From NCBI RefSeq assembly GCF_000422345.1, contig NZ_AULP01000004.1, positions 62,001 through 126,000 of the forward strand: a stretch of 64,000 nt of DNA, in the 5' to 3' direction. The notes beneath the pieces are model-generated. The model was not told the origin of the DNA and did no database searches. It saw only the letters and a list, made by a program, of their open reading frames with translations. Numbering within the stretch: the first letter of the stretch is position 1; each line of letters opens with the position of its first letter. This document shows positions 1 to 64,000 of this stretch, piece after piece. The DNA is from Neomelitea salexigens DSM 19753. Lineage in GTDB: Bacteria > Pseudomonadota > Gammaproteobacteria > Pseudomonadales > Spongiibacteraceae. The position numbers and the translations under genes were made by a program.

Positions 1-363
1 ACCAATATCGCAGCCACTGGTCACTGCACAAAGCGTTAAGCCGTGGGTATGAGCGGCATTAAAGCTTACGCTACCGCTATGCGCTGGCAGAAAAGGCTTA
101 CCGAAGTCATTACTGTCGAATGTTAGCTGCTCCGGCTCCTGCCCCGTGTACTGCGCCAGTACTGTGCGTAAGAAAGCTCTACTAGCTACGTATTCTTCTG
201 CTTGTCCGGCATGCTGACGCTGCTCGTATTCCTGCTTCTCTTCGTCAGAGAGCATATTCAAATAGCGGTCCATATTCGCTAATAGTCGAGGGTCATCAGT
301 CGCACAACACCAAACATCCACCTGACCCACCGACAGGCGCCGTTGTTCGCTCGCCTTATTCAT
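1..363 (-). CDS. Sfp-type 4'-phosphopantetheinyl transferase (3' end beyond left edge)
   Basis: The reading frame opens at an ATG at 363 and stays open to the left edge, giving 121 residues of a truncated gene. The translation contains VDVWCC near the N-terminus, then LSDEEK, SRAFLR, FGKPFL and FNAAHTHG, the order typical of Sfp/AcpT-type phosphopantetheinyl transferases that move 4'-phosphopantetheine from CoA onto carrier proteins. The following CDIG is where the family's metal-binding G-[IV]-D motif begins, so the catalytic half lies outside the window. It precedes ppiD on the same strand with about 70 bp between. The substrate (fatty-acid ACP or a secondary-metabolite carrier) cannot be told from this part. 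Confidence 0.8.
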   Translation of the reverse strand, partial: MNKASEQRRLSVGQVDVWCCATDDPRLLANMDRYLNMLSDEEKQEYEQRQHAGQAEEYVASRAFLRTVLAQYTGQEPEQLTFDSNDFGKPFLPAHSGSVSFNAAHTHGLTLCAVTSGCDIG

Positions 364-435
364 TATTCTATCCTTACCAGGGCGTTCGCCCCGGTAGTGT
401 ATGGGGTACTTCGTCGCTTACTTGATATCAACCTG

Positions 436-2316
436 TTAATTGATGGTGATATCTGCGTTATTCCACAAATTGTTAAAATAGTTGGCAAACGCTTGAGATG
501 ACGCATTTTGGGCAACACTTCGACGCAAGTTCAACAACGCTTCGGCCTCGAGAGCGGTGCGGTGACCGGGCTCGCTCGCAAGAAGTTGAACGACCGTGTA
601 ATCGCCGTTCTGCTGATGCAGTGTCGCAGCAACGGGGTTGTCTTGCGCCGGCGCCGCCAATTCAAATACGAAACGTCGCAGCGCCGGCTCAACACTGATG
701 TCACTGCGGCGAATATCCTGCATTGCCTGCCAATCCAGGCCGTGCTGCTTGGCGACCGCCTCTGCACGCTGACCTTCGGCTAATTGTTGCTCTATCTCCT
801 GGGCATCGGCTTTCGCTCGCTGTGCCGCTTTCTCTGTTTGCAAGCTCACTTCAATTTCTGCTCGCACTTCTTCAAACGGCTGCAGCTGGGGCGCTTGATA
901 TTGATCGACATGCAGAACCAAGAAGTGATCAGGAGTGAGTTCGAACACATCGCTGTTTAACTCTTGCTCCCTCAATTCGCTATCAAATGCGGCCTGTTTG
1001 ACTCTCTGGTCAGCAAACAAGCCGTCATTATCCTCAGAAGAAAGCCAGTCACTGCGTTTAACTTCCAGCCCCAGCTCGGCGGCCGGCATCGCGAGACTTT
1101 CTGCGTTAAAGACAAGGTCGCGCAGGGATTCAACCGCGGCCAATAACTTTGGACGTGCCTTTTGGCGACGAAGTCTTTCGGTAATTGCTAAGCGCTCCGA
1201 GTCCAAACTGGGCACCTCAGGCTGCTTGACACTGAGCAGTTTAATCAAATGAACACCCGCTTCAGTTTCGACTGGATCGGAGACTTGCCCCGCCTCAAGT
1301 GCTGCCAAGGCATCCTCAAACTCTGCTGGAAAGCTATCGCCTGCGGTGAAGCCCAAGTTCCCACCATTGGACGCTGAGCCCGGGTCCTCGGACAACGACT
1401 TAGCCAACTCGGCAAACGATTCGCCGGACGACAGGCGCTGCTTAACCTCATTGAGCTTAGCTATCGCCTGGTCGCGATTAAGCTCATCATCAATTTCTAA
1501 CAGTATATGGGCTGCTTCACGCTCTGTATTCTGGGTCATCCCCTCGATAAGGCGCTCGTACTCGGCAAGCACCTGCTGCTCTGACACTGGCTCGTAGAAT
1601 TGCTCTTCTTTCAGCTCCAGATATGACACTTTTACCTTTGGCTCACTCTGGAAGCGCGCGCCATTTTCTTCGTAATAGCGTTTGAGCTCTTCATCAGTCA
1701 GCGTGATTGCCTTGCGATATTTTTCGAGCGGCACTGTTACCGTTTGGAAGTCGCGGCTCTCGTGGATATAGGCGATGGCTTCGTCCAACTCTCTTTCAGT
1801 AACGAAAGCCGATGCCGCCACAGATGCCGACAATTGCTGAATTAGTAAGTCAGAGCGCAGTAATTGTTTGAACAACGCGCTGTTATAGCCCTGTAAGCGC
1901 AATACTTGCTGGTAGCGCTCTTGCGAAAAACGACCATCTTCCTGGAACTGAGGCATGGAAGCGATGGTGATATTTAGCTGCTGGTCTGAAATCTCAATGC
2001 CCGCGTCTTCTGCGGCTTGCAGAAGTAACTGCTGCTTAATCAGCGAGTCTAACGCCGGCTTGCGCAACACGGCATCGTCAAGCATCGAGGGCTCGAGTTT
2101 ATCGCCCATCATATTGATCAAGCGGCGTTTCTGCATGGCAAGTGCCTGCTGCAACTCTGCCTGAGAAATTTCTTTACCATTGACTACCGCGGCCGGTGCC
2201 TGTGAGCCACCACTGAAAAGGCTGTCGATACCAAAGAATGCAAATGGCACCACGATAATGGCGATAATGACCTTGGCGGCGGTACCTTGGATATTGTTGC
2301 GGATATTTTGCAGCAT
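436..2316 (-). CDS. ppiD: Periplasmic folding chaperone / peptidyl-prolyl isomerase D
   Basis: Encodes 626 residues, the usual PpiD length. A short cytoplasmic N-terminus is followed by one membrane anchor (about residues 14-33), a SurA-like N-terminal chaperone region, and a parvulin domain at about 267-360 containing AAHILLEI, LSEDPGSASNGG and GVHLIKL. PpiD is an inner-membrane-anchored chaperone facing the periplasm that meets proteins leaving the Sec translocon; isomerase activity is weak in known examples. The gene follows hupB as in many gammaproteobacteria, but a strong terminator lies 24 nt before its start, so it depends on readthrough or on a promoter I could not place. Confidence 0.95.
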   Translation of the reverse strand: MLQNIRNNIQGTAAKVIIAIIVVPFAFFGIDSLFSGGSQAPAAVVNGKEISQAELQQALAMQKRRLINMMGDKLEPSMLDDAVLRKPALDSLIKQQLLLQAAEDAGIEISDQQLNITIASMPQFQEDGRFSQERYQQVLRLQGYNSALFKQLLRSDLLIQQLSASVAASAFVTERELDEAIAYIHESRDFQTVTVPLEKYRKAITLTDEELKRYYEENGARFQSEPKVKVSYLELKEEQFYEPVSEQQVLAEYERLIEGMTQNTEREAAHILLEIDDELNRDQAIAKLNEVKQRLSSGESFAELAKSLSEDPGSASNGGNLGFTAGDSFPAEFEDALAALEAGQVSDPVETEAGVHLIKLLSVKQPEVPSLDSERLAITERLRRQKARPKLLAAVESLRDLVFNAESLAMPAAELGLEVKRSDWLSSEDNDGLFADQRVKQAAFDSELREQELNSDVFELTPDHFLVLHVDQYQAPQLQPFEEVRAEIEVSLQTEKAAQRAKADAQEIEQQLAEGQRAEAVAKQHGLDWQAMQDIRRSDISVEPALRRFVFELAAPAQDNPVAATLHQQNGDYTVVQLLASEPGHRTALEAEALLNLRRSVAQNASSQAFANYFNNLWNNADITIN

Positions 2317-2339
2317 TTACCTTTGAACCCATTCAAATA

Positions 2340-2366
2340 TAAAAAAAGCGCATCTTTCGATGCGCC
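2340..2366 (-). terminator. Rho-independent terminator after hupB
   Basis: On the minus strand a perfect 7-bp GC-rich stem (GCGCATC/GATGCGC) with a GAAA tetraloop is followed directly by seven or more U. It sits between the hupB stop and the ppiD start and should end most hupB transcripts. Confidence 0.9.
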
Positions 2367-2430
2367 TTTCGACAGAGGCGGTACCTCTTCGCGACGACTC
2401 TGTCTAACGCTATGACTGTCGCAACTGAAC

Positions 2431-2703
2431 TTAGTTGCAGGCGTCTTTCAGCGCTTTACCAGCCTTGAAGCTAGGAATCTTCGCAGCAGCAATTTCAATT
2501 GGCGCACCAGTCTGGGGGTTACGGCCAGTGCGAGCAGCGCGCTCTTTAACACTGAAAGTACCAAAACCGACCAGCGACACAGAGTCGTCAGACTTCAGCG
2601 CGTTAGTAATGGCTTCAACTGCTGCGTCCAGTGCACGACCGGCCGACGCTTTAGAGAGATCTGCTGACTCGGCAATGGCGTCGATTAGCTCAGATTTATT
2701 CAC
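2431..2703 (-). CDS. hupB: DNA-binding protein HU-beta
   Basis: Encodes a 90-residue HU/IHF-family nucleoid protein. It has the N-terminal helical dimer region ([20 protein letters not shown]), the [11 protein letters not shown] strand and the arm sequence with GRNPQTG that inserts in the DNA minor groove. It starts with GTG, preceded by AAGGGGAAGGATAA; E. coli hupB also starts with GTG. It lies directly downstream of lon on the same strand, but with its own near-consensus promoter and its own terminator, so it is probably an independent, highly expressed unit. HU compacts and bends DNA without strict sequence preference. Confidence 0.97.
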
Positions 2704-2805
2704 TTATCCTTCCCCTTCGAATTGTTATGAAAACTGTATTGCAAAGCTGGTGGCGACGTTAGCATGTAAACACGATGACAGTAGCCGCCGACTCAGAGAG
2801 AAGGA

Positions 2806-2834
2806 TTTATACCAACTGCTCCTGGGGCGGTCAA
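2806..2834 (-). promoter_or_regulatory. Sigma-70 promoter of hupB
   Basis: Reading on the minus strand, TTGACC and TATAAA are separated by exactly 17 bp. Predicted transcription starts near 2799, leaving a leader of about 95 nt before the hupB GTG. Seen by inspection, not measured. Confidence 0.75.
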
Positions 2835-2945
2835 GGAAACTCTGCATCACTGGCCCCATTATCGTAAAACTGCGAAGCATAGAGCACATGCGGCTTGCAG
2901 CCTGATCACTGGATGACCAGAACAGCAAGCTCTACCGTCTGCACT

Positions 2946-2976
2946 CAGCCGAACTCAGTGGGCACTGATTCGGCTG
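2946..2976. other. Long perfect hairpin overlapping the lon stop codon
   Basis: Two nested inverted repeats (CAGCCGAA...TTCGGCTG enclosing CTCAGTG/CACTGA) form an almost uninterrupted stem of about 14 bp with a 2-3 nt loop. The lon TGA (2955-2957) lies inside it. The U-rich tail (TCTTTTTCT) follows only on the plus strand, so as an intrinsic terminator it reads in the direction opposite to lon; on the lon mRNA it could act as a 3'-end or stop-codon structure. Confidence 0.7.
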
Positions 2977-5381
2977 TCTTTTTCTCCCTCTGGGTTGTTT
3001 TCCAGCGCTTTCTGTTCATCACTCAAACCCGCGAGGTATTCCTCCTCCGAAATCTCCTCGGGCACGCGTTCAAGCGCTATATTAAGCACTTCGTCAATCC
3101 ACTTGACCGGTTTAATGTCGAGATCAGCTTTAATATTTTCTGGAATTTCTTTTAGATCGCGCTCATTTTCGGCCGGAATCAGTACCGTGGTAATACCGCC
3201 GCGGTGCGCGGCCAGGAGCTTCTCTTTCAAGCCGCCAATAGCCAATACCTGACCACGCAGGGTGATCTCACCGGTCATTGCCACGTCGCTCCGAACCGGA
3301 ATTCCGGTGATAACAGAAACCAGCGCGGTACACATACCTATACCAGCTGACGGTCCGTCTTTCGGCGTTGCGCCCTCAGGCATGTGAATATGGATGTCGT
3401 GGCGGTCGTGATACTTCGCCGGCACGCCCAAACGCTTAGACCGACTTCGCACTACCGTCATAGCCGCTTGAATCGACTCCTGCATGACATCGCCCAGTGA
3501 ACCGGTTTGGATGTGACGCCCCTTACCAACCACCGACACCGCCTCAATGGTTAGCAGTTCACCACCCACTTGCGTCCAAGCCAGCCCGGTTACTTGACCA
3601 ACCTTGTTTTCTTCCTCAGCTTTACCGAAGGTAAATTTGCGAACACCCAGGTACTCTTCCAAGTTTTGCGAGGTGACCTCTATAGGCGACTTATCGTCGC
3701 TAAGCGCCACATTCTTAACAATTTTACGGCAAACCTTGGCGATCTCTCTTTCCAGGCCCCTGACACCCGCCTCGCGAGTGTAGTACCTGACGATGTCCTG
3801 AATCACTTCGTCGCCGATAGACGCTTCTTTTTCCTTCAAACCGTTATTCTTCAGCTGCTTAGGAATGAGGTAGCGCCGCGCTATGTTGATCTTCTCATCT
3901 TCGGTGTATCCGGGTATGCGGATGACTTCCATCCGATCCAGCAATGCTGGGGGAATATTCAACGAATTCGACGTGCAGATGAACATGACGTCGGACAAAT
4001 CGTAGTCCACCTCAAGGTAATGATCATTGAACGCGTGGTTTTGCTCCGGATCCAACACCTCGAGCAGCGCCGATGCGGGGTCACCGCGATGATCCATCCC
4101 CATCTTGTCAATTTCGTCTAACAAGAACAGCGGGTTACGCACACCCGTCTTAGACATTTTCTGAATAACTTTACCCGGCATGGAGCCAATGTACGTGCGG
4201 CGATGACCGCGAATCTCTGCCTCGTCACGGACCCCGCCAAGTGCCATCCGAACAAACTTCCGGTTGGTTGAACGCGCAATCGACTCACCCAGCGATGTTT
4301 TACCTACCCCTGGTGGCCCCACCAAGCACAGTACAGGCCCCTTCACTTTCTTAACGCGTTTTTGTACAGCCAAATACTCGAGGATCCGCTCCTTAACTTC
4401 TTCGAGACCGTAGTGATCACTGTTAAGAATTTCTTGCGCGCGTTTGAGGTCATGCTTAACACGCGAGCGCTTCTGCCAGGGGATATTTACCAGCCAATCG
4501 ATATAGCCACGCACAACCGAGGCCTCGGCAGACATTGGCGACATCATTTTTAGTTTGGAAAGCTCAGCCTTGGCTTTTTCAAGCGCCTCTTTGCTCATGC
4601 CAGATTCTGCGACGCGCTTTTCGAGCTCTTCCAGCTCGTTGGCGCCCTCTTCTGATTCGCCCAACTCTCGCTGGATCGCTTTCATCTGTTCGTTGAGGTA
4701 GTACTCACGCTGGCTCTTTTCCATCTGTTTCTTAACGCGTCCACGGATGCGTTTTTCTACTTGAAACAGATCGATCTCAGACTCCATCAGCGCCATTAAG
4801 TGCTCTAAGCGCTCGCGCTCGTCACTCATTTCCAATACCGCCTGCTTTTGCTCGAGCTCCATGCTCATGTGTGCGGCAACGGTATCCGCCAGGCGACCAG
4901 GCTCATCAATACCAGAAAGAGAGGTCAGTACTTCGGATGGGATTTTTTTACTTAAATTAATGTACTTCTCAAACTGAGAAATGGCCGAACGCAGCATCAC
5001 CTCAGATTCTTCATCCGGAATCTTCTGCTCGGCAATTGGCGAGGCTTCTGCCCTGAAGTACTCGTCTTCAGCGGCAATGGCGTCGATCTGCGCACGATAG
5101 TCGCCCTCGACAAGCACTTTGACCGTGCCGTCGGGCAGTTTTAGCAGCTGAAGAATATTGGCGACGGTGCCAATGTCATACAGGTCTTCTGTGGAGGGTT
5201 CATCCACATCCGGATTTTTTTGTGCTGCAAGAATAATTTCTTTGTTGTCAGCCATGGCCAGCTCGAGCGCCCGAATCGACTTATCTCGACCTACGAACAA
5301 AGGAATAACCATGTGGGGGTAGACAACTACATCTCGCAGGGGAAGCAGCGGCAACTCTAGAGTTTCACGCTTGTCAGCCAT
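2955..5381 (-). CDS. lon: ATP-dependent protease Lon (La)
   Basis: Encodes an 808-residue LonA protease. The order is an N-terminal LON substrate-binding domain ([16 protein letters not shown]), a coiled middle region, an AAA+ module with Walker [10 protein letters not shown] (about residues 356-363) and Walker B FLLDEIDK, and a C-terminal Ser-Lys protease domain with the [11 protein letters not shown] serine motif. Lon degrades misfolded and regulatory proteins in the cytoplasm. I chose the ATG at 5381 (MADKRETL) because AGAGGCGAG lies just upstream; an in-frame ATG at 5417 has no such site. A sigma-32-type promoter and a leader hairpin precede it. The clpX terminator separates it from clpX. 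Confidence 0.97.
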
Positions 5382-5410
5382 TAGCTCGCCTCTTTTTGAA
5401 TCATTTTGGG

Positions 5411-5446
5411 CCCGCACAGCAGGTATATCGTTCTACGATATGCGGG
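5411..5446 (-). other. Leader hairpin at the 5' end of the predicted lon mRNA
   Basis: CCCGC pairs with GCGGG and, inside it, ATATCGT pairs with ACGATAT around a 3-nt loop, with an 8-9 nt bulge on one side. It begins about 8 nt after the predicted heat-shock start site and ends about 30 nt before the lon start codon. Possible roles are mRNA stability or thermal control; this is inference. Confidence 0.5.
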
Positions 5447-5460
5447 CGGTTATGGTTCTA

Positions 5461-5489
5461 AGATGGGGATTTGAAGGCAGAAATACAAG
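5461..5489 (-). promoter_or_regulatory. Sigma-32 (heat-shock) promoter of lon
   Basis: On the minus strand CTTGTAT is followed after 14 bp by CCCCATCT. The heat-shock consensus is CTTGAAA, 11-16 bp, CCCCATNT, so the -10 element is a full match and the -35 has two mismatches. It lies between the clpX terminator and lon, about 80 bp before the start codon, as expected for a gene controlled by RpoH in other proteobacteria. Confidence 0.8.
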
Positions 5490-5511
5490 ACTTGACTGTA
5501 AACAAACTGAC

Positions 5512-5541
5512 AAAAAAGCCGCCTGGGAGTCAGGCGGCTTT
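5512..5541 (-). terminator. Rho-independent terminator after clpX
   Basis: A perfect 8-bp stem GCCGCCTG/CAGGCGGC with a 5-nt loop is followed by six U on the minus strand, starting 8 nt after the clpX stop codon. Confidence 0.93.
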
Positions 5542-5549
5542 GCGTTGAT

Positions 5550-6824
5550 TTATTCCTCTGGGGCGACCTTTCTCTGATCGCTATAGACCAGAATAGGCGG
5601 CGATTCACCATTGATCACCGAGGCATCCACCACAACCTTGCTCACATTGTCTGTCGACGGCAGGTCATACATGGTATCCAGAAGTACAGACTCCAGGATC
5701 GAACGCAGTCCCCGCGCCCCCGTCTTGCGAACCATGGCTTTCTCAGCAACAGCTCGCAGCCCATCTTCACGGAAGTCAACTTCAACACCTTCCATGTCAA
5801 AAAGCTTAGCGTATTGCTTAGTCAGCGCATTACGCGGCTGAGTCAGGATACTGACAAGCGCCTCAGCATCGAGCTCCTCGAGCGTCGCAATCACGGGTAG
5901 ACGGCCGACAAACTCGGGGATCAAGCCGTAGCGCACCAGATCCTCTGGCTCAACGTCAGCCAGCACTTCACCCACATTGCGCGATTCGTCCTTGCTTTTA
6001 ACCTCAGCACCAAAGCCAATACCGCCTTTTTCTGAGCGGTCGCGAATAACGCGATCAAGACCTGCAAAGGCACCGCCACAGATAAACAGGATATTGGAGG
6101 TATCAACCTGTAAAAATTCTTGCTGAGGGTGCTTGCGACCACCCTGAGGGGGTACCGACGCAACCGTACCCTCAATTAACTTCAACAGCGCTTGCTGAAC
6201 ACCCTCACCGGAGACATCGCGGGTAATTGAGGGGTTATCTGACTTGCGAGAGATTTTGTCGATCTCATCGATGTAGACAATACCCATCTGGGCTTTTTCA
6301 ACATCGTAGTCGCACTTCTGCAACAGCTTCTGAATGATGTTTTCAACATCTTCACCGACATAACCGGCTTCTGTCAGCGTTGTCGCATCAGCAATCGTGA
6401 ACGGGACATCCAGCAAGCGAGCGAGCGTCTCGGCCAGCAACGTCTTACCGCTGCCAGTTGGCCCCACTAACAAGATATTACTCTTGCCCAGCTCTACTTC
6501 ATCCTTGCTTTTATCGCCATGGCGAAGTCGCTTGTAGTGGTTGTATACTGCAACCGCCAGCACCTTTTTGGCGCGCGCCTGACCAATAACGTACTGATCC
6601 AGGGTCGCGTTAATTTCTTGCGGCGACGGCAGTTTATCACTGCCCGCCTCACTGGCCGCTTCCTGAACCTCTTCACGGATAATATCGTTACAGAGGTCCA
6701 CGCATTCATCACAGATAAATACCGAAGGCCCCGCAATCAGCTTGCGTACTTCATGCTGACTTTTGCCGCAAAACGAACAATACAGCAACTTGCCGTTGTC
6801 ATCTGCGCCGTCTTTACTACTCAT
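5550..6824 (-). CDS. clpX: ATP-dependent Clp protease ATP-binding subunit ClpX
   Basis: Encodes 424 residues, the same length as E. coli ClpX. The N-terminal zinc-binding domain has the four cysteines (about 16, 19, 38, 41). The AAA+ domain has Walker A GPTGSGKT and Walker [10 protein letters not shown]. ClpX unfolds tagged substrates and feeds them to ClpP, which is encoded just upstream. I chose the ATG at 6824, which has AAGGTGA about 6 nt upstream; an in-frame TTG two codons earlier is too close to that site. A GC-rich hairpin without a U-run lies between clpP and clpX, so the two are probably cotranscribed. Confidence 0.97.
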
Positions 6825-6907
6825 TAACAATCACCTTGTCGACGTATTGGGCATCTTTTTCTGATCTTAAGATGACCCCTTTTGCCCTTTTTTGCAAGTG
6901 AACGGCC

Positions 6908-6923
6908 GCGCCTGCGAAGGCGC
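6908..6923 (-). other. GC-rich hairpin between clpP and clpX
   Basis: GCGCCT and AGGCGC form a 6-bp stem with a 4-nt loop just after the clpP stop. No U-run follows, so it is not a convincing terminator; it may be an RNA-stability or processing element that uncouples clpP and clpX levels. Confidence 0.35.
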
Positions 6924-6929
6924 GCCCCC

Positions 6930-7562
6930 TTAGCTGCGCGAGGTAATAACCTGATCAACAAGGCCGTAATCACACGACTGCTGGGCATTCATAAAGTTGT
7001 CGCGCTCGGTGTCGCGAGCAATGGTTTCGTAATCCTGACCGGTATGCTCAGCCATTAATTGGTTCAGACGTTCGCGGATGATCAAAATTTCACGCGCATG
7101 GATATCAATATCTGTCGCCTGACCCTGTGCTCCGCCGCTGGGCTGGTGAATCATCGTCCGCGCGTTAGGCAAAATAAAACGCTTGCCCTTGGCACCACCG
7201 CTCAACAGAAAGGCGCCCATACTGGCCGCTTGACCAATACACATGGTGCTCACATCGGGCTTGATAAAGCTCATGGTGTCGTAAATCGACAATCCCGCTG
7301 TTACCGATCCGCCGGGCGAATTGATATACAAATGGATATCTTTATCGGGGTTCTCGGACTCCAAAAACAGCATCTGCGCCACAATCAGGTTAGCCATGTG
7401 GTCTTCAACGGGGCCCACACAGAAGATTACGCGCTCTTTGAGCAAGCGGGAGTAAATATCGTAAGACCGTTCACCGCGTGCCGTTTGCTCAACAACCATA
7501 GGCACGAGCCCTAAGTTGTTAATTGTATTGTTATTGATTCCATCAAAGGAGTTTCGGGACAT
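6930..7562 (-). CDS. clpP: ATP-dependent Clp protease proteolytic subunit
   Basis: Encodes 210 residues of the ClpP serine peptidase that forms the double-ring proteolytic chamber. The catalytic triad is visible as Ser114 (GQAASMGAF), His139 (IHQPSGG) and Asp188 (TERDNFM). The processive partner ClpX is encoded immediately downstream. I chose the ATG at 7562 (MSRNSF), with GAAGAGA about 8 nt upstream, over a TTG two codons earlier. The strong tig terminator lies only about 50 bp upstream, so the promoter must be in that short stretch or overlap the terminator. Confidence 0.97.
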
Positions 7563-7612
7563 ACGCAATTCTCTTCTGTGTCGTGAATTGACTGTTACGT
7601 TATGGCATGCCA

Positions 7613-7652
7613 GAAAAAAATCAAGCGGCGGAACCGAAGTTCAGCCGCTTGA
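7613..7652 (-). terminator. Rho-independent terminator after tig
   Basis: A 9-bp stem TCAAGCGGC/GCCGCTTGA with an inner GAAC-TTCG-GTTC hairpin is followed by seven U on the minus strand. A second small inverted repeat (CACTAG/CTAGTG) lies between it and the tig stop. Confidence 0.95.
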
Positions 7653-7678
7653 CGAAGAGCACTAGTGAACTAGTGTGA

Positions 7679-9007
7679 TCAATCTTCTTCGTCTTCCTGA
7701 GCTGGCGGAGACATAACTTCTTCGTAGCTTAAAGTTTCTTCGCTAACCTTCGCTTTTTCAAGAAGTTTTTCAACTACTTCCTCTTCAATAACCATGCCCT
7801 CGATCTGCTGCAATTGCTGCGGCTGGCTCATGTAGTAGTTGATAACTTCTTCTTTATCTTCATAGCTTGCTGCCATTTCCTCTAAAGTGGCACGCACTTT
7901 ATCGGCATCAGCTTTGATATCTTCCGCAGCAATCAGTTCGTTCAATACCAAGCCCAGCTTAACGCGGCGCTCTGCATTCTCGCGGAACAGGTCGTCTGGC
8001 AGGATATCAGCGGGGTTCAATTTTTCCGCCAATGCGCCAAATTGCTGCATTTGCTGGTTACGCAACGCATCAATTTCCTGGGCTACCAGTGCCTTGGGTA
8101 CTTGCAGCTCAGCATGCACGTCAAGAACACCGTCCATCACCTGAGTTTTAATGCGGGTCTTTGTCGCATTTTTCAACTCGCGTTCCATATTCTTTTTAAC
8201 TTCTGCACGGAAAGCGTCTTCACCACCCTCTTCCACGCCGAACATCTTAAAGAACTCATCATTCAACTCGGGCAGCACTTGCTCTTTCACCGCATTAACG
8301 GTGATCGCAAACTCTACCGCGGCACCTTTGAGCTCTTCGCTGTGATAATCCTCAGGGAAGCTCAGCGCCACTACTTTCTCTTCGCCAGCCTTCATGCCGA
8401 CAATACCGTCTTCGAAGCCTGGAATCATACGACCTGAACCCAATTCCAGATCGGTTCCTTCGCCTTTTCCACCTTCGAATTCTTCACCGTCCTTTGTGCC
8501 AACAAAGTCGATGTTCACCTGATCGCCAGTCGCCGCCTCACGCTCTACAGTTTCCCAGCTAGCGCGCTGCTTACGAAGGTTTTCGATCATTTTATCCAGA
8601 TCTGCGTCGGTGATTTCAGACACCGGTTTCTTGACCTCGATGCTGCTGTAATCCAGCAACTCAATCTCGGGAAACACCTCAAACGTGGCAACGAATTCGA
8701 TATCTTTGCCTTCGTCCATGCTTTTGGGCTCAATTTCAGGGCGACCTGCAGGCTTGAGGCCCTGCTCCTGAATTGCCTCGTAAAATGAGTCATTCATTAC
8801 CTGACCCAACACTTCCATACGCACAGATTGACCGAAGCGCTGACGAACAACCTTCATCGGCACCTTACCGGGGCGGAAACCGTTCAGCTTGACGGTTTTC
8901 GCAGCTTCTTGCAGGCGGCTGTCTACGGCACTGTCAACACGAGCGGCAGGTACACCAACGATTAAGCGACGCTCAAGACCTGACGTCGTTTCAACTGAGA
9001 CTTGCAT
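7679..9007 (-). CDS. tig: Trigger factor, ribosome-associated chaperone and prolyl isomerase
   Basis: Encodes 442 residues. The ribosome-binding domain carries the signature GFRPGKVPMKVV; the FKBP-type isomerase domain follows (GDQVNIDFVGTKDGEEFEGG, about residues 160-240), then the long helical C-terminal arms. The last residues are very acidic (QEDEED). Trigger factor binds ribosomal protein L23 at the exit tunnel and shields nascent chains. It is the first protein gene of the tig-clpP-clpX-lon order conserved in gammaproteobacteria. A tRNA-Leu gene lies 74 bp upstream on the same strand with no terminator between them. Confidence 0.97.
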   Translation of the reverse strand: MQVSVETTSGLERRLIVGVPAARVDSAVDSRLQEAAKTVKLNGFRPGKVPMKVVRQRFGQSVRMEVLGQVMNDSFYEAIQEQGLKPAGRPEIEPKSMDEGKDIEFVATFEVFPEIELLDYSSIEVKKPVSEITDADLDKMIENLRKQRASWETVEREAATGDQVNIDFVGTKDGEEFEGGKGEGTDLELGSGRMIPGFEDGIVGMKAGEEKVVALSFPEDYHSEELKGAAVEFAITVNAVKEQVLPELNDEFFKMFGVEEGGEDAFRAEVKKNMERELKNATKTRIKTQVMDGVLDVHAELQVPKALVAQEIDALRNQQMQQFGALAEKLNPADILPDDLFRENAERRVKLGLVLNELIAAEDIKADADKVRATLEEMAASYEDKEEVINYYMSQPQQLQQIEGMVIEEEVVEKLLEKAKVSEETLSYEEVMSPPAQEDEED

Positions 9008-9081
9008 GGAAGTTCCTCAAAAGCGATCTATCACACGACCTGGCTCTTTCAATGCCAGCCCGCTTAAAGAATTCTATGAAA

Positions 9082-9166
9082 TGGTGCGGATGGAGAGACT
9101 CGAACTCTCACGCCTTGCGGCACCAGAACCTAAATCTGGCGTGTATACCAATTTCACCACATCCGC
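9082..9166 (-). tRNA. tRNA-Leu (anticodon UAG)
   Basis: An 85-nt sequence on the minus strand folds as a class II tRNA. The acceptor stem GCGGATG pairs with CATCCGC, the anticodon loop TTTAGGT gives UAG, there is a long variable arm, the T loop is TTCGAGT, and CCA is encoded (9082-9084). It decodes CUA/CUN leucine codons. It lies just upstream of tig. Confidence 0.96.
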
Positions 9167-9236
9167 ACACTTGTAAATCGTTGAAAACTAACGACTTAAC
9201 GTGACTACGCTTGACTGCTGCCAAACGAGGGTCGGA

Positions 9237-9265
9237 ATTGTGCCACAGGGTCTGCCCGCAATCAA
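9237..9265 (-). promoter_or_regulatory. Sigma-70 promoter of tRNA-Leu (and probably tig)
   Basis: On the minus strand TTGATT and CACAAT are separated by 17 bp, about 70 bp upstream of the mature tRNA-Leu 5' end. With no terminator between the tRNA and tig, this may drive both. Confidence 0.65.
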
Positions 9266-9281
9266 GCAAAGCCCTGCGACA

Positions 9282-9300
9282 AGGCCCCACAAAGGGGCCT
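9282..9300 (-). terminator. Hairpin after fadA, probable terminator
   Basis: Perfect 7-bp stem AGGCCCC/GGGGCCT with a 5-nt loop, 14 bp after the fadA stop. The U-run is weak (TTGTCG), so termination efficiency is uncertain. Confidence 0.5.
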
Positions 9301-9314
9301 GAGGGGCTGAACGC

Positions 9315-10493
<1,179 letters not shown>

Positions 10494-10508
10494 TCAGTCT
10501 CCGCCCGA

Positions 10509-12656
10509 TTATTTAAAGAAAGATTCGCCTTTGGCCGCCATCTCACGCAGGCTGTCAGTCACCTGGTAAAGCTTGCCAAGATCAGCGTAGCGATCAGCCA
10601 TTTCTACAAATGCCTTCACGCCCATTTGGTCGATGTAGCGCAGTGCGCCACCGCGGAATACTGGGAAACCGATACCCATCACCAAGCCCATATCGGCATC
10701 GGCGGGGTCGCGAACAATCCCCTCATCCAAACAGCGAACCGTTTCAACACACATTGGGATCATCATGCGAGCGAGAATGTCCTCATCGCTGATTTCCGCT
10801 TTGTTTTGCTGCGCTTCAGCCGCCATAGACAGAGCCGTTTCGTCCTCGGCCTTCTTGGGCTTACCGCGCTTGTCTTCCTCGTATTTATAGAAACCCAGGC
10901 CATTTTTCTGGCCGTAGCGGTTTGCTTCAAACATCATTTGAGAGATGCCTTTGAAGTCGTGGCGCATGCGATCCGGGAAGCCTTCTGCCATTACCTCTGC
11001 AGCGTGGAAGCCGGTATCGATACCCACCACGTCCATCAGGTAAGCGGGACCCATCGGCATGCCGAAGCTTTCCATCACTTTGTCCACGTGGCGGAAATCC
11101 GCACCGTCGCGAACCAGCATGTCGAAGCCAGCGAAGTATGGGAACAGTACGCGGTTTACAAAGAAGCCTGGGCAGTCGTTAACAACGATAGGCGTTTTAC
11201 CCATTTGCAGGGCATATTTAACGGTGCGCGCAACAGTGGCATCGCTGGTTTTTTCGCCGCGAATAACCTCTACCAAAGGCATAGCATGCACAGGGTTAAA
11301 GAAGTGCATACCACAGAAATTCTCAGGTCTTTCAAGAGCTTCTGCAAGATAGCTAATAGAGATTGTAGAAGTATTAGAGGCCAAAACCGCATCTTCACGG
11401 ATGTGCTTTTCGGTCTCAGCAAGTACGGCGTGCTTCACCTTGGGGTTTTCAACAACCGCTTCAACAATCACGTCGGCAGCGTCGAACCCGTCGTAATTCA
11501 AGGTAGGACGAATGCTGCTCAGTACTGAGGCCATTTTATCCGGGGTCATACGACCGCGAGCTACACGCTTGGAAAGCAGCTTGCCAGCTTCCTTCAAACC
11601 CAGCTCAAGACCGGCTTCAGCGATATCTTTCATCAAAATGGGTGTGCCTTTGTAGGCAGACTGGTAGGCAATACCGCCACCCATAATACCGGCGCCCAAA
11701 ACAGCGCCTTGTTTTACGTCGCCACCGGCTTTCGCCGCCGCTTTGGCCGCTTTGCTAACGCTCTGCTCGTTCAGGAACAAGCCGACCAGTGCGTTGGACT
11801 GGGGGGTGCGTACCAGCTTGATGAAATGGTCAATTTCAACTTCAATGGCTTCATCGCGGCTCAACGTCGCGTTGCGCTCCATCGATTTTACGGCTGTCAC
11901 AGGCGCGGGCATGTTCTTACCTGCTTGCTGTGCAACCATGGCTTTACCCGTGGTAAAGGCCATCATGCGCTCAATATCGTTCAGCTTAACTGGCGATTTT
12001 TTCTCTTCGCGGCGGGCTTGGTAATCAAACTCACCGGCAATGGTTTTCTTGAGCAGGTCCAAAGCCGCATCTTTCAACAGCTCAGGTGCAACCACCGCAT
12101 CTACGCCGCCGTCTTTCAAGGCCGCATCAGGCTTTTGTTGATTGCCAGTCGCTACCCACAGGTTAGCGTTGTCGCAACCAATAACACGCGGCAGGCGCAC
12201 AGTACCGCCAAAGCCTGGGTTGATACCCAGTTTCACTTCGGGAAGACCAACGACAGCGCTGCTGGACATCACGCGGAAGTCACAGGCCAGACACATCTCA
12301 TAACCACCGCCCAGTGCAACGCCATTGATGGCAGCAACAGTGGGTACCGGCAGGTCTTCAAAAGCGTTGAACACATCATTAGCTTGCGAGCACCATTGAC
12401 GCAGCTCGTCATCTGGCAACTTGAACAGCTCGGTGAATTCGGTGATGTCAGCGCCGACGATAAATACCGCCTTACCACTGGTAACCACAACACCTTTCAA
12501 ACCGGATTCGGCAGCCAGAGCTTTGGTCGCCTCGCCCAACTCTTCGAGAGTGATGCGGTTAAATTTGTTGACGGAATCGCCCTGGAGGTCGAAGCAGAGC
12601 TCCGCGATGCCATCTTCCAGAAAGCTTGCGCTTAACGCCTTGCCTTGATAAATCAT
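10509..12656 (-). CDS. fadB: Fatty-acid oxidation complex alpha subunit FadB
   Basis: Encodes 715 residues. An N-terminal enoyl-CoA hydratase/isomerase domain (about 1-190, with [14 protein letters not shown]) is fused to a 3-hydroxyacyl-CoA dehydrogenase with the NAD fold [13 protein letters not shown] (near residue 320), [15 protein letters not shown], and paired C-terminal helical domains. It performs the hydration, isomerisation and oxidation steps of beta-oxidation and docks with FadA. I chose the ATG at 12656 (MIYQGKAL) because AGAGGGAAAACA precedes it; a frame extension upstream lacks such a site. A palindromic operator candidate lies about 63-81 bp upstream. Confidence 0.97.
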
Positions 12657-12718
12657 TGTTTTCCCTCTATTCGAGTTCTCTAGTCGAGATGTTGGCGGCG
12701 GCATTTGCCTGAAGCAAC

Positions 12719-12737
12719 ATGTTTACCATGTAAACAT
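12719..12737. promoter_or_regulatory. Perfect palindrome, candidate fatty-acid-responsive operator of fadBA
   Basis: ATGTTTAC-CAT-GTAAACAT is an exact 8-bp inverted repeat with a 3-nt centre, 63 bp upstream of the fadB start. A promoter-like pair (TTGCCA, 17 bp, TAGTTT, at 12776-12748 on the minus strand) would place the transcription start right at its edge, so a bound repressor would block fadBA. FadR- or PsrA-type TetR/GntR repressors do this in other gammaproteobacteria; which protein binds here is unknown. Confidence 0.65.
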
Positions 12738-12805
12738 TCGGGTGCTAAAACTACCGGAAAGCGTAATTTATGGCAAGCCGCCACGTAAAATCCCGCGCAC
12801 CCGAC

Positions 12806-13867
12806 CTACTCAGTCAGGCAACCCGGGTCAAACCTGTACTCCTCACGCAGCCAAGCAGCCAACTCCCCTGCAGCGGGATGCGCTATGCGGTCACACCTGG
12901 ATGCAATTGCCGCTTTTAATGCCGCCGGCATGCCATCCAACCCCTTATTCTGGAACATTGGCGCATACTCCGCCAATATTTGCGCCATGTCTTCGGGCAA
13001 ACTCCCCAGCGCGGTTTTGAAAATGGTGTCTTGCGCTATATTTTTGCCTGAATATAACGAGGCGAGCCCCATCAGCGGCAGTAACGATAGGTGAAACTGG
13101 TTCATCGGGTTCACGAAGTGCCCCCTCGTCAATGTTTTCAGTGACGCTGGGCGCCCGGAAAATGGCAGGGTATTGAGAAAGCGACTGCTCTTTTTGCCAT
13201 CATTGACGGGGTAGTTATCCCACAGCAATGGCCTTCGGCCAAGGATTGAGGCGGCTCGATGCATGTCGTCAGCGTCGTAGGCGGTAGAAATAACGCGCGG
13301 CCCCGTCCACAGGATATCGACCTCCTCGGCCAAGCCTTCATTGAGCGTCGCAAAATAATCCTTCGGGCAATCGCCAAACAGGCTTTCCAAAATCGGGTCT
13401 TCGCTGTAATAGCTCGGACAAATCGCCAGCGGGGTATCGGGCAACACCTGCCGAACTGCGTCCACCACTCGTAATTGGCTGACTGCCAATTCAGGCACCC
13501 CAGCAGGCAGGTCATCAAACAAAATCCATAACTGGGATGGCCACAGCGCTTTAATTTGTTGCAGCTTTCGCCTCAGGTCAGCGCCATCAGCTTCCGTAAA
13601 GTGAGCTTGCAGACCGGCAGGAGACAGACCGACCCCCCAGCCAATACCGGCTTCGCGCGCGGATTCCGAGAGGCTGCGCAATCGCGCAAAGTGCCCTGGG
13701 TCGAAATCCTCGCGCCAACGACTACGCAGACTGCTGTCGCCTTTAGGGGCGTAGATATACGCCGAATAGCCCCAATCCGCCAGCATCTCCGGCAGAGACT
13801 GACGCTCGGGCCAACTCCACTGGCGGCCGTAGAAACCTTCTATGACACCCAGCTGAAAGGGATGCAT
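12806..13867 (-). CDS. GH84-type beta-N-acetylglucosaminidase (cytoplasmic)
   Basis: Encodes 353 residues resembling the catalytic barrel of family GH84 (O-GlcNAcase / bacterial hexosaminidase). Visible motifs are GVIEGFYGR (7-15), YIYAPKGD (37-44), the catalytic Asp pair FDD (Asp118-Asp119), ILWTGPRV and WDNYPVND. In GH84 the paired aspartates support substrate-assisted hydrolysis of terminal GlcNAc. No signal peptide or extra domains are visible, so a cytoplasmic enzyme of unknown substrate is expected. Its ATG overlaps the gcvT stop (TAATG), implying translational coupling. It is the last gene of the tmk-holB-pilZ-tatD-gcvT run, an unexpected place for a sugar hydrolase. Confidence 0.85.
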   Translation of the reverse strand: MHPFQLGVIEGFYGRQWSWPERQSLPEMLADWGYSAYIYAPKGDSSLRSRWREDFDPGHFARLRSLSESAREAGIGWGVGLSPAGLQAHFTEADGADLRRKLQQIKALWPSQLWILFDDLPAGVPELAVSQLRVVDAVRQVLPDTPLAICPSYYSEDPILESLFGDCPKDYFATLNEGLAEEVDILWTGPRVISTAYDADDMHRAASILGRRPLLWDNYPVNDGKKSSRFLNTLPFSGRPASLKTLTRGHFVNPMNQFHLSLLPLMGLASLYSGKNIAQDTIFKTALGSLPEDMAQILAEYAPMFQNKGLDGMPAALKAAIASRCDRIAHPAAGELAAWLREEYRFDPGCLTE

Positions 13868-14982
13868 TAGCCGCGATAGTAGCGCTGGGGAACAAAACTG
13901 CCGCTGCGAACGGCAACTGGAATTTTCTTGCCTCTCAGCTCGGCAAACAGCGCTTGCTGCTCCATCGCCGAACACGCGATGTAGGCCATCGCCAGCGGTC
14001 CACCCGTCGACGGACCAAAGCCCCCACTGCAGACCTCACCGACACGGTCGCCGTCAGCGTTAACAATGGCGCTGTGTTCACGAACCGGCGCTCGCCCTTC
14101 CACATCTAACAGCACCCGCTTCTCAGCAACGCCGTCTTGAAGCTGCTGAGCAATCACCTTGGCGCCGATGTACCCGCCCTCTCTCTCGCCGCCTGGGCGC
14201 CGGCATTTTTGGATTGCCCACAACAAGCCCGCTTCAATTGGACTGCGAGATTGGTCCATATCGTGCCCGTACAAGCATAGCCCGGCCTCGAGACGCAGCG
14301 AGTCGCGAGCTCCCAAACCAATAGCCTCCACTTCAGGTTCAGCTAAAAGCGCTTTTGCTAATTTTTCGGCATCGGCACTGGCCACGGAAATTTCATAGCC
14401 ATCCTCGCCAGTGTATCCGGAGCAGCTCAACCAGCAATCAATGCCCGCCACGGTGATAAAACCCGTATCCATAAAGCGCATGGCTGCCGTTGTCGGTGCC
14501 ATCTTGCTCAGCACTGCGCGAGCTTTTGGTCCCTGTAATGCCAGAAGTGCGCGATCATTTTGCAGTTCAACTTGTATTGATGGAGGCAGGTGCTCACGCA
14601 GCCAGGCAGCATCGTCGTTTTTGCATGCGGCATTGACCACTAGTAGAAAATCATCGCCGCGATTGGCAAACATCAGATCGTCACGAATGCCACCGCGCTC
14701 ATTTAGCATTAAGCCGTAGCGTTGGCGCCCCTCTGCCAGACCCAGCACATCTTGAGGGAGTATTTTTTCCAATTCCTCAGCAATATTTTCACCTTGAAGG
14801 CGAATTTGCCCCATGTGCGACACATCGAACAACCCTGCCGCATCTCTGGTATGAAGGTGCTCTTTCTTTACACCCAGAGGATACTGCACAGGCATTTCGT
14901 AGCCGGCGAAAGGCACCATTTTTGCGCCAAGGTCGACATGAAACTGGTAGAGCGCGGTGCGCTGGAGGTTGGAATCACTCAA
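13867..14982 (-). CDS. gcvT: Aminomethyltransferase, glycine cleavage system T protein
   Basis: Encodes 371 residues matching GcvT: AGYEMPVQYP near the N-terminus, GLFDVSHMGQ, the catalytic aspartate motif GGIRDD, and the C-terminal beta-barrel. GcvT releases ammonia from the aminomethyl-lipoyl arm of GcvH and gives methylene-THF. It appears to start at TTG (14982), supported by GGGGA about 7 nt upstream; no in-frame ATG fits better. gcvH and gcvP are not in this window, so the other subunits must be elsewhere or this is a stand-alone paralogue. Confidence 0.88.
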   Translation of the reverse strand: MSDSNLQRTALYQFHVDLGAKMVPFAGYEMPVQYPLGVKKEHLHTRDAAGLFDVSHMGQIRLQGENIAEELEKILPQDVLGLAEGRQRYGLMLNERGGIRDDLMFANRGDDFLLVVNAACKNDDAAWLREHLPPSIQVELQNDRALLALQGPKARAVLSKMAPTTAAMRFMDTGFITVAGIDCWLSCSGYTGEDGYEISVASADAEKLAKALLAEPEVEAIGLGARDSLRLEAGLCLYGHDMDQSRSPIEAGLLWAIQKCRRPGGEREGGYIGAKVIAQQLQDGVAEKRVLLDVEGRAPVREHSAIVNADGDRVGEVCSGGFGPSTGGPLAMAYIACSAMEQQALFAELRGKKIPVAVRSGSFVPQRYYRG

Positions 14983-15015
14983 AATTTGTCCCCACGTAAG
15001 ATCCGGTGAAGTAGC

Positions 15016-15789
15016 TCACACTAAATTGAAAAGTCGGTCGAAATTCCTGCTGCTCTGTTCGGCAACCTGCTCAAAACTCAGCCCTTTTAGTTCGGCAACA
15101 CACTCGGCGACCTCGCGAACATATTTGGGCTCATTTTTCTTACCGCGATAAGGCACCGGCGCAAGATAGGGAGAATCGGTTTCCACCAGCAAGCGCTCCA
15201 TCGGCACTTTTTTTACCACGTCGCGCAGCTCAGCGGCGTTTTTGAAGGTGATAATGCCCGAAAAGGAAATGTAGTAACCCATATCCATGGCTGCGCTGGC
15301 CATCTGCCAAGATTCGGTAAAGCAGTGCAACACACCAGCAACCTTTGGGTCGCCGTGCTGCTGTATCAACGACAGGGTGTCTTCACGGGCGTCACGCGTG
15401 TGCACGATGACGGGCTTTCCAGTTTTCACCGATGCTTTCAAATGATTGGCGAAGCTGCCTTGCTGCAGCACTTTTTTCTCGGCACTGTAGTAATAGTCGA
15501 GCCCGGTTTCGCCGATCGCGATCACTTTCTCCTGGGCTGAGAGCTCAACCAGGGCATCGACTTCACAAATATCTTCGCTGATATCCAAGGGGTGAACCCC
15601 CACAGATGCATAGATATTGTCAAATTGCTGTGCGATCTCTACGACCTTGGGGGCATTATTTAAGTCGATGCCAATACACAACATTCTATCTACCCCACGC
15701 TCCTGCGCGGCGCGAACGGCAGCAGCAAGCTCGCCATCGTATGGACTGAGGTCAATGCGATCCAGGTGACAGTGGCTGTCTACCAACAT
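15016..15789 (-). CDS. tatD: TatD-family metal-dependent hydrolase / DNase
   Basis: Encodes 257 residues of the TatD TIM-barrel family. The metal ligands appear as DSHCHLD (4-10), the GETGLDYY glutamate, VHTRDA, LHCFTE and ETDSPYLAP. Members are 3'-5' exonucleases or related hydrolases with two metals. It lies directly downstream of pilZ in the conserved holB-pilZ-tatD order. Confidence 0.93.
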   Translation of the reverse strand: MLVDSHCHLDRIDLSPYDGELAAAVRAAQERGVDRMLCIGIDLNNAPKVVEIAQQFDNIYASVGVHPLDISEDICEVDALVELSAQEKVIAIGETGLDYYYSAEKKVLQQGSFANHLKASVKTGKPVIVHTRDAREDTLSLIQQHGDPKVAGVLHCFTESWQMASAAMDMGYYISFSGIITFKNAAELRDVVKKVPMERLLVETDSPYLAPVPYRGKKNEPKYVREVAECVAELKGLSFEQVAEQSSRNFDRLFNLV

Positions 15790-15831
15790 AGTAAAAGGGT
15801 TTCCAAATTTGCTATCGAGGAGGGGCTACAA

Positions 15832-16185
15832 TTACATGGTATGGGTCGGTTTTTCCGACTCCAGTATGCCGGCTAACTGCTGCTCTATTTTTTGATTGGC
15901 GGTTTTGTCTTCGCCAATGAACTGAACACCAATACCCGCCGCGCGATTACTTTGCGCACCACGCGGGGTAATCCACACCACTTTTCCGGCAACGGGAATT
16001 TTTTCCACTTCGTCCATCAGCGTCAGCAGCATGAAGACCTCATCGCCAACCTTATAGGACTTGGTCGTTGGCACAAATAGACCGCCATCGCGAATAAACG
16101 GCATGTATGCCGCATACAATACTGCTTTATCACGGATTGTCAGGGACAAAATACCATTACGCGCGCCCTGCTGTGCTCCACTCAT
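15832..16185 (-). CDS. pilZ: PilZ-domain type IV pilus protein
   Basis: Encodes 117 residues of a single PilZ domain (NGILSLTIRDKAVLYAAYMPF, then GGLFVPTTK and the DGVEKIP-like strand region). The order tmk-holB-pilZ-tatD is that of the Pseudomonas pilZ locus. The founding PilZ protein is needed for type IV pilus assembly and lacks the RxxxR c-di-GMP binding motif; I see no such motif here either. I chose the ATG at 16185, which has GGGAAGGGG just upstream, over an earlier in-frame ATG. Confidence 0.88.
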   Translation of the reverse strand: MSGAQQGARNGILSLTIRDKAVLYAAYMPFIRDGGLFVPTTKSYKVGDEVFMLLTLMDEVEKIPVAGKVVWITPRGAQSNRAAGIGVQFIGEDKTANQKIEQQLAGILESEKPTHTM

Positions 16186-16249
16186 GACCCCTTCCCCATT
16201 TGTGCCCACCGCCTGCATCGGGTGTTCGGCGAATTATGTTTCTACTATA

Positions 16250-17245
16250 TCAATAAGCCCGCGACGGCGCACGACCATAAAAGGCATCAAACCAATCCAG
16301 TAGCAACTTCTCCACTATCAGGCGCTTATTGAGCGCCGCACCGCGAAGCAAGGTCGCCCGCAAACCCAAGGCTTGCTCGTATTGCAGATAAACCGTCGGC
16401 AAAGCCATAGACGTGTAAGCCTGCCAACGCGCGTTCAATGGGTGACCGGCCGACAAGTGTTTGATCAGTGCCGCCAAGCGATTCAGCCACCACTCAAGCA
16501 CGTCCGGAACTTCCCGGTCCTGCCAGCTATCGGCCAGTTGCAGCACGGTTTTTTTGCCCTCAGCCACCTCAGCCAGCGCCGCATCCTGCGCTCGCCATTG
16601 GCTCAGACCATCGTTCTCATACAGCTGTTGAGCGGCCAGTGGACGCCCGCCAGACTCCTGCAGTAAGGCCTCGGCATCCTCAGTCTGCCCTAACTGATTC
16701 TGCAACCACTTCAGAGCACTACTGTGTTCGGGCAAGGGGAACGTAAGCTGCACACAGCGCGAGCGAATAGTCGCCAACAACTGACTCGGCGAGTGACTCA
16801 GCAAAACCAGTACGGTGTCGCCCGCCGGCTCCTCCAAGGTTTTCAGTAAGGCATTTGCGGTGTAGGGGTTCATCGCCTCAGCCGGGTGAATCAATACCAG
16901 CTTCCGACCACCCTCTCGGTAAGCGCTTTGCGCAGTAAATTGCTGAAGAGCGCGGACCTGGTCAACGCCAATCTGACGCTTGCCCTCTTCCGGGCAAAGC
17001 TCGCGGATATCCGGGTGACTGCCGCTTTGGTAAAGCTGGCACGAATGGCACTCACCACAAGCCAAAAAATTTTTAGGGTGTTCACACAACAGGCTACAAA
17101 GCAGCGCCCGACCAAACTGCAGCTTGCCAATACCGGATGGCCCGCCCAGTAACAGCGCATGGGGAAACCGCTGCCCTTCATGCAAGCCTGCCAGCTGCTG
17201 CCATTGCGGCATTTGCCAGGGATAACTCAGCGGCATACTGCTCAT
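16250..17245 (-). CDS. holB: DNA polymerase III delta' subunit
   Basis: Encodes 331 residues of the clamp-loader delta' subunit. It has [15 protein letters not shown] (P-loop region), the zinc module with C-x2-C-x2-C (CGECHSC) and the SRC motif ([10 protein letters not shown]) that provides the arginine finger region. It works with delta, gamma/tau to load the beta clamp. Its ATG overlaps the tmk stop by 4 nt (ATGA), indicating coupling. Confidence 0.95.
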
Positions 17246-17880
17246 ACCCCAGCCTCCTGCAATACCCCTTGCAGCACCTTGTGAATATCCTGCTGAACTG
17301 CCTCCAACGTTTGCGAGGCATCAATCACCCGGTATCGCCTCGGCTCAGCGTGCGCCTGGTCCAAATAGCCTTGACGTACGCGCTGAAAGAAATCCCCCTG
17401 CTCGCGCTCAAAGCGGTCGAGCTCCCCGCGACGACTCGCGCGCCCCATACCGACCTCAATGGGAGCATCGAGCAGCAGCGTTATATCTGGTTGCAACTCA
17501 GCCTGCACCAATTGGCGCAACTGCTGAATAACTGCCACAGATAAGCCTCTCCCAGCCCCCTGGTATGCGATGGTGGCATCCGTAAAGCGATCGCAAACCA
17601 CCCAGGTGCCGGCTTTTAGCGCAGGGATTATTTTCTGTTGTAAATGCTGCGCTCTCGCCGCGAACACCAACAACAACTCCGTCAGCTCTGCCATGGGTTC
17701 ATCGCGCGGCTCGAGCAACAATTCGCGAATGCTCTCCGCTAAAGCGGTACCGCCTGGCTCGCGTGTTTGGATATAGGGAATCCCCGCGGCCGCCAGCGTA
17801 TCGACGACAAACGCCATATTGCTGGACTTGCCGACGCCCTCCCCACCTTCCAAAGTAATAAATCGCGCAGTCGTCGGCAT
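17242..17880 (-). CDS. tmk: Thymidylate kinase
   Basis: Encodes 212 residues. The P-loop is GGEGVGKSS (12-20), followed by the TREPGGT loop and [16 protein letters not shown]. It phosphorylates dTMP to dTDP. It overlaps mltG by 1 nt (TAATG) and holB by 4 nt. Confidence 0.97.
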
Positions 17881-18941
17881 TAGCGTTTCTCCGTAGCCAC
17901 AGGGCTGGATCGATAATCACTGCGTCGACGCAGCTGGTAGCGTCTCACTGCAGCCTCATGCTCGGCCAAGGTAGCCGAAAACTGATGACTGCCATCACCC
18001 TTCGCCACAAAAAACAAGCTATCGCCTGCTACTGGGTGAAGGGCCGCATGAATGGCTTCTCGCCCCGCCAATGCGATCGGCGTTGGCGGCAAGCCGTTGA
18101 TTCTGTATGTGTTGTAGGGGTTGCTGGCGTCACGTAAATCTCGCCCACGAATGTTGCCACGATAGGCCTCCCCCATTCCATAAATGACGGTTGGGTCTGT
18201 CTGCAAACGCATACCACGCTGAAGGCGTCGCACAAATACGCCGGCGATCTCGCCGCGCTCATGGGGCACACCGGTCTCTTTCTCGATGATCGACGCCATA
18301 ATCAGCGCTTCATAGGCAGTTTTGTATGGCAAGTCGTCCGCACGCGCCGCCCACTCTTCATTTAACACGCGCTGTAATCGTTGGTAGGCGCGGCGCAGTA
18401 ACATCTGGGCTGAATCACCGCGATGAAAGTCATAGGTATCGGGGAAAAACAATCCTTCCGGGTTCTCTGCCAACGGCTGCTCGATACCGAGACTAGACCA
18501 AAATTGCTCATCGGCCGGAGGCTTTATGCCCTCAGCGTCAATCAGAGCGTGGGACGACAATTGCTGCAATACTTGGCCAAGCGTGGAGCCTTCGACAAAG
18601 GTTAACTGGTGGCTCAGCACCTCACCATCGCGGAGCATTTGTAGCCACTCTCCAACCGTAGTGCCCGGTTCTAGGCGGTATTCTCCCGCACGAATTTCTG
18701 CCTGTGATGGAAACAGGCGACCGTAGATCTTCAGCACATCGGGCTGTGTGAGCCAACCCCGCGAGGCGGCCTGATTTATGGCAGCAGAAAACCCTGTCCC
18801 CCGGTTCAGCACAAACGTTTGGGCCGTCTCGCCCAGGTTCAGAGCGCGGTCAAAATAGCGATCGACGTATGCCAGCAAGAGCAGGCAAAGGATCACAACG
18901 GGAAAAACAAGCGCTATCGCAGCGCGAAATAATTTACGCAT
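17880..18941 (-). CDS. mltG: Endolytic murein transglycosylase MltG
   Basis: Encodes 353 residues of the YceG/MltG family. One N-terminal membrane anchor ([17 protein letters not shown]) is followed by a LysM-like region and the catalytic domain with ASIIEKETG, whose glutamate is the active residue. MltG cleaves nascent glycan strands and is thought to set strand length. I prefer the ATG at 18941 (MRKLFRAA); an in-frame TTG five codons earlier is possible. It overlaps the end of pabC by 8 nt, a gene order shared with E. coli and Pseudomonas. Confidence 0.94.
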
Positions 18942-19752
18942 GAAATTGGGATTCAAAATGTGCCTGCGCGGCTCGACTCATCGGACCGATAGATTTCTGT
19001 AGACAGCCGATAGACAGCACCGGCCAGAGGCCAAAAACACTGTTGCATACAAAGATTTCGTCAGCACGCAGGAGCATTGAGGGGCCCATATTGAATTGAA
19101 GCGCCGGTATTCCCTGCGCTTTCGCCCAGTGCAGTATTCTCTCGCGCATGATACCTGCAACACCACTCTCGTTCAGCGACGGCGTATGCAGTTTTCCATC
19201 ACTTACGACAAATAGGTTACTTCGCGTTCCTTCTATTACCCGGCCACTGGTATCCAGCATTAAGCCCTCATCGCAAGTACTGCGTTGCAACTCCTCGGCG
19301 GCCATCACCTGCTCCAGCCGATTGCAATGTTTAATGCCGGCAAACTGGGCATTCATTGCCATGCGCGTTTGACACAACATAAGCCGGGCACCGTGTTGCC
19401 ACAACTCGCAACCAGGTGCTGGCCAAAGGGATAATAAGCGCTCCGCGGTGCGCGATTGAGGCTGGTAGCCGCGCCCGCCACTGCGGCGAAAACACAGGAT
19501 CTTAAGTACTCGCTTACCTTTTACCGGCGCACAGATCGTGCGAACATCCTCGCGCAAGGCCGCGCCATCAATATCTAACCGCAAGCGCGTCGCACCAGCT
19601 ATTAGTCGCGCCAGGTGCTCGTCCAGCCACAGCGGCTTACCATCGATCACCAATATGGTTTCGTACAGCCCGTCGCCATAGGCCATACCTCGATTCGCCG
19701 CCAAAGATCGATCACAGGGCTTGCCGTTAAGAATGGTCTGTTTATCTATCAT
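18934..19752 (-). CDS. pabC: Aminodeoxychorismate lyase PabC
   Basis: Encodes 272 residues of the fold-type IV PLP family: GMAYGDGLYETI near the N-terminus, the catalytic lysine in GIKHCNRLEQVMA, and GTRSNLF. It converts 4-amino-4-deoxychorismate to p-aminobenzoate and pyruvate for folate synthesis. It follows fabF by 14 bp and overlaps mltG. Confidence 0.93.
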   Translation of the reverse strand: MIDKQTILNGKPCDRSLAANRGMAYGDGLYETILVIDGKPLWLDEHLARLIAGATRLRLDIDGAALREDVRTICAPVKGKRVLKILCFRRSGGRGYQPQSRTAERLLSLWPAPGCELWQHGARLMLCQTRMAMNAQFAGIKHCNRLEQVMAAEELQRSTCDEGLMLDTSGRVIEGTRSNLFVVSDGKLHTPSLNESGVAGIMRERILHWAKAQGIPALQFNMGPSMLLRADEIFVCNSVFGLWPVLSIGCLQKSIGPMSRAAQAHFESQFHA

Positions 19753-19766
19753 CCGATAGCGCCAAC

Positions 19767-21011
19767 TCAGCCTTGATAACGACTGAACAACAAACTGCCG
19801 TTAGTGCCACCAAAACCGAACGAATTCGACATGGCGTGCTCAATCCGGCGCCGCTGGGCGGCGTTGGGAACGTAATTTAGGGTGCAACCCTCGTCCGGCT
19901 TCTGTAGGTTTATTGTCGGCGGCGCCACCTGATCGCGAATGGCGAGCACCGAGAATATCGCCTCAACAGCGCCAGCCGCGCCCAGCAGATGCCCAACCAT
20001 TGATTTAGTGGAACTTACCGCCACCGCATCAGCCGCCGGCCCCATTAAGCGCTCTATCGCCCGGCTTTCTGCAACATCGCCCGCCACTGTGGAGGTGCCG
20101 TGTGCATTGATATAATCCAGTACCGCGGCATCTTTTTGGGCATCGTTCAATGCCGCTTGCATTGCCGCCAGCGCACCGCGACCGTCTTCTGGTGGCGAGG
20201 TCATATGAAAGGCGTCGCAGCTCATGCCAAAACCGCTCAACTCAGCGTAAATCGTCGCGCCACGCTGCCGCGCCGACTCCAACTCTTCAAGTACCAACAT
20301 ACCTGCGCCGTCACCCAATACGAAGCCATCGCGCTCTTTATCCCAGGGCCGACTGGCGCCCTGCGGATCATCGTTGCGCGTCGACATTGCCCGCGCCGCG
20401 GCAAAGCCGCCTAAGCCAACCGGCGTGGTTGCCATCTCGGCACCACCAACAAGCATCGCATCGGCATCGCCGTAGGCGATCATGCGCGCCGCCATACCAA
20501 TATTGTGGGTACCCGTGGTGCACGCGGTGGTGATCGCGATGCTTGGCCCCTGAAGGTTGTGACGGATCGCCATCAGGCCCGCCACCATATTGATGATCGC
20601 GCCCGGCACCGTAAACGGCGACAGTTTTCTCGGGCCGCTTTTCTCGATGGTCATCCGGCTTTTTTCAATCAAGCCGATACCGCCGATACCAGAACCAATA
20701 GCTGTTCCTACACGATGCGCGTTGCTGTCTTGTATCGCCAACCCAGAATCACTCAGGGCCTGCTCTGCTGCCGCAATGCCATAGTGGATAAACGGATCAA
20801 AGCGCTTCGCTTCCTTCGCCGACATATACTCGTCGACGGAAAAATCCTTTATCGAGGCCCCAATACGCGTTGCATACGCGGAGGTGTCAAAGCTATCTAT
20901 TTCAGTAACTCCGCTGCGACCCTCGAGAATCTGCTGCCAGCTTTCTGCAACTGAATTACCGAGTGGGCTCACCATCCCCAATCCAGTTACCACCACTCTG
21001 CGCTTTGACAT
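19767..21011 (-). CDS. fabF: 3-oxoacyl-ACP synthase II (KAS II)
   Basis: Encodes 414 residues of the condensing enzyme. The acylated Cys164 is in [10 protein letters not shown], and the two histidines are in NAHGTST and [22 protein letters not shown] closes the fold. It elongates acyl-ACP with malonyl-ACP and controls conversion of palmitoleate to cis-vaccenate in known cases. GGAGGTATTC precedes the ATG. A terminator after acpP suggests fabF also has its own promoter in the roughly 130 bp between. Confidence 0.97.
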
Positions 21012-21138
21012 GAATACCTCCAGCTACCTATTTTTCTATGCTCGCTAACTCTACAGAAACTGGCTATCTGATACCGAGCTACCGCCTTTACCGGCAGAAT
21101 ACTATCGCAATCTGCGCGCAAACTTTATCTTCAGGCAC

Positions 21139-21175
21139 AAAAAAAGCCGCTCTATTTTTATAGAAACGGCTTTTT
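21139..21175 (-). terminator. Rho-independent terminator after acpP
   Basis: On the minus strand AAAAGCCG pairs with CGGCTTTT, with an inner TCTAT/ATAGA stem around an A-rich loop, followed by seven U. It would limit fabF expression relative to the very abundant ACP. Confidence 0.85.
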
Positions 21176-21207
21176 GCGGGCGGGAATTCCCGCCAGTGCA
21201 GAAAAAC

Positions 21208-21444
21208 TTACTGCAGATTTTCTTTGATGTAATCGATGGCCAGCTTCACAGTTGTGATTTTCTCGGCTTCTTCATCAGGAATTTCAGTTTCAAATTCCTC
21301 TTCAAGGGCCATTACCAGCTCAACGGTATCCAGAGAATCTGCGCCCAGATCTTCTACAAAAGAGGCAGACTCCTGCACGTCGTCTTCCTTAACACCGAGT
21401 TGCTCTGCCACAATTTTCTTGACGCGTTCTTCAATGCTACTCAT
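21208..21444 (-). CDS. acpP: Acyl carrier protein
   Basis: Encodes 78 residues, acidic and helical. Ser37 in GADSLDTVE is the phosphopantetheine attachment site. It carries acyl chains for fatty-acid, lipid A and phospholipid synthesis. AGGAGT lies upstream. It lies between fabG and fabF in the canonical order. Confidence 0.98.
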
Positions 21445-21642
21445 GGTCCTAAATGACTCCTAATTAATTTTTAAAGTTTGGAGCGCCTGACTCACCCTAG
21501 GGCAACTCAGTCGTTCACCGAAAATAGTGATGCGTACGGCCCAGCACTTGGACGCTAATTCTACATCGACTACCGACGCTTGTGCATAGCTAAAACAGAA
21601 AAATTCGACATTTCTAGAAAGAAACCCCTATTTTTCAAATGT

Positions 21643-22380
21643 TTACGCCATATACATACCGCCATTTACATGAATTGTCTCACCCGTAATGTAAGCCCCG
21701 GCATCACTCGCCAAAAACGCGACAACGGCCGCAATTTCCTCGGGCTGCCCCAGGCGCTGCAGAGGAATTTGCCCCGCGAGGGATTCACGCTGTTCCTCTG
21801 GCAATTTCTTCGTCATGTCGGTATCAATAAACCCCGGCGCTACGCTGTTTACCGTGATTCCACGAGAACCAATCTCCCGGGCAAGCGCTCGAGTAAAGCC
21901 GTCCATTCCGGCCTTTGCAGCGGCGTAATTGGCCTGACCAGCATTGCCCATTGAGCCCACAACAGAGCTGATATTGATAATTCGCCCCCAGCGCGCCTTA
22001 GTCATGCCGCGCAGGCTGGCTTTTGCAATGCGATAAAGAGAGTTGAGATTAGTGTCGATGACATCGAACCACTCCTCTTCTTTCATTCGCATCATAATAT
22101 TGTCCTTGGTAATACCGGCGTTATTCACGAGTACGGTGGGTGCACCGTATTGCTCACCAATAGCCTTAAGCACGGCGTCCACTGACTGTGATGACGCAAC
22201 ATCCAATACCATTCCGCAGCCCGTCACGCCCTGCTCAGCGAAGCCTGCAGATATTGACTCTGCGCCTGACTCCGATGTAGCCGTGCCAACGACGGTGTAA
22301 CCTGCCTCGCCTAGTGCCAGAGCGATTGCCCGCCCAATACCGCGACTTGCTCCGGTCACCAATGCCACTTTATCACTCAT
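21643..22380 (-). CDS. fabG: 3-oxoacyl-ACP reductase
   Basis: Encodes 245 residues of a short-chain dehydrogenase: cofactor motif TGASRGIGRA, NNAG, catalytic Ser (SSVVGSMGN) and YAAAKAG (Tyr/Lys). It performs NADPH-dependent reduction of 3-oxoacyl-ACP in the elongation cycle. It lies 15 bp downstream of fabD. Confidence 0.97.
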   Translation of the reverse strand: MSDKVALVTGASRGIGRAIALALGEAGYTVVGTATSESGAESISAGFAEQGVTGCGMVLDVASSQSVDAVLKAIGEQYGAPTVLVNNAGITKDNIMMRMKEEEWFDVIDTNLNSLYRIAKASLRGMTKARWGRIINISSVVGSMGNAGQANYAAAKAGMDGFTRALAREIGSRGITVNSVAPGFIDTDMTKKLPEEQRESLAGQIPLQRLGQPEEIAAVVAFLASDAGAYITGETIHVNGGMYMA

Positions 22381-22395
22381 ACAACGACTTCCTTA

Positions 22396-23334
22396 TTATT
22401 CAGCGACCGCAGCCAGTGCGGCCTCTAGGGTTTCTGGACTCTCTACGTTCAAGCACTGCAGCGATTTCTGAATTCGCTTATTCAAGCCACTCAGCACCTT
22501 ACCTGGCCCGCACTCTACCGTCATTTCGATCCCAGAGTCGGTCATTGTCTGCACACAGGACACCCATTTGACCGCACTGTATATCTGCTGAGTCAGCAAT
22601 TCCTTGATCTGAGCCGGGTTTGCTTCAGTTTGTGCGTGAACATTGTGCACCACGGGAATGACAGGCGCGTTAATCGTCAATTCTGCCAAGGCTTGGGCTA
22701 GCTTTTCACCCGCTGGACGCATCAGCGACGTATGGAAAGGGGCGCTCACCGGCAGCAACATCGCGCGCTTGGCGCCGGCATCCTTCAGTGCAACCAGCGC
22801 CGCTTCCACGGCTTGGGTATGGCCCGCCACAACCACTTGCCCAGGCGAGTTGTAATTCACCGCCTCAACAACGCCCTCAGTTGCCGCACAAATTTCTTCG
22901 ATTTTCGCGTCATCCAGACCCAGCACAGCCGCCATAGCGCCCTCACCAACGGGCACGGCGGTCTGCATATATTGGCCACGCGCACGAACCAGTCGCACGG
23001 CATCAGCAAAGTCGATTGCACCGGCACAGACCAGCGCAGAGAACTCACCCAGGCTATGCCCGGCCATCATCGCCGGGCGCAGGCCACCCTGCGCTAACCA
23101 CAGGCGCCACACCGCCACACTAGCGGTGAGCAACACGGGCTGCGTCGTCTCGGTCAGATTCAGCTGGGCTTGCTCACCCTCTTGAACCAATGCCCACATA
23201 TCGTAATCCAGCGCATCAGAGGCCTCGGCAAAGGTGTCTTTCACTTGGGGAAAGGCGGCTGCCAAGTCGGCCAGCATGCCGACTTTCTGCGAACCTTGAC
23301 CAGGAAAAACGAATGCTAACTTCTTTGCTTCCAT
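22396..23334 (-). CDS. fabD: Malonyl-CoA:ACP transacylase
   Basis: Encodes 312 residues: FPGQGSQ near the N-terminus, the nucleophile in GHSLGE, and the histidine in VSAPFHTSLM. It transfers malonyl groups from CoA to ACP, supplying every elongation cycle. It sits between plsX and fabG with short gaps. Confidence 0.97.
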   Translation of the reverse strand: MEAKKLAFVFPGQGSQKVGMLADLAAAFPQVKDTFAEASDALDYDMWALVQEGEQAQLNLTETTQPVLLTASVAVWRLWLAQGGLRPAMMAGHSLGEFSALVCAGAIDFADAVRLVRARGQYMQTAVPVGEGAMAAVLGLDDAKIEEICAATEGVVEAVNYNSPGQVVVAGHTQAVEAALVALKDAGAKRAMLLPVSAPFHTSLMRPAGEKLAQALAELTINAPVIPVVHNVHAQTEANPAQIKELLTQQIYSAVKWVSCVQTMTDSGIEMTVECGPGKVLSGLNKRIQKSLQCLNVESPETLEAALAAVAE

Positions 23335-23390
23335 CAGTTGTACATCCTTTGTTATCTATTCACTTATTGATTTTTAAATGGCGCATCGCA

Positions 23391-24386
23391 CTACAAATGC
23401 TCGGCGATACGCGCTGGTAGATCTTGACCGACTGCTCTAGCGGCTTGCTGGATTGCCGCGAGAAAGCCTTTTTCATCGGAGCTGCCATGGCTTTTCACAA
23501 CCACCCCTTTCAGCCCGAGCAGTACAGCGCCGTTGTAATAGCGCGGGTCGTGCCGTTTTTGAAAACGCTTTAGCACCGGCAACAACAGTAAACTGACCAA
23601 ACGTCCGAGGAGGGTTTCGCGCAGCTGGGCACGCAGTGTTCGATTGATAAACGACGCCGTGCCCTCGCTCACCTTCAAGGCGATATTGCCGACAAAACCG
23701 TCGCAAACCACCACATCGACCTCACTGCCAAATATATCCCCACCCTCAACGAAGCCCACATAGTTAAGCCGTGGTTCCTCGCTCAACAGCGCCGCCGTGT
23801 CTTGCATTAGTGCGGTCCCTTTTATTAGCTCCTCACCAATGTTCAATAAGCCCACGCGAGGCGCGGTATTACCATCGACAACGCTGCACAAGGCACTGCC
23901 CATCACTGCGTACTGGCGAAGCTCTTCAGCACTGCACTCGACATTTGCGCCGAGATCCAGCATAAAGGTGTGATGGTGGTCGGAAGGGATTGGGGCGCAG
24001 ATCGCAGGGCGGCGAATACCGTCCATGCGCTGGACAATAATGCAGCTCATTGCCACGAGTGCGCCGGTGTTTCCAGCGCTAAGCACTGCTGACACCTGGC
24101 CATCACGAAGCAGCTCTAAAGCGATCGCCATGGACGACTGGCGTTTTGTTCGAAGTGCCGACGCAGGTTTATCATCCATTAGCACCACATCTGGCGCATG
24201 GACAATAGATAGACGGTCTAGGGGCGCTCTGGAATCAGCCAGGGCAGCACGTATCGCAGGCTCGTCGCCTACCAGCGTGATATGAAGTTCTGAATTCTCG
24301 TTCAGTGCGAGAACGGAGGCGGGAATCGTAGAGCGGAGACCGAAGTCTCCGCCCATTGCATCAACGGCTAATCGCAGTGATGCCAC
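23391..24386 (-). CDS. plsX: Phosphate acyltransferase PlsX
   Basis: Encodes 331 residues: AVDAMGGDFG at the N-terminus, SAGNTGAL, MLDLGANVEC and GFVGNIALK. PlsX makes acyl-phosphate from acyl-ACP for PlsY, linking fatty-acid and phospholipid synthesis. The frame begins with GTG 7 nt after the rpmF stop, implying translational coupling. The usual fabH gene between plsX and fabD is absent here. Confidence 0.95.
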   Translation of the reverse strand: MASLRLAVDAMGGDFGLRSTIPASVLALNENSELHITLVGDEPAIRAALADSRAPLDRLSIVHAPDVVLMDDKPASALRTKRQSSMAIALELLRDGQVSAVLSAGNTGALVAMSCIIVQRMDGIRRPAICAPIPSDHHHTFMLDLGANVECSAEELRQYAVMGSALCSVVDGNTAPRVGLLNIGEELIKGTALMQDTAALLSEEPRLNYVGFVEGGDIFGSEVDVVVCDGFVGNIALKVSEGTASFINRTLRAQLRETLLGRLVSLLLLPVLKRFQKRHDPRYYNGAVLLGLKGVVVKSHGSSDEKGFLAAIQQAARAVGQDLPARIAEHL

Positions 24387-24393
24387 GCAAATG

Positions 24394-24573
24394 TTAGTCG
24401 TCTTTACCAGCGACTACTTTACGGCCACGGAAGAAACCGTCAGCGGTAACGTTATGGCGCAGATGCTTTTCACCGCTAGTCTGGTCTACTGACAGCGCTG
24501 CGCTAGACAGTGCATCGTGTGAACGACGCATGCCGCGACGAGAACGGGTCTTCTTGCTTTTCTGAACAGCCAT
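24394..24573 (-). CDS. rpmF: 50S ribosomal protein L32
   Basis: Encodes 59 residues, highly basic (begins [20 protein letters not shown] and ends VVAGKDD), matching L32 of proteobacteria. It lies between yceD and plsX in the conserved yceD-rpmF-plsX order that ties ribosome and lipid synthesis genes. Confidence 0.96.
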
Positions 24574-24594
24574 GGCTCAACAATTCCTCTTCAC

Positions 24595-25122
24595 TTAATC
24601 TTGGGGTTTTAATGACCCCAGTACAGAAAAAGGCGACTCGCCCTTCTCTTCAATTCCGGCGCCTTCCGGCGCGGGATAGTCAGTTGGTGCAGTGGTTTTG
24701 CAATCGTCTATATCGTGGTAGCTAACGAAAGGCGTGCTGATAATCAGCTCGTCTTGCAATAACTCGTCGAGCGCCAGTAGCTCCTCACCCAAAATCACCG
24801 GATCCAATGACTTCGGCAAAGCTTTGGCCTGCTCTTCGGTCCACACTATAGCGAGAGCAAATTCCGCCGCAATTTCGATAGGCATGGCCTGTAAACAGCG
24901 CTCACAGCTCACTTCGACTGCGGCACGAGCCTTCCCATCCACTCGGTAAAACCCCTGTTCATCTCGATACAGCTTAATATCGGCCAGTACTTCGCCGTTA
25001 TCAGAAGCCAGTCCCGCCGCAAAACGGCGTAACTCGCTTACGCTGATCTTCGCGCAAATTTCCGCAGCGCTGATGCAGAGTTTCCTCGCATCCAGCTGCT
25101 TAGGCAGGGGCTGTCTTTGCAT
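24595..25122 (-). CDS. yceD: YceD/DUF177 family protein (23S rRNA accumulation)
   Basis: Encodes 175 residues with the family's C-x2-C motif (CERCLQAM) and the acidic LGEELLALDELLQDELII stretch. YceD is needed for normal 23S rRNA levels in E. coli and plants; its molecular action is not settled. It is the first gene before rpmF, as in other gammaproteobacteria. It is divergent from maf across about 180 bp that must hold both promoters. Confidence 0.92.
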   Translation of the reverse strand: MQRQPLPKQLDARKLCISAAEICAKISVSELRRFAAGLASDNGEVLADIKLYRDEQGFYRVDGKARAAVEVSCERCLQAMPIEIAAEFALAIVWTEEQAKALPKSLDPVILGEELLALDELLQDELIISTPFVSYHDIDDCKTTAPTDYPAPEGAGIEEKGESPFSVLGSLKPQD

Positions 25123-25303
25123 AAGCGCGCAATCATAGGGATTTGACTGGGCGATGTCAAAGCAAAATGCCGTATTTTTAGGCGCTTACGCCGCGATTTC
25201 GCCCACACAAGAATCGCGGGCAAGCCACTGCCCCCAAGCCCTCGCGAATTGGCGGCCAAGATTCTGCTAAACTCGTCAAAAGCTCTGACCGGACCCCGCA
25301 TTA

Positions 25304-25891
25304 ATGACCAACCCAACCAGGATCGTACTCGCCTCCAGCTCGCGCTACCGCCAGCGATTAATCAGCCAGCTCGGCATACCTGCCGAGTGTCACGCCCCGA
25401 ATATCGACGAAACACCGCTAAACGCAGAAAAGCCCGCAGAGACCGCACTGCGCCTAGCGCAAGAGAAAGCCGCCCACGTGGCCACTCAGCACAGAAATGC
25501 CCTGGTTATTGGCAGTGATCAGGTTGCAGACCTCGACGGCGTCGCACTGGGTAAGCCCGGCGACCGGGACCACACCATTGCACAGCTTCAAGCCTGCTCC
25601 GGCAAAACCCTTCGCTTCCACACGGGCCTATGCCTAATTAACACCCAAAGTGGCCGCCAGCAGGACTGCGTCGACACGTTCACCGTAGTTTTTCGGCCTT
25701 TGACCACCGAGCAGATCACTCGCTACGTGGACAAAGAGCCCGCGCTTGACTGCGCCGGCGGCTTTAAAATGGAGGGATTAGGCATTAGTTTATTTGAGCG
25801 CCTAAGCGGCGACGACCCCAACGCCTTGATTGGCTTACCGCTGATACGCTTGGTGGATTTTTTGACGAAAGAGGGCCACCCCCTCCCCTAG
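25304..25891 (+). CDS. Maf-type nucleoside triphosphate pyrophosphatase (YceF subfamily)
   Basis: Encodes 195 residues: LASSSRYRQRL near the N-terminus, then IGSDQVADLDG and LGKPGD. The SDQ form, rather than SDT, is typical of the YceF branch, which hydrolyses 7-methyl-GTP, as opposed to the dTTP/UTP-specific YhdE branch. It lies divergent from yceD, matching E. coli and Pseudomonas order. Confidence 0.9.
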   Translation: MTNPTRIVLASSSRYRQRLISQLGIPAECHAPNIDETPLNAEKPAETALRLAQEKAAHVATQHRNALVIGSDQVADLDGVALGKPGDRDHTIAQLQACSGKTLRFHTGLCLINTQSGRQQDCVDTFTVVFRPLTTEQITRYVDKEPALDCAGGFKMEGLGISLFERLSGDDPNALIGLPLIRLVDFLTKEGHPLP

Positions 25892-25915
25892 GCAACTCTG
25901 CCGCGCGAGCCTTAC

Positions 25916-26554
25916 CTAGCGCGGTAGCACCGCATCCAGATGATCAAAATGATCAATAATGGCACGAGGCCCCCACTGCTTTAGTCGATCGGGGTGATGT
26001 ACGCCGTAACTAACCCCTATCGACGGCATACCAAAGCGATGAGCCATCTCCAGGTCATACTCCGTATCGCCGACCATGACCGCGTCATGCGGCGCGACAC
26101 CCAAAGCCTCACACAGTTCACGCAGCATCAGCGGATCCGGCTTTGACGCCGTTTCATCGGCGCAGCGACTGGCGGTGAACAGCGCGGCCTCCGGCAAGTG
26201 CGAGAATACCCGGTTCAAGCCCTTGCGGCTTTTGCCCGTTGCCACGCACAACTGATGGCCCGCCGCGTGCAAGCGCCGCAAGCCACGCTCAACCCCGTCA
26301 AAATACGAGCAAGGCTGCCGATCAGCCTCTACAAAACGTCGCGCATAGGCGTCGCGAATCTCGGCAACCCCATCTGGAGTTTGTAGAGGAAAAAGCATCG
26401 CAATCGCGCGACTCAATTCCAAGCCAATAATATCGCGCACCTCCGCCGGGGTCGGCGCCGCCACGCCACAATCATTAGCAGCTTGGCGCATGCACGCCAC
26501 GATCTTGTCAGATGAATCAAGCAAGGTTCCATCCCAGTCAAAAATAATAAGCAT
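25916..26554 (-). CDS. HAD-superfamily phosphatase (class IA)
   Basis: Encodes 212 residues: the nucleophile motif FDWDGTLLDS (4-13), an alpha-helical cap, VATGKSRKGL, and DTEYDLEMA near the C-terminus. It resembles phosphoglycolate-phosphatase-like hydrolases, but the substrate is unknown. It lies 5 bp downstream of rluC, as the equivalent gene does in Pseudomonas. Confidence 0.88.
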   Translation of the reverse strand: MLIIFDWDGTLLDSSDKIVACMRQAANDCGVAAPTPAEVRDIIGLELSRAIAMLFPLQTPDGVAEIRDAYARRFVEADRQPCSYFDGVERGLRRLHAAGHQLCVATGKSRKGLNRVFSHLPEAALFTASRCADETASKPDPLMLRELCEALGVAPHDAVMVGDTEYDLEMAHRFGMPSIGVSYGVHHPDRLKQWGPRAIIDHFDHLDAVLPR

Positions 26555-26559
26555 CGCCG

Positions 26560-27507
26560 CTAGTTACCCTCACTTTCTAGAACTGCTTGTAGGTCACTCG
26601 GCAGAGGTGCCTCCACAGAAATTGTCCTCCCACCCAAAGTGAACGACAACGAATGGGCGTGCAGGAATAAACGCTTTACCCCCTTTTCCCGAAATCGCTG
26701 ATTCGCCGCTTCATCACCATATTTATCGTCGCCAAGGATCGGGTGGCCGGCGTACTGGCAGTGAACGCGAATTTGATGGGTGCGCCCGGTAATTGGCCTG
26801 GCCTCCACTAAACTCGCACCCTCAATACGCTTGAGCAATCGATATTCGGTGAGCGAGACCTTTCCCTCGATGCCCGCACGAACCATCCTCTCACCCGACT
26901 GCAGAACATTTTTCTGCAGTCGCACATTCACCTGGTTTTTGCGTACAGGCCAACTCCCAGCCACCAGTGCAAGATAGCGCTTATCTACCGCATGTTTTTT
27001 CTGAAGAAGCTGATGCAATTCTTTAAGAACACTTCTTTTTTTCGAAACCATGACACAACCAGACGTGTCGCGATCAAGGCGGTGAACCAATTCTAAATGC
27101 CGAGACTCCGGGTATATTTGGCGCAGGGATTCAATCAGGCCCATCAATACACCGCTGCCGCCATGCACCGCCAACCCCGAGGGCTTATTAACAATCATCA
27201 GCCCCTCGTCCTCATAGATAACCGCGCCACGGATCCGCGCCGCCAGCGAAGTCGACACGGGAACCGTCTCGCGCTGCGCCAGCCGAATAGGCGGGATGCG
27301 TAACACATCCCCCGCCACGAGCTTATATGCCGGCTTAGCCCGAGATTTATTCACCCGCACTTCGCCGCGACGTAAAATGTTATAAATCTTAGACTTAGGA
27401 ACACCTTTTAATTCTCTCATTAAAAAGTTATCCAGCCTCTGGCCGGCAAAATCGCCTGTCACGGTGACAAACCGCACTGCGGGATTAACTAATCCGTCTG
27501 AACTCAC
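26560..27507 (-). CDS. rluC: 23S rRNA pseudouridine synthase RluC
   Basis: Encodes 315 residues. An N-terminal S4 RNA-binding domain (QRLDNFLMRELKGVPKS) precedes the RluA-type catalytic domain with HRLDRDTSGC, whose aspartate is catalytic, and GRTHQIRVH. It modifies U955, U2504 and U2580 in E. coli. It begins with GTG; GAGG lies 6 nt upstream. It is divergent from rne, whose promoter -35 element is only about 20 bp away. Confidence 0.95.
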   Translation of the reverse strand: MSSDGLVNPAVRFVTVTGDFAGQRLDNFLMRELKGVPKSKIYNILRRGEVRVNKSRAKPAYKLVAGDVLRIPPIRLAQRETVPVSTSLAARIRGAVIYEDEGLMIVNKPSGLAVHGGSGVLMGLIESLRQIYPESRHLELVHRLDRDTSGCVMVSKKRSVLKELHQLLQKKHAVDKRYLALVAGSWPVRKNQVNVRLQKNVLQSGERMVRAGIEGKVSLTEYRLLKRIEGASLVEARPITGRTHQIRVHCQYAGHPILGDDKYGDEAANQRFREKGVKRLFLHAHSLSFTLGGRTISVEAPLPSDLQAVLESEGN

Positions 27508-28029
27508 TCAAAACCTCGGTAAATCATTGAGACAACTACTGAATACTGCTATATTCCGACGCGTAGCCGTTGGGCCCGGTTCCCGCCACAGCAGGGCTGT
27601 GTTGCAAGGGAAAACCGCCAACCGTCTACAGAGGCAGATATCGCCATAGGGAATTTGGCAGCGCCTCACCACGTGAACAAACAGTGTGCCGGCGGCATTT
27701 TAGCGTAGTGCCGGTACATAAAACATTGTGCTGCCGAGATTTGCCGGCACCGTAGATGTGATAGAACTCTGTAAAAGCGACGTACGATTAGACGTTACCG
27801 ATATTTGGCGCGTATACCCTGCGCCTACCGTATTAGACGAACGACGACCAGCGCGTGAACAATCGCGCCGAGAAAAGCGCGGCAACAAACGACCATGCCG
27901 CACACAATGAGAACGCTGGCCGAAAACGGCCCCGGCGCCCATAAGGCCCAATCGACTCATTGCAACGCTTATAGATGCTCAATCACGTGAGCGGCCCGAC
28001 AGATCCCGGCTTTTGGGATTTGATAGCTC
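27508..28029 (+). promoter_or_regulatory. Long rne leader with a near-consensus promoter
   Basis: This 522-bp gap between rluC and rne holds no gene I can support. TTGAGA (27527-27532) and TATATT (27550-27555) are separated by exactly 17 bp, predicting transcription from about 27562 and an untranslated leader of roughly 470 nt. E. coli rne also has a long leader (about 360 nt) whose hairpins let RNase E repress its own mRNA. Several GC-rich inverted repeats occur here, for example GCCGG elements around 27690-27750 and GGCCG/CGGCC near 27910-27930. Their folding was judged by eye only. Confidence 0.7.
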
Positions 28030-30906
28030 ATGAAAAGAATGCTCATTAACGCAACTCAGCCAGAAGAGTTGCGAGTTGCCCTCGTAGACGGGCAACGTCT
28101 TTACGACCTGGACATCGAGAACCGTACCCGCGTTCAGAAAAAAGCCAACGTGTACAAGGGTAAAATTACCCGCGTTGAACCCAGCCTGGAAGCCGCTTTT
28201 GTCGACTTTGGTGCCGAACGCCACGGTTTTCTTCCCCTCAAAGAAATCTCCAAAGAATATTTCTACCGCAACCCCTCTGACGTTTCCGGCCGTGCGAAAA
28301 TCAAGGACCTGGTAAAAGAAGGCACTGAAGTTATCGTCCAGGTTGAAAAAGAGGAGCGCGGCAACAAAGGTGCCGCACTCACGACCTTTATCAGCCTCGC
28401 CGGCCGCTACATGGTACTGATGCCAAACAATCCCCGTGCCGGCGGTATTTCTCGTCGCATTGAGGGAGAAGAGCGCGCTGCTTTGCGCGATGCGCTGAAC
28501 AGCATCAATATCCCAGACAGCATGGGCGTCATTGTTCGCACAGCAGGCATCGGCCGCAGCTCGGAAGAACTGCAGTGGGATTTGGACTACCTTCTTCACC
28601 TGTGGTCAGCCATTCAGCAAGCCGGCGAAGAACGCAAGGCACCCGTGCTTATCCTTCAGGAAAGCAACGTTATTATCCGCGCAATTCGCGACTACTTGCG
28701 CGACGATATCGACCAGGTCTTGATCGATTCTGAAGAGTCCTACAACGAAGCCATGCACTTCGTTGAACAGGTGATGCCGCACTTTAAAAACAAGGTGCGC
28801 TACTACCAAGACCAAGTTCCCCTGTTCAACCGCTACCAGATAGAGTCCCAGATTGAATCGGCCTTTCAGCGCGAGGTTCAGCTCCCCAGCGGCGGCTCTA
28901 TCGTTATCGATCCAACAGAGGCACTCGTCTCCATCGATATTAACTCTGCCAGAGCAACCAAGGGCGGCGATATCGAGGAAACAGCGCTGCAAACCAACCT
29001 TGAAGCGGCTGACGAGATTGCCCGCCAGTTGCGACTGCGTGATATCGGCGGCCTGATCGTTGTCGATTTTATCGACATGATGGCAGCCAAAAACCAACGC
29101 GAAGTGGAAAACCGGGTCCGCGATGCCATGGCAACGGACCGCGCCCGCATCCAAACCGGGCGGATCTCCCGCTTTGGCCTGCTTGAAATGTCGCGCCAAC
29201 GCCTCCGCCCCTCACTGGGCGAGACCAGCGCCAAAGTCTGCCCACGTTGTAGCGGCCAGGGCACTATTCGCGACACCAAATCCCTCGCCCTGTCGATTCT
29301 TCGCCTCGTCGAAGAAGAAGCGAATAAGGAGAAAAGCGCCGAAATTCGCGCCATTGTTCCTGTCAATGTTGGCTCATATCTGCTGAACGAAAAGCGCACA
29401 GCGATACACGACATCGAGCAGCGCAGTAACGTACGTGTGGTAGTGATCCCCGCCCCACACCTGGACACACCACATTTCGAGGTAGCCCGCCTGCGCGAGA
29501 GCGATATCGACGGCGATGCCGAGGTCAGCTACAAAATCGCCGCTGAAGCAGAAAGTGAAGACGAGCAAATCAAGGCCCCACAAGCGCCCGCCGCCGCACC
29601 CGCTGCAGTGGTTCGCACATTGGCACCCAAAACACCAGCGCCAGCACCCTCGCCGGCAAGCGACAAACCTGCCGACAACAAACCTGCTGAGCAAAAAGCG
29701 GATGAAGAAGGCTTTTTCAGCAAGCTGGGTAAAAGTATCGCCGCCTTCTTTAAAGGCGAAGAGCCTGAGCCCGAGCCCACTCCTGAACCACGCCGCGCCA
29801 ATAATCGCAACCGCAACAACAACCGTGGTGGCCAGAACCGCAACAACAACCGCGGCGGACAAAACCGCAACCGCAATCGTCGCCCCAACGACCAGCGCAA
29901 TCGCAACAACCAGGGGGGTGACAACGACACAGCGAAAGCGAATACTGAACGCAGCGGCAACAAGCAAAACCGCGATAAGCGCAATGACGAGCGCGGTGAC
30001 AATCGCAGCGATAGCCGCAACAACAACCGCAATCGCAACCGTAATCGCAATGATCGCGACAACACGGCCGCGAACAAAGGTAATGACAAGCCCAGCAACG
30101 ACACGCGCAAGCCGGAAAACGATCAAGCCGACAGCGACAACAAGGGCAATGAGTCAAACAATCGCCCGCGTCGCCGCGGCAACCGCCGCCCTCGCGGCCC
30201 CCAGGAACGTAAACGCAGCGCCGCACCCGTAGATGCTTTGCCGGAAGAGGCACGCAACAGCATTGTTGCTGAAGAGACTGCAGAGGATGCGAAGGTAAAC
30301 ACTGAAGCGGCCCCGGCGGCAGAGGCGCCCACCACAGCTGCAGAGACTCCCGCCCCCCGCCGCGAGGAAACTCCGAACCAAGCTACTGCGCCCACTGCCC
30401 CGGCTGCAGACGTGAAGGACACCGCCAGCAACGACTCAGTGGAGGTAGAGGCAACTGAAAACGCCGCTACTGAAAACGAGCCGGCGCCAGCCAAGCGCAA
30501 TGAAGAGGCCGAATCGACAGCGACGGAAGACAGCGCAACCGAAGCCGAGGTAGCGGACACTGAAGCGACACCACCGTCCGACACGCCGGCGAAGGACGTC
30601 GAACCAGCCGCTGAAGCACCGGCTGAGCCGTCAGCACCGGATACGGCGGCTGAAACAGCATCAGAGCCCGAAGCGCCGATCGAGGCGAGCAAGCCTGATG
30701 TTGCCCCGTCACCCGCCGCTCCCAGCAGTGTTGCCAAGCCGCAAGGTAGAGCCGCCAACGATCCGCGCGTTGCACCCAGCCCGGTTGGCACTGTGGACAT
30801 CACCACGGCGCAACCGCAGGCGCCAGCGCTGGACCCAAGCATCATGGCGCAACCTAACCCGGATCGTCCGAAGCTGCCAAGGGCGGCCAACGACCCTCGG
30901 AACTAA
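28030..30906 (+). CDS. rne: Ribonuclease E
   Basis: Encodes 958 residues. The catalytic half has the S1 domain near 35-125, Asp303 ([13 protein letters not shown]) and Asp346 (VVDFIDM), which bind the metal, and the zinc link Cys404/Cys407 (CPRC), all at E. coli numbering. The C-terminal half is disordered: an amphipathic segment at about 558-575 ([14 protein letters not shown]), likely the membrane anchor; a long Arg/Asn-rich block (about 590-730) for RNA binding; an acidic Ala/Glu/Pro region; and two NDPR motifs (910-913 and 954-957) near the C-terminus. It organises mRNA decay and processes tRNA and rRNA. A strong terminator follows. Confidence 0.97.
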
Positions 30907-30925
30907 GTTTGACGCTATCTCACCT

Positions 30926-30952
30926 AAGCCCGGCAAATGCCGGGCTTTTTTT
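30926..30952 (+). terminator. Rho-independent terminator after rne
   Basis: Perfect 10-bp stem AAGCCCGGCA/TGCCGGGCTT with a 2-nt loop (pairs nearest it may open) and a run of seven T, 20 bp after the rne stop. Confidence 0.95.
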
Positions 30953-31005
30953 GCCTAATTTTTAGCCACACCCGTCTGATTTATAAGTCTTTTTTAGAAA
31001 TACGC

Positions 31006-31033
31006 TTGTTTCAGAAACAAACCTAGGTATAAT
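31006..31033 (+). promoter_or_regulatory. Sigma-70 promoter of tRNA-Ser
   Basis: TTGTTT and a perfect TATAAT are separated by 16 bp, with the tRNA starting 13 bp after the -10 element, so the primary transcript has a very short 5' leader. Confidence 0.75.
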
Positions 31034-31046
31034 CTCGGGCTTCTCC

Positions 31047-31134
31047 GGAGGGGTGGCTGAGTGGTCGAAAGCACCGGTCTTGAAAACCGGCGACGGGCGA
31101 CCGTCCCAGGGTTCGAATCCCTGCCCCTCCGCCA
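31047..31134 (+). tRNA. tRNA-Ser (anticodon UGA)
   Basis: An 88-nt class II tRNA. The acceptor GGAGGGG pairs with CCCCTCC, the anticodon loop CTTGAAA gives UGA, there is a long variable arm, the T loop is TTCGAAT, and GCCA ends the gene with CCA encoded. Confidence 0.96.
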
Positions 31135-31398
31135 TTTTTCTCTTGGTAATTACCGCCCTCTTCTGCTCGTATATCTGCACTGAAAGCCCCGCTCTGGAAC
31201 GTCATCCCAGCGCAACTGAGTGCTTTTTATTCCCGCTTAGCTCGGCACTAACACCCCCTACGGAGATACTTTATTCGCTCATTGGGCGATTAAAGCGAGC
31301 CATCGACGCGAAAATCGCGTTAGTCGGGTAGACTGATCAAAACTGGCCGCATCAGGAAACAAGGTGCAAGAACGGTCAACGTTGAGGCAGCTGTAACC

Positions 31399-31884
31399 AT
31401 GACAATCCCCCCATCGCTTGCTCAGTTGCGCTGGATCGCGCTCGGCGTCACATCATTCGGTTTTGCGCTATTCTCCTCTCTCTGTTTGGGGTTTTCGCTA
31501 CCACCAAATAGTGAGCCGCCGCACAGCGCTAATGTCACTCCAAACTTCACGACACCGCCTGTTAAGCTACCTCTGGCACACGGCAAAGCAGTGTCTTTTG
31601 GCATAAAAGACTGCAAGGTATACCGGCTGGCAGACGCCGGGGGCGCGTCACCGGGCTGGACACTGCTATTCAAACCCGCCCCGTATTTTTTGCCGCAACA
31701 ATGCGTAAGAGAACAACTCGCCTTTGACGGCAAGTACATTCAAATTGAAATCGGCACCCAAGCATTGGGTGCAGGAGGGTGCTGCACGACGTACGCGGCC
31801 TACCGCAGTCAGGATGGGGAAAATTGGCAGATTCGACGCTCTACATCGACTGAGAAATGGCAAACACTCGGCACGCCAAAATAA
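31399..31884 (+). CDS. Hypothetical protein with one N-terminal membrane segment
   Basis: I do not recognise this 161-residue product. A hydrophobic stretch at about 11-32 (RWIALGVTSFGFALFSSL) is a membrane anchor or signal sequence, followed by a proline-rich linker and a domain with Cys residues (GIKDCKVYRL, PQQCVRE, GAGGCCTTY) that could form disulfides in the periplasm. GAGG lies about 11 nt upstream of the ATG. It follows a 264-bp stretch after tRNA-Ser in which I see no gene. It lies convergent with the LprI-like gene. Confidence 0.6.
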   Translation: MTIPPSLAQLRWIALGVTSFGFALFSSLCLGFSLPPNSEPPHSANVTPNFTTPPVKLPLAHGKAVSFGIKDCKVYRLADAGGASPGWTLLFKPAPYFLPQQCVREQLAFDGKYIQIEIGTQALGAGGCCTTYAAYRSQDGENWQIRRSTSTEKWQTLGTPK

Positions 31885-31907
31885 GGTTGACCGACATCAG
31901 CCTCTTA

Positions 31908-32288
31908 TCACTGCACTTCGTAGAGCTCCTGCAGTTGGCGCACCCGCTCGTTAGTGAGGTCTGTCATGCAACTAAGTTCGTCCACGTGCCGGGAGCTACC
32001 CCCACTCATTAACCGAAAGACCGCTGCACAATGTTGATCCCGATAATTCTGCCAAGCAGCTTGGCCCTGAACTAGGCTGTGCTTAATATCCTCACGCTCG
32101 ACCAAAAAATCCTCAAAGCCGTTATCGTCAATTTTCGCCTGAATCAATGTCAGGGTGCTGGCCAGACTCGACTCAGCAACATCAAACGCCGCCTGGGACA
32201 CACAATACTCTTTCGGGAAATCACAAATAGGCTCGGCATAACATGCCATTCCCAGCATCAATACGACTGCGATCGCACTATATTTCAT
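31908..32288 (-). CDS. LprI-like (DUF1311) secreted protein
   Basis: Encodes 126 residues. A signal peptide (about 1-18, ending ACYA-E) precedes a helical domain with the DUF1311/LprI pattern: AWQNYRDQHC, then a late Cys and LTNERVRQLQELY. Members are periplasmic; one mycobacterial member inhibits lysozyme, but most are uncharacterised. Two cysteine pairs could form disulfides. It stands alone. Confidence 0.75.
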   Translation of the reverse strand: MKYSAIAVVLMLGMACYAEPICDFPKEYCVSQAAFDVAESSLASTLTLIQAKIDDNGFEDFLVEREDIKHSLVQGQAAWQNYRDQHCAAVFRLMSGGSSRHVDELSCMTDLTNERVRQLQELYEVQ

Positions 32289-32511
32289 CCACCAACCTCT
32301 TCCCTTTACGCAGCCCAGACTGAGCGATTACCGACCAAGCGCCTTTTCAACTATCCGGACGTTCTCTCGCGACAGACGACCGACAGCGACGCGAGCATTG
32401 TTTGACGCTACCATAGCAAACGAATGTGGTTTCGAGCATCACTACCATTGCCAGCGATTGGGCAGAGCAGTTAACGCCAAGCCTCGACACGCGTAACCAA
32501 GGGAATCACCA

Positions 32512-32934
32512 ATGATTTCGAGTGAAGGACAAAGGCCCGTCAGCTTAACGGCATCATACCTTCATCAACTCTTTCCTGCGGCCATTACTACGGCGGTGTT
32601 CGCGGCGGTTGCCCATGCGGGTCTCGTAGCCATCGCCGCACGATCGATCGGGCTGGAGCTGCTCTATATAGCCGGGCTCAGTTTTGTGGTTGCACTAGTC
32701 CCGGCCTTGGCTGGCGGGGCCATTTTACTGCTGATTTGCGGCATATTCGCCCTGCGGCTACCGGCATCGCTATTGTTGTTTTTTGTCGCCATTCAAGCCG
32801 TGGCCATCGAGCTAGAAATGTTGTTTTTTGAAGGCGGGTTTAACGAAATTTCCTGGCAGTATGGGCTTATCACGGTTCCCGCCTCAGTAGTCGCATGGTA
32901 CCGCTCGGTTTACTACGCTCACAAAAACGCATGA
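32512..32934 (+). CDS. Hypothetical membrane protein
   Basis: A 140-residue product that I do not recognise. Hydrophobic stretches around 22-43, 47-77 and 80-103, plus a shorter one near 115-130, predict three or four membrane helices. The upstream 220 bp and downstream 290 bp hold no other gene that I can support. Confidence 0.55.
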   Translation: MISSEGQRPVSLTASYLHQLFPAAITTAVFAAVAHAGLVAIAARSIGLELLYIAGLSFVVALVPALAGGAILLLICGIFALRLPASLLLFFVAIQAVAIELEMLFFEGGFNEISWQYGLITVPASVVAWYRSVYYAHKNA

Positions 32935-33226
32935 AAACTGGTTTGTGCCAACAGTCCAGCAACAGTGGCCTGATATTCATACCCTCGCGGCAGCGGACTA
33001 GCTGGATGAAGAAAACGTTCAGTAATGTACTATTCGACAACATTTGAGCGGCTTTTCAATGGCTTACCAAACCAATAAGCCAGTCCCGTCACAGACATCG
33101 CACGGATTTCCTCCCTCCTCGCCTCGAATCACTATCAAGTACAAAAATAGCTGCGTTTCGAGTTTCCAAAGTCATGTCTAGTGCGTATCATTTGGTGAGA
33201 TGGTGCTTTTAACAACGGAGTCAATC

Positions 33227-33895
33227 ATGCAAGAAAAAGCGGTTTTTCAGTCCACTACCACGGCCCCCGCCGTTGAGGTTAGTAAGGTTCTGCGCAACAC
33301 CTATATGTTGCTGGGGCTAACCCTGCTCAATAGTGCGCTGTTTTCCGGTTTGGCAATGGCTATGGAACTGGGGCGCGGCGCAGCCTTGGGTCTGTCACTT
33401 GGCGGTCTGGTAATGCTGTTTGTTGTCAATGCCACGGCAAACTCCGGCAAGGGCCTGGTTGCAACCTTTGTGTTTACTGCGCTTATGGGTGCCGCACTGG
33501 GTCCTATGCTCAGCGCCTATCTGGCACTTCCCAATGGCCCTGAGCTGGTAATGCAAGCCCTAGGCGGCACAGCGCTGGTGTTTTTCGGCCTGTCAGCCTA
33601 TGCACTGACCACTCGCAAGGACTTCTCCTTCCTTGGCGGATTCCTAATGGTCGGCCTGCTAGTGGTCGTCGTGGCGAGTATTGCCAACATTTTCTTCCAG
33701 GTGCCGGCGGCATCTTTAGCGATATCGGCAGCAGCCGTTTTCATTATGTCTGGCCTGATCCTGTTTGATACCAGCCGTATTATCCACGGCGGTGAAACAA
33801 ACTATATCCGCGCCACCGTTGCGCTGTACCTGGATATCTACAACCTATTCGTCCACTTGCTGCACCTACTGGGTGTATTCAGCGGCGACGATTAA
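33227..33895 (+). CDS. yccA: Bax inhibitor-1 / YccA family membrane protein
   Basis: Encodes 222 residues with seven predicted membrane helices and the family C-terminal pattern FDTSRIIHGGETNYIRATVALYLDIYNLF. YccA is a substrate and modulator of the FtsH protease. I chose the ATG at 33227 because ACGGAG lies 6 nt upstream; an in-frame ATG 27 bp earlier lacks a site. The order yccA-tusDCB is conserved in Pseudomonas. Confidence 0.92.
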   Translation: MQEKAVFQSTTTAPAVEVSKVLRNTYMLLGLTLLNSALFSGLAMAMELGRGAALGLSLGGLVMLFVVNATANSGKGLVATFVFTALMGAALGPMLSAYLALPNGPELVMQALGGTALVFFGLSAYALTTRKDFSFLGGFLMVGLLVVVVASIANIFFQVPAASLAISAAAVFIMSGLILFDTSRIIHGGETNYIRATVALYLDIYNLFVHLLHLLGVFSGDD

Positions 33896-33905
33896 GTCCT
33901 GTTTC

Positions 33906-33927
33906 GGCCCCACTTTCAGGTGGGGCC
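33906..33927 (+). terminator. Hairpin after yccA, possible terminator
   Basis: Perfect 8-bp stem GGCCCCAC/GTGGGGCC with a 6-nt loop, followed by TTATCTC, a weak U-run. It may attenuate rather than end transcription into tusDCB. Confidence 0.55.
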
Positions 33928-33960
33928 TTATCTCTACTCAGCAACGAACCCTCCTTTACT

Positions 33961-34305
33961 ATGCGCTTTGCCATTATGCTCAACGGTGTCAACGCAAAGG
34001 GCAATACCCCTCACGCTATCGGCTTCTGTGAAGCACTGCTGGCTGCAGGCCATGAGTTAGGCTGTATTTTTTTCAGTGGTGAGAGCGTTGCACTGGCAAT
34101 GACCGCCCCCAACTCGGCCGCAGAGCTAGAACGCTGGCAAGCCATCGCTGAGCGCGCGGGTATCGAACTCAGCCTTTGCAGCAATAGCGCCAATGCACGA
34201 GGATTGACGCCCGAGAAGCTACCTAAACATTGTGCGATTGCCGGGTTGGCCTACTGGCTCGAGCAAGATGGCCGTGCACAACGCAGTCTGCGATTTTCGG
34301 GGTAG
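33961..34305 (+). CDS. tusD: Sulfurtransferase complex subunit TusD
   Basis: Encodes 114 residues of the DsrE/TusD fold. The N-terminal strand and loop are FAIMLNGVNAKGNTPHAI, and the active cysteine is in LCSNSANARG. TusD accepts sulfur from TusA in the relay for 2-thiouridine at tRNA position 34. It is the first gene of tusDCB. Confidence 0.92.
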   Translation: MRFAIMLNGVNAKGNTPHAIGFCEALLAAGHELGCIFFSGESVALAMTAPNSAAELERWQAIAERAGIELSLCSNSANARGLTPEKLPKHCAIAGLAYWLEQDGRAQRSLRFSG

Positions 34306-34308
34306 GCC

Positions 34309-34599
34309 ATGCTGCTACTAGTGAGCCAAAATCACGCACTTCAACACGCTTGCGACTTGGCACTCACTGCCCTCGTATTTGGCCAGGACGTGCAGCTCGT
34401 TTTGTGGCCTGATGTTTTGGCTTCGCTCACCGCAAATCCGCCGCTTTGCTCCCAACTAGAAGAATTCGGCATCGCCCGGCTTTACACCATAGGCTCCACT
34501 GCCGCGACAACCAAGGCGAACGGAATTGAGGTAATAGCACTGAACGATTCGGCGCTGCAAACCCGTATTGCCAGCGAAAAGAAGGCACTTAGCTTTTGA
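34309..34599 (+). CDS. tusC: Sulfurtransferase complex subunit TusC
   Basis: Encodes 96 residues of the DsrF/TusC type, recognised from its position between tusD and tusB, its size and the DLALTALVFGQDVQLVLW segment. It lacks an obvious catalytic cysteine, as expected for this structural subunit. The start lies 3 nt after the tusD stop. Confidence 0.85.
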   Translation: MLLLVSQNHALQHACDLALTALVFGQDVQLVLWPDVLASLTANPPLCSQLEEFGIARLYTIGSTAATTKANGIEVIALNDSALQTRIASEKKALSF

Positions 34600-34838
34600 C
34601 CACGCTACACCTATTACAGGCTAACGACAGCCTAGAACGCGCCCTACCGTGCATTGCCTGCGGTGATGTCGTGGTTTATCTGAACGCTCTCGCGGCACAA
34701 CACGCGCAATCTATCGGCCGTGATAGCGCGCAAGGACATTATCAACTCGGCGATCAAGGCCACTCAGAGGCAGTAGTCATCAACTATTCACAACTCGTTA
34801 GCCTGTGCACCCGGTACAGACACTGCCTCAGCTGGTAA
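34596..34838 (+). CDS. tusB: Sulfurtransferase complex subunit TusB
   Basis: Encodes 80 residues of the DsrH/TusB type (TLHLLQANDSLERALPCI). It starts with TTG overlapping the tusC stop (TTGA), so translation is coupled. The next expected gene, tusE, is missing; only 75 bp separate it from the TrpD2-like gene. Confidence 0.85.
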   Translation: MTTLHLLQANDSLERALPCIACGDVVVYLNALAAQHAQSIGRDSAQGHYQLGDQGHSEAVVINYSQLVSLCTRYRHCLSW

Positions 34839-34913
34839 AATCACTACTCTGTGCAACCACCATCTGGGCGGTTCCGACGCCATGAGCGTAAGCCCTGAAA
34901 ACAAAGGCCTATT

Positions 34914-35897
34914 ATGACTGAACACCCCTTCGCACAATATGTGCGAATTCTTGGGAAGGGTAAATCTGGCTCCCGCTCTTTGACTCTGGAAGAAGCACGC
35001 AGCGCCATGACCATGCTTCTGAATGGTGATGTGGAAGACGTCCAGCTCGGCGCGTTTTTGATGCTGCTGCGAGTGAAAGAAGAAAGCCCAGAGGAGCTCG
35101 CAGGTTTCGTCCACGCGGTGCGCGACAGTCTATCTTTACCAGGACTTTCCGTAGACTTGGATTGGGCAAGTTATGCCGGCAAGCGGCGCCAACAAGCCTG
35201 GTATTTGCTGGCTGCACTGGCGCTGGCCGACAGCGGCGTTCGCACCGTGATGCACGGTGCAGCTGGCCATACTGCAGGCCGTGCCTACAGCGAGCAACTT
35301 TTACGGGAACTCGGTGAGCCAGTGGTAGAAGACCTCTCAGAATGTGCGGCGGCACTTGAACAAGGTAATTTCTGTTACCTGCCGTTGAGTTTATTCTGCC
35401 CAGGCCTGCAACGGATGATGGAGATGCGCCAACTGTTTGGACTGCGCTCCCCTGTCCATAGCCTCGCCAGGCTAATCAACCCCTTCGCCGCGCCCCACTC
35501 CCTGCAAAGTATTTTTCACCCAGCCTATAGCGACAGCCACCAACAGGCTGCCGCGCTACTCCAGCAACCGCACGCTGCGGTATTTAAGGGCGAGGCCGGC
35601 GAGGCCGAGCGCAAGCCGGAGGCTATCTGCAAGGTGAAAACGGTACACAACGGCGTACTGGGCGAGCAAGAGTGGCCAAAACTGCTCGACGGCCGTCAAA
35701 CCTGGCAAACCGAGCTCAGCAGCCAGTGCCTTCGCGAAGCCTGGTGTGAAGATAACATCAGTGAATACGGCAGGTATGCCGTATTAGGCAGCATTGCCAT
35801 TGCCGTGCAACTTCGCACTCCCCAACTTGATATCGATGCGGCCTACGCAAAAGCCACCGAGATCTGGTCTGCGCGCAATCGTAGCCGTTTAGGATAA
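34914..35897 (+). CDS. ybiB: TrpD2/YbiB-type DNA-binding protein (phosphoribosyltransferase-like)
   Basis: Encodes 327 residues resembling anthranilate phosphoribosyltransferase: an N-terminal helical region (SLTLEEARSAMTMLLNGDVEDVQLGAFLMLLRVKEE) and a glycosyltransferase family 3 fold with VMHGAAGHTAG. YbiB/TrpD2 members lack tryptophan-pathway activity and bind nucleic acid non-specifically in E. coli, where they respond to DNA damage. It is followed by trmA after 8 bp, suggesting one operon. Confidence 0.82.
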   Translation: MTEHPFAQYVRILGKGKSGSRSLTLEEARSAMTMLLNGDVEDVQLGAFLMLLRVKEESPEELAGFVHAVRDSLSLPGLSVDLDWASYAGKRRQQAWYLLAALALADSGVRTVMHGAAGHTAGRAYSEQLLRELGEPVVEDLSECAAALEQGNFCYLPLSLFCPGLQRMMEMRQLFGLRSPVHSLARLINPFAAPHSLQSIFHPAYSDSHQQAAALLQQPHAAVFKGEAGEAERKPEAICKVKTVHNGVLGEQEWPKLLDGRQTWQTELSSQCLREAWCEDNISEYGRYAVLGSIAIAVQLRTPQLDIDAAYAKATEIWSARNRSRLG

Positions 35898-35905
35898 CCA
35901 CCAAT

Positions 35906-36997
35906 ATGACCAGCCAGTTCATTCAGCCCGAGCAGTACCAACGCTTGTTAGACGAAAAAGTGAGCGCTTGTCGCAACCTGTTTGGCGATCTCGGCCTCCC
36001 CTCTCCCGAGGTTTTTCCTTCTTCCCCCAAGCACTACCGCATGCGTGCAGAATTTCGTGTGTGGCATGACAATGACGACCTGTTCTATGCCATGTTCGAC
36101 CCCAACGACCCCAAGGTACCGCTGCGTGTCGATGACTTCCCGGTGGCCAGCGAGGCGATCTGCAAGCTGATGCCCGTGCTACGCTCCAAGCTCATCAGTG
36201 CAACGGTGCTGCGCCACCGCCTGTTTCAGATCGAATTTCTAAGCACCCTCAGCGGCGACATGCTAGTCAGCCTCATTTACCACCGACGGCTTGACGATGC
36301 GTGGCAGACGGCTGCCACGGCGTTAGCGGAGCAGCTTGGCATCAGTATTATCGGCCGCAGCCGAAAACAGAAGTGTGTTATCGGTCAGGACTATGTGGAA
36401 GAGACCCTTCCAATCGGCAATAGCCAATACCACTATCGCCAATACGAGGGCGGCTTTACGCAACCCAATGCGCAAGTGAATTGCAAGATGATCGAGTGGG
36501 CCATCGCGCATGCCGAAGGCTACGAAAAACGAGATCTGCTGGAGCTCTACTGCGGCAACGGTAACTTCACTGCCCCACTTTCACGCAGCTTTCGCAAAGT
36601 TTTGGCCACAGAAATATCCAAAACCTCAGTAAAAGCCGCCAGGGAAAACTTCGCCCACAACGGCCTGGACAACATCGATATTCTGCGCATGTCGAGTGAG
36701 GAGTTTACCAGCGCACTCAATGGTGAACGGCAGTTTCGGCGAATGGAAGGGAAAGAACTCGCCGACTACGATATTGGCTGCGTACTCGTCGACCCTCCCA
36801 GGGCGGGGCTCGATGCCGGTACGCGCGAGCTCATAGCGCGGTTTGAACGCATTATCTACATTTCATGCAACCCGCAGACATTGCACAGAGACGTAGAGCA
36901 ATTACGCGGCACGCATCACACAATCGCCTTCGCGCTGTTTGACCAGTTCCCCTACACTGACCACATGGAATGCGGCGTTATTCTGCAAAGACAGTAA
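35906..36997 (+). CDS. trmA: tRNA (uracil-54-C5)-methyltransferase TrmA
   Basis: Encodes 363 residues. It has the RNA-binding N-terminal part ([19 protein letters not shown]), the SAM motif [23 protein letters not shown] and the catalytic cysteine in YISCNPQTL. It makes ribothymidine at position 54 of tRNA. It lacks the TRAM domain and iron-sulfur cysteines of RlmD, so TrmA is the better assignment. Confidence 0.95.
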
Positions 36998-37032
36998 CGC
37001 CGTCAATAATAGCAACAAGGATTCTGACAACT

Positions 37033-37314
37033 ATGACCGTCAAACTGACAGATAAAGAAATCGCCGATGCATTGAAACAGCTGCCTCACTGGCAATTAGA
37101 AGGCGAAAAGCTCACTCGCCAGCTGGAGTTCGATCATTTTGTCGACGCCTTCGCCTTTATGACACGCGTCGCCCTCCGAGCGGAAAAAATTGATCATCAC
37201 CCCGATTGGAGCAACAGCTACAACCGCGTCGATATTGCCCTGACCAGCCACGACGCCGGCGGCCTTACCGCCCGCGACCTTGCCTTGGCGGCCGCTATCG
37301 ACAAAGAAGTCTAG
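37033..37314 (+). CDS. phhB: Pterin-4a-carbinolamine dehydratase
   Basis: Encodes 93 residues. The family signature is clear: [20 protein letters not shown] followed by [17 protein letters not shown]. It dehydrates 4a-hydroxytetrahydrobiopterin and recycles the cofactor of phenylalanine hydroxylase. No phhA is near. I chose the ATG at 37033, with AAGGA 11 nt upstream; the frame extends into trmA but without a start site. It is convergent with the next gene, 2 bp away. Confidence 0.92.
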
Positions 37315-37316
37315 GT

Positions 37317-38150
37317 TTACAATACGTGAACGCCGGCCTCGATAAGACGGCGGCTTAAATATTCATCCAGCGCATCGAGGTCCTCTGGATGAATATCGAT
37401 CACTGTCATGCCGCGTTGCGCGCAAATCTCGGCACGTGCCATTCTGGCAGACAGCACATCAGGGTGCTCAGCCCCGCCCCACACCTCCAGGCAAAGCTGG
37501 TATTCCGGTAGAAAAAAGTCGACATCGCCTGCCGTTGGCGCGGCTAAGGGCTGAGCACTGGCGTAGCGCAAACCGGCAAAGTACAGCCAATTGGCAACCT
37601 GGCGGTGAGCATCGCTACTGCACTGACGGCCATCAGCGCTGCGACACTCGCTCAGTAAATCATCACCGCGCTGACTGCGTCGGTGGATCTCACGTAACGG
37701 TGGATGCGCCAACATATCTTCGGGCCACATCACATAACTTTGGCCGCTCTGCGGACTATCGCAGGTTTGCCCGCCCAATGCCTGACCACTGCCACTCGCC
37801 TCCCAGCCACGGCGGCCTGAGACAATATAACCGAGCGCGCACAACAGCCGGTTTGTCTGCCTAGCGGAAATACCCAGCGGTTTGCCAAGCTCTGCCGCCG
37901 ACAGCAAACGCTGACTCTCCATGGCTTGAAACAGGCGGTGTTCGATAATTGCCGGCGGCCAAACAATATAACGCCCATAGCGCTTACTGTTTACGTAACG
38001 CCCACCTTCAAATTCACCCTTTGCGGTCAGCGCCCAACCATCGTCAATTTTCCGTATCCAGCCATAGTCCTTTAACGTGGCAAACAGCTGCTGCACGGGC
38101 AGCTCCAGCTGACGCGCCAAGGCCGAGGTCGACAAGCCGTCCTGACTCAC
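37317..38150 (-). CDS. Duplicated winged-helix modules plus PD-(D/E)XK-like nuclease domain
   Basis: I do not recognise a named family for this 277-residue protein. Residues 6-73 and 82-151 look like two copies of one module: each starts with LSTSALA/LSAAELG, has a helix-turn-helix-like run, a GW before a GG, and ends in YIVWPPAIIEH or YVMWPEDMLAH. Such winged-helix repeats resemble phage antirepressor C-terminal domains. Residues 178-270 resemble a nuclease fold: Asp211 in DFFLPEYQL and Glu222 in LEVWGG, then VIDIHPEDL. The usual catalytic Lys is replaced by Trp. It follows the dUTPase gene by 3 bp, so the two are surely cotranscribed. Confidence 0.65.
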   Translation of the reverse strand: MSQDGLSTSALARQLELPVQQLFATLKDYGWIRKIDDGWALTAKGEFEGGRYVNSKRYGRYIVWPPAIIEHRLFQAMESQRLLSAAELGKPLGISARQTNRLLCALGYIVSGRRGWEASGSGQALGGQTCDSPQSGQSYVMWPEDMLAHPPLREIHRRSQRGDDLLSECRSADGRQCSSDAHRQVANWLYFAGLRYASAQPLAAPTAGDVDFFLPEYQLCLEVWGGAEHPDVLSARMARAEICAQRGMTVIDIHPEDLDALDEYLSRRLIEAGVHVL

Positions 38151-38153
38151 GAT

Positions 38154-38792
38154 CTACGCCCCCGGGTAACGCGCTGCCAGCGCCGCATAGACCTGTTCGG
38201 CAAAATCCGCCGCGTCGCTATCTAACTCAGTCAACACTTCCACCAGGTGGACATTATCTTCTTTGCCCGCCCAGGTTTTAATGTAGCTACCGTCTTTATA
38301 ACCGTGGTCTTGGCGGAAGAAATTCAAGACATTCTTGCCAACATATTGGCGATAGAGGGTGACAAAATCCAAACCGACAGCCAGCAGTAAATCCCTGAAT
38401 AGGGCCACCGAAAATGAACGACTAACCAAGCTGTGGCTGGCCAGCGCCTCCGTTGCGGTTAACACATCAGTCGACTTTTGCTCGCTATTCTCAAGCTCCG
38501 CAAGCATCTCTGCGGCAATAGCCTCGTGCGATTTTCCGGCGGTGAATAAGGCGCTCATACCGAAGTGCCAAATATCGACAACTTCCAGCTGAACCTGCTC
38601 GAGATCCGTGTCCTGTTTTTTCCACCACTTATATCCTTGGTGATCCATCAACTCACCGCACTCGATCCAAACAGCGCGGTACCACTCGTACTGCTGGTCG
38701 ATCCACTGCGGATGCACGCGCTGGTTCATCCGGTCTTGCATCGCAAGCATGGTACAAAAAGCCTGTTGTTGAACGTGAGTAGACACCAGCAT
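38154..38792 (-). CDS. All-alpha (dimeric) dUTP diphosphatase
   Basis: Encodes about 212 residues of the dimeric, all-helical dUTPase/MazG-like superfamily: MLAMQDRMNQRVHPQW, then ECGELMDHQGYKWWKK and EVVDIWHFGMSALF, which carry the metal-binding Glu/Asp residues. These enzymes hydrolyse dUTP to dUMP and are unrelated to the trimeric Dut. The start is uncertain: I use the ATG at 38792 from family alignment. ATGs at 38822 and 38819 are also in frame, and a CCCCG/CGGGG hairpin lies in between. Confidence 0.88.
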   Translation of the reverse strand: MLVSTHVQQQAFCTMLAMQDRMNQRVHPQWIDQQYEWYRAVWIECGELMDHQGYKWWKKQDTDLEQVQLEVVDIWHFGMSALFTAGKSHEAIAAEMLAELENSEQKSTDVLTATEALASHSLVSRSFSVALFRDLLLAVGLDFVTLYRQYVGKNVLNFFRQDHGYKDGSYIKTWAGKEDNVHLVEVLTELDSDAADFAEQVYAALAARYPGA

Positions 38793-38846
38793 TTCCCCGT
38801 AATTAAAAAACGGGGTCATCATAAACAATTGATGGGAAAAGAGCAC

Positions 38847-39086
38847 TTACGAAGCGGCTATGCAGCGCTCTCGAAATGTCTCTGAGGCATTAAGCAGGCG
38901 CCGCATCGTCGCACTGTCGAGGCTGGCGCGCTCGTCGCTCTCTACCAGAGGAAGGATGACCGCAGGGATCTGTGCGGCAAAATTTGCCGCATACACCAAG
39001 CGCCGCGGCTCTGACCAGATCATCACCGACGAACTGGGACCATGCATGGTGTAGCGCTTACTGCGCACTCGGTTAGGCTTCCACAT
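38847..39086 (-). CDS. Small hypothetical protein (79 aa)
   Basis: I do not recognise it. The N-terminus is basic (MWKPNRVRSKRY) and the rest is mainly helical with SDERASLDSATMRRLL. No signal peptide or membrane segment is clear. A perfect AGGAGG site precedes the ATG by a few nt, which makes it a likely real gene. It lies between another small unknown gene (8 bp upstream) and the dUTPase. Confidence 0.6.
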   Translation of the reverse strand: MWKPNRVRSKRYTMHGPSSSVMIWSEPRRLVYAANFAAQIPAVILPLVESDERASLDSATMRRLLNASETFRERCIAAS

Positions 39087-39094
39087 GAGGCCTC

Positions 39095-39430
39095 CTAGGC
39101 ACAGTCGCGCTTGTGTTGTGCGGGTTTGGACGAATCGAGCACGACTCGCACATTACGCCCACAGGCAAAATCAACCACCGGCAGGGGAATGTCATGAAGC
39201 AGCACTGCCACGGCCGCCTCTGGGAGATCCGGCAGGCAGAGCATGTCCTTGGGCTGTTCGCCCTGGGGGAAGAAGATCAGCAGGTCGTAAATGCTCGCCC
39301 ACCCATCCTCAACGGTTTTGTGCAACTCAAAGCAGGCGCCATCAATTACGCGAGGGAAAACATGATCCACACCCAAGTGGTTCACGTTTCCTTTATCGTC
39401 GTAACCAAGGAGATAACTGGCAATGAGCAT
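39095..39430 (-). CDS. Small hypothetical protein (111 aa)
   Basis: I do not recognise it. A globular cytoplasmic protein is predicted, beginning MLIASYLLGYDDKGNVNHLG, with LLIFFPQGEQPKDML in the middle. I chose the ATG at 39430, which has AGGAGGTCAA immediately upstream; the frame extends 33 bp further without a site. It is the first of four closely spaced minus-strand genes (39430-37317) and follows queF by 90 bp. Confidence 0.6.
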   Translation of the reverse strand: MLIASYLLGYDDKGNVNHLGVDHVFPRVIDGACFELHKTVEDGWASIYDLLIFFPQGEQPKDMLCLPDLPEAAVAVLLHDIPLPVVDFACGRNVRVVLDSSKPAQHKRDCA

Positions 39431-39520
39431 TTGACCTCCTGACAAGGCCTGTGGCAATGACAAGATTGTCGCTATTAGCCGCTAAAACCACTATCCGGTC
39501 ATTTACTTACCGGCCTAAGA

Positions 39521-40342
39521 TCATTGCCTAAACGCCCGCGGATTAAGCGGCTCGGCCGGTTCGCTGCTGCCCCGCCAAGGGTTGATATCCAAACCGCCAC
39601 GCCGCAAGTAGCGCGCGAAGACCGTTAGTGTTTCTGTGTGGCATGCTCGCTGAATGTCGCAATAAATCTGCTCGACACACTGCTCGTGAAAATCGTTCTG
39701 CTGGCGAAAGGAAACCAAATACCGCAGCAAACTTGCTTCATCGATTTTAGGGCCTCGGCAGCGAATGCTCACCGAGGCCCAGTCTGGCTGCCCCGTCACC
39801 GGACAGCGCGATCGCAACAGGTGGCTGTAGTATTGCTGATCGACGACCACGCCTTCGTCACAGTGCAGCAATTTTGCACTTGGCTGATAATCACTGATGT
39901 CGATATCCAGCGAATCCAGGCACTGCCCTTCCATCGGCGCGGGACATAAGGTCTTATCCCATTGCTCCGGACGGTGCAAAATGACCTTTACCTCAGCACC
40001 ACAGGCCTTACTGAGATCCTCCGTCAATGCCGCCAACACCGCTTGCTCTGAGTCAAAGGCGGTTTGATTGAAGGAGTTCAAATACAGCTTGAACGACTTT
40101 GACTCGACAATAAACGGTGACGCCGCCGGAAAATGAAACTCCCCCACCGCTACATGGGGCTTTCCGCGGTGGTCTAGCCACGACAGCTCAAAGGCGTTCC
40201 AAACGTCTACACCGTAGAAATTAGTCGCGCCGTCAATGCCGAGGCGCTGGCGCCCCTCACTGCGCGCAATGGGGTGCAGCACAGTGGGATCATAGTGCTC
40301 CGGGTAGTCTACCTGCGCGCCCAGCGGCCCGTGAATGCCCAT
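39521..40342 (-). CDS. queF: NADPH-dependent 7-cyano-7-deazaguanine reductase (long form)
   Basis: Encodes 273 residues of the two-domain QueF type found in E. coli. The QueF motif ESKSFKLYLNSFNQT is present and the catalytic cysteine is in LRSRCPVTGQPDW. It reduces preQ0 to preQ1 for queuosine in tRNA. The ATG at 40342 has GGGGAGG upstream. The start lies 10 bp after the ABC permease stop, so it may be cotranscribed with it. Confidence 0.95.
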   Translation of the reverse strand: MGIHGPLGAQVDYPEHYDPTVLHPIARSEGRQRLGIDGATNFYGVDVWNAFELSWLDHRGKPHVAVGEFHFPAASPFIVESKSFKLYLNSFNQTAFDSEQAVLAALTEDLSKACGAEVKVILHRPEQWDKTLCPAPMEGQCLDSLDIDISDYQPSAKLLHCDEGVVVDQQYYSHLLRSRCPVTGQPDWASVSIRCRGPKIDEASLLRYLVSFRQQNDFHEQCVEQIYCDIQRACHTETLTVFARYLRRGGLDINPWRGSSEPAEPLNPRAFRQ

Positions 40343-40352
40343 AATGCCTCCC

Positions 40353-41126
40353 CTACTGGCGCAAGCGCTTACCGGTGTTAAGCAGATACATGCAGTAACC
40401 ATAGGCCAACAGCGTAAATACCCCCACCATCAAGAAAGCGGTCCCCACATTCACATCCGAAACCCCTAACACCCCATAGCGAAAGGCATTCACGATGTAG
40501 AGCATGGGATTTAAACGCGACACATCCGCCCAAAATTCTGGCAGCAAATCTATCGAGTAAAAAACACCACCCAAGTAGGTCAGCGGCGTTAACACGAACA
40601 CCGGCACAATTGACACATCATCAAAGTTATTGGCGTACACCGCATTGATAAAGCCCGCCAACGAAAACATGATGGACGTCATCAGCACAATGCCAACCGT
40701 AACGCCAATATGCTGGATATGCAGGCGAGTGAAAAACAGTGACAGCAAGGTGACGATCAGGCCGACCAATAAGCCCCGGGCCACGCCGCCCAACACATAG
40801 CCCCATAACACCGTGTTGTTGGACATCGGGGATACCAGAATTTCCTCAACAAAGCGCTGAAACTTCGCCCCGAAGAACGAGGACACCACATTGGAGTAGG
40901 CGTTGGTGATGACCGACATCATAATCAGGCCAGGCACCACAAATTCCATGTAAGTAAAGCCGCCCATCTCGCCAATGCGGGAACCGATCAGGGCACCAAA
41001 AATTATAAAATACAGCGACATCGTAATGGCTGGCGGCAACAGCGTTTGCATCCATATTCTCAAAAACCGCCGGATCTCCTTGCGCACAATTGTGATAAAG
41101 GCGATCCACTGTTCACGCGTTGTCAT
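40353..41126 (-). CDS. yadH: ABC-2 type exporter permease (YadH-like)
   Basis: Encodes 257 residues with six predicted membrane helices and the ABC-2 signature region (GGVARGLLVGLIVTLLSLFF). It pairs with the ATPase encoded 26 bp upstream. YadGH-type exporters have no firmly known substrate. Confidence 0.88.
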   Translation of the reverse strand: MTTREQWIAFITIVRKEIRRFLRIWMQTLLPPAITMSLYFIIFGALIGSRIGEMGGFTYMEFVVPGLIMMSVITNAYSNVVSSFFGAKFQRFVEEILVSPMSNNTVLWGYVLGGVARGLLVGLIVTLLSLFFTRLHIQHIGVTVGIVLMTSIMFSLAGFINAVYANNFDDVSIVPVFVLTPLTYLGGVFYSIDLLPEFWADVSRLNPMLYIVNAFRYGVLGVSDVNVGTAFLMVGVFTLLAYGYCMYLLNTGKRLRQ

Positions 41127-41152
41127 GTTTTATAACCTCGTAGTGAGCCGCG

Positions 41153-42067
41153 CTAGCTCTTCGCTAGCAACGACACAAATAATTCTTCAAGCCGATTTGC
41201 CTTGTTCCGCATACTGGTGACCTCAATCCCCTGTTCGCTCAATGCCGAGAATATGGCGTTCAGCGAGCTGCCTTTTTCAACAGCAACCTCCAACATCTGC
41301 TCATCAGTTTTTTGAGTCTCAAAGCCGTCTATCGCAATACCATCAGGCAGCGCCTCCTTCGTATCGAGAACAAAGGTCTCCCGGTGCAGCTGTTTAAGCA
41401 GTGTCTTCATCGCCGTATTCTCAGCAATTTCACCGCTGTCGATAATGGCAATGTTCCGGCAAAGGCTTTCCGCTTCTTCGAGGTAGTGCGTCGTTAAAAT
41501 GATGGTCGTACCGCGCTGGTTGATTTCCTTCAGAAAGGCCCACATCGAGCGCCGCAGCTCGATGTCCACCCCAGCAGTAGGCTCGTCAAGAATCAGCAGG
41601 CGCGGCTCATGTACCAGCGCTCGTGCAATCATCAAGCGGCGCTTCATACCCCCCGACAGCATACGTGAGGCAGTATTGCGCTTTTCCCACAAATCCAGCT
41701 GACGAAGGTAGGTCTCGGCGCGTTGCTCCGCCAATTCTCGGGTCAAGCCGTAGTAGCCCGCCTGATTAACGACAATATCCCAGACACTTTCAAAATTCGA
41801 AAAATTGAACTCCTGAGGGACAATGCCAATCTCTTTCTTAGCGAGTGCTAATTCCTTGTCGATCGAGTGGCCAAACACACTCACCGAGCCCGCCGTCTTC
41901 TTTACCAACGAGCAAATAATGCCAATGGTCGTCGACTTTCCCGCACCATTGGGGCCGAGCAGAGCGAAGAAGTCGCCCTCCTCAACACATAAATCGATGC
42001 CTTTCAGTGCTTCAAAGCCATTGTCGTAGACCTTGCGTAACCCTCGTATTTCTAGGGCTTTGCTCAT
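41153..42067 (-). CDS. yadG: ABC exporter ATP-binding protein (YadG-like)
   Basis: Encodes 304 residues: Walker A LLGPNGAGKST, Q-loop VPQEFNFSNFESVWD, signature LSGGMKRRLMIARAL, Walker B LLILDEPTAGVD, and the switch histidine (TTHYLEEAE). The C-terminal 80 residues are an accessory domain. I chose the ATG at 42067 (MSKALEIRGL), with GGGA upstream. It works with the YadH-like permease. Confidence 0.92.
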   Translation of the reverse strand: MSKALEIRGLRKVYDNGFEALKGIDLCVEEGDFFALLGPNGAGKSTTIGIICSLVKKTAGSVSVFGHSIDKELALAKKEIGIVPQEFNFSNFESVWDIVVNQAGYYGLTRELAEQRAETYLRQLDLWEKRNTASRMLSGGMKRRLMIARALVHEPRLLILDEPTAGVDIELRRSMWAFLKEINQRGTTIILTTHYLEEAESLCRNIAIIDSGEIAENTAMKTLLKQLHRETFVLDTKEALPDGIAIDGFETQKTDEQMLEVAVEKGSSLNAIFSALSEQGIEVTSMRNKANRLEELFVSLLAKS

Positions 42068-42167
42068 AGTGAATTCCCATCGTTTAGATAGTGAGAAGGG
42101 CCGGTATTTTGCCACGGCACAGAGATCGAATACACTGGCGCGCCGAATTCATTGCTACGGAGCTCCT

Positions 42168-42566
42168 GTGAATAGTCGATCGCTGTATTTCCACCAACTC
42201 TTCGACCAACTCTTTCAAACCTGTAAAAACGGCCTGGAGGGCCACGGTGCCTACACACAGGAAGCTGTCGACGACTTACTAAATGGCTTTGAGGCATTAC
42301 AAAATCAACTCAGCGGTGACGATGCCCTGATGCAGGGCCAAGCCCTGCTGTGCCAAATCATTGCGCACTTCCCCGACATCACCCCGATGATGCACCGCGA
42401 CCTGCTGTGGTATTTCGGTGGTGATTGTCTGCACTACCTCAGCGACACTGAACTTGAGCAATACCAGCAGCTCGAGGAGCGCTACCACGCCACTACAGCG
42501 TGTGAGGATGACGCGGACAGTGGCCACTATCGAGACTTGCGAGCCAAGGTATTCGGCATGCACTAG
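42168..42566 (+). CDS. Conserved hypothetical protein, probably PA2817 family
   Basis: Encodes 132 residues, all helical and acidic, with YTQEAVDDLLNGFEALQNQL and HRDLLWYFGGDCLHYLSDTEL. It resembles a small protein known from Pseudomonas (PA2817 type); the surrounding genes (queF, yadGH, tRNA-Gly/Glu, msrB, alaA) match that region. The function is unknown. It starts at GTG 42168 with GGAG 5 nt upstream; an earlier ATG in frame lies over the yadG start and lacks a site. Confidence 0.68.
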   Translation: MNSRSLYFHQLFDQLFQTCKNGLEGHGAYTQEAVDDLLNGFEALQNQLSGDDALMQGQALLCQIIAHFPDITPMMHRDLLWYFGGDCLHYLSDTELEQYQQLEERYHATTACEDDADSGHYRDLRAKVFGMH

Positions 42567-42613
42567 CCCTTTAATCACTCGCTGCCCACCGCGTGTGGGC
42601 AAAAAGTACAGAC

Positions 42614-42643
42614 GAAAAAAAAGCGAAACCTAAGGCTTCGCTT
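42614..42643. terminator. Bidirectional terminator between the PA2817-like gene and tRNA-Gly
   Basis: AGCGAAACC and GGCTTCGCT form a 9-bp stem (one G-U pair) around a 3-nt loop. Eight A lie on the left and CTTTTCT on the right, so it serves tRNA-Gly on the minus strand strongly and the plus-strand gene weakly. Confidence 0.85.
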
Positions 42644-42651
42644 TTCTATTT

Positions 42652-42727
42652 TGGAGCGGGAAACCGGGTTCGAACCGGCGACCTCAACCTTGGCAAGGTT
42701 GCGCTCTACCAACTGAGCTATTCCCGC
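42652..42727 (-). tRNA. tRNA-Gly (anticodon GCC)
   Basis: 76 nt. The acceptor GCGGGAA pairs with TTCCCGC, the anticodon loop TTGCCAA gives GCC, the T loop is TTCGAAC, and CCA is encoded at 42652-42654. Confidence 0.97.
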
Positions 42728-42760
42728 AAATTTGTTTTGCGCTTATCGCGCAGCGGAGAA

Positions 42761-42789
42761 ATAATATTTCTCCCTTTTTCCTTTGTCAA
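42761..42789 (-). promoter_or_regulatory. Consensus sigma-70 promoter of tRNA-Gly
   Basis: Minus strand: TTGACA, 17 bp, TATTAT. Transcription should start near 42754, about 27 nt before the mature tRNA. Confidence 0.85.
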
Positions 42790-42858
42790 CAGTGACTTAG
42801 AGTAATCTCTTTAAGTCATTTTGCTGACGCCGCACCGGCATTTCAACCGATGAAGCAG

Positions 42859-42951
42859 AATAAATGGCGTCCCCTAGGGGACTCGAACCCCTGTTACTGC
42901 CGTGAAAGGGCAGTGTCCTAGGCCACTAGACGAAGGGGACGCCGCAAACCT
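42859..42951. repeat. Direct repeat copy 1 containing tRNA-Glu
   Basis: 93 nt identical to 43109-43201, reaching from AATAAATGG through the tRNA-Glu to GCCGCAAACCT. The identity extends only a few nt beyond the tRNA on each side. Confidence 0.85.
42865..42940 (-). tRNA. tRNA-Glu (anticodon UUC), copy 1
   Basis: 76 nt. The acceptor GTCCCCT pairs with AGGGGAC, the anticodon loop CTTTCAC gives UUC, the T loop is TTCGAGT, and CCA is encoded. Identical to the copy 250 bp away. Confidence 0.97.
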
Positions 42952-42988
42952 CTCGCTAGAGCTGCTACCCTGAGCGAGAGCGGCGGCA

Positions 42989-43017
42989 ATTTTAAGAGTT
43001 GCCCTTGAGCGCGTCAA
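42989..43017 (-). promoter_or_regulatory. Sigma-70 promoter of tRNA-Glu copy 1
   Basis: Minus strand: TTGACG, 17 bp, TAAAAT. The same hexamers and spacing serve the second copy, but the spacer sequence differs. Confidence 0.85.
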
Positions 43018-43108
43018 GGTAGCAAGTCTCGTCATTACCGCATTCTGGCGAAAGAAAAAACGGCCGGTTTTTTCTTCCCTGCTCTGCAGTGCAAGCACTA
43101 CAGGGCGA

Positions 43109-43201
43109 AATAAATGGCGTCCCCTAGGGGACTCGAACCCCTGTTACTGCCGTGAAAGGGCAGTGTCCTAGGCCACTAGACGAAGGGGACGCCGCAAACC
43201 T
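43109..43201. repeat. Direct repeat copy 2 containing tRNA-Glu
   Basis: 93 nt identical to 42859-42951; offset 250 bp. Confidence 0.85.
43115..43190 (-). tRNA. tRNA-Glu (anticodon UUC), copy 2
   Basis: Identical in all 76 nt to the tRNA-Glu at 42865-42940, with CCA encoded at 43115-43117. Confidence 0.97.
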
Positions 43202-43239
43202 TCCAGGCTGCGAGTCACTGTTGCCTGAAAGTGGCGCGA

Positions 43240-43268
43240 ATTTTAGGGAGCCTGCTCGCTGCCGTCAA
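43240..43268 (-). promoter_or_regulatory. Sigma-70 promoter of tRNA-Glu copy 2
   Basis: Minus strand: TTGACG, 17 bp, TAAAAT, about 50 bp upstream of the mature tRNA. Confidence 0.85.
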
Positions 43269-43283
43269 GCCTGAATTTACCGC

Positions 43284-43306
43284 AAACGCAAAATAATGCG
43301 TTTTTT
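43284..43306. terminator. Hairpin with T-run between msrB and the tRNA-Glu promoter
   Basis: AAACGCA and TGCGTTT form a 7-bp stem with a 6-nt loop, followed by more T on the plus strand and with A-rich flanks on both sides. It could end msrB transcription (minus strand), though the U-run there is only three long. Confidence 0.45.
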
Positions 43307-43349
43307 CAGTAATTCTGTCGATTTTTTATTCAAGCTGCGCAGAAATCGG

Positions 43350-43748
43350 TCAAGCTTCTGATTTATCTAGAGTTAGCGACACCGAGTTGATGCAATACCG
43401 CAGTCCTGTGGGCGCCGGCCCGTCACTAAACACATGCCCCAGGTGAGCATCGCAGCGAGCGCAAACGACCTCTTCACGGATCATACCGTGACTGGTATCG
43501 CGATTGATTCCGAGGGCGCCTTCACCGACTGGCTGGTAGAAGCTCGGCCAACCCGAGCCAGAGTCGTATTTCGTTGTTGACGAGAACAGCGCCTCACCGC
43601 AGCAACGGCATCGGTACACGCCATCGGCAGACTCTTTATAGTATTTGCCGGTGAACGCGCGTTCCGTGCCCTTCTCGCGACAAACTTGGTATTCCTCAGG
43701 GCTGAGAAGTTCCTGCCACTGCGCCGCGGATTTTACGACTTTTTCCAT
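43350..43748 (-). CDS. msrB: Peptide-methionine (R)-S-oxide reductase
   Basis: Encodes 132 residues. Two CxxC pairs (CRCCGE and CARCDA) bind zinc, and the catalytic cysteine is in LRYCINS near the C-terminus. It repairs R-methionine sulfoxide in proteins. I chose the ATG at 43748 (MEKVVKS), with GGTGGAG upstream. It is divergent from alaA over about 100 bp. Confidence 0.95.
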
Positions 43749-43851
43749 CAATATCACTCCACCTGTATGCCTTTGAAGACGTATACTGTTGCTAACTGTT
43801 GATCGCGAGGCAATTCCGCCAGCACCAATCACTTTCGATTAGAAGATCGCC

Positions 43852-45084
43852 ATGAGCCATTATTACAAATCCAGCAAACTTCAGAACGTCTGTTATGACA
43901 TTCGCGGCCCGGTTCTGCACCGCGCCAATGAATTGGAAGAGGAAGGCTATCGCATCCTCAAGCTCAATATAGGCAACCCGGCGGCATTTGGATTCAACGC
44001 GCCAGAAGAGATCATTCAAGATGTGATTCGACTGTTGCCGGAAAGTGAGGGCTACAGCGACTCTAAAGGCCTGTACTCAGCCCGAAAAGCCATCATGCAG
44101 GAATGCCAGAAAATCGGTATTCCCGGCGTCGAGGTCAATGACATCTACCTGGGCAACGGCTGTAGTGAGCTAATTACCATGGCAACCCAGGCGCTGCTGA
44201 ATATCGGCGACGAGGTGCTTATCCCCTCCCCCGATTATCCGCTGTGGACAGCGGTTGTGTCCCTGAGTGGTGCCAAGCCGGTTCACTACCTCTGCGACGA
44301 AGAGAATGACTGGCAGCCGTCACTTGACGATATTCGCGCAAAAATCACCGACAAAACCCGCGCCATCGTTATCATCAACCCGAACAACCCCACCGGTGCG
44401 GTGTATAGCCGGGAGATGCTTGAAGCGCTGGTCGAAATTGCAGAAGAACACAATCTGGTGGTTTTTGCCGACGAGATTTACAGCAAAATTCTCTACGATG
44501 ATGCCGTGCACATTCCCCTGGGCAGCATTAGCCGCGACGTGCTATGCCTGACCTTCAATGGCTTGTCCAAAGCGTATCGACTGGCAGGTTTCCGCAGCGG
44601 CTGGATGGTGGTGTCCGGCGCCAAAGACCGCGCCGCCGACTACATCGAAGGTTTAGACATGCTGTCGTCAATGCGGCTGTGTGCCAACGTACCGGCTCAG
44701 CACGCAATACAAACCGCACTGGGCGGTTATCAGAGTATTAATGAGTTGATCCTTCCCGGTGGGCGCCTGCTTGAGCAGCGCGACCTCGCATGGCAGATGC
44801 TCAACGATATTCCCGGCGTCAGTTGCACCAAGCCCGCCGGCACTATTTACATGTTCCCCAAGCTGGATCCCGAGGTTTACCCGGTTGCCAATGACGAGCA
44901 ACTGGTGCTCGACCTGCTGAATCAGGAAAAAATACTGCTGGTGCAGGGTACCGGTTTCAACTGGCACACCACGGATCACCTGCGTATCGTCTTCCTGCCC
45001 AATAAGCTTGATCTGGCAGACGCCATTGAGCGCTTTGGCCGTTTCCTGCAGGGTTACCGCAAAAAACTACGCGCCGTTAGCTAG
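43852..45084 (+). CDS. alaA: Glutamate-pyruvate aminotransferase AlaA (YfbQ-type)
   Basis: Encodes 410 residues of a class I PLP aminotransferase: NPNNPTGAVYS, DEIYSKILYD, and the PLP lysine in FNGLSKAYRLAGFRSGW. The N-terminal KLQNVCYDIRGPV and SEGYSDSKGL match AlaA/YfbQ, the main alanine-forming transaminase in E. coli. The 3' end overlaps the convergent methyltransferase gene by 8 bp. Confidence 0.93.
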   Translation: MSHYYKSSKLQNVCYDIRGPVLHRANELEEEGYRILKLNIGNPAAFGFNAPEEIIQDVIRLLPESEGYSDSKGLYSARKAIMQECQKIGIPGVEVNDIYLGNGCSELITMATQALLNIGDEVLIPSPDYPLWTAVVSLSGAKPVHYLCDEENDWQPSLDDIRAKITDKTRAIVIINPNNPTGAVYSREMLEALVEIAEEHNLVVFADEIYSKILYDDAVHIPLGSISRDVLCLTFNGLSKAYRLAGFRSGWMVVSGAKDRAADYIEGLDMLSSMRLCANVPAQHAIQTALGGYQSINELILPGGRLLEQRDLAWQMLNDIPGVSCTKPAGTIYMFPKLDPEVYPVANDEQLVLDLLNQEKILLVQGTGFNWHTTDHLRIVFLPNKLDLADAIERFGRFLQGYRKKLRAVS

Positions 45085-46018
45085 GCGCACGATAGTGAAG
45101 CACCTTGAGAGCGGCATCCGTGTCGCGCTCAGGGAAATCTGCTCGCCCTGCTAAACGCTCACAAAACTGTGCCTCGGGCCAATATTCTGCAACGCGGTCG
45201 CGAAGAAAAGCCTCATCCAGCAATGGCGAATTCAAACAGATCAGCACATCCGCCCCCGGCGCGCAGAGGCTGCTCATCCTCGACAGCAGGCGCCCGTAAT
45301 CTCGCGCCGCATCGAAACTGCCGGCCTGCCGCGATGGCGGGTCGCAGATCACAACATCATAGGGGCCGAGTTTTTTTAGCTTTCCCCAGCTCTTAAAAAT
45401 ATCGTGCCCGAGAAACACCGGCGCGCCGCTATCGGCATCGTTCAGGCGATGATTCTCCCGCCCGGTGCGCAACGAGGATTTACTCATGTCGATATTGACG
45501 ATCTGGCTCGCCCCGGCTTTGCTGGCCGCGACCGAAAAGGCACAGGTGTAGGAAAATAAGTTCAGTACCCGACGGCCATGTGCCCGAGCCGTCAGCCAGC
45601 GCCGCGCCGGCTGCATATCCATAAAGTAACCAATATTTTGCCGTCCACCCAACTGCAGCGCGAACCGTAAACCCTCCTCCACGGCATACATTGGCCTCGG
45701 CGCTTCGCCCCAGAGAGTTTGCAGATCAGCGTCGCGCTGATAGCGATGTTGCACTATCGCCGCGGTAAAATGTGGCGCCAACGTCTCCGCAAGGGCCGCA
45801 CAGAAATCAGCCCAAAAGTCCCCGGGCGGCTCGCGATACAGCACGATCCACAGCAGTGGAGAGAAGTAATCCACCGTCAACCACTCATAGCCGGGATAAC
45901 ACTGCCCGCGGCCATGAAATAAACGCCGACTTTCACCATCTGCGCAGCGCTGCGGCCATTGCTCAAGCTTTGCCAGGCTCAATAAGCCCTCAACATTTAC
46001 CTCTACCCGCTCGGCCAT
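45077..46018 (-). CDS. Class I SAM-dependent methyltransferase, RlmI/RlmK-like
   Basis: Encodes 313 residues. The core IGYFMDMQPARRWL, RVLNLFSYTCAFSVAA (SAM motif I), VNIDMSKSSL and VICDPPSRQAGSFD matches rRNA methyltransferases of the RlmI/RlmK type. There is no N-terminal PUA domain, unlike RlmI itself, so the exact target is unknown. The ATG at 46018 lies 4 nt after the NAD-kinase-like stop, with GAGG upstream. Confidence 0.82.
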   Translation of the reverse strand: MAERVEVNVEGLLSLAKLEQWPQRCADGESRRLFHGRGQCYPGYEWLTVDYFSPLLWIVLYREPPGDFWADFCAALAETLAPHFTAAIVQHRYQRDADLQTLWGEAPRPMYAVEEGLRFALQLGGRQNIGYFMDMQPARRWLTARAHGRRVLNLFSYTCAFSVAASKAGASQIVNIDMSKSSLRTGRENHRLNDADSGAPVFLGHDIFKSWGKLKKLGPYDVVICDPPSRQAGSFDAARDYGRLLSRMSSLCAPGADVLICLNSPLLDEAFLRDRVAEYWPEAQFCERLAGRADFPERDTDAALKVLHYRAPS

Positions 46019-46022
46019 CGCG

Positions 46023-47156
46023 CTATGCCTCGCCGGCACTAACGCGGTACATCACCTGATCGCGATAGCCCGTGGTTACCGCAATAAAGCCCTGCCACTG
46101 CGCATCTAGCGCGGCGTCGTTGCTGTCGACCAGCAGCGGACGCCCCGCCAAACCGGTCAGCTTACCCTTGCTCGCCAGCACCTGAAAATTGTCGCGACCA
46201 ATACGGCGAATAAGGGCAGGAGTAAGCTGTTGATTGCCGCGCCCTAAGATATGCCCTTGGCCCCCTATCGCGGTAATCAGCACTTTTATCGGCCCCTTGT
46301 GATGATCCATCACCTCACTAATTTGCTGGGCATTGGCGTCCGCCTGCAGCAATTCACCGCCGCGTACCAAGTCAAAACCGAGCAAGGTAAATGGCAAACC
46401 CAGTGCCTCCATAAAACCGGTTGTGGTGCTGCCCGGGCCGACAATATAAAGGCAATCCTCGTCATAGTTTTCCATTAATTCATCAGCGATATCGGCAATC
46501 ACTAATTCTTCAACTTCCCGGCCGCCCTGTTTCACTTGCTGCAGAAAACCGCCTAAACGCGGTACCAGCAGTTCTCCGTAGTGACGTGAACGCACTCGCC
46601 CCTCGGCAAAGGCTGCCTCGTCGATATCCCTGACTTCCTGCAAACCGATATCCACCAAGTCACCATCAATCAGCGCCCGCAATATCGCCGCGGCCGCCTG
46701 AGGATTAACGGCATAGACCGCCGAATGCATTTTCACTCCGGCGGGTAGCCCCAATACCGGCAGGTTCTCACCCACGGCACTGTAAATATCTCTGGCGGTG
46801 CCATCGCCGCCAACAAACAGCACAATATCGACCTGCTCGCTTAGCAAACACTGAGCGGCGCGGCGCGTGTCTTCCGCTGAGCTCAGTGCCTCGGCGCGGC
46901 CAACCGACGTAAACCTAAGACCCGCTTCGCGGCACGCCTGTTCAGCCATGGCGCCATCAAAGCCATACACCACAAGCTGCTCCGCCACGGGCGCTAGCGC
47001 AGCCAAGCAGCGCACAGCTCTTGGCAGGGAACGGCTATTTGCCATTTCTTCAGCCACCGATTGGCGCAGCCTGTCAGGCAGTGTATCGCTGCCTTTTAAG
47101 CCCTCAGGGCCGCCCAATCCGGCGTAGGGGTTAACGATCAAGCCCAGCTTAAACAT
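46023..47156 (-). CDS. ATP-NAD kinase family protein
   Basis: Encodes 377 residues: LGLIVNPYAGLGGPEGLKG at the N-terminus, the diagnostic VGGDGTARDIY, LGLPAGVKMHSAV, and YIVGPGSTTTGF. It belongs to the group related to NadK and AcoX, distinct in length from classical NadK (about 290 aa). Whether it phosphorylates NAD or another substrate is not established. It is the first gene of a pair with the methyltransferase. Confidence 0.82.
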   Translation of the reverse strand: MFKLGLIVNPYAGLGGPEGLKGSDTLPDRLRQSVAEEMANSRSLPRAVRCLAALAPVAEQLVVYGFDGAMAEQACREAGLRFTSVGRAEALSSAEDTRRAAQCLLSEQVDIVLFVGGDGTARDIYSAVGENLPVLGLPAGVKMHSAVYAVNPQAAAAILRALIDGDLVDIGLQEVRDIDEAAFAEGRVRSRHYGELLVPRLGGFLQQVKQGGREVEELVIADIADELMENYDEDCLYIVGPGSTTTGFMEALGLPFTLLGFDLVRGGELLQADANAQQISEVMDHHKGPIKVLITAIGGQGHILGRGNQQLTPALIRRIGRDNFQVLASKGKLTGLAGRPLLVDSNDAALDAQWQGFIAVTTGYRDQVMYRVSAGEA

Positions 47157-47293
47157 CTATTACCTCAACTTCTGCCGCGATCTGCGGCCAATACTTAGAG
47201 ACAGCCAATACTGCGGCGCCATAGCATGGCGGTCATAACTTGCATTTACCCTTGGTACAACTAACCTTGGAATAAACGTTTAGGATTTTCGCT

Positions 47294-47494
47294 ATGCCCA
47301 GAAACAACCCCACAGCAAACTCGCCCAGCCACGCCGCTCAGGAGCGCTTTGAAAAACGCTACGGCGCATGGTTGATCGATGATAACGGCCGGGAAATCCC
47401 CATCGACGCTCACAAAGTTGAATCCTGCCTCGATGCACTTAGCGGCAGCGACGACGAATTTATTTGCTACCTTGCAAAGCAGCGAGCAAGTTAA
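47294..47494 (+). CDS. Small conserved-looking hypothetical protein (66 aa)
   Basis: I do not recognise a function. RFEKRYGAWLIDDNGREIPI followed by a helical segment with acidic residues looks like a folded cytoplasmic protein. AGGA lies about 9 nt upstream of the ATG. Its last 35 nt overlap the end of pdxB on the other strand. Confidence 0.55.
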   Translation: MPRNNPTANSPSHAAQERFEKRYGAWLIDDNGREIPIDAHKVESCLDALSGSDDEFICYLAKQRAS

Positions 47495-48602
47495 GCTGCG
47501 CTGCGCTCAGCGCTTTCCCCGCTCCCCGGTAGTCGCAAAACGCAAACTCCCGACGCTCCGGGTAGTGCTTGCGCAACGCATCAAATTGCTTGGCGGGATC
47601 TTCAGCCCACAGGCTCTCTCTAAACCGCTTGTCGTCCGCGCAAACGTCGTACACCGCCGCAACCGCTTCGCGCAAAAGCGCGTTGTCACCCTCGGCCTTC
47701 AAATCAATACTCGGGCGCGGCAGCGCCACCTCAGGCAGGTCAAGCTCCCCACTGCCAATATCTGCCACATAGCCTGCTAAGCGCTCGGCAATCATTCGCG
47801 TGCCAGCCACTTTACCGTCGAGACTGTAGCCAGCGATATGCGGCGTTGCGATCAAGCATAAATCCGCCAAGCGCTTATCGACGCTGGGCTCGCCTTCCCA
47901 GACATCCATCGCCAAATGAATATCCGGGCGCTGCTGCTTGAGAGCCAACAGGTCGTGAGTTGCTATCACTCCGCCGCGGCCAGCGCTGATCAATAACGCC
48001 CCATTCGGCAAACCGCTCAGCTGCTTCGCCGTAAGCATATGATAACTCGGGTAGTGACCGCCGGTAGTTAGTGGCGCATGCACGCTCATCACCTCACAAC
48101 GCAGTACCTCGTCGAGCGTACTCAGGTGTGGGTCGCTGCTTCGGGCCAGCAGAGGGTCGTAAGCCACGCTATCGATGCTCAGGCGCGCCAAACGCTCAGC
48201 AACCGTTCGACCCACATTCCCAAAGCCAACAAGCCCGACTCGTCCGCCCTGTCGCAATACCTCCAGGCGATCACTGCAGGCACAGATAACGCTGATGACA
48301 TAGTCCGCCACCGAATTGGCATTGCAACCGGGGGCGGTATAAGCGGCAATACCGCTGCGCGCCAGATAATCCATATCCAGGTGGTCTGCGCCAATGGTAC
48401 AGGAGCCAACAAACTTAATTTGACTGCCGGCAAGCAAGGCGTGATCAACCCTGGTGACCGACCGCACAATCAACGCCTGGGCGCCTCCGAGCTCCGCCGC
48501 AGAGAGCCTGCGCCCTGCAAAACGGCGAATCTCGCCAAAGGGCGCGAACATAGCGTCGGCGTAGGGCACATTCTCGTCGACCAATATCTTGAGTGGCAGC
48601 AC
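47460..48602 (-). CDS. pdxB: 4-phosphoerythronate dehydrogenase
   Basis: Encodes 380 residues of the D-2-hydroxyacid dehydrogenase family: KILVDENVPYADAMF at the N-terminus, GLVGFGNVGRTVAERL for NAD, SAGRGGVI, and HIAGYSLDGK, plus the C-terminal PdxB dimerisation region. It oxidises 4-phosphoerythronate in pyridoxal phosphate synthesis. I chose GTG at 48602, with GGGGA 5 nt upstream; a TTG four codons earlier is possible. It lies 2 nt after the exonuclease stop. Confidence 0.94.
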   Translation of the reverse strand: MLPLKILVDENVPYADAMFAPFGEIRRFAGRRLSAAELGGAQALIVRSVTRVDHALLAGSQIKFVGSCTIGADHLDMDYLARSGIAAYTAPGCNANSVADYVISVICACSDRLEVLRQGGRVGLVGFGNVGRTVAERLARLSIDSVAYDPLLARSSDPHLSTLDEVLRCEVMSVHAPLTTGGHYPSYHMLTAKQLSGLPNGALLISAGRGGVIATHDLLALKQQRPDIHLAMDVWEGEPSVDKRLADLCLIATPHIAGYSLDGKVAGTRMIAERLAGYVADIGSGELDLPEVALPRPSIDLKAEGDNALLREAVAAVYDVCADDKRFRESLWAEDPAKQFDALRKHYPERREFAFCDYRGAGKALSAAQLNLLAALQGSK

Positions 48603-48604
48603 AA

Positions 48605-49504
48605 CTATCCCCAAATTAAAGCGCGTGAATACCGCGCCAATAAACGTTCGATAAGCGCCTCGGGCAAACCGCCGCTGGCCGCGCCAATTGCAGATACCTC
48701 TGCCGGGTTACGCAGCCCCTGTAGACAGCGCTCGTCCAGTGGCACATCGCGGCGCAGCCGCGTGAGCTGACGGTAGAGAAACAGCGCGTCCCGATGTTGC
48801 GAAAATCGCTGAGCAAGGCCTTTGGCACCGCGCACAGGCAAACTGGCCAGCGCATCAAGGTTGTTAAAAATCGCCTCGAGTGAGCTGAAATGCTGGAATA
48901 TCACCTTCGCGGTTCCCTCCCCCACTCCTGGCAAACCGGGAATACCATCTACACGATCGCCCGCCACCGCCAGATAATCGGCTAAGGCCTCGCAATTCAC
49001 GCCTTTTTCCGTTTGCCACGCTAGGCGAGTCTGCGCATCGCGGCCAATATCCTGCAGGCGATCGGCATCGCTGCGAAGAATTTGCGCCAGGTCTTTATCG
49101 CGACTTAACACTGTTACCGCGTCGCCCCGCTGCTGCGCGGCGCTCGCCGCAGTCGCTAGCAGGTCATCCGCCTCGAATTGCTCATCAGCACAGCAGGCAA
49201 GACCCAGCGCCTCCGAAACGGCGCGACAACAGCGCAGTTGAAACGCCAGCTCGTCGTCCGGCAGTGCCCGCTGCGACTTATAACCACTATACAAGGTCTC
49301 ACGAAAGCCCTGTCCCAGGCTTTCATCAAAGGCCACCAGCACCCGACTCGGCTGCTCGGCATGCAAAAACCGCAGCAAACACGTCAAATAGCCCTGCACC
49401 GCATGCAGCGAGTAACCCTGCTCGCTATAAAATTTCGCTGGTTGAGAGAAGTAGGCGCGAAAGATATAGATCGATGCATCCAGGCAGTAGAGGCGCGCTG
49501 TCAT
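48605..49504 (-). CDS. PolA-like 5'-3' exonuclease (Xni/flap-nuclease type)
   Basis: Encodes 299 residues of the 5'-3' exonuclease superfamily: YCLDASIYIFRAYF, FEADDLLATA, LSRDKDLAQIL and the helix-hairpin-helix GIPGLPGVGEGTAKVI. The acidic residues for two metals are present. It is longer than E. coli Xni (about 250 aa) and stands apart from PolA, so it may process flaps or Okazaki fragments. Its ATG overlaps the epmC stop (ATGA), implying coupling. Confidence 0.88.
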   Translation of the reverse strand: MTARLYCLDASIYIFRAYFSQPAKFYSEQGYSLHAVQGYLTCLLRFLHAEQPSRVLVAFDESLGQGFRETLYSGYKSQRALPDDELAFQLRCCRAVSEALGLACCADEQFEADDLLATAASAAQQRGDAVTVLSRDKDLAQILRSDADRLQDIGRDAQTRLAWQTEKGVNCEALADYLAVAGDRVDGIPGLPGVGEGTAKVIFQHFSSLEAIFNNLDALASLPVRGAKGLAQRFSQHRDALFLYRQLTRLRRDVPLDERCLQGLRNPAEVSAIGAASGGLPEALIERLLARYSRALIWG

Positions 49505-50085
49505 CGCCACAATGCCGCCAAAGATAGATCGCGCTCAGACGGCGCCCCGATCCCGCCAAACTCAACGGCCAGCGCCTGCTGAAAGCTTGCCGCTCGACCG
49601 GGCAAACCCTCGCGCAAATACCTGCGGGCTTGCTGCCACACCGCCAGGGCGAAGGAAAAATTATCGCCCGGCGCTGCATCTAAATTATCAATACTCAGCG
49701 CAAAAGGCAGGCCAGAGGCCAAGCAAAAGAACCACTCTAGCGCTTGGGGCTTGCGCTCTACTAACTCAAACTGCTGTTGCTGCTCAGCACTGCGGCCATC
49801 GGGCTCATACCAATAACCATAGTCCAACAGGCTTCGGCGCTGCTCGCCGGCAATGCACCAGTGCGCGACCTCATGGAGGGCACTGCGAGCAAAGTCGTCG
49901 CGGTAAAAAATCGTATTGCCCTGCCCCCCGCTTGCCGGCTGGTATAGGGGCTCGTCCGCGCCGCCGCACAGCAGGCAGTTTTCGCTGCGTGCAAAGCACC
50001 TAGCAAACACCTCGGCGATACGCTGATCTGCTGCGGGTGCAACTGCGGGTGCAACGGCAGCCGCGTGTATAGCCCCCTCAGTCAT
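49501..50085 (-). CDS. epmC: Elongation factor P hydroxylase EpmC
   Basis: Encodes 194 residues matching EpmC/YfcM: metal motif HEVAHW (71-76), RRSLLDYGYWYEPDGR, FELVERKPQALEW and SIDNL. EpmC hydroxylates the beta-lysyl-lysine on EF-P. epmA, epmB and efp are not in this window. The N-terminal 20 residues are alanine-rich. It overlaps the upstream gene by 8 nt and the exonuclease gene by 4 nt. Confidence 0.92.
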   Translation of the reverse strand: MTEGAIHAAAVAPAVAPAADQRIAEVFARCFARSENCLLCGGADEPLYQPASGGQGNTIFYRDDFARSALHEVAHWCIAGEQRRSLLDYGYWYEPDGRSAEQQQQFELVERKPQALEWFFCLASGLPFALSIDNLDAAPGDNFSFALAVWQQARRYLREGLPGRAASFQQALAVEFGGIGAPSERDLSLAALWR

Positions 50086-50575
50086 TATATTGCAAGCCGC
50101 GCTGCGGGCAGCCGTCTTTTACTTGATGACAAGGCTGTTGCTGCAGCCACTCCAGGTAGCCTTCGCTCAAAAACTCAGCGCCGGCAAGCAAGTGTTGAAT
50201 ATAGCGGCTCTGCGGCAGCAAGCCGCGAGTGATGTAAGCCGGATTCGCCATATACACCCATGCATTCTGGGTTGTCTCGATGGTCTGTACGCTTAGCACC
50301 TCGCGGCTATACCGCACAGGCGTCCCCTCGTAGTGATCCATCAAGGCAATATCGCCCTGACCCTGTAAACGGTACAACACACCTTCAACGTGTTGGTCGT
50401 GGGCAGGCACCACATTGGCGTAGGCAACACCGGGATTATTGTGCGCCGCCTTGTTAAAACACAGCACAAAATTCGTCAGGCGCGCCGCCTCAGCGCTAAG
50501 GAAATCAAGGCCCCTGGCACGCATTCGGGCCGGGTTCATATTTGAGCCATAGGCGAAGTAGTAACAACTGCTCAC
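50078..50575 (-). CDS. Gamma-glutamylcyclotransferase-like protein
   Basis: Encodes about 165 residues of the GGCT/AIG2 fold: YYFAYGSNMNPARM, a conserved FNKAAHNNPGVAYANVV, and VEGVLYRL. The glutamate in the DHYEG region is the likely acid/base. Substrates in this family are gamma-glutamyl compounds. The start is uncertain: I use a GTG at 50575 directly before the YFAYGSNM motif; the frame extends 69 bp further upstream. Confidence 0.8.
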   Translation of the reverse strand: MSSCYYFAYGSNMNPARMRARGLDFLSAEAARLTNFVLCFNKAAHNNPGVAYANVVPAHDQHVEGVLYRLQGQGDIALMDHYEGTPVRYSREVLSVQTIETTQNAWVYMANPAYITRGLLPQSRYIQHLLAGAEFLSEGYLEWLQQQPCHQVKDGCPQRGLQYND

Positions 50576-50698
50576 TGCAAGACTATCCAGAAAAACTTGG
50601 CAAAAGGGGAAACTACAGGTAATTTTATCAGAAAGGGATAGCACCGCGCTTGGCGCGTCAGCCGCTAAGTGATCGCCCCCGCTACGTGAGGATGCATC

Positions 50699-51379
50699 AT
50701 GGCTACACGTAACCTAGGCAATACCCCCTCGGCGCAGATCTTGCCCTTCCCTACCAACGCCGCCCGCACCGAGCCGAGCATCGTCGCGGTATCACCGGAA
50801 TTTCAAGGCTATTGCCTGTTATACGCTCATCACGCACTCTCCACAGATAAACTCTATGCCCTGCGCATCTTATGTTGGGCACGGCTTGATAACGGCGAAG
50901 ACGTGGCCCTAGTGCCCTGGCTCGACGGCGTTGCTCGCTGCAGCGAGCTCAACGATGCCCAAACGGGTTTATCTCAGGGTTACTTTGACCCCATTGCAGA
51001 GCAGCGCTTTGATGTGATGCCCGCCCACCACAGCGCCATACTGGACAGCCTATGCCCCAAGCAGGCATCCAGCGACAGTGGCGTAATTCAAGAAATTCCC
51101 GACCTGATAGGCAGCCACGCCGCTCTGCTAAACGATGACCACGAGTTTCAATTAGAGCCGGTAGTGAGTTGGCAGTTGCTCCCTGGTGGGCGCCTGCAGG
51201 CGATGATCGCCGACCCTGAAAAAATCACCCAGCACCCGGTTCTGCCGGGCGACCCCTGCCTCTATCCGGCAACCGAAGCGGAGGGCCTGCGCTACTACTT
51301 CCAATACCATATCGCCAATCAAATAAAACGCGGCGGCGAAATGACGGCGCGCGCGTTACACAGTCTGATCAAGCACTAG
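50699..51379 (+). CDS. Hypothetical protein (226 aa)
   Basis: I do not recognise a family. No signal peptide or membrane segment is seen; the sequence is mixed alpha/beta with [24 protein letters not shown] and a C-terminal helix [21 protein letters not shown]. It stands alone on the plus strand and its end overlaps tusA by 11 bp (convergent). Confidence 0.65.
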
Positions 51380-51611
51380 GAGGGGCTTTGCGCACCCAAT
51401 AACGGTAGTGCTCGCCTTCGTGCTGCTGGTCGATAAGCTCGTGACCAAGAAAGGCGCAGAATTTAGGAATATCGCGGGTCGTCGCCGGATCTGTTGCCAG
51501 GATTTCCAGCACCTCACCGGCCGCGATATCGCGAATTTTATTGTGCAGCATCATTACCGGCTCGGGGCAGGTTAAACCGCTGGTATCCAGATTGTGATCA
51601 ACCTTCGTCAT
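51369..51611 (-). CDS. tusA: Sulfur carrier protein TusA
   Basis: Encodes 80 residues with the hallmark [19 protein letters not shown], where the cysteine of the CPxP motif carries persulfide. It passes sulfur from IscS to TusD, which is encoded some 17 kb away in this window, for tRNA 2-thiolation. Confidence 0.95.
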
Positions 51612-51684
51612 GTCTTACTCAACTCTGTATGCGGGCAAATGGCGAGGTATTGTGGCGGCGTGGCCCTAAAAATCAACACGCAGC

Positions 51685-51906
51685 TTAGGGGCGGCGCGGC
51701 AAAATAGACCAGCTCTCGGTCTCGGCGCAGAAGGCGATAAACGCCTGGCCACTTTTCAATGCCGCCCGCAATTGGGCGATTTTTTCTTCCTGGCTCAGCT
51801 CGCGCTCGCCATAGTCAGTGCCGTCGCGGCTAACCAGCTCCTCCAGCATGCCCTCAAAGGCATCCTCGCTTAGTTTCTGCCAGGGGATTTCCAAATAATC
51901 TGCCAT
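51685..51906 (-). CDS. YheU/UPF0270 family protein
   Basis: Encodes 73 residues. EIPWQKLSEDAFEGMLEELV followed by GTDYGERELSQEEKIAQL is the UPF0270 signature. The function is unknown. It precedes tusA by about 70 bp. Confidence 0.85.
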   Translation of the reverse strand: MADYLEIPWQKLSEDAFEGMLEELVSRDGTDYGERELSQEEKIAQLRAALKSGQAFIAFCAETESWSILPRRP

Positions 51907-51926
51907 TCCAACCTCGTTAAGTCTGC

Positions 51927-52235
51927 TCAGCGTTCACTACCTTGAATGCCGGCAACACTGTCAATTTTGTCTTGTAGGCTCTGCGCTCTGTCCACCCTCG
52001 TGCCAATTTTTAACTGGCTGTGGATACGCGGCGCCCCCATCTCGTGAATGCGCATATGGCACAGTTTCACCGCCGCCATCACCGCCTCCCACTCACCTTC
52101 AACATTGGTGCCAAAGGCATGCAGCTGGTAAGTCAGGCCGCTGTCTTCAAAAATTCGCTGACACTCAGCAATATACGGTGACAGCGACTCGCCGACATTG
52201 AGCGGTATTACACAGAGTTCCACATGTACATGCAT
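51927..52235 (-). CDS. MTH1187/UPF0045 family thiamine-binding-like protein
   Basis: Encodes 102 residues: VELCVIPLNVGESLSPYIAE, YQLHAFGTNVEGEWEAVMAAV and RIHSQLKIGTRVD. The family has a ferredoxin-like fold and some members bind thiamine. It precedes the UPF0270 gene by 20 bp. Confidence 0.85.
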   Translation of the reverse strand: MHVHVELCVIPLNVGESLSPYIAECQRIFEDSGLTYQLHAFGTNVEGEWEAVMAAVKLCHMRIHEMGAPRIHSQLKIGTRVDRAQSLQDKIDSVAGIQGSER

Positions 52236-52339
52236 TTCTTAACCCACCGGCCTACTCAGCAGCCATCGCTGATGATATGTTCAAGCAGATATCGTATCGT
52301 TACTGCTATAACGTGTCTCTATACTTACAGGATTTACCA

Positions 52340-52864
52340 TTGAATACGTCTGTTGTTTTTACCTTTATCAGCAAGGACCGACCCGGGTTGGTTGAATTGG
52401 TTTCCAGCGCAATTGCCAGTGTCGGTGGAAGTTGGCAGGAAAGCCGAATGACACAATTGGCGGGCCAGTTTGCCGGCATCGGCCGCGTAAATGTGGCTGG
52501 CGATCAGCGCGATGCCCTGATCAGCGCCCTGCGCGCGCTCAGCACCGATGGCATTCAAGTCACCATTGATGACAGCGCCGATACCAGCGACGGCGGCGCC
52601 GAACAACACTGCTGCCAACTGCATATTGTGGGCAACGACCGGCCGGGAATTGTACGGGAAGTAAGCCGCGCCTTGAAAGATCGCCAGATCAATGTGACCG
52701 AACTCAGTTCGAATATCACCAGTGCGCCGATGAGTGGCGAGGCACTGTTCGACGCCCACGTGAAAGCGGACTTACCCGCCGGTTGTGACCTGGATGAATT
52801 GAACGACGCCCTGGAAGAGATTGCCGAACAGCTGAGTGTCGACATCGATATTGAGCGAGCCTAG
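52340..52864 (+). CDS. GcvR-like double ACT-domain regulator
   Basis: Encodes 174 residues with two ACT domains: SVVFTFISKDRPGLVELVS (N-terminal) and CQLHIVGNDRPGIVREVSRAL (centre). This layout is that of GcvR, which restrains GcvA at the glycine-cleavage operon in E. coli. I chose TTG 52340, with AGGA 7 nt upstream; an in-frame ATG 63 bp earlier lacks a site. Confidence 0.8.
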   Translation: MNTSVVFTFISKDRPGLVELVSSAIASVGGSWQESRMTQLAGQFAGIGRVNVAGDQRDALISALRALSTDGIQVTIDDSADTSDGGAEQHCCQLHIVGNDRPGIVREVSRALKDRQINVTELSSNITSAPMSGEALFDAHVKADLPAGCDLDELNDALEEIAEQLSVDIDIERA

Positions 52865-52874
52865 TAACGGCCGC

Positions 52875-53081
52875 TCAACGCAGTTTTTTCATCACAAACA
52901 CCGTCGCGGTCGCCGCCGCGACGATCACCGCCACCCCCAGTACGCACACCAGCAAGTAGCCGAGTACTTCACTCCACGGTACGTCAAAACTCCACACCGC
53001 TGAACACACCAGCATCACTGTTGCCAGCACCGCCAGCACCGGAGTACGGTAGCGTTTAAACAGCACAAACCACTCAGCCAC
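52875..53081 (-). CDS. Small membrane protein with two helices
   Basis: Encodes about 68 residues. Hydrophobic segments TPVLAVLATVMLVCSAVW and LGYLLVCVLGVAVIVAAA predict two membrane helices, ending in KKLR. I do not recognise a family. GTG 53081 has GAGGG about 10 nt upstream, just after the stop of the preceding gene; a GTG 48 bp earlier is also in frame. Confidence 0.55.
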   Translation of the reverse strand: MAEWFVLFKRYRTPVLAVLATVMLVCSAVWSFDVPWSEVLGYLLVCVLGVAVIVAAATATVFVMKKLR

Positions 53082-53101
53082 CTTCGGCAAACCCTCTTCG
53101 C

Positions 53102-53533
53102 TTAAGCAAAACTGTCCTCTCGCAGCCACTCACAACGCAAGCGACCGGAGTCATCTCCGGGGGCATGGTAATCCCCTTCGGCTTGCCATACAAAGGTATG
53201 TGTACCGTTATAGGCCGTTTGCAGGTGCACCGTTGCCGACACCCAATACATTTTGCTAAGCATTTTCTCAAATAAACGCAGCCATGCATCCCACTCGTGC
53301 TCTATCGCCTTGTAGGAACTGCCAAAGTGAATGACATCGGTTTGGCAGTCGCCAAACTCCACGGCGCGGCGCGGCACGGAAAACATTTCCCGACACAGTA
53401 AAGGCCAGTCTTCGGCCGAGGGTAAGGTATCAGTAATTTGCTGATTCACCTCGCGGCGTTCCTGCAAATCGACACCGTCTCGCACAAACAACATATCCGT
53501 AATGCAGCCGTAAACGACGGATTCTTGAGCCAT
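53102..53533 (-). CDS. Hypothetical protein (143 aa)
   Basis: I do not recognise this family. The sequence has VVYGCITDMLF near the N-terminus, FGDCQTDVIHFG, and a Trp-rich helix IEHEWDAWLRLFEKML, suggesting a soluble alpha/beta protein. It sits upstream of the small membrane gene with a 20-bp gap. Confidence 0.6.
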   Translation of the reverse strand: MAQESVVYGCITDMLFVRDGVDLQERREVNQQITDTLPSAEDWPLLCREMFSVPRRAVEFGDCQTDVIHFGSSYKAIEHEWDAWLRLFEKMLSKMYWVSATVHLQTAYNGTHTFVWQAEGDYHAPGDDSGRLRCEWLREDSFA

Positions 53534-53595
53534 AGTTGATCTTCCGACTTTTTCTTTCAGTCTACCGCTGCAAAGCCGCCGACGCGACGACGCAC

Positions 53596-54750
53596 TTAGC
53601 GAGGCGTGTCCGGCGTCTCAAAATAGCGCCAGGCAATTATTGCCGCCAGCGCCGCTGCGCCGCTGGCCACCCAGAAACACTGGGCCGGGCTAATATCCCA
53701 GGCGTAACCACTCAATACCGCGCCCAAGGCACCACCAGCGCCGAAGCTCAAGCCACTGTACAGCGCCATACCCTGGCCATGGTGAGCGGTAAAAAACCGC
53801 CGTATGGTTTCGACAGCGGCGGCGTGAGCACTGCCAAAACTGGCCGCGTGCAAACACTGGGCAAACACCAAAATGGCTACTGACTCGACAAATTCAGCAA
53901 TTAACCACCACCGCAACGCCGTTAGCGCCAGGCTGGCGATCAAAATCTGGCGCAGGCTAAAGTGCTCCAGCAACCGGTGCATACCCATAAACAGCAACAC
54001 TTCGGCGAACACCCCCAACGACCACAACATCCCCGTTGCCGATTTGCTATAGCCCTGCGTTTCCAAATGAATACTAAAAAAGGTGTAGTACGGCCCGTGC
54101 GAGAATTGCAGCAGAAAGCTGGTGGCAAAGAAGGCAATCACCGCTGGCTGCTTTAAAATACGCATCAGCGAACCGGGGCTGCGATCGCCCCGCGTTAAGC
54201 CCTCGGAGTTTTCTGCCACCAGCAAGCTACCCAGCCAAATAGCCGACAACAATGCGGTAATGATGTACAGCAGATGCACAATGGGGTGGTGGTCCAGCCA
54301 GGCGCCCACCGCCAATACCGCGGCGATAAAACCGATCGAGCCCCACAAACGGATCAATGAATAGCGGCCATGCTGACCGCTCAAATGACTGAGTGTTAGC
54401 ACATCGAACTGTGAGAGCACCGCATTCCAAAAGAAGCTGTAGCCCACCACCACGGCGGCGAGCCAGTAGAAGTCCTGCCGGAAGTACACCCCGCCAAAGG
54501 CGATAACCGCCAGCAGCGCCCCCAGGCGAATAATTCGCGTGCGGCAGTCATAGCGGTCAGCCAGGTAGCCCCATAAGTTGGGCGCCAGTACCTTGGTGAC
54601 CATCACCAGCGCGGAGAGAATACCGATCTCGCCAGAGGAATACCCCAGCGACTTCAGGTACAGCGACCAATACGGCAACCATGTGCCTAACAGGGCAAAG
54701 TAGAAAAAGTAAAAGGCGGAAAGCCGCCAATACGGCACTGCCTGCGCCAT
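53596..54750 (-). CDS. MFS transporter, HcaT/phenylpropionate-permease-like
   Basis: Encodes 384 residues with about twelve membrane helices. SAFYFFYFALLGTWLPYWSLYL and LWGYLADRYDCRTR at the start match the MFS group that includes HcaT. The substrate is unknown. It follows aroC by 11 bp, so it shares its transcript. Confidence 0.85.
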   Translation of the reverse strand: MAQAVPYWRLSAFYFFYFALLGTWLPYWSLYLKSLGYSSGEIGILSALVMVTKVLAPNLWGYLADRYDCRTRIIRLGALLAVIAFGGVYFRQDFYWLAAVVVGYSFFWNAVLSQFDVLTLSHLSGQHGRYSLIRLWGSIGFIAAVLAVGAWLDHHPIVHLLYIITALLSAIWLGSLLVAENSEGLTRGDRSPGSLMRILKQPAVIAFFATSFLLQFSHGPYYTFFSIHLETQGYSKSATGMLWSLGVFAEVLLFMGMHRLLEHFSLRQILIASLALTALRWWLIAEFVESVAILVFAQCLHAASFGSAHAAAVETIRRFFTAHHGQGMALYSGLSFGAGGALGAVLSGYAWDISPAQCFWVASGAAALAAIIAWRYFETPDTPR

Positions 54751-54761
54751 AGTCGCCTAGC

Positions 54762-55859
54762 CTAGCGGCGCGCCGGAATCACCGGTGTTTGGCACTGAAC
54801 ATCGGCATTCTGGCCACGATTGCGCAACAGGTGGTCCATCAGCACAATCGCCAGCATCGCTTCGGCGATAGGTACCGCGCGAATGCCCACACAGGGGTCG
54901 TGGCGGCCGGTGGTGATCACGTCCACAGCCTCGCCCTGCTGGTTAATGGTTTGGCCGGGAATCAAAATGCTCGATGTCGGTTTCAGCGCCATATGGGCAA
55001 CAATATCCTGCCCACTGGAAATTCCTCCCAGCACACCACCGGCATTATTTGAGGTAAAGCCTTCAGGGGTGAGCTCGTCTCGGTGTTCGCTGCCGCGGGC
55101 ATCTACGCAGTCAAAACCGGCGCCAATCTCAACCCCTTTCACCGCATTAATACCCATGAGGGCATGGGCGATATCGGCATCCAAGCGATCGAAAACTGGC
55201 TCGCCCAGGCCCACCGGCACACCGCTGGCCACCACCGAAATTTTGGCCCCTACAGAGTCGCCGGATTTGCGCAGCGCCTGCATATAGGTTTCCATTTCGG
55301 GAATTTTATCGGCGTCCGGGCAAAAGAAAGGATTCTCTTCAACAATATCCCAGTCGAGTTTTTCTGCCTTAATCGGCCCCAGCTGCGACAAGTACCCCCT
55401 CACCTGCACGCCGTGATGCTCCGCCAAATACTTTTTGGCGATTGCCCCGGCAGCGACTCGCATCGCGGTTTCGCGCGCCGACGAACGGCCACCACCGCGG
55501 TAGTCACGCTGACCGTATTTTTGCTCGTAGCTGTAGTCAGCATGCATGGGGCGGAAACGGTCTTTGATCTTGCTGTAGTCCTTCGAGCGCTGATCCTGGT
55601 TCTCAATCAACAGCCCAATAGAGGTACCGGTGGTCTCTCCCTCGAAAACCCCAGACAGAATTTTCACTTCATCGTTTTCACGGCGCTGGGTGGTATAGCG
55701 CGAGGTGCCGGGCTTGCGGCGGTCTAAGTCGCGCTGCAAATCACTCTCGGAAATTGCCAGCCCCGGCGGGCAGCCATCGATAATTGCGCCCAAGGCAAGG
55801 CCGTGGCTTTCGCCAAAGGTGGTGACGGTGAACAACTTACCGATGGTGTTACCTGACAT
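54762..55859 (-). CDS. aroC: Chorismate synthase
   Basis: Encodes 365 residues: [18 protein letters not shown] near the N-terminus, [20 protein letters not shown], and [17 protein letters not shown]. It uses reduced FMN to convert EPSP to chorismate, ending the shikimate pathway. A promoter lies directly upstream, overlapping the end of prmB. Confidence 0.97.
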
Positions 55860-55946
55860 GAAACAATCCTGCGTTGGGACAATAGGGCCGACAATACTGC
55901 CGAGCCGAAAATCATTACTCTACAAAGCGCGACAAACAGCGCCTGA

Positions 55947-55975
55947 ATTATACGTGAAAGCGGCGCCTGAGTCAG
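55947..55975 (-). promoter_or_regulatory. Candidate sigma-70 promoter of aroC
   Basis: Minus strand: CTGACT, 17 bp, perfect TATAAT. The -35 hexamer overlaps the prmB stop codon. Confidence 0.6.
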
Positions 55976-56883
55976 AGGCTATCCGCGGCCTCTACCAACT
56001 GCTCTCGGGTCAGCGCAAACACGCCGTGACCGCCGCGCTCGAACTCCAGCCAGGTAAATGGCAATGTCGGGTAGGCCTGCTCAAGTGCCACCCAGCTATT
56101 ACCCACCTCGACCACCAGCAAACCACCCTCTTCCAAATGGTCGGCCGCTTCGCGCAGGATTCGGCGGGTCAGGTCCAGGCCATCTTCCCCCGACGCCAAC
56201 CCCAGCGCGGGCTCACGGTGATATTCCGCCGGCATTTCCGCGAGGTCTCTGGCGTCTACGTAAGGCGGGTTGCTAACGATCAGGGAATAGCGCTGCCCCT
56301 GCAAGCCGCTAAATACATCGGAGTGAATAGCCTTCACCCTGTGGCCGAGTTCGTGGCGGGCAATATTGATGCCGGCGACATCCAGCGCATCGCCAGAAAT
56401 ATCCGCAACATCTACCTCAGCATCGTCAAAGGCGTAGGCGCAGGCAATACCAATACAAGCGCTGCCGGTGCACAGGTCCAATATGCGCTGGGGCTCGCTC
56501 GCTAACCACGGTTCAAAACCGTTTTCGATCAGTTCTGCAATAGGCGAGCGCGGTACCAGTACTCGCTCATCCACATAAAATGACAGCCCGGCAAACCACG
56601 CCTCATGGGTCAAATAAGCGGCGGGTAAACGCTCTTCCACTCTGCGCTGTAGCAGCTGCACAATCTGCTCGCGCTCACTGGGCAGCAAGGTGGCATCCAA
56701 GAACGCGTCCGAGCTATCGAAGGGTAGCTCCAGGGCGTGAAGCACCAGCAACCGCGCCTCGTCCAGGGCATTGTCAGTGCCATGACCAAAAAACAATCCA
56801 GCGCGGCTGAATTCGCTCAAACCCCAGCGAATATAATCCCGAACCGTGGTCAGGTGTTGGCAAATCTCATTGTTGTGTGCCAC
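55972..56883 (-). CDS. prmB: Ribosomal protein L3 N5-glutamine methyltransferase PrmB
   Basis: Encodes 303 residues: [23 protein letters not shown] motif [13 protein letters not shown], and the NPPY motif ([11 protein letters not shown]) typical of glutamine methyltransferases. PrmB modifies L3 during ribosome assembly; the IAELI stretch and its place beside aroC favour PrmB over PrmC. It is divergent from folE. Confidence 0.95.
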
Positions 56884-56970
56884 CGCAGCGCCCTTCTATA
56901 AACCCGTTTTTAGCAAGCAAAAATTACCAGCGCGAAGTTTACACTGCGCCCAAAGCGCTGCCCAGCATGC

Positions 56971-56999
56971 TTGGGAAAGCGTAAGGGCTCTGATACCAT
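56971..56999 (+). promoter_or_regulatory. Candidate promoter of folE
   Basis: TTGGGA, 17 bp, TACCAT; each hexamer matches consensus at four of six positions. It would start transcription about 30 nt before folE. Confidence 0.35.
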
Positions 57000-57034
57000 T
57001 GCGGCTCGTTTATAGAGACATAAAAGAGAAGCTG

Positions 57035-57574
57035 GTGGAAAAAGCATTCGAAGAGATCATCAAGGAAATTGGTGAAGACCTGGAGCGTGACGGCCTACTC
57101 GACACGCCTAAGCGCGCGGCAAAAGCCTTTGAGTTCCTTACCGAGGGTTACCGTCGGAGTGTTGACGAAGTCGTGAACGACGCACTGTTTGAATCCGACG
57201 CCAATGAAATGGTGGTGGTCTCCGACATCGAACTCTACTCGCTCTGCGAGCATCACTTGCTGCCCTTCATCGGCAAATGCCACGTTGCCTACATTCCCAA
57301 CGGCAAAGTTTTGGGCCTGTCTAAGGTGGCTCGCATTGTCGACCTCTATGCTCGCCGCCTGCAAATTCAAGAAGGCCTGACCACACAGATCGCTAAAACC
57401 GTACAAGAAGTGACTGGCGCCGAAGGCGTTGCCGTGATCATTGAAGCCCGCCATATGTGCATGATGATGCGCGGCGTGCAAAAGCAAAACTCCGTTATGC
57501 GCACCAGCGCCATGTTGGGCGTGTTTAAAGACAACGCCGCCACGCGGGCAGAGTTTATGTCGCTGATCAAATAA
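57035..57574 (+). CDS. folE: GTP cyclohydrolase I
   Basis: Encodes 179 residues: [19 protein letters not shown], zinc ligands Cys71/His74 ([12 protein letters not shown]) and Cys142 (HMCMMMRG), and the C-terminal SEMRTSA-like region ([11 protein letters not shown]). It makes dihydroneopterin triphosphate for folate and pterins. It starts with GTG 57035, preceded by AAAGAGAAG; the frame is open further upstream without a start site. Confidence 0.95.
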
Positions 57575-57610
57575 AGCGTTGCTTTGGCCCACAGGGCAAC
57601 AAGGAAAATA

Positions 57611-57634
57611 AAAGGGCCGGAATGGCCCTTTTTT
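57611..57634 (+). terminator. Rho-independent terminator after folE
   Basis: Perfect 7-bp stem AAGGGCC/GGCCCTT with a 5-nt loop and a run of six T, about 40 bp after the folE stop. Confidence 0.92.
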
Positions 57635-57735
57635 ATTGCCACATCATTGACCAAATTACGGTATGCGTCGCCGCGACGGAGCCAAACAGCTATTCTCTGT
57701 CTTGTATAACACCCCAGAACGAGACAAAAAATAGC

Positions 57736-58743
57736 GTGACCACTACAAGACCCTTGTTCGACAGCTACCCGCAACTGAACGGCGCCCTACCCTGGCTACC
57801 CCTCGCTGACCTACCCACGCCGGTTGAACCAGTATCCGGAATTGGCAGCAATGCATGGATTAAACGCGACGACCTCTCCCACGCGGTGTATGGCGGCAAC
57901 AAACTCCGCAAGCTGGAATTTATCTTGGCCGATGTTCTGGCGCGTGGCAAAACGCATGTAATCACCTTCGGCGCCACGGGTACCAACCACGGCGTTGCCA
58001 CCGCCATGCTGTGCCAACAATTGGGCCTGCGTTGCACGGTGCTGTTATTTGAACAACCGCCCTCTACCACCGTGCGCGACAACCTCGCGCGAATGCGACA
58101 CTTTGGCGCCGAGCTACAATTTTGTGGCTCACTCGCCAATACCGTGCGGCATTACTACCTTCACCCCAAGCGCCTGTCACGCAGCCACTACTTTCTGTTT
58201 GCCGGCGGCTCCAACGTTGCCGGAACCATGGGCTTTATCAACGCGGCATTTGAATTGAAGCAGCAAATCGACACCGGCCAGTGTCCACTGCCCAGCCAGA
58301 TTTTCGTGCCCGTTGGCTCCTCAGCCACCCTTGCGGGCTTAACTATTGGCGCTGCGCTAGCAGGCATAGAAAGCGATATTATTGGCATAAGGGTCGCCCC
58401 TTCCCACTTTGGCATCATTCCCACCTGCACCCCTGCCACGGTAAATCAACTCATCAGGCAAACATGCGCCGCGCTGACAAAAGCAGGCGTCTCACTGCCA
58501 ACAATACCCACCGCCAAACTGATCGACAGTTACTATGGCGATGGCTACGGCGTGGCCACCAAAGCGGGAAGCAGCGCCACGGACAAGTTCGCCGAATGCG
58601 GCATTACCCTGGATCAAACCTATACTGCCAAAGCGGCAGCGGCGTTTTTAGACGCCGCAAGGCAAAGTACTGAGGTACAGCTATATTGGCACACGTTTAA
58701 TTCGCGGCCGGTTGAAAGAGTTATTTCAGAGAAATTGGAATGA
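57736..58743 (+). CDS. PLP-dependent D-cysteine desulfhydrase / ACC deaminase-like enzyme
   Basis: Encodes 335 residues of the ACC deaminase/D-cysteine desulfhydrase group: WIKRDDLSHAVYGGNKLRKLEF (PLP lysine in GGNK), TFGATGTNHGVA and VGSSATLAGL. Whether it acts on D-cysteine, D-serine or another amino acid is unknown. It starts at GTG 57736, after the folE terminator. Confidence 0.83.
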   Translation: MTTTRPLFDSYPQLNGALPWLPLADLPTPVEPVSGIGSNAWIKRDDLSHAVYGGNKLRKLEFILADVLARGKTHVITFGATGTNHGVATAMLCQQLGLRCTVLLFEQPPSTTVRDNLARMRHFGAELQFCGSLANTVRHYYLHPKRLSRSHYFLFAGGSNVAGTMGFINAAFELKQQIDTGQCPLPSQIFVPVGSSATLAGLTIGAALAGIESDIIGIRVAPSHFGIIPTCTPATVNQLIRQTCAALTKAGVSLPTIPTAKLIDSYYGDGYGVATKAGSSATDKFAECGITLDQTYTAKAAAAFLDAARQSTEVQLYWHTFNSRPVERVISEKLE

Positions 58744-58772
58744 AAAGGATCTAGGCTCCATTACCTCGCTTG

Positions 58773-59592
58773 CTACCATGTACCGACAGCGACATTATGC
58801 TGTACGCGGGGCATTTTTACTGAAACGTTTCCATTTATCTGAAGTTTTTGAGCCGTAGAAATAAGAATAGTCTGAATATACTGCTCGATCTCCGCCGTTA
58901 TCTTGGCAGCAGTTTCCTTAGCATCCACATTGTCCTTATAAGTAAAAAGTGTATTCTTATTTGCCGTTGGATTGTCTGGTAAAAACAGTCTAGCGCTTGT
59001 TACATCGCCTTCGCACTTAACATTAATAGCGAGCGCCCATTGCACCCCTGATAGTGCTGCATAGTGTGCAAAGCAATCTCTGTAGTTTTTTGCGGAACTA
59101 CCACAAGTCATCCATAAGTTAGACATCGCATCAGCAAACTGGTCACCAGATTCTCGTCGATGACGATGCAAGTTTTTAATAGCTTTCCTCATTGAGCTTG
59201 GAGGGTTTTTCAACATGCCCGCACTGCCGAGCATATCTAAACTAAAATCGATGCATGATCTCGACGCTTCGAAAAAGCCATCCACTGTAAAAAACAGCTC
59301 CGCAGCTAGCGGGCCTTCATAGTACGAATAGAAGAGCTCATCGACGGGCCGCCCCCCCCTTAACGCCGATTTTTATGGGAAAGCGATCTGGAGACATCTC
59401 TTCAATAGTCGAATATATCGCCTCAATCTTTCGTAAGTGATACTGACAGCGCCGGAGCTTGTAAAGACACTTTCCGGATTGATAGGCCCAAGCATTGTTT
59501 TTACCCTCACCCAATTTTTCGCCAATTGCGATAATAATCGCGCCAAACCAATCTGAAGAACCCACCACTGGAATACTGTTCGTCCCTTCCAT
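58773..59592 (-). pseudogene. Frameshifted gene with a HEPN-like R-x4-H motif
   Basis: Two adjacent reading frames on the minus strand join into one if a run of eight G (59352-59359) were seven: residues before the run (MEGTNSIPVV...IKIGVKGG) then continue RPVDELFYSYYEGPLAAELF into the downstream frame with no stop, giving 272 residues. As written, the frame ends 11 nt after the run. The downstream part is helical and contains NYRDCFAHY, an R-x4-H motif with the look of HEPN domains, which in toxin and defence proteins form RNases. The base composition is visibly more A/T-rich than its neighbours. No known family could be assigned; the gene may be broken, phase-variable, or miscalled. Confidence 0.7.
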
Positions 59593-59689
59593 TTCTCGTC
59601 GCTCACCTATTGTTTGGGGTGATTCCACTCAGCTATTTATGCAAATGAACAACCTAGCCCTGTATACGAATCAAGGTACAGCCCGTACA

Positions 59690-60559
59690 TTAAAACGAGA
59701 GACGAAAATGCTCCCTAACCGCCTCAGCCACTTCCTCAACGCAGCTATCCATATGGCAGTGATGGTCGCCATCAACATCCAGTGTGCTAAAGGCTTTCGG
59801 TCTGGCGTCGCTTAGTGCGAGTATTTCCTGGCCAAAGCCCTGTTTGGCGGCGATAAACAGCAGCGGCGCGTGAATGCCTTGCAGCACGGCCCGCCATTGC
59901 TCTGCGGTCAGTTTATGGGGGGAGGCGAGTGCAAGGCGGCGATCGCTGCGCCAATAAAATTTGCCGTCGTCACCCTGATAGGTACCGCGCTCGGCAATGG
60001 CACGAGCCGAACGCTTGCTCATGGGCATTACTTTAATACGCGCGGCGGCAGCGTCTTCCAGGGTATCAAACGCGCGTGGCGGTCGGCCCTGGTTGGAAAA
60101 CCCGTTTAGATAGCGCTGCAGCTGTTTGGGGAATTCTTCACCCGCTTGCGGGTCGGCCAGCAAGCCGTCGATGCAGACGACCGCGCGAATATTGTCTGGC
60201 ATAGCCGCCGCCAGCAGCGCCGCGATCATCGCACCGCGCGAGTGGGCCAACAGGCTGTATTGGGACCAGCCGAGTTGTTCGGCCACACCGCAGATAATTC
60301 GCAGATCGTCCCAAATGGCGTAGTTACCCGACGGCGGTTTGTGATCGCTATTCCCGTGGCCGGGCAGATCGAGCGCAACAATGCGCAGCGGATTGCCCTG
60401 CTGCTGGAGATACTCGGCAATGGCGGCAAAACTGGCGGCATTGTCCAACCAACCATGCAGGGCAAGCACTGGAATACCATCGACCTGGCCCCAGGCTTGC
60501 GCGGCTATGTGCAGACCTTCCACCTCAAAACTGAGCGATTCTGCTGAGACAGTCGTCAT
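59690..60559 (-). CDS. Alpha/beta hydrolase
   Basis: Encodes about 289 residues: VLALHGWLDNAASF (oxyanion region), ALDLPGHGNSDHKP, the nucleophile in LLAHSRGAMIA (Ser), and the histidine in DGDHHCHM. The substrate is unknown. The ATG at 60559 is 4 nt after the sixA stop; one at 60574 overlapping sixA is also possible. It lies downstream of gpsA-sixA in the same direction. Confidence 0.88.
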   Translation of the reverse strand: MTTVSAESLSFEVEGLHIAAQAWGQVDGIPVLALHGWLDNAASFAAIAEYLQQQGNPLRIVALDLPGHGNSDHKPPSGNYAIWDDLRIICGVAEQLGWSQYSLLAHSRGAMIAALLAAAMPDNIRAVVCIDGLLADPQAGEEFPKQLQRYLNGFSNQGRPPRAFDTLEDAAAARIKVMPMSKRSARAIAERGTYQGDDGKFYWRSDRRLALASPHKLTAEQWRAVLQGIHAPLLFIAAKQGFGQEILALSDARPKAFSTLDVDGDHHCHMDSCVEEVAEAVREHFRLSF

Positions 60560-60563
60560 AGCA

Positions 60564-61040
60564 CTAGCGGCCATTGTGAGCGTAATTCGGATAGTGACGC
60601 AGCCATTGCAAGTTGCCACAACCCGGGGCAAACACCTCGGCGTCAACGCGGGCCATACTGGCAGTTTGCAGCCCCCAATAGGATTGTGACTCGCCCTGCC
60701 AATGAGCAAGCACATTACTGAGCAACGGGTTGTGGCCCACTAGCAGTAGACGTTCACCTCGAAACGTCGCCAGCATATTATCGAGGTCTTCGAGTCGGTT
60801 ATCCGGCGTCAGGCAGGCTTTATTGCGCTGGGGTAGCTGCCAATCGGCATTGATAATGGAAGCGCTTTGCTGGGCGCGGCGGTAGGGGCTGACCCAGATT
60901 TCCTCGGGACGCCAATCTTGTTGGCAGAGCCACTGCGCCGCGGCTTCAACTTCGGCAATGCCGCGCTCGGTGAGTTCGCGTTCCATATCGGTGGCGGCAT
61001 CCCACGATGCCGCGCCGTGACGAATTAAGACTATTTCCAT
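60564..61040 (-). CDS. sixA: Phosphohistidine phosphatase SixA
   Basis: Encodes 158 residues: LIRHGAASWDAA with the catalytic RHG, and LLVGHNPLLS with the second histidine. SixA removes phosphate from histidines of HPt or PTS proteins. Its ATG overlaps the gpsA stop (TGATG). Confidence 0.92.
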   Translation of the reverse strand: MEIVLIRHGAASWDAATDMERELTERGIAEVEAAAQWLCQQDWRPEEIWVSPYRRAQQSASIINADWQLPQRNKACLTPDNRLEDLDNMLATFRGERLLLVGHNPLLSNVLAHWQGESQSYWGLQTASMARVDAEVFAPGCGNLQWLRHYPNYAHNGR

Positions 61041-62062
61041 CAGCTTTTCTGCACTGCAAATTCAACGTCGCGGTTTTGCTCCGCCCACATCATATCGCCA
61101 ATCACTTCTTGCACGGTTTTGCCCTCGTAAATGATGGCGTACAAACCATTGACCAACGGCATGTAAATATCCAGCTGCTGAGATTGCTGCTTGAGCAGCT
61201 TGAGGGTATTAACCCCTTCCGCCACCTGCCCAAGCTCAGCGACGACCTCGTTCAGATCCCGCCCCTGCCCCAGCGCATAACCCACGCGGTAGTTGCGGCT
61301 CAGTGGCGAGGTACAGGTTACGAATAAATCGCCAACACCGGCCAGGCCCAAAAAGGTTAAGGGGTCAGCGCCCTTTTGCACGGCGTAGCGGCTCATTTCC
61401 GCCAAGCTGCGGGTAACCAGCATACTAATGGTGTTGTGGCCCACGCCCAGTGCCGCGGCCAAACCCGCGACGATGGCGTAGACGTTTTTCAGGGCACCGG
61501 CCAGCTCCACCCCGTAGATATCGCTACCGGCGTATACACGAAAATACGAGCACTGCAGCAGGTCTTGAATACACTGAGTAAGCTGCTCATCAGCACTGGC
61601 GATAACCGTGCCGGTAATTTCCCGCGCTGCCAACTCTTTGGCAAGGTTTGGCCCACTCATCACGCCGATGCTGACGTTGCCCAGCTCTTCTCGCAAAACT
61701 TCGCTCATCAGTTCATTGCTGTCGACCTCGATACCCTTGGTCGTGCTGACCACCATAGTGCCGTCGACTAATAACGGCGCCAGTTGGCGAGCCACATCGC
61801 GGCAAGACTTGCTGGGCACGGCAACGAATACAACGTCGCAGCCCGTTACGGTTTCGGCCAGATCGGTGCTGGCGCGCAGGGCGGGGTTCAGGGAAATATC
61901 GGGCAGGTAAGCACTGTTACTGTGCTGCTCGTTCACCTCGGCGACGCGCTCGGCGTTGCGCATCCACAGGCACACATCATGACCGTTATCGGCAACAATA
62001 TTGGCGATTGCCGTACCGAAACTACCCCCACCCACTATGGCTACTTTATGCTTGTCCGTCAT
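61040..62062 (-). CDS. gpsA: Glycerol-3-phosphate dehydrogenase [NAD(P)+]
   Basis: Encodes 340 residues: IVGGGSFGTAIANI for NAD(P), STTKGIE, MSGPNLAKELA and the catalytic lysine in ELAGALKNVYAI. It makes sn-glycerol-3-phosphate for phospholipid synthesis. It is the first gene of the gpsA-sixA-hydrolase unit; the htpG terminator lies upstream. Confidence 0.97.
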   Translation of the reverse strand: MTDKHKVAIVGGGSFGTAIANIVADNGHDVCLWMRNAERVAEVNEQHSNSAYLPDISLNPALRASTDLAETVTGCDVVFVAVPSKSCRDVARQLAPLLVDGTMVVSTTKGIEVDSNELMSEVLREELGNVSIGVMSGPNLAKELAAREITGTVIASADEQLTQCIQDLLQCSYFRVYAGSDIYGVELAGALKNVYAIVAGLAAALGVGHNTISMLVTRSLAEMSRYAVQKGADPLTFLGLAGVGDLFVTCTSPLSRNYRVGYALGQGRDLNEVVAELGQVAEGVNTLKLLKQQSQQLDIYMPLVNGLYAIIYEGKTVQEVIGDMMWAEQNRDVEFAVQKS

Positions 62063-62126
62063 TGCGGCTCCGCTTGTTGTTTTTCATGCAGTTTATCATT
62101 GCGCTGCGGCGATGAAGAACGGCGTC

Positions 62127-62154
62127 GAAAAAAAAGCGGCGCCGAAGCGCCGCT
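62127..62154 (-). terminator. Rho-independent terminator after htpG
   Basis: Perfect 8-bp stem AGCGGCGC/GCGCCGCT with a TTCG tetraloop and a run of eight U on the minus strand. Confidence 0.95.
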
Positions 62155-62181
62155 CTATTCACTGTGGTTCTTGTGCTTACG

Positions 62182-64000
62182 CTAGGCGCTGAGCTCCAGC
62201 AGCAGCTTATTCAGCTTGTTAACGTAGTCTGCAGGGTCTTCCAGCTGCGCGCCCTCGGCCAAATGCGCCTGATTAAAGAGAATGTCGACAAGGTCGGCAA
62301 AACGGTCTTCATCGGGCTCTTTGTCCAGCTTTTGCACCAGCGGATGCTCTGGGTTCAGCTCGAAAATCGGCTTGGACTCGGGCAGCGCCTGGCCAGCGGC
62401 TTCGAGGATACGCCGCATCTGCGCGCCCATATCGTGGTCACCCACTACCAGACACGCTGGCGAACTGGTCAATCGGCTCGTCGCGCGCACCTCTTCAACC
62501 TTTTCACCCAGCGCCTTGGCAACGCGCTCAATCAGGTCTTTGTGCTCTTCAGCCAGTTCTTCCTGCGCTTTTTTCTCGTCTTCGTTTTCCAGCTCTCCGA
62601 GGTCCAGCTGGCCGCGGCCAACATCCTGGAAGGCTTTGCCATCGAACTCAGCGAGGTGATTCATCAGCCAGTCGTCGACGCGGTCAGAAAGCAGCAAGAC
62701 TTCAATACCTTTCTTGCGGAACACTTCCAGATGGGGACTGCTGGACGCGGTGCGATGGTTTTCAGCCACCACGTAGTAGATTTTCTCCTGCCCCTCTTTC
62801 ATACGTGCTACGTAGTCTTCCAGCGAGTGCAGCTGTTCGGCCTTGTCATCGTGGGTGGTGGCAAAGCGCAGCAGCTTGGCAATCTTTTCGCGATTGCTGA
62901 AGTCCTCAGCCGGGCCTTCTTTCAATACCTGACCAAAGGCCTTCCAGAACGTTTGGTATTTCTCAGTATCGTTCTTCGCCAGTTTGCCCAACATGTCCAG
63001 CACGCGCTTGGTAAGCGCCGTTTTCATTGCATCCACAGCGGGGTCTTGCTGAAGAATTTCGCGCGATACATTGAGCGACAGGTCGTTAGAGTCCACCACA
63101 CCTTTTACAAAGCGCAGGTATAGCGGCAGGAATTGCTCGGCGTCGTCCATAATAAAGGTGCGCTGCACATAGAGCTTAACGCCCCGCGCCGCGTCGCGAT
63201 TCCACATATCCATCGGTGGCTGCGATGGCAGGTATAGCAGGCTGGTGTATTCCAGCTTGCCTTCAACCTTGTTGTGACTCCAGGTGAGCGGCTCAGCAAA
63301 GTCGTGGCTCACGTGCTTATAGAAGGCTTGGTATTCGTCGTCCTTCACTTCGTTGCGTGGGCGCGTCCAGAGCGCTGTGGCGGAGTTGATGCTTTCAAAC
63401 TCTGGCTCGGGGGCTTCTTCACCCTCTTCCGCGGTAACCATTTTTAGCATTTCTACGGGAATGCTGATGTGATCAGAGTATTTCTTGATGATGGAACGCA
63501 GTCGCCAATCATCGGCAAACTCTTTGTCTTCTTCGCGCAGGTGCAGTACCACCTTGGTACCACGCTCGGCACGCTCGCAGCTTTCAATGGAAAAGTCGGC
63601 TTCGCCAGTCGACTCCCAGTGCACACCTTCCGAGGCATCGGCGCCAGCGCGACGGGTGAATACTTCCACGCGCTCAGCAACGATAAAGGCCGAGTAAAAA
63701 CCCACACCAAACTGACCGATGAGCTGCGAGTCTTTCTTGTTGTCGCCGCTGAGATTTTTCAAAAATTCTGCGGTGCCTGAACGGGCGATAGTGCCGAGGT
63801 TGGCCACCACTTCCTCACGGCTCATACCAATGCCGTTATCACTAATGCTAACCGTGCCGGCCTCTTTGTCGGCCTCTACACGCACACGAAGATTGGGGTC
63901 GTTTTCAAACAGGCTGTCATTGGAAAGCGCTTCAAAGCGCAGCTTGTCAGCCGCATCGGAAGCATTAGAAACCAGCTCGCGAAGGAAAATTTCCTTGTTG
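62182..64000 (-). CDS. htpG: Chaperone HtpG (Hsp90), N-terminus beyond right edge
   Basis: 606 residues are visible; the frame runs off the right edge in the conserved [21 protein letters not shown], so only about the first 25 residues are missing. The ATPase motifs DNGIGMS and [11 protein letters not shown], the middle domain and the C-terminal dimerisation region are all present. HtpG remodels client proteins with DnaK. The strong terminator follows its stop. Confidence 0.97.

What the first reader, a model, noticed from the sequence alone, without database searches (positions are those of the whole stretch)
58773..59592. Homopolymer frameshift in a HEPN-like gene
A run of eight G on the coding strand splits an otherwise open 272-codon gene; with seven G the frame continues through to 58773 without a stop. 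The downstream half has an R-x4-H motif (NYRDCFAHY) like HEPN RNases of toxin-antitoxin and phage-defence systems. Base composition differs from the housekeeping neighbours. Either the gene is an on/off phase-variable locus, a recent pseudogene, or the tract length is a sequencing error. There is no visible MNT-type antitoxin partner.
Basis: partly seen in the sequence, partly recalled or inferred. Interest (0 to 1): 0.7.

Follow-up and report, generated by a model that had tools for sequence, protein, structure and literature searches.

The report
Split gene for HEPN-like RNase
A short foreign gene is broken in two at a run of eight identical bases, and it belongs to a rare, so far unnamed protein family that carries the active-site pattern of HEPN-type RNA-cutting enzymes; whether the break is a switch, decay or a reading error cannot be told from one sequence.

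Summary
On the - strand a G8 tract (59352-59359) separates an 84-codon ATG frame (59592-59338) from a frame open to 58773; codon preference switches frame there. The gene is the only cargo of a 988-bp, 44% GC slot; the nearest relative genome has other cargo there. Family libraries do not know it, and the C half found no true relative in three genome sets of 194, 398 and 369. A motif scan gave seven distant relatives, a tblastn an eighth, a profile a ninth. W, G and R-x4-H are invariant in the first eight and the window, and were not in the scan motif. The model of an intact relative puts R-x4-H just after its third long helix, as in HEPN, but with modest confidence, and no profile or fold match to a known HEPN is significant. 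HEPN-like is supported, not proven. The tract is no proven switch. A real recent inactivation is my first choice; sequencing error and phase variation stay open. The halves were never joined.

The parts
58716..59703 (.). Variable slot: foreign 988-bp, 44% GC segment in the place of 522 bp of unrelated sequence in the nearest relative genome G013
   Evidence: blastn of window against a G013 stretch: alignment stops at 58715 and resumes at about 59704, 95-97% identity
59338..59592 (-). N-terminal piece: ATG to TGA, 84 codons; AGGTGA 10 bases upstream (59603-59608); perhaps the helix-1 part
   Evidence: ORF lists; codon preference; weak resemblance to the relatives
59352..59359 (-). G8 tract at which the two frames meet
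58773..59351 (-). C-terminal piece after the tract, 192 codons and stop; would hold helices 2-4 with the active-site motif
   Evidence: related to L121 and L152
59064..59081 (-). R-x4-H motif RDCFAH; R and H invariant in nine members
58938..58979 (-). PDNP-x7-FTY motif, used to find the relatives
57622..58743 (+). Left neighbour: PLP-dependent enzyme related to D-cysteine desulfhydrase / ACC deaminase, convergent
   Evidence: NCBIfam TIGR01275 E 8e-44, below its cut-off
59690..60715 (-). Right neighbour: alpha/beta-hydrolase-like protein
   Evidence: several NCBIfam hydrolase models, all below cut-off

Best explanation
A horizontally acquired, single-gene accessory locus for a standalone HEPN-like RNase of about 270 residues, carried in a variable intergenic slot, whose sequenced copy is out of frame at a G8 tract through a real and recent slip. 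The 84-residue product would lack the active-site half, so this copy is OFF. Shown: the split, the slot, the family and its invariant R-x4-H. Inferred: that an intact family member folds as a HEPN four-helix bundle, dimerises and cuts RNA with the R and H, probably to stop growth under phage attack or stress; that the loss is a one-way inactivation tolerated or favoured because such a gene is costly and dispensable. (The odds of the rivals run on two axes, fate of the gene and function of the protein, so they need not sum to one.)
For: Frame switch at the tract and otherwise open frame. Foreign composition and other cargo in the sister genome. Relatives in distant phyla with frames of 292-325 codons stop to stop (5 of the 6; L155 reaches the end of its stretch, L168 is cut), plus L121 (293 aa) and a 297-aa annotated plasmid protein. 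W, G, R-x4-H invariant in the 8 rows of A5 although not part of the scan motif, and in the plasmid member. Of 65 pattern places 37 have at least 40 open codons upstream, 8 of these have R-x4-H in the 45 residues before the pattern, and 6 of the 8 are the family members. Model of L152: long helices 97-136, 152-180, 205-224, 278-304, motif at 226-231, which fits the HEPN description in PMC3710099 (passages, and section 7 whole). 8 of 16 G8+ tracts of this genome, one of them 10 bases long, lie in one unbroken frame preferred on its strand on both sides. Over the stretch aligned to the sister 5 of 5 A/T runs of 7-8 have the same length; of 34 runs of 6, 22 are the same, 11 differ by a substitution in or beside them, 1 by a gap.
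Against: No HEPN model of Pfam, NCBIfam or PADLOC matches any of 8 members at E <= 1. Foldseek against PDB: 0 of 253 matches at E <= 0.001, and the first two rows are unrelated. HHalign against 13 HepT proteins: P 0.072, reversed controls 0.45 and 0.31. The link between the window subgroup (window, L152, L121, L129) and the L158 subgroup is not significant once the scan motif is masked (E 0.16 and 0.36; in the first an unrelated frame ranks above at 0.032). The N half matches the relatives only weakly (12th of 5001 and of 3778). Two short helices (228-232, 239-247) follow helix 3 in the model and the motif blocks have pLDDT 64 and 41. Single-sequence model of the window's own C half: pLDDT 39.9, useless. 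No reads, so an error is not excluded. No RNase or defence function was tested.
Confidence: 0.42

Rival explanations
1. The tract length is a sequencing or assembly error and the gene is whole in the organism.
For: Pseudogenes with a single lesion can be technical artefacts (PMC11017572, passages seen). A second gene of the same assembly, by eye a TonB-dependent receptor (no family search run), is also split at a C8 tract while the sister copy is one frame.
Against: 8 of 16 G8+ tracts, one of 10 bases, sit in a single unbroken preferred frame; in 35,093 bases aligned to the sister no run above 6 differs in length, though no G/C run above 6 lies in that alignment.
Confidence: 0.28
2. The G8 tract is a contingency locus that switches the gene on and off by slippage.
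For: G tract in the first third of a presumably costly gene, with no other lesion; another split gene with a C8 tract in the same genome looks like a TonB receptor, a class known for phase variation in other bacteria (recalled).
Against: Only one tract length is on hand; 1 G8 in the window against 1.76 expected and 16 in the 3.4-Mb genome (expectation computed for the window only); of the 16 own tract loci only L075 and L078 align to a sister G8+ locus across the tract, L073 only beside it; 8 bases is short.
Confidence: 0.2
3. The protein is a helical R-x4-H protein that is not a HEPN RNase, for example a non-catalytic binding protein.
For: No significant match to a known HEPN model or fold; a profile relative in G577 has Y in place of the H.
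Against: R and H invariant in nine members from distant phyla, with N or D after the R in 8 of 9; five HEPN-type chains, so judged from title and length, among the 50 weak Foldseek rows shown.
Confidence: 0.25
4. Two separate coding units, or a programmed frameshift, make the protein from the sequence as it stands.
For: Both frames look coding; a GTG at 59285 could restart the second frame.
Against: Relatives are single frames; a restart at 59285 would drop residues before helix 2; the shift needed is not the common -1 type (recalled).
Confidence: 0.04

Closest known systems
HEPN superfamily (PMC3710099; Pfam clan CL0291 as named there)
   Same: R-x4-H, mostly with N or D after the R, after the third of four long helices; an insert between helices 2 and 3; no MNT partner is needed for membership.
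   Different: No Pfam model matches; PDNP...FTY with two short strands follows the motif; 96 residues precede helix 1 in the L152 model; the acidic helix-2 residue is not constant.
HepT toxin of HEPN/MNT (PF01934; PDB 7bxo, 6m6w)
   Same: Among the HEPN-type rows of the weak Foldseek list; HHalign lays helix 2 and part of helix 3 on those of HepT (not significant).
   Different: About twice as long; no MNT partner; that HHalign alignment stops short of the motif and would leave the two R four residues out of step; the window's genome has no PF01934 match.
Csx1-type HEPN
   Same: Beta-hairpin after the R-x4-6-H motif (from PMC3710099 section 7).
   Different: No CRISPR genes beside the gene; no sequence match to such a family.

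Membership tests
HEPN superfamily | R-x4-6-H motif with a polar residue after R | tested here: met
   RDCFAH in the window; R and H invariant in the 8 rows of A5 and in the plasmid member; N or D after R in 8 of 9, I in L168
HEPN superfamily | Motif at the end of helix 3 of a four-helix up-down bundle | tested here: inconclusive
   Order and place fit in the model of L152, an intact relative, but mean pLDDT is 56.5, helix 1 is at 36-65 and the motif blocks at 64 and 41; window C half alone gave 39.9
HEPN superfamily | Significant profile or fold match to a known HEPN family | tested here: not met
   Pfam, NCBIfam, PADLOC; Foldseek PDB best HEPN-type row E 0.94; HHalign to HepT P 0.072
HEPN superfamily | Conserved acidic residue in helix 2 | tested here: inconclusive
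   D in window, L121, L129 and L152; E two columns earlier in L152, L121, L158 and L150 but T in the window; neither constant
HEPN superfamily | Metal-independent RNase activity | not testable with these tools
   needs protein
HEPN/MNT toxin-antitoxin | Adjacent MNT nucleotidyltransferase | tested here: not met
   slot holds one gene; neighbours are a PLP enzyme and a hydrolase
Phase-variable (contingency) locus | Tract length varies between reads or isolates | not testable with these tools
   no reads; no other copy of this gene in the 194, 398 and 369 genomes searched

The most novel reading that the evidence does not exclude
A standalone HEPN-like RNase of a previously unnamed family that is switched on and off by slippage of a G tract lying between helix 1 and the active-site half, so that a population keeps a few armed cells instead of using an antitoxin.
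Probability: 0.12. Interest if true: 0.75.

Novelty: new member of a known kind. Interest (0 to 1): 0.42.

Why it matters
It adds a rare, widely scattered protein family with the HEPN active-site pattern that the family libraries used here do not hold, and gives intact members that can be tested in a laboratory strain. If the tract proved variable, it would be a way of keeping a costly RNase without an antitoxin.

Tried and rejected
Led nowhere: Pfam, PADLOC, PHROGs and NCBIfam with both halves; PDB sequences with each half; C half in plasmids and phages, N half in plasmids, the slot DNA in plasmids and E. coli genomes; peptide-pattern scans, C half in genome and viral contigs, N half in viral contigs; C half in 194, 398 and 369 genomes (10, 15, 26; overlap of the sets not examined; the N half was not searched there). 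One search gave 21 rows at E <= 0.1 besides its own genome, one of them at 9.5e-4; I looked into eight: L048 is by eye an acyl-CoA-dehydrogenase-like frame and L049 a REP-type transposase, L050, L054, L055, L057 look like flagellar rod protein FlgC (65; FlgC also), L051 and L068 gave only short weak alignments; the other 13 were not opened. A second viral pattern around R-x4-H gave 3 loci, none a relative; a wider PDNP pattern gave 3 new viral loci, none a relative; alignment A1 found again only the contig of L121, L152 nothing in viral contigs or phages and only the same plasmid; L158 nothing in plasmids. AlphaFold of the C half alone was useless. The viral fold library had 0 of 451 matches at E <= 0.001. 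Rfam 0 matches in 58000-60500; no promoter by consensus; no repeat pair at the two slot ends, so no sign of an insertion-type duplication; integron sites were not searched for. Alignment A4 with the N half was dropped because MAFFT laid that half on the active-site part. Literature, by listing: four searches; 'phase variation' with 'HEPN' gave 3 papers, none of which looked to be about this; in PMC11017572 'HEPN' was only an author name. This is not proof that nothing is in print.

Full report
What is in the sequence. On the - strand, one search shows eight G at 59352-59359, preceded by an ATG at 59592 and followed by an open frame to 58773. The first frame ends at TGA 59338 after 84 codons; the second is open from 59372 (199 codons, 192 after the tract). 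I did not build or read through a joined protein. With a codon table from window genes, the frame before the tract and the frame after it each score best of six, and they are different frames; their absolute scores are below those of host genes. In 2000 dinucleotide shuffles of the slot 3 had a stop-free run of 192 codons or more. So this is most simply one gene split at the tract. A G8 is by itself unremarkable: 1.76 are expected in a shuffled window and 1 is found.

Where it sits. The gene is the only cargo between two convergent genes, a PLP-dependent enzyme and an alpha/beta-hydrolase-like gene. G013, the genome of the genus set whose copies of these two genes are nearest (93 and 96%), matches the flanks at 95-97% but has an unrelated 522-bp segment with a 107-codon frame, hydrophobic by eye, in place of the window's 988 bp. 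The window's segment has GC 0.444 against 0.515-0.615 around it. This is a foreign accessory gene in a variable slot. No MNT gene is adjacent, and the window's genome has no PF01934 (HepT-like) match.

Is it an orphan? At first sight yes. The halves matched nothing in PADLOC, PHROGs or NCBIfam and one weak Pfam row (E 0.14); the PDB rows were weak and unrelated. The C half in 194, 398 and 369 genomes found its own genome, and in the last set 21 further rows at E <= 0.1, one at 9.5e-4; the eight I looked into were chance in my judgement. Then a degenerate DNA pattern for PDNP-x7-FTY, taken from the C half, was scanned. Of 5 viral places one (L121) encodes a 293-residue relative (tblastn E 5e-11 for the eight loci compared, so not a database E-value). 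A tblastn with L121 against the plasmid collection found a hypothetical protein on a Mycolicibacterium rufum plasmid (WP_043416171.1, E 3e-7, 28% identity over 47% of L121's protein). Of 65 genome places with a slightly wider pattern, 6 are relatives by profile (E 1e-31 to 1e-7 among 3004 frames): L152 Chloroflexi, L158 Pseudohongiella, L164 Rhodomicrobium, L150 Eubacteriales, L155 Candidatus Thiodiazotropha, L168 Candidatus Desulfolinea (names from record titles). Five are frames of 292-325 codons stop to stop (L155 reaches the end of its stretch); L168 is cut. A profile of eight members then found one more among 369 genomes of the class, in G577 (E 1.5e-5), with Y in place of the H and a SIR2-like gene beside it. 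So the family is rare and scattered: own genome only among 398 with the 3-row profile, own plus one among 369 with the 8-row profile.

How firm is the family? The scan motif inflates the scores, so I masked it. Among 3004 frames the best match of the masked C half is L152 (E 0.0017), then L164 (0.29), L155 (0.36) and L168 (0.73); L158 is seventh at E 1.9 after two unrelated frames, and L150 is not listed. L121 has E 0.0005 for a set size of 8000, the plasmid protein 0.89. L158, L164, L150, L155 and L168 are plainly one subgroup (masked E 9e-15 to 2e-79), but L152 against L158 is not significant when masked (0.16 and 0.36, and in the first an unrelated frame ranks above at 0.032). The tie between the subgroups therefore rests on shared residues: W, G and R-x4-H are invariant in all eight rows of A5 and were not selected for. 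Of 65 pattern places 37 have at least 40 open codons upstream; 8 of these have R-x4-H in the preceding 45 residues, and 6 of the 8 are the family members, with the R at -27 to -32. N or D follows R in 8 of the 9 members with the motif (I in L168). None of the 8 members matches a HEPN model in Pfam, NCBIfam or PADLOC at E <= 1, nor any PHROG better than 0.056; single rows such as Polysacc_synt_C (E 0.0007), Cas8a (0.0074) and csx13_C (0.028) each fall on one member only.

Does it fold like HEPN? AlphaFold on the window's C half alone was useless (pLDDT 39.9). With the eight-row alignment and the intact relative L152 as query it gave pLDDT 56.5 and pTM 0.55. The order is helix 97-136 (pLDDT blocks 36-65), helix 152-180 (65-85), a short helix 193-199, helix 205-224 (86-87, falling to 64 at its end), then R226-H231, short helices 228-232 and 239-247, two strands around PDNP...FTY, and helix 278-304 (about 80 in its middle). 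PMC3710099 (passages from sections 2, 5-7 and 14, and section 7 as a whole; [quoted passage not shown] That fits in outline. But Foldseek against the PDB had 0 of 253 matches at E <= 0.001; the first rows are unrelated, and among the 50 rows shown are five chains that I take to be HEPN from entry title and length (6m6w_G, 7bxo_F, 7bxo_D, 2hsb, 6m6w_D; E 0.94-3.2, target TM 0.35-0.48). HHalign of the family core against 13 of 14 fetched HepT proteins gave P 0.072 against 0.45 and 0.31 for reversed controls; that alignment ends before the motif and would leave the two R four residues out of step. I therefore call it HEPN-like and do not file it as a proven member.

What the split does. In the L152 model a long helix precedes helix 2; the window's N half has a stretch (Y-H-L) like that region of L152, L121 and L129, but the match is weak: 12th of 5001 in a shuffle test and 12th of 3778 fragments (three relatives, region chosen by me). 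On this reading the tract lies between helix 1 and the active-site half, so the product of the copy as sequenced would be a short piece without the family motif.

Error, decay or switch? The genome has 16 distinct G8+ tracts (21 overlapping matches). By open frame and codon preference on its own strand 8 lie in one unbroken frame of 179-697 codons (L070, L075, L076, L077, L078, L084, L085, L086), 2 show a frame switch (this gene and L083) and 6 are unclear (L069, L071, L072, L073, L079, L089). L083 is by eye a TonB-dependent-receptor gene split at a C8 tract; in G013 the gene is one frame of 713 codons and has no long tract at that place. Of the 16 own tract loci only L075 and L078 align to a sister G8+ locus across the tract, and L073 only beside it, so such tracts seem to come and go. 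In 35,093 aligned bases against the sister there are 16 indels not a multiple of three, none at a run above 6; this says little on G/C runs, since no G/C run above 6 is in that alignment. No read data were available. A real recent inactivation is my first choice, error second, switching third.

Novelty. The family has no model in the libraries searched, and the two literature searches on phase variation and the one on standalone HEPN, seen as listings, showed no HEPN gene switched this way; that is not proof of absence. The kind, a standalone R-x4-H RNase-like accessory gene, is known; the family and its hairpin after the motif look new to the libraries used.

Noticed in passing
G000:C5 44866-44873 (L083 around 1500): A gene of the same genome that is by eye a TonB-dependent receptor is also split at a C8 tract; the sister genome has it as one frame without a long tract.
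   Followed up: partly
L043 about 5612-6133 (G013:C6): In the sister genome the same slot between the convergent genes holds another cargo, a 107-codon frame that looks hydrophobic.
   Followed up: partly
L201 1459-2178 and 2464-3441: A distant profile relative with R-x4-Y instead of R-x4-H lies beside a SIR2-like gene.
   Followed up: no
L158 6981-7988: The Pseudohongiella family gene directly follows a 335-codon frame without Pfam match that by eye begins HNH-like.
   Followed up: no
L155 954-1433: The Thiodiazotropha family gene lies beside a SUKH (SMI1/KNR4) gene, a class known as immunity proteins (role recalled).
   Followed up: no
window 59341-59592: The N half carries its own W...G...R-x4-H look-alike (RRCQYH), which made MAFFT align it with the active-site region; probably chance.
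   Followed up: no
window 58938-58990: The stretch around PDNP resembles the FlgC rod protein; taken as chance.
   Followed up: partly
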